Below, piece by piece: positions 1 to 33,702 of a stretch of DNA of 33,702 nucleotides. This DNA comes from Colwellia sp. Lineage in GTDB: Bacteria; Pseudomonadota; Gammaproteobacteria; Enterobacterales; Alteromonadaceae. The notes under the pieces are model-generated. The model did no database searches. It was not told where the DNA came from and was given only the letters and a program-made list of their open reading frames with translations. The stretch spans positions 1 through 33,702 of the forward strand of contig JALJPA010000025.1 of the NCBI GenBank assembly GCA_022969215.1. Reading direction: 5' to 3'. A program made the translations under genes and the position numbers. The first letter of the stretch is position 1. Each line of letters begins with the position of its first letter.

Positions 1-718
1 TACTCAAGTTGTGAGCAAGTAACTCTTCTTTAATTAATCGTTGCTGTGCTGGATGACGACCTTGCTCTAATTGCTCAATAGAAACATCGGGTGGTGGCCG
101 ATGAATAATGGCTAAGGCATCACTGAGCGTGTATTGCTCATTAAAAATATTGCTGGGCAGTAATTCTTCTACTTGGCCGCGCTGTAAGCGAATTAAAGCT
201 TGTTCGGTTAAGCTGCGTAGTGAAACTTGTCTTAAGCCATCGGTACTGGGGTAAACCGGTGTTAAGGTCTCTTCTACTGAGGTTAATGCTCTATCGTCAT
301 CAAGGGCTTTGTACTCAGGATGAACTATTTGATAACCACGAGGACCACGCTTTATTTCACCATAACAGCGAATGTTGTTACCAATGGCTAAGCTATTTTT
401 TTGACTGGCGGAAAAGCTGAAAAAACACAGTTGAATACTGCCAGTGCCATCATGGAGAGTAACCACCATCATGCGGCGTTTACCGTGGGTGATCTGGTTA
501 TCGGTAATTTCACCAATAATATTGGTTGAGGTACCCACTAATAATTCGCGCACTGTGCTGACACGGGTTTTATCTTCATAACGCAGTGGTAAATGAAAGA
601 GCATGTCTTGCACAGACAGCAAGCCGATTTTCGCAAGTTTTTCAGCTAGACTAGGCCCGACACCCTTAAGAGTGCTGAGCGGAATTTGCGATAGCTTAGT
701 GAGCGCTTCCAGTGCCAT
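1..718 (-). CDS. recG: ATP-dependent DNA helicase RecG, N-terminal part (truncated by window edge)
   Basis: Minus-strand translation from ATG at 718 reads MALEALTKLSQIPLSTLKGVGPSLAEKLAKIGLLSVQDMLFHLPLRYEDKTR..., a typical RecG N-terminus; it lies directly after trmH as in the gmk-rpoZ-spoT-trmH-recG block. Not in the supplied ORF track because it runs off the edge. Confidence 0.9.
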   Translation of the reverse strand, partial: MALEALTKLSQIPLSTLKGVGPSLAEKLAKIGLLSVQDMLFHLPLRYEDKTRVSTVRELLVGTSTNIIGEITDNQITHGKRRMMVVTLHDGTGSIQLCFFSFSASQKNSLAIGNNIRCYGEIKRGPRGYQIVHPEYKALDDDRALTSVEETLTPVYPSTDGLRQVSLRSLTEQALIRLQRGQVEELLPSNIFNEQYTLSDALAIIHRPPPDVSIEQLEQGRHPAQQRLIKEELLAHNLS

Positions 719-727
719 TGTTAGTAC

Positions 728-1435
728 TTAGTCATCAATGTGTTGCCAAGCTTTTTTGTTCATTTGCATTTTTTGCCACCATTTTTCATCAGCGACAATT
801 TGACCTGCTTCATCAATTTCAGGATAAGGCAAACCTTTACGCTGACAAGCCTCGGCAAAGATAGGATGACCACCTTCAAATAAAGTACGCTGACGACGTT
901 CATGGCTCAAGCGCGGTTGATCATACATACCGGCTAATTGACGCTGGCGCTGTGCTTCGTATAAAACCACCGAACAAGCAACCGAAACATTTAGTGATTG
1001 CACCATGCCAACCATAGGAATAACAATGTGGTGGTCAGCTAGTTCAAGAGCTTCTTTTGAGGTACCAAATTTCTCCTGGCCTAAAATAATGGCAGTAGGC
1101 TTGGTATAATCAATTTCGGTAAAATTAACCGCTGTAGCAGATAAATTTGTCACTAATACCTGCATGCCCTGTGCTTTTAACGCGGCAATTGCATCAGCTG
1201 TCTTGTGATAGTTATGCACGTCAATCCAATTTTGGCTACCTGCGGCGCTACCACCACGTACTTCCGCCTCTTCACTCTTCCATACGGCATGAACATCACT
1301 AATACCAATGGCATCACAAGTACGCACAACAGCGGCTAAATTATGGCTTTTATGTAGGCCTTCCATACACACGGTTAAGTCTGGCTGGCGTTTGTCTAAC
1401 ATGGTATTAATGCGTGCTAATCTTTCTGGAGTCAT
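728..1435 (-). CDS. trmH: tRNA (guanosine-2'-O-)-methyltransferase TrmH (SpoU family)
   Basis: 235-aa ORF; SPOUT motifs (NLAAVVRTCDAIG, IILGQEKFGTS, IPMVGMVQSLNVSVACSVVLYEAQRQR); synteny with spoT and recG. Confidence 0.95.
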   Translation of the reverse strand: MTPERLARINTMLDKRQPDLTVCMEGLHKSHNLAAVVRTCDAIGISDVHAVWKSEEAEVRGGSAAGSQNWIDVHNYHKTADAIAALKAQGMQVLVTNLSATAVNFTEIDYTKPTAIILGQEKFGTSKEALELADHHIVIPMVGMVQSLNVSVACSVVLYEAQRQRQLAGMYDQPRLSHERRQRTLFEGGHPIFAEACQRKGLPYPEIDEAGQIVADEKWWQKMQMNKKAWQHIDD

Positions 1436-1495
1436 TTTGAGTTTTCTTTAAAAATACTAATAATTTGATCAAATAGGCAAAATAAATGTAATTTA

Positions 1496-1569
1496 GGCAA
1501 AGCCGTCAAGCTGTGAGTCCATTGAGCTTATGCATATAAGTGAATTGGACGAACAGCGTAGACAATGCC
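1496..1569. repeat. Large imperfect palindrome / REP-like hairpin between ridA and trmH
   Basis: Nested complementary arms: GGCA/TGCC, GTC/GAC, GCTGT/ACAGC, GTCCA/TGGAC, CTTAT/ATAAG around 1496-1569. Confidence 0.6.
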
Positions 1570-1596
1570 GAATAAATATCATTCATGAAGCCTATT

Positions 1597-1986
1597 TTAG
1601 TTAACGCTAGGAAGTTCCATAATACCGTCAATTTCGATGGCCACATCTTTAGGTAATCTAGATACTTGTACCGCAGCTCTTGCTGGGTAGGGCTGGCTAA
1701 AGTAACGGCTCATAATTTCGTTAACCGTGGCAAAGTTACTTAAGTCCGTAAGGAAGATATTTACTTTTACCATATTGTTAATTTCACCACCGGCTGCATC
1801 ACAAACGGCAACTAGGTTTTTAAATACTTGCTCTGCTTGTGCAGTAAAGTCACCTTCAACAACTTGCATCGTTTCGGCAATAAGAGGAATTTGTCCTGAT
1901 AAGTAAACAGTATTATTTACTTTTACCGCTTGGCTATAAGTACCAATGGCACTTGGGGCTTTGTCTGTACTGATAATACTTTTCAT
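1597..1986 (-). CDS. ridA: RidA family enamine/imine deaminase
   Basis: 129 aa, [27 protein letters not shown]... and [19 protein letters not shown], YjgF/RidA signatures. Confidence 0.93.
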
Positions 1987-2074
1987 AATACGTCCTGTTT
2001 AAACTGTTTTATTTAGCATACCACTAAATAGTTATGTAATTTGTTAGTTTACTAATGAGCAATAACCGCTGTGG

Positions 2075-4183
2075 TTATTTATTACGGATAACCCGTTGCA
2101 CATCAATCATCACTTTAATCTTGCGAATAATATCAGCTAAATGAATACGGTCACGACAGGTGATTTCCATGTCTATTACGTATAAACCTGCTTCTTTTTC
2201 ACCTGAGTTTAAGCTGTGCACATTAGAGCTGCATCGAGCGATAACATTGGTCAATAATGCTAAGGCACCTTGATGGTTAATTATTTCCACCCGTAGTTTA
2301 GCAATAAACTCTTTATCGATATCACTGTCCCACTTCACTGGGAACAAACTGCCTTGATCATGGCCTTTAATATTTCGACAGCCTTGTTGGTGTACCATTA
2401 AGCCTTTACCCGGGCTTAAGTAAGCTAAAATTGCATCGCCGGGAATAGGGCGACAACATTTACCGTAATTGACCAACATGCCTTCGGTGCCTCTTATCGG
2501 CATTTTAGCTTTAGTACTACTCGAATTTAGCTCAGTACCTTCGGTAAAACCATCGGTTAGCTGACGAGCAACACCTATACTTAAGGCATTACCTAAACCG
2601 ATATTAGTCAGTAATTCATCAAAGGTCTTATTACCACTTTGTTGCACTACTTCATCAATTTTTTCTGGTGCTAAATCTTTAAGCTTGGTTTTACCAAGGG
2701 CGTGACTTAATAAACGAATGCCTAACGCATGGGATTCGTCTTTTTCACAACTTCTTAAGTAAGTTCTTATTTGTAAACGCGCTTTAGCGGTCACAACAAA
2801 GTTTAGCCAAGTCGCATTAGGTCGGGCTGCTGTAGAAGTAATGACCTCAATGGTTTGTCCTGAATCTATTGGCTGGCTCATTGGATAAGGTTTACGGTCC
2901 ACCTTAACACCAACACAAGAATTACCAACATCAGTGTGTACCGCATAAGCAAAATCGATTGCGGTAGCGCCCATTGGTAGCTCAATAATACGACCATCGG
3001 GGGTGAAAACATAAATCTCTTCAGGAAATAAGTCAGACTTAACGTTTTCAATAAACTCAAAAGAACTACCGGCACTTTGTTGCAGTTCAAGTAGGCTTTG
3101 CATCCAACGACGCGCTTTCATTTGCGCTGTTGTGCCGGTGTTCTCACCGTCTTGTTTGTAAAGCCAATGCGCGGCAACACCTTTATCCGCCATTTGATCC
3201 ATATCATGGGTACGGATCTGAATTTCTACCGGAATACCATGAGGACCAATTAACGAAGTATGCAGCGATTGGTAACCATTAGTTTTAGGAATGGCGATGT
3301 AATCTTTAAAGCGTGACTCAATGGGTTTGAACAGGTTATGCATGGCACCTAAAGCACGGTAGCAGTTGTCAATTTTCTCATTAACGATTACACGGAAAGC
3401 ATAAATGTCCATGACTTCATTGAACATTAATTCTTTATTAAGCATTTTTTTATAAATTGAATAGAGATGTTTTTCTCTACCGACAATTTTCGCCTCAATG
3501 CCGCTTTCGGCTAAACGTGCGGCAATTTCTTTTTCAATGTTATCAACAATAGCTTTACGATTACCACGGGCACTTTTTACTGCGGATTTTAAAGCACGTG
3601 AGCGCATAGGATAAAGCGCTTCAAAGCCTAAAAGCTCTAATTCATTTTTTATATCATGAATACCCAAACGGTTCGCTATTGGCGCATAAATCTCTAAGGT
3701 TTCACGGGCAATGCGACGGCGCTTATCCGGTCGTAAAGAGCCAAGGGTACGCATATTATGTGTACGGTCGGCAAGTTTAATTAAAATAACACGAATGTCT
3801 TGCACCATAGCAAGTACCATTTTACGGAAGTTTTCCGCTTGCATTTCTTCTTTGTTATTAAACTTTAATTTATCGAGTTTACTAACCCCTTCAACGAGTT
3901 CAGCTACGGTATGACCGAACAATTCAGCTAATTCGTCTTTGGTTACTTCGGTATCTTCAATAACATCGTGTAATAAAGCCGCCATGAGTGTTTCATGGTC
4001 TAAGTGCATTTGGGCTAAATTAATCGCTACGGCAACCGGATGAGTAATATAAGGATCACCACTTGAGCGCATTTGACCATCATGGGCATCACGCGCAACT
4101 ATATAAGCGTGTTTAAGTAGGTCAACTTGTACTTTTGATAGGTAGGTAGAGCTAAGTTCTTTTAATGGTTCAAATAGGTACAC
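2075..4183 (-). CDS. spoT: Bifunctional (p)ppGpp synthetase/hydrolase SpoT
   Basis: 702 aa; HD domain (LLHDVIEDT), RelA/SpoT synthetase-like region, TGS (EEIYVFTPDGRIIELP) and ACT domain; rpoZ-spoT-trmH synteny. Confidence 0.97.
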   Translation of the reverse strand: MYLFEPLKELSSTYLSKVQVDLLKHAYIVARDAHDGQMRSSGDPYITHPVAVAINLAQMHLDHETLMAALLHDVIEDTEVTKDELAELFGHTVAELVEGVSKLDKLKFNNKEEMQAENFRKMVLAMVQDIRVILIKLADRTHNMRTLGSLRPDKRRRIARETLEIYAPIANRLGIHDIKNELELLGFEALYPMRSRALKSAVKSARGNRKAIVDNIEKEIAARLAESGIEAKIVGREKHLYSIYKKMLNKELMFNEVMDIYAFRVIVNEKIDNCYRALGAMHNLFKPIESRFKDYIAIPKTNGYQSLHTSLIGPHGIPVEIQIRTHDMDQMADKGVAAHWLYKQDGENTGTTAQMKARRWMQSLLELQQSAGSSFEFIENVKSDLFPEEIYVFTPDGRIIELPMGATAIDFAYAVHTDVGNSCVGVKVDRKPYPMSQPIDSGQTIEVITSTAARPNATWLNFVVTAKARLQIRTYLRSCEKDESHALGIRLLSHALGKTKLKDLAPEKIDEVVQQSGNKTFDELLTNIGLGNALSIGVARQLTDGFTEGTELNSSSTKAKMPIRGTEGMLVNYGKCCRPIPGDAILAYLSPGKGLMVHQQGCRNIKGHDQGSLFPVKWDSDIDKEFIAKLRVEIINHQGALALLTNVIARCSSNVHSLNSGEKEAGLYVIDMEITCRDRIHLADIIRKIKVMIDVQRVIRNK

Positions 4184-4297
4184 CTAATACTCCAAATTAA
4201 GGGGAAAACATGGGGGTAATTCGAGTATATACCCTAGTATAAATAGAATACGCGGCAATACGCTCTATTTACAAGGAAAAAATAAAGCTTAAGCAAT

Positions 4298-4350
4298 AAA
4301 AAAACGCGTAACCTATTTTCTGACATAAGCAGAATGAGGTACGCGTTTTT
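4298..4350. terminator. Bidirectional-type hairpin terminator between rpoZ and spoT
   Basis: AAAAACGCGTAACCT ... AGGTACGCGTTTTT inverted repeat with A-tract and T-tract on either side. Confidence 0.7.
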
Positions 4351-4394
4351 AAGTGCTTAAAACTAAGTCCTTCTCTAAATAGAAGGAGTTAACT

Positions 4395-4682
4395 CTAGCT
4401 TAATTCGTCTTGTTGACCACCAACAATCGCTGCAACTGCATCTAATTCAGCAGTATCTTGCTGGATTTGCTGCGCACGATCAGAAGTGTTCATAATATCT
4501 GTAGTAATTAAGCCTGCTTCGATTTCACGCAAAGCAATTACCGTTGGTTTGTCGTTTTCGACTTCAACCAATGGCTCTTTTCCGCCCGTTGCAATTTGAC
4601 GAGCACGACGTGATGCAACTAGCACCAAATCAAAACGATTACCGACTTTTTCTACGGCATCTTCAACAGTTACGCGAGCCAT
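4395..4682 (-). CDS. rpoZ: DNA-directed RNA polymerase subunit omega
   Basis: [57 protein letters not shown]; internal ATG at 4682 preferred over the ORF-track start at 4739. Confidence 0.96.
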
Positions 4683-4806
4683 CTGGTCACTCCAACTAAT
4701 AAACGAACTTATAAAATAGCTGCGTAGTTTACTGCTCACTCATTAATTAAGCAAGTAATACCATGTCCATTAAGCCACGCAACCGAGGAAATATTTTTTA
4801 TCTTAC

Positions 4807-5463
4807 TTATTTAGCCGATTCAGTCGCTGCACTGTTTAGTAGATTACTAAATAATTCTTGCTGAGCAATGCTTTGTTGACGACATTTAAGGCGCTGATTA
4901 TTTACAATAATGGTTAGATCAAGCAGGGCTTGGTCAAAGTCATCATTAACGATAATGTAATCAAATTCATTATAATGAGAACATTCAGCTTGCGCCTGTT
5001 CCATACGACTGGCGATAACTTCTTCACTGTCTTGGCCACGACCACGTAAGCGATTTTCTAGCTCTTCTTTAGAAGGAGGGCTAATAAAGATAGTGGTTAC
5101 GCTAGGTTTCTTCATACGAACTTGTTGAGCGCCTTGCCAATCAATATCAAGGAATACGTCAATACCTTGAGCAAGTTGTGCATCGATTGCCGCTGCAGAT
5201 GTACCGTAATAGTTGCCAAAAACTTCGGCATACTCATAAAAGGCGTTGTTACTTATTTGTTTTTTAAACTCTTCAACGCTAACAAAGTGGTAATGTTCCG
5301 CATTATTTTCACCAGGACGAGCATCTCGGGTGGTATGAGAAACGGATACCTGCATAGCTCTTGCGGATGCTTGATTATCTTGCTTTAGCAAAGCATTGAT
5401 AAGGCTTGATTTTCCTGCACCACTTGGCGCAGAAAGAATAAATAAATTACCGGGAACAGTCAC
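4807..5463 (-). CDS. gmk: Guanylate kinase
   Basis: [21 protein letters not shown]-loop, [13 protein letters not shown]; adjacent rpoZ. Confidence 0.97.
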
Positions 5464-5632
5464 AGGGGTTTCCTTGAATCACAAATAAGTAGTAGTAAAT
5501 GGAGTCATTCATTACGCCATTTTCTTATAAATTTTAGCCAATAAAAAAGGCTGATGCACATTTTACTCTATTAGAATAAAAAAAGCTCAGCCAGATTTTA
5601 TTTATACTTACTATCTGTGATTTATTGCAGTA

Positions 5633-6823
5633 CTAAAGCACTTTAGCAATAGATTGCGCTAAGTAGTCCACATTCTCAGTTGAGTAACCAGCAATACTCA
5701 TTCGGCTAGAGCCAACTAAATAAATACTGTAATCATCTTGAAGTTGTTGTACTTGCTCAGGGCTAAGACCTAAGAAAGAGAACATACCGCTTTGACGACT
5801 AATATGGCTAAAGTCTTGTGTTACACCGTTTTCAATTAGCTTAGTAACGATTAAGTTACGGTTATCGCTAATGCGGTCACGCATGCCTTTTAATTCGCTA
5901 TGCCATTCTGTGCGCAACTCTTCTGACGTTAGAATTGTTTCAACAATAGCCGCACCATGTGCTGGGGGCATAGAATAGATAACACGGGCATTATAAAGTA
6001 ATACCGATTGAGCCAGGTCAACGGCTGTGCTTGATTTACCAATAATGGTACAAGCACCGATACGCTCACGGTATAAGCCAAAGTTTTTAGAACATGAACT
6101 ACAAATGATCATTTCTTCAACCGATTCAGCCATTAAACGTAAACCGTAAGCATCATCTTCTAAGCCAGTACCAAAACCTTGGTAAGCCATATCAAGTAAT
6201 GGTGTAAAACCAACACTTTTAGCTACATCAGCAACTTGTTGCCATTGCTCTTTATTTAAATCCATACCGCTTGGGTTGTGACAACAAGCGTGTAATAACA
6301 CCACATCATCTTTACCAACTTCTTTAAGTGCATTTAACATGCCGTCAAAGTCTAAGCTCTTATTTTCATAATCGTAATAAGGGTAGGTTTTAACATTTAA
6401 GCCAGCTGCCGCAAAAACACCATTATGGTTAGCCCAAGTTGGGTTACTTACCCAAATAGTAGCACCCGCTTTACATGACTTGATAAATTCACCAGCAACA
6501 CGTAAAGCGCCAGTGCCACCAGGTGTTGAGATAGTGCGAGCACGATCTTCCGTTAGTACTTTATGATCGCTGCCAAAAATAAGCTTAGCTATTTCTGCGT
6601 TAAACAATGGTGAACCACCAGGGCTAATATAAGCTTTACTCAATTCAGTTGATAAGCGATGTTGCTCAGCTTTTTTCACACAGCTAAGTATCGGAGTGTT
6701 TCCTGCGGCATCTTTGTAGACACCAACACCTAAATCGATTTTTAGTGGGTTGGTATCTTTTTTATATTTAATCCCTAATCCTAGAATTGGATCAGCAGGT
6801 AAAGCTTTTAAACTTTCGAACAT
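5633..6823 (-). CDS. Aspartate/aromatic-amino-acid aminotransferase (class I)
   Basis: 396 aa; DPILGLGIKYKKDTNPLKIDLGVGVYKD, HACCHNPSGMD, SCSKNFGLYRERIGA PLP-lysine motif. Confidence 0.93.
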   Translation of the reverse strand: MFESLKALPADPILGLGIKYKKDTNPLKIDLGVGVYKDAAGNTPILSCVKKAEQHRLSTELSKAYISPGGSPLFNAEIAKLIFGSDHKVLTEDRARTISTPGGTGALRVAGEFIKSCKAGATIWVSNPTWANHNGVFAAAGLNVKTYPYYDYENKSLDFDGMLNALKEVGKDDVVLLHACCHNPSGMDLNKEQWQQVADVAKSVGFTPLLDMAYQGFGTGLEDDAYGLRLMAESVEEMIICSSCSKNFGLYRERIGACTIIGKSSTAVDLAQSVLLYNARVIYSMPPAHGAAIVETILTSEELRTEWHSELKGMRDRISDNRNLIVTKLIENGVTQDFSHISRQSGMFSFLGLSPEQVQQLQDDYSIYLVGSSRMSIAGYSTENVDYLAQSIAKVL

Positions 6824-7068
6824 GACAGAAGTTTCCTTTATGTTAGATGAGAGCAGAGTAAATAAGGCATTATCGCTATTATTGACCTACAAACTCTAAA
6901 AATTTTAATTAACCAAGCATAACCCAAGCTTAAGGCGTAATTAAAGTGCTATTTACACCATAATGTGGCAATGCTAAGAATAAATTGTCTGGATTTTGTT
7001 CTTTGATTATAAGTGTAATCAATATTTATAAAGTGAATTTATTAGTTTTTAGTAATAACTAAATGTAA

Positions 7069-7791
7069 TTAGAAACTATTGCTAAGGGCTGCAAATACAC
7101 CGATTATACCGCCAAATATGCCACCCCAAACCACCAACCAGCCTAAATGTTTCTTGATCATTTTTTGAATGATTTCTTTGACTAATTGTGGTGTTAATTC
7201 TTCGAGACGCTTTTCGATAATATCGCTAACTTTATCCCGCATGCCGGAAATTATATCAGGTTGCTCTAACTCTTCGCGCAACAGGGTATTAAATTGCTCA
7301 CTTTGGGTAATGTCTTGCATGGCGATTTTCATCTTCTCAATGAAGGGTTCTTTCATCGGTTGAATTGCCTCACTGCCACCCACCATGGCGAGCATAGGAC
7401 CAAATGACGATTGCTCAATAACTTCCACTAAACTCTTAAACGCTGGGCTAAGGTCAACTTTATCAATAACGGGAGATAAGTTGATGGTGCTGGCTTTGCC
7501 TGAGCTATCAGAAAGAAATCGGTCGATGTTTTGTTCAGTAAAAAATTCTTCCATCATCAATTGACGAATGGCTACTTTGAATTCTTCAAAACGTGCAGGA
7601 ATAACACCTGAACCATAAAGTAAAGGGACTTTTTCAAAGAGCATATGCACGGCCAGCCAGTTAGTGACTGCGCCAGATAAAGCGAAAAGGCCTAAAGTGA
7701 AAAGCAAATGTTGCTCGCTAACATAGCCCCCTAACGTACAAGTTAACGCAATAAGGTTGGTGATAAGGCTTTTGTTCACGAAACACTCCAC
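7069..7791 (-). CDS. DUF445-family membrane protein
   Basis: 240 aa; GALSGAVTNWLAVHMLFEKVPLLYGSGVIPARFEEFK typical of DUF445/YheB proteins; C-terminal TM helix. Confidence 0.75.
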   Translation of the reverse strand: MECFVNKSLITNLIALTCTLGGYVSEQHLLFTLGLFALSGAVTNWLAVHMLFEKVPLLYGSGVIPARFEEFKVAIRQLMMEEFFTEQNIDRFLSDSSGKASTINLSPVIDKVDLSPAFKSLVEVIEQSSFGPMLAMVGGSEAIQPMKEPFIEKMKIAMQDITQSEQFNTLLREELEQPDIISGMRDKVSDIIEKRLEELTPQLVKEIIQKMIKKHLGWLVVWGGIFGGIIGVFAALSNSF

Positions 7792-7839
7792 AATGATTTG
7801 GTTAAATTATAAAAGTGGCTATGATAGCATTTAATTTAC

Positions 7840-7920
7840 TTATACCAATTCCATTAAACTTATTCAGATCTAGTTATGCTAAATCCAATGACTTTATCGC
7901 TGTTAATAGATTGGGTATTA
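7840..7920. repeat. Short MITE-like element with inverted ends
   Basis: Left end TATACCAATTCCATTA (7841-7856) and right end TAATAGATTGGGTATTA (7904-7920) are imperfect inverted repeats; the left end matches the ends of the element at 10476-10690. Confidence 0.45.
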
Positions 7921-7946
7921 CCATAAAAATAGATAAAGGCTCTGCC

Positions 7947-8819
7947 ATGAAAGTTTCCTTAAAAGCTGTACTGACCTTAACGACGTTATTTTTTATTAGT
8001 GCTTGTGACGCTGATAACTCTGCAGATTCAATGTGGCGCAAGTTGTCCCTTGATAATACTGTGTTGTTAACCTTACCCCATGGCAAAGTCGTTATTGAAC
8101 TGGCGCCGCAATTCTCGCCAAAAAATGCCGGACAATTTAGTAATTTAACCCAGCAAGGTTTTTATGATGGCACTAAATTTTATCGTGTTATCGACGGTTT
8201 TGTTGCGCAAGCAGGACCCAAAGATGGTAGTAAGAAAGATAAATCAGTACCGCTATTAGCAATGGAATCGGAATGGCACACCGATAGTAAATGGCGCTAT
8301 ACCCCAGTACAGCAACAAGATTTATTTGCCCAGCAAACCGGATTTAAAGACGGTTTTGCTTTGGCTTATCAAGCGGATGAAAACGCTAACTCCGGTAAAG
8401 CGTGGCTAACGCATTGCCCGGGGACCATCGCTATGGCTAGGAACAATGATGCCGATTCAGCCTCAAGCCATTTCTATTTTGTTATTGGCCAAGCGCCACG
8501 CTATTTAGATCGAATAATGACCATATTTGGTCGCGTGGTTTACGGTATGCAGCACATCCAAGCAATACAGCGCACCGAAGTTGTTGAAGGGGATTATGCG
8601 GTCGATCATCGAGACTTTACTAAAATCGTCAGTATGCAGCTGATGAGTGATGTAGCAAAAAATAAGCAAGTTCATATTGAAGTAGAGAATACTGAATCAA
8701 TGGCCTTTGCCGAACGCTTGGTGAAACGCCGTACACGGGATAATACCTTTTTCTATAAAAAACCACCGCCGGTACTCGATGTTTGCCAAATTCCGATTAG
8801 AAGTCGGTTAGTTAAATAG
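7947..8819 (+). CDS. Cyclophilin-type peptidyl-prolyl cis-trans isomerase, predicted lipoprotein
   Basis: From ATG at 7947: MKVSLKAVLTLTTLFFISACDAD (lipobox ISAC), then cyclophilin motifs (GKVVIELAPQFSPKNAGQFSNL, DGTKFYRVIDGFVAQAG, HFYFVIGQAPRYLDRIMTIFGRVVYGM). The ORF-track start at 7815 would run through a repeat-like element. Confidence 0.88.
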   Translation: MKVSLKAVLTLTTLFFISACDADNSADSMWRKLSLDNTVLLTLPHGKVVIELAPQFSPKNAGQFSNLTQQGFYDGTKFYRVIDGFVAQAGPKDGSKKDKSVPLLAMESEWHTDSKWRYTPVQQQDLFAQQTGFKDGFALAYQADENANSGKAWLTHCPGTIAMARNNDADSASSHFYFVIGQAPRYLDRIMTIFGRVVYGMQHIQAIQRTEVVEGDYAVDHRDFTKIVSMQLMSDVAKNKQVHIEVENTESMAFAERLVKRRTRDNTFFYKKPPPVLDVCQIPIRSRLVK

Positions 8820-8878
8820 AAAAAGTAGATAAATGAAAGGCGGCACTATCAAGAGCGTGTACCTGTTATTACTTTGTA

Positions 8879-8908
8879 ATCAGAGTTGGTTTCGGGTGTT
8901 CTGATTTT
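8879..8908 (+). terminator. Possible terminator after the cyclophilin gene
   Basis: AATCAGA ... TCTGATT hairpin followed by a short TTT run; weak. Confidence 0.35.
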
Positions 8909-8977
8909 AGCTATATGTTAATGTAGGTTATCATTTGTACACTTAGTCACATATAACCGCTAAACAGAGTCGATATT

Positions 8978-10474
8978 TTGCAGCTTTTTACTTTAATTAA
9001 GGATTTGCTAAATTCATTGCCTAAGCAAAGTGCCTTTATAGGTATTATCCTATTTTCATTGGTTATACCGAGTGGTTATGTTTTGGCTGACATTCAACCA
9101 CGCAGTGCTAGTCTCAATTATTCACAAAAATCGCTATCAAATGCAGGTAATCCAGCATCTGCGGCCTTAATAGTTGCCCGTAAAGATCCCCATGTTATGA
9201 CGGGTGGTTCTATTGAGCTGGGTGGTGGAATTGAATACGGTAATCTCGATGAGTTGTTTGCCAAAATCGATGAATTATCTTTATTATTTAATCCTCCGAG
9301 CGATGGTGATGACGGTAGTGATATAGAATTACCGCCAACACCAGAGAATCCCATTAGGGATTACACTTGGGAAGATCTTTTTACCGAGTATCCAGAGTTA
9401 GAAGACCGCCTCGATATAGTTAAAACTAAAGTAATCACCACCGCCGGTTTATTAGCGTTAATTGCTACCGAGGGTTATGGCAAAGCTGAGGTTACCAGTG
9501 ATGCAAGCTTTGTCCTAAGTGAAGATTTATTTGGTGGCACCTTGTTATTTGGTGCCGCATTCAAAGGCAACTCAAAAGCCGTCGGAATTTTTGAGGATAT
9601 TGATTTTGACTCAGAGCAAGCTAAAGAGCAATTGCAGACTATTCCTGGCTTTACCGAAGATGACCCAGTGCAAGAGCTAGATCTATCCGGTGGCATCACC
9701 TTATTCTACAATCCTGCGAATAATAAAGTCAAAATGACGGTCGATAATGACAGCCTATTACTGATTAAAGCGGCCAAAGTATCACAGTTTTCATTAGCTT
9801 ATAGTCGTAATGCTCTGCAAAGTGATGTTGGAGACTTGTATTGGGGCATTAAACCGACCTTTTATCGTGTTGGTTTAACCAATGTTGGTACTCGTATTGG
9901 CGAGATCACCGATGCAGAAGCTTTATTTGATGATATCAAGGATGCAAATTTCATTTATGAAAATGGCTTTGATATGGATTTAGGTATAGTTTGGGCAGCC
10001 GACCATTATCAACTAGGCGCTTCACTGACCAGCGTATTTGAACACACCTACGAATTTCCTGAGCTTGATAGAAATCGGTTTAGTTCAGAAAATATCCTCA
10101 GCAAATTAAATTATCACGAGGTGTTTACTATGGAGCGGCAGTTGAAAATCGAAGCGGGTATTTTCACTGACCAACGCCATTGGAGCTTAAATATTGAGCT
10201 TGATGCCAACCCTGTTGTTGACCCAATGCATGATGAATATCAGTGGTTTACCTTAACCGCAGGCTATGCAGCCGATAGTTGGTGGTTACCTAGCGCACGT
10301 TTAGGTATGAGCAGAAATTTAGCGGGCACTGGCTTAGGTTATGTTAATGCGGGCATTACGGTAATGAAATTTATTAATCTCGATGTTGCCACCACGCTAG
10401 ATACGGTTACCTTAGACGGTAATGAAATGCGTCGCGGTTTTAACCTGCGCTTAGGTGTACAATTTGATTATTAG
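8978..10474 (+). CDS. TraF_2 (conjugal transfer TraF)-like outer-membrane/secreted protein
   Basis: 498 aa, signal-like N-terminus, SASLNYSQKSLSNAGNPASAALIVAR..., C-terminal beta-rich repeats ending ...FNLRLGVQFDY; TTG start proposed by the ORF track; no conjugation genes nearby. Confidence 0.6.
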   Translation: MQLFTLIKDLLNSLPKQSAFIGIILFSLVIPSGYVLADIQPRSASLNYSQKSLSNAGNPASAALIVARKDPHVMTGGSIELGGGIEYGNLDELFAKIDELSLLFNPPSDGDDGSDIELPPTPENPIRDYTWEDLFTEYPELEDRLDIVKTKVITTAGLLALIATEGYGKAEVTSDASFVLSEDLFGGTLLFGAAFKGNSKAVGIFEDIDFDSEQAKEQLQTIPGFTEDDPVQELDLSGGITLFYNPANNKVKMTVDNDSLLLIKAAKVSQFSLAYSRNALQSDVGDLYWGIKPTFYRVGLTNVGTRIGEITDAEALFDDIKDANFIYENGFDMDLGIVWAADHYQLGASLTSVFEHTYEFPELDRNRFSSENILSKLNYHEVFTMERQLKIEAGIFTDQRHWSLNIELDANPVVDPMHDEYQWFTLTAGYAADSWWLPSARLGMSRNLAGTGLGYVNAGITVMKFINLDVATTLDTVTLDGNEMRRGFNLRLGVQFDY

Positions 10475-10475
10475 C

Positions 10476-10690
10476 TAATACCAATCCCACTAAAGTATGT
10501 GATCATTTCTACTTGCTAAAATTACCAACTACTTCGTTATTTATTTAATAATTAACGCAGCATGGATGCAGTTTATAAGACAATGCAGGAGCATATTGTC
10601 CTGAACAACTAGTCATTAAAGTAAATGTCTTGTATTTGGCAACTTTCTCTACGTATAAAGTAGATCAGCTAATTAATGGAACGGGTATAA
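10476..10690. mobile_element. Non-autonomous MITE-like element (~215 bp)
   Basis: Terminal inverted repeats TAATACCAATCCCACTAA (10476-10493) and TTAATGGAACGGGTATAA (10673-10690, rc TTATACCCGTTCCATTAA); no coding capacity; internal GCATGGATGCAG / AATGCAGGAGC segments. Confidence 0.55.
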
Positions 10691-10705
10691 CTAATAAAGA
10701 GTACT

Positions 10706-11188
10706 TTATACGGCTGGTTTATAGCTAATGCTAATAATATCAAAAACACGCTCACCTTCAGGGGTTTTTACTACCACTTCATCATCAACCGCTTTACCTA
10801 ATAACGCCCGCGCTAGAGGAGCATCAATACTGATCTCTCCTCGCTTAACGTCCCACTCATCAGGACCAACAATACGGTAAACTATTTCAATATCATCTTC
10901 ATTAACTAGTGTCACCCAAGCACCAAAAAACACTCGGCCTTCCTGCTGAGGATCTGGGTAAACAATATTTAAGTCTTCAGTACGTTTCATTAAAAAACGT
11001 ACTCGGCGATCAATCTCACGTAAACGTCGTTTACCATAAATATACTCAGCATTTTCACTGCGATCGCCCTGCGCAGCCGCTTCACTGACGGAGCGAGTAA
11101 TTTTAGGGCGCTCGTCTTTCCAAAGAAACTTTAGCTCTTTATCTAAACGGTCCCAGCCTGCGCGAGTAATGTAGTTTGATTTCTTCAT
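10706..11188 (-). CDS. greB: Transcription elongation factor GreB
   Basis: 160 aa; NYITRAGWDRLDKELKFLWKDERPKITRSVSEAAAQGDRSENAEYIYGKRRLREIDRRVRFL. Confidence 0.96.
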   Translation of the reverse strand: MKKSNYITRAGWDRLDKELKFLWKDERPKITRSVSEAAAQGDRSENAEYIYGKRRLREIDRRVRFLMKRTEDLNIVYPDPQQEGRVFFGAWVTLVNEDDIEIVYRIVGPDEWDVKRGEISIDAPLARALLGKAVDDEVVVKTPEGERVFDIISISYKPAV

Positions 11189-11313
11189 AGATTACTTGTT
11201 AATAATGACTGTACTAAGTATCAACATAATATCAAAAATGTATAGCATATTGGTATAACTAAAAAACAACGACCATACTGTTAATTAGATTTTCTATTGC
11301 ATTGGAAGTGTCA

Positions 11314-12597
11314 ATGAAAGCATTGATTGTTGAACCATCGAGAGTTTACCGATTATTACTTCATGAATTCTTATATGGCTTCTCTATAAGTCATGAGGAA
11401 GTATCTACTGGCGAAGCCGCATTAACAGAGCTAAGCAGTAATAAAGTTGATCTAGTTATTGTGGCAATGAATTTAGTCGATATGACTGCACTTACCTTAG
11501 CAAAACAGATAAAGGCTATCTCTGGTATGGAGGATAGTCAAATTGTGGTCATTACCGGTGAACAAGAGCAAAGTAAGCTAGCGAAAATGAAAACCATAGA
11601 TGTTAATTATGTTTGCCAACGTAATGAGTTACCTAAATTTAAAGATATTTTAACGGAATTAACTAAAGATCATTTAGCAGTAGCGCAAATAACAGGTCGA
11701 ATCTTATATATTGAGGACCATTTGACCTTAGCAAATATGACTAAAGATATTTTGCAGCAAATGGGACTGGTAGTCGATCACCATAAAACGGCTGAAGACG
11801 GTTTGCTTCATTTTGAAAGAGCCGATTATGATTTGGTGCTATTAGATATTATCTTACCCGGTGATAAAGATGGCATTACCATGATTGAGGAAATTAGAGC
11901 AAGAACGGATGATAAGCAATTAACGCCTATTCTAGCTATGTCAGCTATGACTAAGTCCAGTCAAAAGATTCATGCTCTGCAAGTTGGCGCGAATGATTTT
12001 ATTAGTAAACCGGTGATTCAAGCGGAGCTTATTGCTAGGGTCAAAAATCTTGTTGTCGCTCGACAACTCTTTATAAAAATGCTCAGCCAGCAACAAGCAT
12101 TAGAGCAATTAGCGATGACGGATCAGCTAACGGGTTTGCATAATCGTCATTATTTAAATGCCGCAATACAGCCAGCACTTAGTTTAGCCAAGCGACACAG
12201 TTATGCCTTATGTTTAGTCATGATCGATCTTGATAAGTTTAAGTACATCAATGATACCTTTGGTCATGAAATCGGTGATGAAGTGTTAGTTAATATTGCT
12301 AATGTGCTGCAAAAGAACTGTCGGCTAGAGGATATCGCTATTCGTCTCGGCGGCGATGAGTTTTTATTGGTGTTACCTCATTGTGAGCAAATACAAGCGC
12401 AGAAAATAGCCAGCAGAATATGCGTGGAAGTGAGTAATATTAATTGCAGTGCAGAAAAGGTTAAAGTCGCTGCCAGTTTTGGTGTTAGTTCTACCGAGCA
12501 GGGCGGTTTTATTTTTAAGGCATTGTTAAGTTTAGCCGATCAAACCGCCTACCAAGCAAAAGCGCAAGGGGGTAATACTGTCCATTGTTTTGAGTAA
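11314..12597 (+). CDS. Two-receiver diguanylate cyclase (REC-REC-GGDEF)
   Basis: Two REC domains, the second with canonical DLVLLDIILPGDKDG and FISKP; GGDEF motif RLGGDEF with upstream I-site RLED. Start taken at MKALIVEPS (ORF-track start 11302). Confidence 0.9.
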   Translation: MKALIVEPSRVYRLLLHEFLYGFSISHEEVSTGEAALTELSSNKVDLVIVAMNLVDMTALTLAKQIKAISGMEDSQIVVITGEQEQSKLAKMKTIDVNYVCQRNELPKFKDILTELTKDHLAVAQITGRILYIEDHLTLANMTKDILQQMGLVVDHHKTAEDGLLHFERADYDLVLLDIILPGDKDGITMIEEIRARTDDKQLTPILAMSAMTKSSQKIHALQVGANDFISKPVIQAELIARVKNLVVARQLFIKMLSQQQALEQLAMTDQLTGLHNRHYLNAAIQPALSLAKRHSYALCLVMIDLDKFKYINDTFGHEIGDEVLVNIANVLQKNCRLEDIAIRLGGDEFLLVLPHCEQIQAQKIASRICVEVSNINCSAEKVKVAASFGVSSTEQGGFIFKALLSLADQTAYQAKAQGGNTVHCFE

Positions 12598-12687
12598 AAG
12601 CACTTGCAGAAGCCGCAGTAATTTTCGTAAGAATAGTTTTCTGTTATCATGTCCACCTACTCTTAATCTTGTTGGAATCTCAATTCA

Positions 12688-15066
12688 ATGTTAACTATTG
12701 CCGAGCAAATCGCTCAAGAACTCAATGTTAACGCGGTACAAATTAATGCCGCTATTACCTTGCTTGATGATGGTGCTACTGTGCCATTTATTGCCCGTTA
12801 CCGTAAAGAAGTTACTCAAGGTTTAGATGATAACCATCTTCGTCACTTAGCACAGCGGTTAAGCTATTTACGTGAGTTAAATGACCGCCGAAAAGTCATT
12901 TTAACCAGCATTAAGCAACAGGATAAACTCAGCCCTGAGCTGGAAAAATCAATTCTGCAAGCCGATAATAAAACCCGTTTAGAAGATTTATATTTACCCT
13001 ATAAGCCAAAGCGCCGTACTAAAGGCAAGATTGCCAGTGAGGCAGGTATAGCGCCTTTAGCGAACAAACTATTTAATAACTGGCAACTTTCTCCCGAACA
13101 AGAAGCAAAAGCTTTTATCAATCAGGCGGCAGGGTTTGCTGATGTAAAGTCGGTACTTGATGGTGCGAGTTATATTCTAGCCGAACGTTTTAGCGAAGAT
13201 GCCAATTTATTAGCAAAACTGCGTCGTCATTTATTAAAACAAGCACATTTAACCAGTAAACTAGTTAAGGGCCAAGAGAAAGCAGCAGCTAAGTTTCGAG
13301 ACTACTTTGCCCACAGTGAAAAACTAAGAACGGTACCTTCTCATCGTATGTTAGCGATGTTGCGTGGCAGAAATGAAGGTTTTTTACAACTTCATATCGA
13401 TGTTGATCCCGGAGAAGAGGCAAGAGTATGCAGTAGTGCTGAGCAAATGATTAGTGAGCACTTAACTTTGCGCTTAACTAATCAGGCCGCTGCCGAGTTT
13501 TTAACTAAGGTTGTACAACTCACTTGGAAAGCTAAATTAAGTATCAGTTTAACCAATGAATTGGTTACTAGCTTACGTGAGCAAGCTGAAACCCAAGCGA
13601 TAGAGGTTTTCTCTAATAACCTTGCCGATTTATTGATGGCTGCTCCTGCTGGTCCACAAGTCACCTTGGGTTTAGATCCTGGTTTAAGAACAGGCTGTAA
13701 AATTGCTATTGTCGATGGCACCGGTAAGTTATTACATACAGCTACCATCTTCCCACATGCGCCGCAAAATCATTGGGATAAGTCAGTAAGAACCTTAGTT
13801 AATATTTGTCGTCAACATAAAGTCGAGTTAGTGGCTATTGGCAATGGCACAGGCTCGCGTGAAAGTGACAAATTAGTTGCTGAAGTTATGCAAACTTTTA
13901 AAACTGATGAAAGCAAAGTGCAATTAACTAAAATGATTGTAAGTGAAGCCGGGGCATCTGTTTATTCTGCCTCTGAATTTGCCGCCAATGAATTTCCAGA
14001 CCTTGATGTGTCAATACGGGGCGCTGTTTCCATTGCTCGACGATTACAAGATCCCTTAGCTGAGTTAGTAAAAATTGACCCTAAAGCAATTGGTGTCGGC
14101 CAATATCAGCATGATGTTAGCCAAAGCCAGTTGAGTAAAACCCTTGATGATGTCGTTGAAGATTGTGTAAACGCCGTTGGTGTTGACTTAAATAGTGCCT
14201 CTGCAGCGTTATTAACCCGTGTTTCAGGGTTAAACAAAACCATGGCTAATAACATTGTTGCTTTTCGAGATAGCCAAGGACGCTTCACTAATAGAAAGCA
14301 ATTGAAAAAAGTTGCCCGATTAGGGCCAAAAGCTTTTGAGCAATCAGCGGGGTTCTTACGTATCACAGACGGTGATAACCCGTTAGATCAATCTGCCTTG
14401 CACCCTGAGAGTTATGCCTTGGTAGAGAAAATAATCAAGAAACTACAACTTGATATTACTCAGGTGCTCAACAACAGCGCACAATTAAGTGCTTTAGATA
14501 TCAGCCAATTAACAAATGATGATTTTGGTGAAGTTACGGTAAAAGGAATTATCGATGAGCTAGCAAAGCCCAATAGAGATCCACGGCCAGAGTTTAAAAC
14601 CGCTAGTTTTGCTGAAGGTGTAACTAGCATGGCTGATTTAACTTCAGGTATGATACTTGAAGGGGTGGTGTCTAATGTTGCTAACTTTGGTGCTTTTGTT
14701 GATATAGGTGTGCATCAAGACGGTTTAGTGCATATTTCATCAATAACTAATAAATTTATCAGTGACCCACGTGAAATTGTTAAGGCAGGGGATATTGTTA
14801 AGGTGAAAGTGGTAGAAGTAGATGTTGCCCGCAAACGCATTAGTTTAACAATGCGTTTGGATGAGCAAACTAACGCAGCAACTAACAAGCCTTTTCAGCC
14901 AACAGATAATGGTAAACGTGATAACAATAAAGCAAAAAACCAGGTGAGCAGTAGCAATAATCAAAGAAAATCCGCAGTAAATCAAAATAAATCAAAAGGT
15001 AAAACAGTGGATAATGCCGCTATGGGTAACGCTTTCGCAGATGCTTTTGCTAAGCTTAAGAAATAA
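12688..15066 (+). CDS. tex: Tex-family RNA-binding transcriptional accessory protein
   Basis: 792 aa; [17 protein letters not shown], YqgF-like [17 protein letters not shown], HhH and C-terminal S1 domain ([31 protein letters not shown]). Confidence 0.97.
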
Positions 15067-15100
15067 AAATAACTATTTTTAATTAATTGTCGAAATAGTG

Positions 15101-15129
15101 TTGACTATCGTAATGAGAATGATTACTAT
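15101..15129 (+). promoter_or_regulatory. sigma70-type promoter with embedded Fur box, copy 1
   Basis: TTGACT (15101-15106), 17-bp spacer ATCGTAATGAGAATGAT, TACTAT (15124-15129). The spacer/-10 region CGTAATGAGAATGATTACT (15109-15127) matches 13/19 of the Fur consensus GATAATGATAATCATTATC. Confidence 0.8.
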
Positions 15130-15135
15130 TTACTT

Positions 15136-15335
15136 GGTTGCTTAGGCAGTGAATGCTCTCTCACTAAATAAGCAGCGGCAAAGTATGGAACTTAGTGGTT
15201 ATGCTCCAGGACACATAACCACTAGGTGACCACTTTAGGATTCTACAGAGTTTTGCTCAGTTCAATTCGACTTTAAAATTTTTGATGGTTTAGCCAGTAA
15301 CATTTTCTTGATGGAAATGTGTTACTGGCTTTTTT
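15136..15335 (+). ncRNA. Candidate Fur-regulated sRNA, copy 1 (~200 nt)
   Basis: Promoter/Fur box upstream; hairpin TGCTTA..AGTGA../TCACT..TAAGCA; hairpin CTTAGTGGTTATG-CTCCAGGACA-CATAACCACTAGG; unstructured conserved linker; terminator GCCAGTAACA..TGTTACTGGC-TTTTTT. 5' end is estimated from the -10. Confidence 0.78.
15293..15335 (+). terminator. Rho-independent terminator of sRNA copy 1
   Basis: GCCAGTAACATTTTCTTGATGGAAATGTGTTACTGGCTTTTTT. Confidence 0.88.
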
Positions 15336-15385
15336 ATGCCTGTTATATTTTGACTACTTAAATTCAGAAAAGTTAACAAATAGTG

Positions 15386-15414
15386 TTGACATTAGTAATG
15401 AGAATGATTACTGT
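15386..15414 (+). promoter_or_regulatory. sigma70-type promoter with embedded Fur box, copy 2
   Basis: TTGACA (15386-15391, perfect -35), 17-bp spacer TTAGTAATGAGAATGAT, TACTGT (15409-15414); same Fur-like AGTAATGAGAATGATTACT. Confidence 0.8.
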
Positions 15415-15420
15415 TTACTT

Positions 15421-15620
15421 AGTTGCTTAGGCAGTGAATGCTCTCTCACTAAATAAGCAACAGAGAAGTACGGAACTTAGTGGTTATGCTTCAGGACACA
15501 TAACCACTAAGTGACTACTTTGGGATTCTACAGAGTTTTGCTCAGTTTAATTCGACTTTAAAATTTTTGATGGTTTAGCCAGTAATATTCTCCTAATCGA
15601 CAAATATTACTGGTTTTTTT
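15421..15620 (+). ncRNA. Candidate Fur-regulated sRNA, copy 2 (~200 nt)
   Basis: Collinear with copy 1 at a constant 285-bp offset from -35 through terminator start; about 15 mismatches over 200 positions by eye; hairpin CTTAGTGGTTATG-CTTCAGGACA-CATAACCACTAAG is fully Watson-Crick paired. Confidence 0.78.
15578..15620 (+). terminator. Rho-independent terminator of sRNA copy 2
   Basis: GCCAGTAATATTCTCCTAATCGACAAATATTACTGGTTTTTTT. Confidence 0.88.
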
Positions 15621-15680
15621 ATGCCCTTTTTAAATGATTACTTCGTTAGGGGCGTTGGTATTAGTACTTTGTTATTGCCG

Positions 15681-17315
15681 CTAAATTTTAAAGCGACCAA
15701 CAACCTCAGACATAGCATTACTGCTGACCTTCAACTTCTGGCTCGTTTCACTAAGTTGCTCGGTAGTCGCGAGAGACTCATCGGTCATTCCTGCTAAATC
15801 ATTAATACGTAAATTAACCTCATCAGCAGCTTGGCTTTGTTGTTCAGTCGCTCTGGCTATTTGTGTGTTCATATCAGAAATAACTTCCATCAAACGGTCA
15901 ATTTCAGAAAGGGAATCATCTGCCTTTGCTGTTTGCTCAACGGTTTTCAGGGAGATGTCTTGGCTGACCTTCACCGCAGCTACGGCTTCTTGCGCTCCAG
16001 CTTGTAATTTTTGTATCATCTGTTGAATTTCATTGGTGCTTTGTTCAGTACGATTAGCTAAAGTACGTACTTCATCGGCTACTACGGCAAAACCACGGCC
16101 TTGCTCACCAGCGCGTGCAGCTTCTATTGCGGCGTTTAGCGCTAACAAATTTGTTTGCTCAGCAATGCCTCTAATCACATCCAGAACAGAGCCAATATTG
16201 TCACTTTCAGAAGCAAGGCTGGCAACCACTTGACTAACCTCATCAATATTGCTCGACAGAGATTGCATTTGTTTGATGGTATGAGAGATGATTTCTTTGC
16301 CGTCAGAGGTATTATTTCTGGCATCATTTGCTGCTTGTTCCGCAGAGCTAGCATTATCACTCACTTCCTTAATTTGTGAGGTCATTTCTTCCATTGCAGT
16401 GGCAACTTGCACGGTAATGTCGTTTTGATTTTGTATTAGCGATTGAGTGGTATCACTAGCGCCAGAAACAGCTTCGGCATGGTCTAAAACTTGTGAGGTG
16501 TTATCGGCGACATCTTGTAATAACTGCCGCATTTTACCGGTGAACTCATTAAAGTAGTTAGATAAACGAGAAATTTCATCTTGACCGCTATCATCTAAAG
16601 ACTTGGTTAGATCGCCTTCTCCTTGGGCAATATCTTTCATTAATTCAGCCGCTGAGCGGGTAGGAATTAAGATGCTATTACCAATAACATAACTTAAGCC
16701 AATGATCACAATGGCAATAACTACGCTATCTATTATGATCATATTACGTTGTTCGGCAAAGGTCGCATCAATATCATCTAGGTAGGTGCCGGTACCAATA
16801 ATCCATTGCCAAGGGGTGAAACCTTTGACAAAACCAATTTTGTCAACAGGATCATCAAAACCAGGTTTGGCCCATTTGTAAGAGACAAAGCCTTCCCCTT
16901 TAGCCTTGACTATATTCACCATATCAATAAATAAAGCTTTGCCGTCAGGATCTTTAACACCAGCAACATTCTTGCCATTGAGCTGTGGCTTTATTGGGTG
17001 CATTATCATGTTAGGGGTAAAGTCATTAACCCAAAAATAATTGTTGGTATCGTAGCGTAAACTGGCAATAATATTTAAAGCCTGCTTTTGTGCTTGTGCC
17101 TCAGTGAGTTCGCCTTTTTGTTGTAAGGCATAATGATGTTCCACTATACCGTAAGTGCTATCTATTAATTCGTTGGTGGTGAATTTTTTTTGTGTCATTA
17201 AGGAATGGTATTCTTCTGACAAGCTCATGGCATCTAGCGCAGTGATGCCAATAATAATTAAGGCCACCAGCATGGCTAACCTTTGTTGTATGCTGAATTT
17301 ACGTAAAAAATCCAT
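15681..17315 (-). CDS. Methyl-accepting chemotaxis protein with periplasmic Cache domain
   Basis: 544 aa; sCache-type region ([25 protein letters not shown]...[16 protein letters not shown]), HAMP, MCP signalling hairpin [41 protein letters not shown]. Confidence 0.95.
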
Positions 17316-17449
17316 TAATCATTCTTCTATATCAGCTAACTGTATTTATCAGTTTAGTTCAATTTTTATCATAATCACAAAATGTAAAAGATAAATAACA
17401 GCGTTGAAAAAGTGATAATTAATTACTAAACTTTCAGGAGGTTTAGTTG

Positions 17450-20386
17450 TTATTTAATGTCTGTTAGTGGGATGGTTATTTTAAAACTCTTACCCTGGGC
17501 TTGTTCTGTGATCAGCTCTATGGTGCCCTTTAATTTTTGGGTAACCAGGTTGTAGACAATATGTGCTCCTAGACCTGAGCCCCCTTGGCCTCGCCTCGTG
17601 GTATAAAAGGGTTCAAATAATTGCGCCTTAGTATTTTCATCAAGTTTGCAGCCATTATCGCCGTAGATAAGTTCAATATTCTGAGCTGAGGCCTTAACAT
17701 CAATGGTGATTTCACCCTTGTTATCGCTTTGCTCAGTAAAGGCGTGTACTAAACTATTGATGATCAGGTTATTAGTGATTTGTGCAAGGGCTCCTGGGTA
17801 TGAGTTAATAACTATGTCCTTTGCGCAGGAAAGTTTAATGGTCACCTGAGCTTGCTTTGCTTTTGGCCTTAATGATCTAAGCACATCTTCTAAATAATCG
17901 TGCACATTAAGGGTACGAGCATCATCGACAACACTATCCACCGCAATAAGCTTAAAGCCCTCAATTAACTCAACAGCCCGGCTAATATTGCGTAATGAAA
18001 GGTCAAAACCTTGTTCAAGTTCTTCGGTAAACTTTGACAGTTGCTGAGAGCTCAATGTTTTGTCGTCCATCGCTTTAATAATAGTTTGGCATTTTTCCTT
18101 CATAAAACTGATCGAGGTAAGGACTATGCCTATAGGGGTGTTCACTTCGTGGGCTACCCCTGCAACCAAGCCACCTAATGAAGCCATTTTTTCATTTTCT
18201 AATAACTGACCTTGGGTAAGTTTTAGTTCTTCGAGTGTTTTATTTAACTCACTATTACTTTGGCTCAATGCTTGGGTTCTTTCTGTTACTCTGAGCTCTA
18301 AACCTTCATTGAGTGAATTAACGACCTGTTCCGCTTTTAATCTTTGCGTGACCTCGGTTTCTAATTTGGCTATGGTGTCGAGTTGCTGTTTGGCATGGCT
18401 TTCAAGTAATTCACGTTTTTGCTGGTGAAAGTTAACTTGCTCAAAGAGCTCTTTAGGAGACAATTGTAATTGCGCAAAAAAGTGGGAAAAATAAGTAGCT
18501 AATTGTTCTTCTTCATCGGCATCGATTAAATTAATGTTATTAAAGGCTTTATAGGATGAGGCCATACCAATGGCGCCGGCTAAAGCATTAAGTGCGGCAT
18601 TTTTTAACGAAGACAATTCAACGATATTAATATTTTCTTGATCATGTATTTCAGCTTTTACTAACGATTGTTGCAGTTTTGACTCTGCTAACTGTTCAGG
18701 TAGATATTGCAGAAAAACTTCTGTGATAAGTCGCTTCTTATTGAGCAAGTTAATATCTGCGGTTGTGCCTTCAGCAAAATTGTTTTTAAGGTATATATTT
18801 TTAATATCAACAAATTGGTGTGATATCTTTTGCTCCTCCTCAGACATTTTAGTAAATAAAGAAACTCCGACGTAGCAAAGAACATTGGCAAGTAAGCTCC
18901 ATATAAGACCATTTGTTAATGGACTTATTCCTTGAATGGCAAAAAGTTGCTCAGGGTTAAGCCAATAAAAGAAGCCACTATCTTGAGATAATATCGACCA
19001 ATCTAACCAGCCAGACCGAATTAAAGAGGGTAACAAAGAACAATAAAACCATACACAAGCACCAACACTAAGTCCGGTGAACGCACCTGACAAATTACCT
19101 TTTCGCCAAATTAGTCCTCCTATTAATGCTGGCGCAAATTGTGCTGTGGCAACAAAACTAATGCTACCAATATTGACTATAAGTTGAGAGTCACCAATAG
19201 CGCGATAATAGAATAGACTTAAGAAAAGAATGGCAAACACCATTAACCAACGTAAAGGTAATATTTGACGTTTTAGGGCTGACAGTGCAGGGGTCTGCAT
19301 GATAACCGGCATCAAAATATGGTTGGTCAGCATGGTGGAGAGCGTCATAGCACTGATCATTATCATGCCTGTTGCGGCAGCAAATCCGCCTAGAAAGGTA
19401 ATAAGGGCTATAAAAGGTGCATGGTTTGCTAGCGGCTCAGTTAGTAATAATATACGTGACGACTCAAGTGCTCCTGGCGTTATTAAACCGGCTAATGCCA
19501 CTGGGAAAGTGAACAAATTGATCAATAATAAATACAGCGGGAAAAGCCATTTAGCCCGGTCTAAAAATTTAGCGTCGCTACATTCAACAATGCCAACATG
19601 AAATTGTCTGGGCAGGGTGATAATGCCTAAAGCACCAATGAGCATAAAACTGAGCCACTGCTGGGTAGTTATGGTCAGCACCTTGGGATTAAATTGTGCC
19701 TCATGGGCAAACTCCGCAAAGATACTAAACACTCCAGGTTTGATCATATAGCAAATCCAGAGGCAGCCAATGAGCATAGCTAATAATTTTAGAATACTCT
19801 CACCCGCCAACGCGACCATCATACCGGGATGTTTTTCGGTTGGATCTATATGCCGGACACCAAAAATAATGGTGAAAAATGCCATCATCAAAACAATAAT
19901 TACATCTAGATAATCAAGAAACGCTAGGGTCTGCTGGGAGTTATCAGTCAGTATTTGAAAGCTATCAATGACCGACTTTAGTTGAATGGTCAAATAGGGG
20001 GTGATGCCAATTACGCACAATAAACTAATTAATGCCGCTAACGCTTGCGACCTTTTATAACGGACCGAAATAAAGTCGGCAATACTGGTTGAGTGAAATT
20101 CATTTTTCAATAGCACCATTTTTTTTAACAGTGGTGTCATAAAAATAAAGGTCAAGGTGGTGCCTAGATATAAGGCGACTGGAAATAATCCTTGTTTAGT
20201 CGACACGGCAATATTGCCAAAAAATGTCCAGGAAGTACAAAAAACAGCCAGGCTTAAGGCGTAAGTGTTGGCAGAGTTACGTATTCGTTTAGCCGCTTTA
20301 CTGTCCGACTGACCCCATTGAGCCAAGAAAAAGAGCGAGATAATATAAAGGGCTAATAAGATAAGTACTTGGCTAAATGAAATCAA
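17450..20386 (-). CDS. Hybrid sodium:solute symporter-sensor histidine kinase (CbrA/CrbS-type)
   Basis: 978 aa; N-terminal SSSF multi-TM region (SIADFISVRYKRSQALAALISLLCVIG...), C-terminal HisKA (SLGGLVAGVAHEVNTPIG) and HATPase (GGSGLGAHIVYNLV). Confidence 0.88.
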   Translation of the reverse strand: MISFSQVLILLALYIISLFFLAQWGQSDSKAAKRIRNSANTYALSLAVFCTSWTFFGNIAVSTKQGLFPVALYLGTTLTFIFMTPLLKKMVLLKNEFHSTSIADFISVRYKRSQALAALISLLCVIGITPYLTIQLKSVIDSFQILTDNSQQTLAFLDYLDVIIVLMMAFFTIIFGVRHIDPTEKHPGMMVALAGESILKLLAMLIGCLWICYMIKPGVFSIFAEFAHEAQFNPKVLTITTQQWLSFMLIGALGIITLPRQFHVGIVECSDAKFLDRAKWLFPLYLLLINLFTFPVALAGLITPGALESSRILLLTEPLANHAPFIALITFLGGFAAATGMIMISAMTLSTMLTNHILMPVIMQTPALSALKRQILPLRWLMVFAILFLSLFYYRAIGDSQLIVNIGSISFVATAQFAPALIGGLIWRKGNLSGAFTGLSVGACVWFYCSLLPSLIRSGWLDWSILSQDSGFFYWLNPEQLFAIQGISPLTNGLIWSLLANVLCYVGVSLFTKMSEEEQKISHQFVDIKNIYLKNNFAEGTTADINLLNKKRLITEVFLQYLPEQLAESKLQQSLVKAEIHDQENINIVELSSLKNAALNALAGAIGMASSYKAFNNINLIDADEEEQLATYFSHFFAQLQLSPKELFEQVNFHQQKRELLESHAKQQLDTIAKLETEVTQRLKAEQVVNSLNEGLELRVTERTQALSQSNSELNKTLEELKLTQGQLLENEKMASLGGLVAGVAHEVNTPIGIVLTSISFMKEKCQTIIKAMDDKTLSSQQLSKFTEELEQGFDLSLRNISRAVELIEGFKLIAVDSVVDDARTLNVHDYLEDVLRSLRPKAKQAQVTIKLSCAKDIVINSYPGALAQITNNLIINSLVHAFTEQSDNKGEITIDVKASAQNIELIYGDNGCKLDENTKAQLFEPFYTTRRGQGGSGLGAHIVYNLVTQKLKGTIELITEQAQGKSFKITIPLTDIK

Positions 20387-20605
20387 TTATTGTGATTCCT
20401 TTAGTACAGAATCAGTTTTCTTGGCGGTGTTATTATCGACCTGTGTGGGACTTAAAGCCGATAAAAAAATGACCAATGACCAGCTAATAAAAATGAATAG
20501 CCAGTTTGCAAACAAAGATACTTCATCGACAAGAACTAGGGGGATGATAAAAACCAGAAAAGCGAGTATCGCTAGGAAGGCTTGTCTGCCTATATTCTTG
20601 GTCAT
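20387..20605 (-). CDS. Small two-TM membrane protein abutting the SSSF-kinase gene
   Basis: 72-aa ORF with two hydrophobic segments; stop is immediately adjacent to the kinase start, same strand. Confidence 0.6.
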   Translation of the reverse strand: MTKNIGRQAFLAILAFLVFIIPLVLVDEVSLFANWLFIFISWSLVIFLSALSPTQVDNNTAKKTDSVLKESQ

Positions 20606-20706
20606 TTTATCAGCCTATATTGCGGGAATAATACTTCAGTATAGGTATAAAAAGTTTCTTTTATCAATCTATGTCATCGAATAGGCAAGCTTATGTTTTC
20701 CCATAA

Positions 20707-20730
20707 AAAAAGGGAAGCAAATGCTTCCCT
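20707..20730 (-). terminator. Terminator of the porin gene
   Basis: Minus strand AGGGAAGCATTTGCTTCCCTTTTTTT. Confidence 0.85.
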
Positions 20731-20776
20731 ATAAAATAACCTCAACGAGGTTAACTAACGCAAGGTGTTATATAAA

Positions 20777-21862
20777 CTATAAGACGAATTTGGTTGAAAA
20801 TTGCACATAGTCAGAATCAGCATTTGATTCAGCCATTTCAAAGTTACCCACTTCTAAACCAAAAGATAACTGCTTTGTTACGTTTTTAAAGATGTTGACT
20901 CCCCAGTGAGAACGATCTGTATCACGAAGATCAGTTGTGGTATTACCATAGAATACTGAACTACGCATATCGTCTGTCCAGAAATGACGATAAGCAACCA
21001 TGATAGAGGTGGTATCTTCTGCTTCCCAACTACCTGTACTATTTTGAGCTACGTCTGTAGAAGCGGTAACACCCACGTAACGGCCGACATTACCACCGTG
21101 TACTTGAAAGCGAAAATCATCTTTACCAAAGGTATTAATACGTCCGGCAACACCGAAACCTATTGCAGACTCAGAGCCATCAAGGGTTTGTAATTGTCGA
21201 GCTAAACCAGAAACAGAAACATTACCCCAGTCGCCTTTAAAGGTATATTTACCAATAAAGTCTGGAATGGAATCATTGCCATGAACACCTTTGTATGTTT
21301 CAGGGTTTTCAATAGAAAGTTGTAAACCACCATTGGTATATCGAACTTGACCTTGACGAATAAAGGCCGAGGCTACTAACGGGCCGCCAAAATCGGCTGC
21401 TTCAGCCAGTGAACTAGTGTTTTGGAAAGTGGTCCATGTTTGGCCAACTAAGACATTTTTGTACTTAACAAAGGCATGACGTAAACGTGGCTTGGAAGAG
21501 TTGGAGATAATTTCATTACCACCGCCTGACACGGCATCACCGTAAAAATCCATTTCAATAAAACCGGTGACATCACCATGGACATATTTAGTATTAAAAC
21601 GCGTTTCATTGACGGCAATACCAAAGTTAGATTGGCTTTCTGCTAGGACAGTACCACCGCCGTACCAGTAATCGTTCGCAGCAATATTACCACTGGTATA
21701 GCGAGCATCAACTTTAATATAACCACCAAAAGTGATGCTATCACCATCGTCTAATTTGATGGTGTAACCGGCATTAGCTGCACCGGTAACCGCTAATAAG
21801 CTGGTTGCCAGTACTAATTTTTTAACTTTAAATAATGAATTCTTAAACATGATATTCCCCAT
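20777..21862 (-). CDS. Outer-membrane porin (DcaP-like)
   Basis: 361 aa; signal peptide KLVLATSLLAVTGAANA, DGDSITFGGYIKVDARYTSG, beta-barrel pattern ending in F-V-L. Confidence 0.75.
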   Translation of the reverse strand: MGNIMFKNSLFKVKKLVLATSLLAVTGAANAGYTIKLDDGDSITFGGYIKVDARYTSGNIAANDYWYGGGTVLAESQSNFGIAVNETRFNTKYVHGDVTGFIEMDFYGDAVSGGGNEIISNSSKPRLRHAFVKYKNVLVGQTWTTFQNTSSLAEAADFGGPLVASAFIRQGQVRYTNGGLQLSIENPETYKGVHGNDSIPDFIGKYTFKGDWGNVSVSGLARQLQTLDGSESAIGFGVAGRINTFGKDDFRFQVHGGNVGRYVGVTASTDVAQNSTGSWEAEDTTSIMVAYRHFWTDDMRSSVFYGNTTTDLRDTDRSHWGVNIFKNVTKQLSFGLEVGNFEMAESNADSDYVQFSTKFVL

Positions 21863-22323
21863 TTTTGTTTACTTATTATTGTGAGACTTATTTTAGTGTG
21901 ACTTATTGTCAGATATTTGTTTTAAGCTACTAATTTTACGAGGTCTTAAACGCCTCTTATGATTTTAATTTATTGTGGCTTTTTGTTATCTAATAGTAAG
22001 TTAGAGTGTAAAGTGAACAAAAGGAATTAGACCTAAGTCTACATTGCCAGAAAAAGTACTTATACTTTAGTCGATTTTTATCAAATAACTTCCGCTATTT
22101 GAAATTCCCTCTAGCTTTGTCGTCAATTATCCATCTCGCCGGGTTTGTTATGAATATAGCTAACCACAAAAATAGTGTTAATCATTGACAGTGAAATACT
22201 TGAGCAACAGTTAGGAAATAGCTACAGGGAGGGGGCAGTACATTTGTGGTACGTCATTTGTATCGTGACGTGCTGATAGTCTGATTACTCAGTTAATCAA
22301 TAAGTAATTAGGGTGTTACGCAG

Positions 22324-22372
22324 AAAAAAGCCCAGGATTAAGCAGTGTTACATTGCTTAATATCCTAGGCTT
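22324..22372 (-). terminator. Terminator of the TonB-dependent receptor gene
   Basis: Minus strand AAGCCTAGGATATTAAGCAATG..CACTGCTTAATCCTGGGCTTTTTT long hairpin plus T-tract. Confidence 0.85.
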
Positions 22373-22438
22373 ATTGTGTTGTTCTTTTGCTGTTATTTAG
22401 ACTTTAACTTTTAAGGTTGATTTTTACTCGCTTACTAA

Positions 22439-24574
22439 TTAAAAAGCAACTTGCACAGCAAGGCGGTAGCTAATGCCGTCACCAACGGTTACGTTAGAAG
22501 TACCACCACCGGCTAGGTAGTCGGTATCAAATAAGTTTTGTACATTAAAGCGTAAGTTAATGTCGGTATTTTGTAGGGCTATTTTATAAGTAGCACCGAC
22601 ATCAATACGAGTATAAGCATCTTTTACTACAGTGTTATCTTGGTTAGCAAAACGCTCACCTTCATAAAAAGCACCAGCATTAATGGCTAGGTTTTCAGTT
22701 AATTCATAACGTGACCAAACTGATGCTGACCACTCCGGCGCATCAATAGGGGTCATGCCAGTATATTCTTCATCATTTTCATAAGTGGCATCAAGGTTCA
22801 TCATAGAGGCCATAACAAAAAGTTTATCGGTTACTGCACCTTGTGCGGCCACTTCGAAGCCTTTATGACGCTGCTCGCCCACTTGTGAAGTGCGGTAGCT
22901 ATCATCGTCATTATACTCAGTAACTAATACACCAGACTTAGTGATGTCGAATATTGCTGTAGTTAGTAACAAACGGTCATCCAATAGTTGCCATTTAGCA
23001 CCAAGCTCATATTGTTTTGAAGTCATGGCATCGATTTCCATGCCATAGTTTAAATCTTCATCATCATTAATAGTTTCACTGCTTTGTGGCTCAAAACCTT
23101 CACTGTAGCTGGCATAGAAAGTTGCATTTTCACTTGGGTGATAAAGTACACCAGCTTTAGGTAATAATGATTCATTATCAGCGCCAGTTTTACTTTGTTT
23201 ATCATAACGGCCACCAATCATTACTTGCCATTCTTGGTTAATAGTTATCAAGTCTTGGATATAAATACCGTAATAATTGTATTCACTGGTATAAAGGCTG
23301 TCATCTGTGGTGTAGCTAATATCAGGACGCGGTGGCTCAACTTGGCCAGCAGAGTACTCAAACGACTCGCCTTTTACTTTTAATTGACCGTAGTAATAAT
23401 CAAGGTAGTTAGCACCAACAAGTAAGGTATGCTCTACACCGGCAAGTTCGAATTCACCAGTAAAGTCAATAAAGCTGGTGGTGAACTGCCAATCATCAAA
23501 GCGGTCATAAGGTTTTGAGGTGTAGCTGTCTCCTTCGACAAAATCACTCGGCTTTTTCGCTGCTGATTCAAAACGTTGACGTTCAAATGTCTGCTCGTTA
23601 TAGCCAAATTTCACTTGCCAAGCATCATTGATAATATAGCTGGCATCAACACCGTAGTTTTCAACGGTAATATCAGTAAAGGCCCATGACATATCACGAA
23701 TGGTTTTATCATCGCCAATAACATTGCCTTCATCATCTAACCAAGCACCGGTATCTAAACCTGCTTTATCATTGGTTCTGTCATAATGAAAACGTACTAA
23801 TAAGTCGTCATTAATATCATAATCAACTACCAAGGCACCAAGGAAACGCTCACGATCTCTTTGCTCACCGTTTTGGTATTCACGTTGATAAGTGACATCT
23901 TGCTTAACTAAGTTAGCGCGGTAACGTAGTGACTCATCTTCAGTTATTGCACCACCTGCATCCAATGTCAGGCGAGATGAACCTTCTTGATCAACATCTA
24001 AACCTAGATTAAAGATAGAGTTAGTGGTTGGTTTTTTGGTAACCATATTAACTAAGCCACCAGGACCTGATTGACCGTATAAAATACTTGAAGGTCCTTT
24101 GATTACTTCAATGCTCTCTAAGGTTTCAATAGGTTGTTGGTAATGAGACCAATGTTGATGGCCGTCACGTAAATAACCATTTGAAGAGCTTAATTCAAAA
24201 CCACGTAAACTAAATACTTCACGGTTACGTTGCTTTGAACCTGCGGTTAAGCTGGCGTCATTTACAAGCACTTCACCTAAAGTAGTGGCTAATTGCTCGT
24301 TAATTACTGTGTTTGGAATAACGGTGACCGATTGTGCTGTTTCTAATAAAGAGATATTACCGCGCAAAGCACCGTTAGCATTATCAACTTTATAGCCATT
24401 AAAATAGCTACCTTTAACTTGAATCACTTCAATATCTTTAAGTGCTTTATTCTCTGTTGAATCATCGACAACCTTTTCTGTTGAAATATCAGTAACATTG
24501 TCTACAGTATCAGCCGAAACGGCTGTTGAAGAAAGTATCGCGCTTACGGCTAAAAATAGGGGAGAAAACTTCAT
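22439..24574 (-). CDS. TonB-dependent siderophore receptor
   Basis: Plug domain (ETAQSVTVIPNTVINEQ, IEVIKGPSSILYGQSGPGGLVNMVTKKP) and C-terminal barrel (NVQNLFDTDYLAGG); start preferred at MKFSPLFLAVSAILSSTAVSA (ORF track 24601); Fur box upstream. Confidence 0.92.
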   Translation of the reverse strand: MKFSPLFLAVSAILSSTAVSADTVDNVTDISTEKVVDDSTENKALKDIEVIQVKGSYFNGYKVDNANGALRGNISLLETAQSVTVIPNTVINEQLATTLGEVLVNDASLTAGSKQRNREVFSLRGFELSSSNGYLRDGHQHWSHYQQPIETLESIEVIKGPSSILYGQSGPGGLVNMVTKKPTTNSIFNLGLDVDQEGSSRLTLDAGGAITEDESLRYRANLVKQDVTYQREYQNGEQRDRERFLGALVVDYDINDDLLVRFHYDRTNDKAGLDTGAWLDDEGNVIGDDKTIRDMSWAFTDITVENYGVDASYIINDAWQVKFGYNEQTFERQRFESAAKKPSDFVEGDSYTSKPYDRFDDWQFTTSFIDFTGEFELAGVEHTLLVGANYLDYYYGQLKVKGESFEYSAGQVEPPRPDISYTTDDSLYTSEYNYYGIYIQDLITINQEWQVMIGGRYDKQSKTGADNESLLPKAGVLYHPSENATFYASYSEGFEPQSSETINDDEDLNYGMEIDAMTSKQYELGAKWQLLDDRLLLTTAIFDITKSGVLVTEYNDDDSYRTSQVGEQRHKGFEVAAQGAVTDKLFVMASMMNLDATYENDEEYTGMTPIDAPEWSASVWSRYELTENLAINAGAFYEGERFANQDNTVVKDAYTRIDVGATYKIALQNTDINLRFNVQNLFDTDYLAGGGTSNVTVGDGISYRLAVQVAF

Positions 24575-24630
24575 AAATAACTCAAACCTTAATGAATACA
24601 AATGTGCAATAAAATAATTGCGCGAATTCT

Positions 24631-24649
24631 AATGATAACTATTATCATT
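24631..24649 (-). promoter_or_regulatory. Fur box upstream of the TonB-dependent receptor
   Basis: AATGATAACTATTATCATT, inverted repeat AATGATAA-CTA-TTATCATT, close to the Fur consensus. Confidence 0.82.
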
Positions 24650-24736
24650 AGCAATACTTGTTTTGTTTTTATTTGAGTTTATTGTCATATATTTGATTTA
24701 TCGCATATTTATTGTTTGTTTTTTGTTTCACTGGCA

Positions 24737-24766
24737 ATAAAAAAGGCCAGCTGAGCTGACCTTTTA
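24737..24766 (-). terminator. Terminator of the S9 peptidase gene
   Basis: Minus strand AAAAGGTCAGCTCAGCTGGCCTTTTTTATTG. Confidence 0.85.
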
Positions 24767-24799
24767 TAATTAGAACTGATTAACCTAAGTATATGGTTA

Positions 24800-26881
24800 T
24801 TATTTCTTATCAGCTGCTTTTTGTGCTGTTAAGTTCGCTGCATGAGGTAAGTCATGAGCAGGCATTGGCTGGTTATCATGTTTTAAGTAGTTATCCATCC
24901 AACGCATTAAACGTAAGCTGTAATCGTACTTGGCAGCGGCACGTTTATTACCATGGCCTTCACCTGGGTAATAGACTAAACGCACTGTTTTACCACGTAC
25001 TTTCATGTAACGGTACATTTCCATAGATTGTGCAGGATGTACACGAGGATCAGCTTTACCGTGCATAATTAGTAATGGCGTTTCAGATTGCTCTACCCAA
25101 TAAATCGGGCTGCGCTCTAAGTACCATTGCCATTTGTCCCAAGGATATGAACGAGCATGAACTAAGTTCATTTCGTTTGAAATATCGGTAGTACCAAACT
25201 TTGATAGCTGGTTAGAAATACCAACAAACATTACGCTAGCAGCAAAGTGCTTAGTTAATTTAGTTGCACCCCAAGCTGAAGCATAACCACCGTATGAACC
25301 ACCGGTAATACCTACTTTCTTCTCATTCACTAAACCAATGTTAACTAAATGATTTTTAAGGTCTACCAAGTCATCAAATTCTTTACCTGCGTAATCGTTT
25401 TGACCTAGTTTAGAGTAGTCTACGCCTTTACCTGTGCTACCACGGTAGTTAGGGTGAAATACGGCATAACCTTGTGCTGCCGCTAATTGACCAGGACGCG
25501 AGTAAGCTGTTATCCAGCCATCTTTATCATGGCTTTCTGGGCCGCCGTGTACTGACATGATTAACGGGTAACGTTGACCTTTTTTGTAATCAAGTGGGTA
25601 AACTAAAACACCACCAATTTCAACGCCGTCACGGGCTTTAATAGTAAGACTTTCTTGTTTAGCTAAAGCAACATCATTTAACCAAGTATTTGAATCAGTT
25701 AAGCGAGTTTGTTTTTTGCCGCGTAGCATAAATACTTCGTTAGGGTGCTGAGCAGTGTTAGCTTTAACTACTACAGTTTTATCTGAGTCAGAAATACTTA
25801 AGTTACCGGCGATGAACTTGCCACCTGCAACCACTGTTTTGTATTTGTTAGAGCCAGGCTTAATTTTGGCAACAACAGACTGAGTACCAATGTTGGCGAT
25901 GAAATATAATTCATTGCGCTTATTAGACCATTCAAAGTCACTTACGTGACCGTTAAAGTCTGGTAACCAGTTAGCTACTTTACCCGTGTTAACATTGGCA
26001 ATAAATAAACGACCTGTTGCAGGGTCATGTTTGTCTTGCGCACCGTGTAGGGCAACATATTTACCATCGTATGAAAATTCAGCTGCGCCTAATTTTCCTT
26101 CGGTAGCAAAAGAGGTTTTAACTGACTTGTTTGCGATATCAACAATGTGCCATTGTGACTTCATGTATTTGTCATCAATTAAGGCTGTCGGTTGAGTTTT
26201 AACTAATAAATCTTTACCTGTTGGCGAGAAATGCACATCAGAAACATAACCTTTGATGTCCCATGCTGTCGGTGTAATTGCTTTATCAGACTGAGCCAGA
26301 TTGGTTACATATAAAAGCTGATTAGTAAGTTGTTCTTCAAAAACTTCCGCTTTAAAACCTAAGCCTTGTAGTTTCTTAACTGATTTGTCTTTGGCTTTTT
26401 TCGCTAAAATAGCAATTTGTTTATTATCACTGCTAAGTGCGTAGTTATTAATGCTAGTGTCTTTTAATACTACTGCTTTTTGTGCTTGACCACCGTTGGC
26501 AGGAATTTGATAAAGGTTAGTGAATTTATCATCATTCATTTTGGCTAGGAAATAGATTAATGAACCATCAGCAGACCACTGAATATTTCTCACATTTACT
26601 TTACCGGTAATAAAAGGACGCTCTACGCCTTTATCATTCACTAGGTATAACTCACCCCAATTTTTACCGTCTTTTTCAACATAGATCTCACGAGGAACTG
26701 AGCGAGTGTAAGCAATATACTCACCACTTGGGCTAACTTGTGCTTGGCTAACTGATTGCAAAGTTGCCAGGTTTTCAGCGGTAATAACTTTGCTTGTTTG
26801 TCCAGCGGTGGCTACTGAACAAGTAAGCAAGCCAAAGCTGATCGCTAAGGCTTGTTTTAACGAGTTTATTTTTAGTTTCAT
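24800..26881 (-). CDS. S9 family prolyl oligopeptidase/dipeptidyl peptidase
   Basis: 693 aa; signal peptide, beta-propeller, GITGGSYGGYASAWGATK nucleophile elbow, ADPRVHPAQS, GEGHGN. Confidence 0.93.
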   Translation of the reverse strand: MKLKINSLKQALAISFGLLTCSVATAGQTSKVITAENLATLQSVSQAQVSPSGEYIAYTRSVPREIYVEKDGKNWGELYLVNDKGVERPFITGKVNVRNIQWSADGSLIYFLAKMNDDKFTNLYQIPANGGQAQKAVVLKDTSINNYALSSDNKQIAILAKKAKDKSVKKLQGLGFKAEVFEEQLTNQLLYVTNLAQSDKAITPTAWDIKGYVSDVHFSPTGKDLLVKTQPTALIDDKYMKSQWHIVDIANKSVKTSFATEGKLGAAEFSYDGKYVALHGAQDKHDPATGRLFIANVNTGKVANWLPDFNGHVSDFEWSNKRNELYFIANIGTQSVVAKIKPGSNKYKTVVAGGKFIAGNLSISDSDKTVVVKANTAQHPNEVFMLRGKKQTRLTDSNTWLNDVALAKQESLTIKARDGVEIGGVLVYPLDYKKGQRYPLIMSVHGGPESHDKDGWITAYSRPGQLAAAQGYAVFHPNYRGSTGKGVDYSKLGQNDYAGKEFDDLVDLKNHLVNIGLVNEKKVGITGGSYGGYASAWGATKLTKHFAASVMFVGISNQLSKFGTTDISNEMNLVHARSYPWDKWQWYLERSPIYWVEQSETPLLIMHGKADPRVHPAQSMEMYRYMKVRGKTVRLVYYPGEGHGNKRAAAKYDYSLRLMRWMDNYLKHDNQPMPAHDLPHAANLTAQKAADKK

Positions 26882-27111
26882 TTCTAGTCCTAGAGGTCTA
26901 TTCGAAAAATTTTAACCCCCCGAGTCTATGTTTTTTTGAGCGTGAAACCAATGGAAAGTGCATTAAATTCGATGAAAATAGGAAAAATCGAGATTAAATA
27001 GAGTTTACTCGTGTGCTTTTTGTTAAATTCATCAATTAGCATAAATTAACGCAACAGAGTGTAGTCGTTAGGTTGGCTGACCATGATAATAAGAAAATTA
27101 TGACAACTGAC

Positions 27112-27135
27112 AACAGCACCGAAAGGGCTGTTTTT
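27112..27135 (+). terminator. Orphan intrinsic terminator in the S9 peptidase / solute-binding protein intergenic region
   Basis: AACAGCACCGAAAGGGCTGTTTTT: stem AACAGC-CC/GG-GCTGTT with GAAA loop, followed by a T-tract; no annotated + strand gene upstream. Confidence 0.5.
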
Positions 27136-27369
27136 CTGCTATCCCGACGGTCTCGGAATTGCCATGATCATTTGTGCCTGGGTGATTGCACCTAGATGCT
27201 AAAACTGTCGTTAAAGAGGCAATGAATCAAGTCGACGAGCAAGTTACTTAGTTTCTCGCTAACTAATTAAACAGCGCTCAGCCGGATAAATTAGTATTTA
27301 TACGGCTCTTGCTGCCATCATAGCTAAAATGTATTTGTTTAAATTTAGTAAATACTTGGTTTATACTGA

Positions 27370-28149
27370 TTGTTAGCATTCTCAACCATGTGTTCATCTA
27401 TGTTTAAAATGATACTCCAGATGTTTATTGTTTTGCTACTGGTATTCCCTTCTTTGTCACTAGCCAAACAAGAGCTACGAGTTGGTGTCGGTAATTTTCC
27501 GCCCTTTTTTATTGAAGCTGAAAACAAGGGCTTATTTCTTGATATAACCCGAGAAATATTTAAGCAACTGCCAGAATATGAGGTTAAATTCATCTTTATG
27601 AGTAATCATAGATTGCTCCATGAAATTAACAGCGGCAAGTTTATTGACGTCGCTTGTAATATATTTTCTGCGGCAAAAGTGAATGGTTATTTATCTGAGG
27701 CGCTTTTCCGTTATACCGATGTAGCTGTTTCTAAGAAGGTACATGGTTTTGAAGTCGAAAATATCGACGACTTACAGGGATTTTCAATCGCCGCTTATCA
27801 AGGGGCAACAGATCTCTTGGGTGAGCAGTATAAACAAATGGCGTTGGCTAATGTTAATTACTCAGAGCATTCACAGCCTAAAGATACCACTTATTTAATG
27901 GCCGCAGGACAGAAAGATATTAGAGTCGGTGATATTAATATCTTTTGGCATGACTTAAATAATAAGTATTATCATGGAGATATGAAAATAAATAAAAGTG
28001 ACTTTAACATCCATCGCTTATGGCCTGATGTTTATTCTCATATGGCCTTTAGAGATGCGGACTTAAGGGACGCGGTGAATAGGGTGATAAAAAGGCTTAA
28101 GCAAGATGGCACCATTGAAAAAATCTATGAAAAATACCAAATACACTAA
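27370..28149 (+). CDS. Periplasmic solute-binding protein (SBP_bac_3 / PBP2-like)
   Basis: 259 aa; signal-like N-terminus, ELRVGVGNFPPFFIEAENKGLFLDITREIFKQL..., AVNRVIKRLKQDGTIEKIYEKYQ; exact start codon uncertain. Confidence 0.82.
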   Translation: MLAFSTMCSSMFKMILQMFIVLLLVFPSLSLAKQELRVGVGNFPPFFIEAENKGLFLDITREIFKQLPEYEVKFIFMSNHRLLHEINSGKFIDVACNIFSAAKVNGYLSEALFRYTDVAVSKKVHGFEVENIDDLQGFSIAAYQGATDLLGEQYKQMALANVNYSEHSQPKDTTYLMAAGQKDIRVGDINIFWHDLNNKYYHGDMKINKSDFNIHRLWPDVYSHMAFRDADLRDAVNRVIKRLKQDGTIEKIYEKYQIH

Positions 28150-28178
28150 TCGTGCGCATAAAGAGTAAAGTATAAAAA

Positions 28179-28211
28179 AGTCACCTAATCATAAGCTATG
28201 TTAAGGTGACT
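28179..28211 (-). terminator. Terminator of the M17 aminopeptidase gene
   Basis: Minus strand AGTCACCT..AGGTGACT followed by TTTTTTA. Confidence 0.75.
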
Positions 28212-28253
28212 CTAATGTTTTAGGTTAATTTCTGCTGTAAAAAATTTATCTAA

Positions 28254-29615
28254 CTATTTAAATCTAGCTTGTAAATAGTCGAACACTGCACGAATACCAA
28301 AGGCTTCTCCACCTAATGGACGACCAGGTAAGTGACGAACATTAAAAGCCATCACATCAAAGTGTACCCAATCGGTCTTTTCAACAAATCGCTGTAAATA
28401 TAATGCGGCAGTAATAGCACCGCCAAAAGGCTGCGTTGGGCAGTTAGTCATATCGGCTATAGTGCTTTTGAATAAATCATCATAAGGTTTATGTAACGGC
28501 ATACGCCATACTGGATCACTATTTTTCAGACCTGCAGTGGTGATATCGGCAGCTACTTGATCATTAGTTGAGAAAAATCCCGCTAATTCAGTGCCTAAAG
28601 CAACACGCATAGCACCTGTTAACGTAGCAAAATCGATGATTAATTCAGGTTCATCATTTTCAGCTTCGGCTAAAGCATCACATAATACTAAACGACCTTC
28701 GGCATCAGTATTATGAATTTCAACGGTAAGACCTTTACGCGTAGTAACTACATCTCCTGGACGAAGTGCATTGCTTGAGACTGCATTTTCGACCGCTGGA
28801 ATTAATACACGTAAATTAATAGGTAAGTTATGCGCCATGATCAACTGAGCTAAACCTAAAACGTGGGCAGCACCGCCCATGTCTTTTTTCATGTTACGCA
28901 TACCAGCAGCGGGTTTCATATCTAAACCGCCACTGTCAAAACACACACCTTTACCAACAAGTGTTACTTGTGGGTGACTTTTATCACCCCAAGTTAAATC
29001 GACTAAACGAGGCGTGTTAATACTGGCGCGACCAACGGCATGAATGGTTGGATAATTATGTACTAGTAGCTCATCACCAATAATTTGCTTAACTTCACCA
29101 TTAAATTGTTCAGCTAGCTCTAACGCGGCTTGGGCTATGTCTACCGGCATCATATCGGCAGCAGGCGTATTGACTAGATCACGTGTTAAGGCGGTTGCTT
29201 GGGCAAATTTAATGGCACTAGCAACAATCTCGGCATTGTTAATCGCTAAACTTGCTAAGGTTTTTTCTGGTTTGTTAGTAATGTATCTATCATATTGATA
29301 AGCACCTACTAACCAACCAAAACTGATGGCGGCAACGTGCTCTGACTCTGCTTGTAATAAAAACTGGCCCTGAGGCAGCTGTTTAATTAGGTCGCCACAA
29401 GCAAAATAATCACTGGCATCAGCAACCACAAATAAAGCTTGGTCGATTTCGCCTTGGTTGTTCGGGATAAGGGCTAAACCATTACCAGTGAACTGGGTGT
29501 TTTCCAACCAACTCTGACTTGGTTGATCTTGGCTTGCAAGCCACGCTTGATAGGCTGATTTTTCAATAATGATTAATGGTGTACCGCTATTTTCTGCGTT
29601 CAATAAATTATTCAT
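28254..29615 (-). CDS. M17 leucyl aminopeptidase family protein
   Basis: 453 aa; LVGKGVCFDSGGLDMKP, NTDAEGRLVLCDAL. Confidence 0.93.
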   Translation of the reverse strand: MNNLLNAENSGTPLIIIEKSAYQAWLASQDQPSQSWLENTQFTGNGLALIPNNQGEIDQALFVVADASDYFACGDLIKQLPQGQFLLQAESEHVAAISFGWLVGAYQYDRYITNKPEKTLASLAINNAEIVASAIKFAQATALTRDLVNTPAADMMPVDIAQAALELAEQFNGEVKQIIGDELLVHNYPTIHAVGRASINTPRLVDLTWGDKSHPQVTLVGKGVCFDSGGLDMKPAAGMRNMKKDMGGAAHVLGLAQLIMAHNLPINLRVLIPAVENAVSSNALRPGDVVTTRKGLTVEIHNTDAEGRLVLCDALAEAENDEPELIIDFATLTGAMRVALGTELAGFFSTNDQVAADITTAGLKNSDPVWRMPLHKPYDDLFKSTIADMTNCPTQPFGGAITAALYLQRFVEKTDWVHFDVMAFNVRHLPGRPLGGEAFGIRAVFDYLQARFK

Positions 29616-29791
29616 GAGTATCCTTTAGATCTATTGGCTATCTTGACGTAATGCTCTGATTGTAACTCAAGACGACCACAGAAAAAGCTCTATAAGGTCA
29701 ATTCTTTATCGTTTTATAGTCAATTATGGTCGAAGGTGTAAATTCGATTAAAGAGTGACCATAAAAGCAGAATCAATTAAAGCGGCTGATT

Positions 29792-30187
29792 TTATCTTCC
29801 TATTGAGATGGTCAAGTGCTTAAATTCTCTGACTTTATCAATGACAGCAACCACATCTTTATGACGAGTATTATAATTTGGAATAACTATGGCTGAGTTG
29901 CTGTCATTTTTAGCGATAAAGTTTTCAATACGGGCAGGAACACGTTCAATATCGACAGGTTTACCATTAAAAGTCACCATACCAGAGTCACTTATTCTGA
30001 GTACCATCGCTGGCGTAGATTGGCTTTGAGGTTTATTAATTTTAGGGCGATTCACCATTATTCCTTCTTCTTTGACAAAGGAGGTGGTGACGATAAAAAA
30101 GATTAACAAAATAAAGACTATATCGAGCATAGGTGTCATATCGACTTCGGAGTTTTCAATTTCTGAGCGAACTTTTCTTGCAGACAT
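29792..30187 (-). CDS. exbD: ExbD/TolR family biopolymer transport protein
   Basis: 131 aa; VDMTPMLDIVFILLIFFIVTTSFVKEEGI. Confidence 0.92.
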   Translation of the reverse strand: MSARKVRSEIENSEVDMTPMLDIVFILLIFFIVTTSFVKEEGIMVNRPKINKPQSQSTPAMVLRISDSGMVTFNGKPVDIERVPARIENFIAKNDSNSAIVIPNYNTRHKDVVAVIDKVREFKHLTISIGR

Positions 30188-30351
30188 ATTTATTCCTTTG
30201 AATTATTTGAGTTACCAGCTTTTATTTTTGTATGAAAAACGAACAAAGGACTCAATATGTACGAAGGGTTACGTAGATTCAAATAAATATACGAAATAAA
30301 TCGTAGTAAGGCTTTTTTATTTTAACGAGAAAATTTAGCTATTTAGATAGG

Positions 30352-31068
30352 TTAGAGCAAGACATCTTTAAGGATGATTTTTCCATCTTTATTGGCTTTA
30401 CTCATTTGTGCCATAAATAATTCGGCGGTGGCAATAGCATCATTGAGGGCATTATGGCCATGGTGCTCCGGCAGTTGCATCTTATGCCGTAAGTTGGCAA
30501 GGCGTAATTCCGACGGGTCATAAGCAACATCGCGTTTATCTAAACGGCGTTTAGCCAGCGCCAAGGTATCTATCATGGGAAAAATGGGCGCCATGCCGTA
30601 AAGGTGATGACAAGCTTCAGTCAAAAATTGTTTTTCAATACGAGCAAAATGTACCAGCATTACTTTACCGGCAAGAGCTTTAAGTAAAGCTGCAACTACT
30701 GTAGCTAAGGCTTGGCCTTGTTCTTTTTGGCTATCGGTAATGTGATGAATAATAACATTACTTTCTTCAAGTTGTGCTGTGCTTTTGATAATTTGATGGT
30801 AGCTGCTTTTGAGGGATATTTGCTGCTGTTTAAGGGTAATAAAACCGACACTAAGCAATTTATCTTGCTTGGCATTGAGGCCAGTTGTTTCAAAGTCCAC
30901 CGCCAAAATCGCTACTTTATCAATAGGGGTTGCCATACTGGGCATTGGCACGGATAAGAAGTCACGCAATGCGCCTGCAGGTGCTTTATTTAATAACTGC
31001 TTACGCTTAGCTTCATAACCAAGCAGCCAAGAGAATAATGGTGAATTTGTCAAGGTTGTACTGGACAT
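30352..31068 (-). CDS. 3'-5' exonuclease (DNA polymerase III epsilon/PolC-type)
   Basis: 238 aa; AVDFETTGLNAKQDKLLSVGFITLK (ExoI), HHGHNALNDAIATAELF (ExoIII). Confidence 0.9.
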   Translation of the reverse strand: MSSTTLTNSPLFSWLLGYEAKRKQLLNKAPAGALRDFLSVPMPSMATPIDKVAILAVDFETTGLNAKQDKLLSVGFITLKQQQISLKSSYHQIIKSTAQLEESNVIIHHITDSQKEQGQALATVVAALLKALAGKVMLVHFARIEKQFLTEACHHLYGMAPIFPMIDTLALAKRRLDKRDVAYDPSELRLANLRHKMQLPEHHGHNALNDAIATAELFMAQMSKANKDGKIILKDVLL

Positions 31069-32963
31069 TAGTAGCTCGACTGCCTAGCATCTTGTAGGCT
31101 TTTAATGACCTTAAAGGCATCTTTAAGGTGTTCACGCTCTAATTTAGATATTTCTTTCGGTGACAAATAATTATCGGCACTCTCGCCGCGCATTAACTCT
31201 TTCGCTTGATGTTCCACTCTGAGCATGCCTAAAAACTCATAAGCATCAATTAGGTTTTCTGCCGACTCTCTGGTTATTGAAGGTGTACCGGCAGCTTGCT
31301 GAATACGCTCTATGGTATTTACCGCACTGATCCCTTCAGATAAAGCATAAATTCGGGCTAAATCCACTATCGGCGCTATGCCATTATGTTTTAAATCTAA
31401 GGTAGCTCGATGTTTACCATTTTGTTTTAAAACAAAGTCTCGGAAAAACCCCAAAGGCGGCCGTAAATTTAGCGCGTTTTTAGATAAATGGGCAATAAAC
31501 AGCGTGCTATTTTGTGTCTTACTCAGTAGCTGTTTTCTCACGGTGTTAAGCAAGGTGGCATCACCGTAAATAGTCTCTAAATCAAAGAATACGCAACTGT
31601 TAAGTAAGGCTTTCGGGCTAGGTGTTTCTACCCAATCAGTAAAATAATTTTGCCATATTTTTTGCGGCTGCCGCCATTTAGGGTTGGTTGCCATAATATC
31701 GCCAGGGCAATAGATAAAGCCACATTCGGCTAAACCATCACAAACAAAGGTCGCCAGACTTTCAAACCAAGCATCATCATAAGGTTTCATGGAATTACAG
31801 ATAATAATGGCATTATCTTGATCTGAATGGGCGAGCTGCTCTTGTCTTGCTTGCGATCCCGCAGCAAGCCAAGCATAAGGCACAGGCGCTTGACCATATT
31901 TGTATTCGGCCAATTCAATTAAACGTTTAGTAAAAGCCATGGTAATTGCACTGATACTTTTACCTACATGATCGGCACTGCTGCCAAGTTTTGCTAGACG
32001 AATTTGCAATTTAGGCAATAACTGACTGATTTCTTTTAGCTCGGTGAGGGTATTCGCTTTGTGGATAATGCTCGATAAATTAATGGCATTATGGCCTTCA
32101 TTATTAATCAAGTCTGTGACGGTAACCATACCGACAAGCTCATCATTTTTGGTGACCGGTAAGTGATGGATATGTTTAGCCGTCATCATCATCAAGGCGT
32201 CATAGGCGTTACTTTTTGCATCAATAGTGCACATATCACGGGTCATAATTTCGCTGATAGCGGCACTGGTTACTAACCCCGTAGCCACACAGCGGCGGCG
32301 AATATCTTTATCTGTGACAATGCCAACCGGATTATCATCTTCGACCACCACTAGGCAAGAATAGCCCTCTTCATTCATTTGCATGGCGGCTTGCTGAATA
32401 GTTTGGTCTGCATTAATACTTGCCACTGGGCTTTGATAAAAGTTACTGACCGCAGTATTCATTAAAGTGGAAGATAAAATTGCCTCTTCATTTACCTGAG
32501 TCATTTTATTTTTTAAGCGTTGGGCGGAGTTTTGACTAAAGTAGTCACTAATGCTGGGGAAACGCTCACCTATATCCTGTAAAACAGTGGCTTCAACGCT
32601 GTAAATTAAGCAGTCTTCATCGGTATGTACTTGCAACTGGCTAGTGGTAGCCGTTTGACTGTTACTTGGGGCATTAGTCTCGGTATGGTAAAAAGCATCA
32701 CACAAGTCTCCTTCACCTAGGCGGCTGACTAATTCACCGTCGGCAGAACGGCAGCTAATAGCACCTTTTCGCAAAATATATAATCTTGGCTCGTTAATGC
32801 CTTTTGGCGGAAGATAGTCGTCTTTTCTCACGTAATTAATAGTTAGTTCCCGCACAAGGTGGGCAAGTACTTGCCTGGGCAAGCTATCAAAAGGCGGAAT
32901 GCTGTGAATAAAAGTGCTAATTTCTGACAGTTCAGTATCCATATTTTTCCCGCTATTTAGCAA
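31068..32963 (-). CDS. cNMP-binding/CBS-domain protein with DUF294 putative nucleotidyltransferase
   Basis: 631 aa; cNMP-like N-terminus, two CBS repeats (VVVEDDNPVGIVTDKDIRRR; HHLPVTKNDELVGMVTVTDLI), GSQARQEQLAHSDQDNAII NTase motif; 1-bp overlap with the downstream exonuclease. Confidence 0.92.
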   Translation of the reverse strand: MLNSGKNMDTELSEISTFIHSIPPFDSLPRQVLAHLVRELTINYVRKDDYLPPKGINEPRLYILRKGAISCRSADGELVSRLGEGDLCDAFYHTETNAPSNSQTATTSQLQVHTDEDCLIYSVEATVLQDIGERFPSISDYFSQNSAQRLKNKMTQVNEEAILSSTLMNTAVSNFYQSPVASINADQTIQQAAMQMNEEGYSCLVVVEDDNPVGIVTDKDIRRRCVATGLVTSAAISEIMTRDMCTIDAKSNAYDALMMMTAKHIHHLPVTKNDELVGMVTVTDLINNEGHNAINLSSIIHKANTLTELKEISQLLPKLQIRLAKLGSSADHVGKSISAITMAFTKRLIELAEYKYGQAPVPYAWLAAGSQARQEQLAHSDQDNAIIICNSMKPYDDAWFESLATFVCDGLAECGFIYCPGDIMATNPKWRQPQKIWQNYFTDWVETPSPKALLNSCVFFDLETIYGDATLLNTVRKQLLSKTQNSTLFIAHLSKNALNLRPPLGFFRDFVLKQNGKHRATLDLKHNGIAPIVDLARIYALSEGISAVNTIERIQQAAGTPSITRESAENLIDAYEFLGMLRVEHQAKELMRGESADNYLSPKEISKLEREHLKDAFKVIKSLQDARQSSY

Positions 32964-33449
32964 GTAACAATCAATTATCTAGTGATAGTATTAATTTAGA
33001 GTTTTGTTGTCGTATAGACAAGTGTTATCAGGAAAACCTAGACTAAAGTTGAGTGCGGCAATCAATATTTTAACAGCCTAGGGTAGATCTTTAGCTCTGC
33101 TAAGCACATTGCATTGGTAATAACTTTTTATATGTCCAGAGTGAATATACAAGACTAATATTAGACTAATTACTCAGGTTTCATCCTAGCTCCAGCCTTT
33201 TTCATCAATCTAGACTAAAGGCTAATACCCGGCCAAAAAAAAGCTTGTTAGATTGATTAACAGGTAAAGTTGCATATGGATTTTTGCCACTGTTCGCGCT
33301 CTTTAGCCAATTTTGACAGAAATCTATATCCACACTTTTACTAAAACGTTCACTAAAATTATTACAACTTCTTTTTATTAAGAAATGCGTCAAAGCGCAA
33401 TAAAAATATAATACGCTAATTAACGCTATACATTCGCTAGGAGAACATC

Positions 33450-33701
33450 GTGGAAGAAAATAAAGAAACATATTGGTCGGAAAATCTTCGCCTGATCTTT
33501 ATCTGTCTTACAATCTGGTTTATCGTTTCATTTGGTTTAGGTTTGTTACTTGTTGAACCACTAAATGAAATACGTCTAGGTGGTTACAAACTTGGTTTTT
33601 GGTTTGCACAGCAAGGCTCAATTTACTGCTTTTTAGGTTTGATTTTTTGGTATGGTGCCAAAATGAACAAACTTGATAAAAAATATCACTCGGAGTGTTA
33701 A
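33450..33701 (+). CDS. DUF4212 small membrane protein (partner of sodium:solute symporter)
   Basis: 83 aa; YWSENLRLIFICLTIWFIVSFGLGLLLVEPLNEIRLGGYKLGFWFAQQGSIYCFLGLIFWYGAKMNKLDKKY; GTG start. Confidence 0.88.
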   Translation: MEENKETYWSENLRLIFICLTIWFIVSFGLGLLLVEPLNEIRLGGYKLGFWFAQQGSIYCFLGLIFWYGAKMNKLDKKYHSEC

Positions 33702-33702
33702 G

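Follow-up and report, generated by a model that had tools for sequence, protein, structure and literature searches.

Tandem small RNA genes under Fur-type operators in Colwellia: a likely counterpart of RyhB and PrrF

In E. coli, RyhB saves iron when the metal is scarce, and iron is often limiting for cold-adapted marine bacteria. The PrrF1 and PrrF2 RNAs of Pseudomonas (RF00444) form a tandem pair under Fur. RyhB itself (RF00057) evolves fast: in Shewanella and Vibrio it is a longer RNA (168 and 215 nt), and S. amazonensis carries tandem copies (PMC2964681). In S. oneidensis, sodB is repressed by RyhB (PMC5826389).

We analyzed a locus of the genus Colwellia in a stretch of 33,702 nucleotides (here called the window). 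Direct-repeat comparison identified two head-to-tail units of 255 bp each, spaced 285 bp apart and 89% identical, flanked by tex (12688-15066, + strand) and a methyl-accepting chemotaxis (MCP) gene (15681-17315, - strand). The units and their predicted signals are as follows.

15093..15347, + strand: unit 1 (direct repeat)
15378..15632, + strand: unit 2 (direct repeat)
15101..15129, + strand: sigma-70-type promoter of unit 1, TTGACT-17-TACTAT (sequence match)
15386..15414, + strand: sigma-70-type promoter of unit 2, TTGACA-17-TACTGT (sequence match)
15110..15130, + strand: Fur-like operator of unit 1, overlapping the promoter (pattern match; conserved across the genus)
15395..15415, + strand: Fur-like operator of unit 2, inside the promoter (pattern match; conserved across the genus)
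15293..15335, + strand: intrinsic terminator 1 (folding: stem and T run)
15578..15620, + strand: intrinsic terminator 2 (folding: stem and T run)

A first-pass annotation had described a tandem head-to-tail pair with a 285-bp offset and about 15 differences over the first 200 bp, each unit with its own promoter (17-bp spacer), Fur-like operator, and intrinsic terminator, and all of these elements were recovered. Compared without gaps from the -35 element, the copies differ at 15 of the first 200 bases and at 25 of 240, the excess sitting in the terminator loop. The bodies had been said to lack conserved coding potential; a frame comparison of both copies found no shared conserved reading frame longer than 26 codons. 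A generic terminator scan listed none in the stretch of the units; folding showed a stem and then a T run in each copy.

The sequence AATGAGAATGATTACTATT at 15112 matches the Fur-type pattern exactly, and the site at 15397 does so with one mismatch. The window holds 12 matches to this pattern versus 2.7 expected, a number reached by 0 of 100 shuffles, several of the 12 being both strands of a single site. Across the genus, a putative Fur-type operator was found by sequence match in all 33 aligned full-length units. Elsewhere in the window, a strong Fur-type site (24631-24649; one mismatch on both strands) lies directly upstream of the gene for a TonB-dependent receptor (22439-24601, - strand), a gene that is probably iron-regulated.

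BLASTN returned matches to the units in 33 of 37 genomes of the genus (the match in G006 was weak) and nothing convincing in 24 genomes from other families. When named genomes were scanned with a pattern, the 24 stretches obtained all came from Colwellia or Litorilituus. We built a covariance model, R1, from 32 transcripts; across a 395-genome sample of the order, strict filters gave matches in the genus alone. Laxer filters added two weaker relatives within the family, each with only part of the RNA: one has retained the first loop together with the 3' portion, preceded by a Fur-type operator, and the other, from another genus (L083), has an operator that fits the Fur type perfectly and a portion of the long hairpin, the first loop being absent. 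Some units of the genus are rearranged: two are interrupted, with ~260 bases between the two halves (L023 and L024), and one is internally duplicated, with nested partial copies (L026).

Tandem copies, up to three complete units in one genome, could also be produced by a mobile element or dispersed repeat that has no role in regulation. The distribution of the units argues against such an origin, which we consider scarcely credible. A search of the window's own genome found good matches at these two copies only, and the promoter, operator, and terminator are conserved. So is the neighborhood: at 29 loci examined, tex was a neighbor in 24 and the MCP gene in 20, with at least one of them present in 27.

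The predicted sRNAs have bodies of ~200 bases per unit, with ends placed from sequence, and contain two conserved elements, listed here.

15137..15335, + strand: predicted sRNA 1, ends inferred (model R1 match, 208.5 bits)
15422..15620, + strand: predicted sRNA 2, ends inferred (model R1 match, 207.1 bits)
15148..15163, + strand: near-invariant loop AGTGAATGCTCTCTCA, proposed seed of sRNA 1 (alignment, pairing energies)
15433..15448, + strand: the same near-invariant loop, proposed seed of sRNA 2 (alignment, pairing energies)
15190..15227, + strand: long hairpin of sRNA 1 with conserved loop CTCCAGGACA (repeat, folding, covariation)
15475..15512, + strand: long hairpin of sRNA 2 with loop CTTCAGGACA (repeat, folding, covariation)

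Both predicted transcripts fold far better than shuffled sequences (z of -5.7 for sRNA 1 and -6.3 for sRNA 2). The consensus fold has 42 pairs, and 97.9% of cells in the genus alignment can pair. Covariation amounted to 16 pairs changed on both sides and to 68 cells, compared with 8.3 and 18.4 in shuffles; these values were reached by 0 of 500 shuffles, and sliding the partners abolished the signal, in a test that favors the model in that the fold was derived from the same alignment. Such changes are plain in the pair table for helices 1, 5, and 6. Judged by this alignment, the units are a genus-wide structured RNA.

The loop AGUGAAUGCUCUCUCA, nearly invariant in the genus alignment, is complementary to the ribosome-binding sites of sodB and iscS and, for some members of the genus, to that of iscR. 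Among the sodB start regions of 30 genomes, which are far from 30 independent tests because related genomes share target sites, an alignment count gave GAGAGCA in 21, GAGAGTA (one G-U pair) in 7, and GAGAACA in 2; by the same alignment, GGAGAGCA stands upstream of sodB in 21/30. GAGAGC precedes iscR in 11 of 29 cases, with a site at iscS in others; within the isc operon, some members of the genus have the exact motif in front of iscR and others have it in front of iscS, and one genome has both. GAGAGCA also stood before the start in 4 of 319 other ORF calls in the search-returned loci, and all four were iscS.

Mean loop duplex energies were -12.8 kcal/mol for sodB, -12.6 for iscS, and -9.0 for iscR versus -6.6 for 243 other starts of ORFs in search-returned loci, contrasts that are not probabilities because a simple script called the ORF starts and the sequences share ancestry. 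A C/U-rich loop such as this one is expected to fit any Shine-Dalgarno sequence to some degree. Composition-preserving shuffles of the loop reached the contrast in 0 of 200 cases for sodB, 0 of 200 for iscS, and 3 of 200 for iscR, a comparison that corrects for composition but takes no account of selection for strong ribosome sites in the target genes. An exact 11-mer search antisense to the loop matched only the sRNA itself in the window's own genome, and no sodB turned up in the assembly of that genome, which is incomplete. The predicted complementarity to sodB and the isc operon is evidence beyond that offered by the first-pass annotation.

The RNA could instead be a Fur-controlled sRNA with other main targets, its pairing with sodB and isc being a by-product of a Shine-Dalgarno-like fit. 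Loops 2 and 3 (CTYCAGGACACAT and AAAATTTTTGATGG) are conserved as well as loop 1 and had no supported target in the pairing test, which leaves room for this reading; the energy contrast of loop 1, against both the 243 other starts and the shuffled loops, speaks the other way, and we consider the proposal rather improbable.

Further observations concern possible targets. Pairing with sdhC, a candidate target, was not supported among the 8 sdhC starts that passed the script filters. Searches also located acnB genes. Upstream of sdhC, a stretch of ~75 bases hardly varies within the genus (L145-L174); it includes a possible short leader frame, ATGAGTAACAATAATAAAAGTTGA, and looks like a conserved regulatory leader. 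In bases 1-2,400,000 of one genome (G036), GAGAGCA preceded the start of 7 ORFs, each of which bore a family name related to iron, Fe-S, or heme; this small set includes two neighbors, relies on home-made ORF calls, and was kept out of the argument.

We regard it as likely that the locus encodes a tandem pair of Fur-repressed, iron-sparing sRNAs whose loop pairs with the Shine-Dalgarno regions of sodB and isc. Fur would repress the paralogous genes in iron-replete cells, and the sRNAs, which presumably use Hfq, would be made under iron shortage. By pairing with the Shine-Dalgarno regions of sodB and iscS (and of iscR in some members of the genus), the invariant loop AUGCUCUCUC would block translation of the sodB and isc mRNAs and thereby spare iron. 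With an iron-repressor site in each promoter and a fixed loop that fits the start signals of genes for iron enzymes, the units probably save iron when it is scarce.

No Rfam family matched the units at gathering or relaxed thresholds, including the RyhB and PrrF models. Run on 61 genomes, the RF00057 model gave nothing above noise in the genus (best E about 0.007), and the units did not reach its family cut-off; RF00444 scored just 15.7 bits, where its cut-off is 90. By these tests, the Colwellia RNA is not a member of the RyhB or PrrF family. Two RyhB-like traits do occur in the units: a Fur operator over the promoter, by sequence match, and complementarity to sodB through a different seed.

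Shared regulator and target class, together with the fast evolution of RyhB (PMC2964681), might mean that the units are a diverged true RyhB homologue, moved from its place beside polA. In Shewanella-like relatives, RyhB adjoins polA, and the Colwellia units lie 18-25 kb from polA in 7/7 genomes with both on one contig (G001, G002, G004, G005, G010, G011, and G012). Against this descent stand the lack of an RF00057 match above noise in the genus and the RyhB core GACATTGCTCACATTGCTTCC, which is present in relatives and absent from genus alignment A1; we consider it unlikely. We give slightly less than an even chance to a replacement of RyhB in Colwellia by an RNA of unrelated origin that is controlled by Fur, carries a seed of its own for ribosome-binding sites, and has come by convergence to the same targets.

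The best reading is that the Colwellia RNA is a functional counterpart of RyhB and PrrF without detectable sequence homology. The first-pass annotation had proposed such a counterpart, tandemly duplicated and of no recognized family; the repeat and the Rfam result agree with it, and the genus-wide operators, fold covariation, and family tests lend it support. If true, Colwellia, a cold-adapted marine genus, gains its missing iron-sparing RNA, an RNA family that Rfam lacks is added, and a further case is provided of the same regulatory job done by RNA of unrelated sequence.

Like RyhB, the units combine a Fur-type operator, an intrinsic terminator, and sodB and isc mRNAs as proposed targets; unlike it, they lack a match to the family model, use another seed, are about 200 nt long, and occupy another position. 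With PrrF1/PrrF2 they share the tandem arrangement under Fur (here an operator match), whereas they fall below the RF00444 cut-off. The RyhB RNAs of Shewanella and Vibrio resemble them in length, in tandem copies (S. amazonensis), and in the sodB target (S. oneidensis) but keep the RyhB core and the position beside polA.
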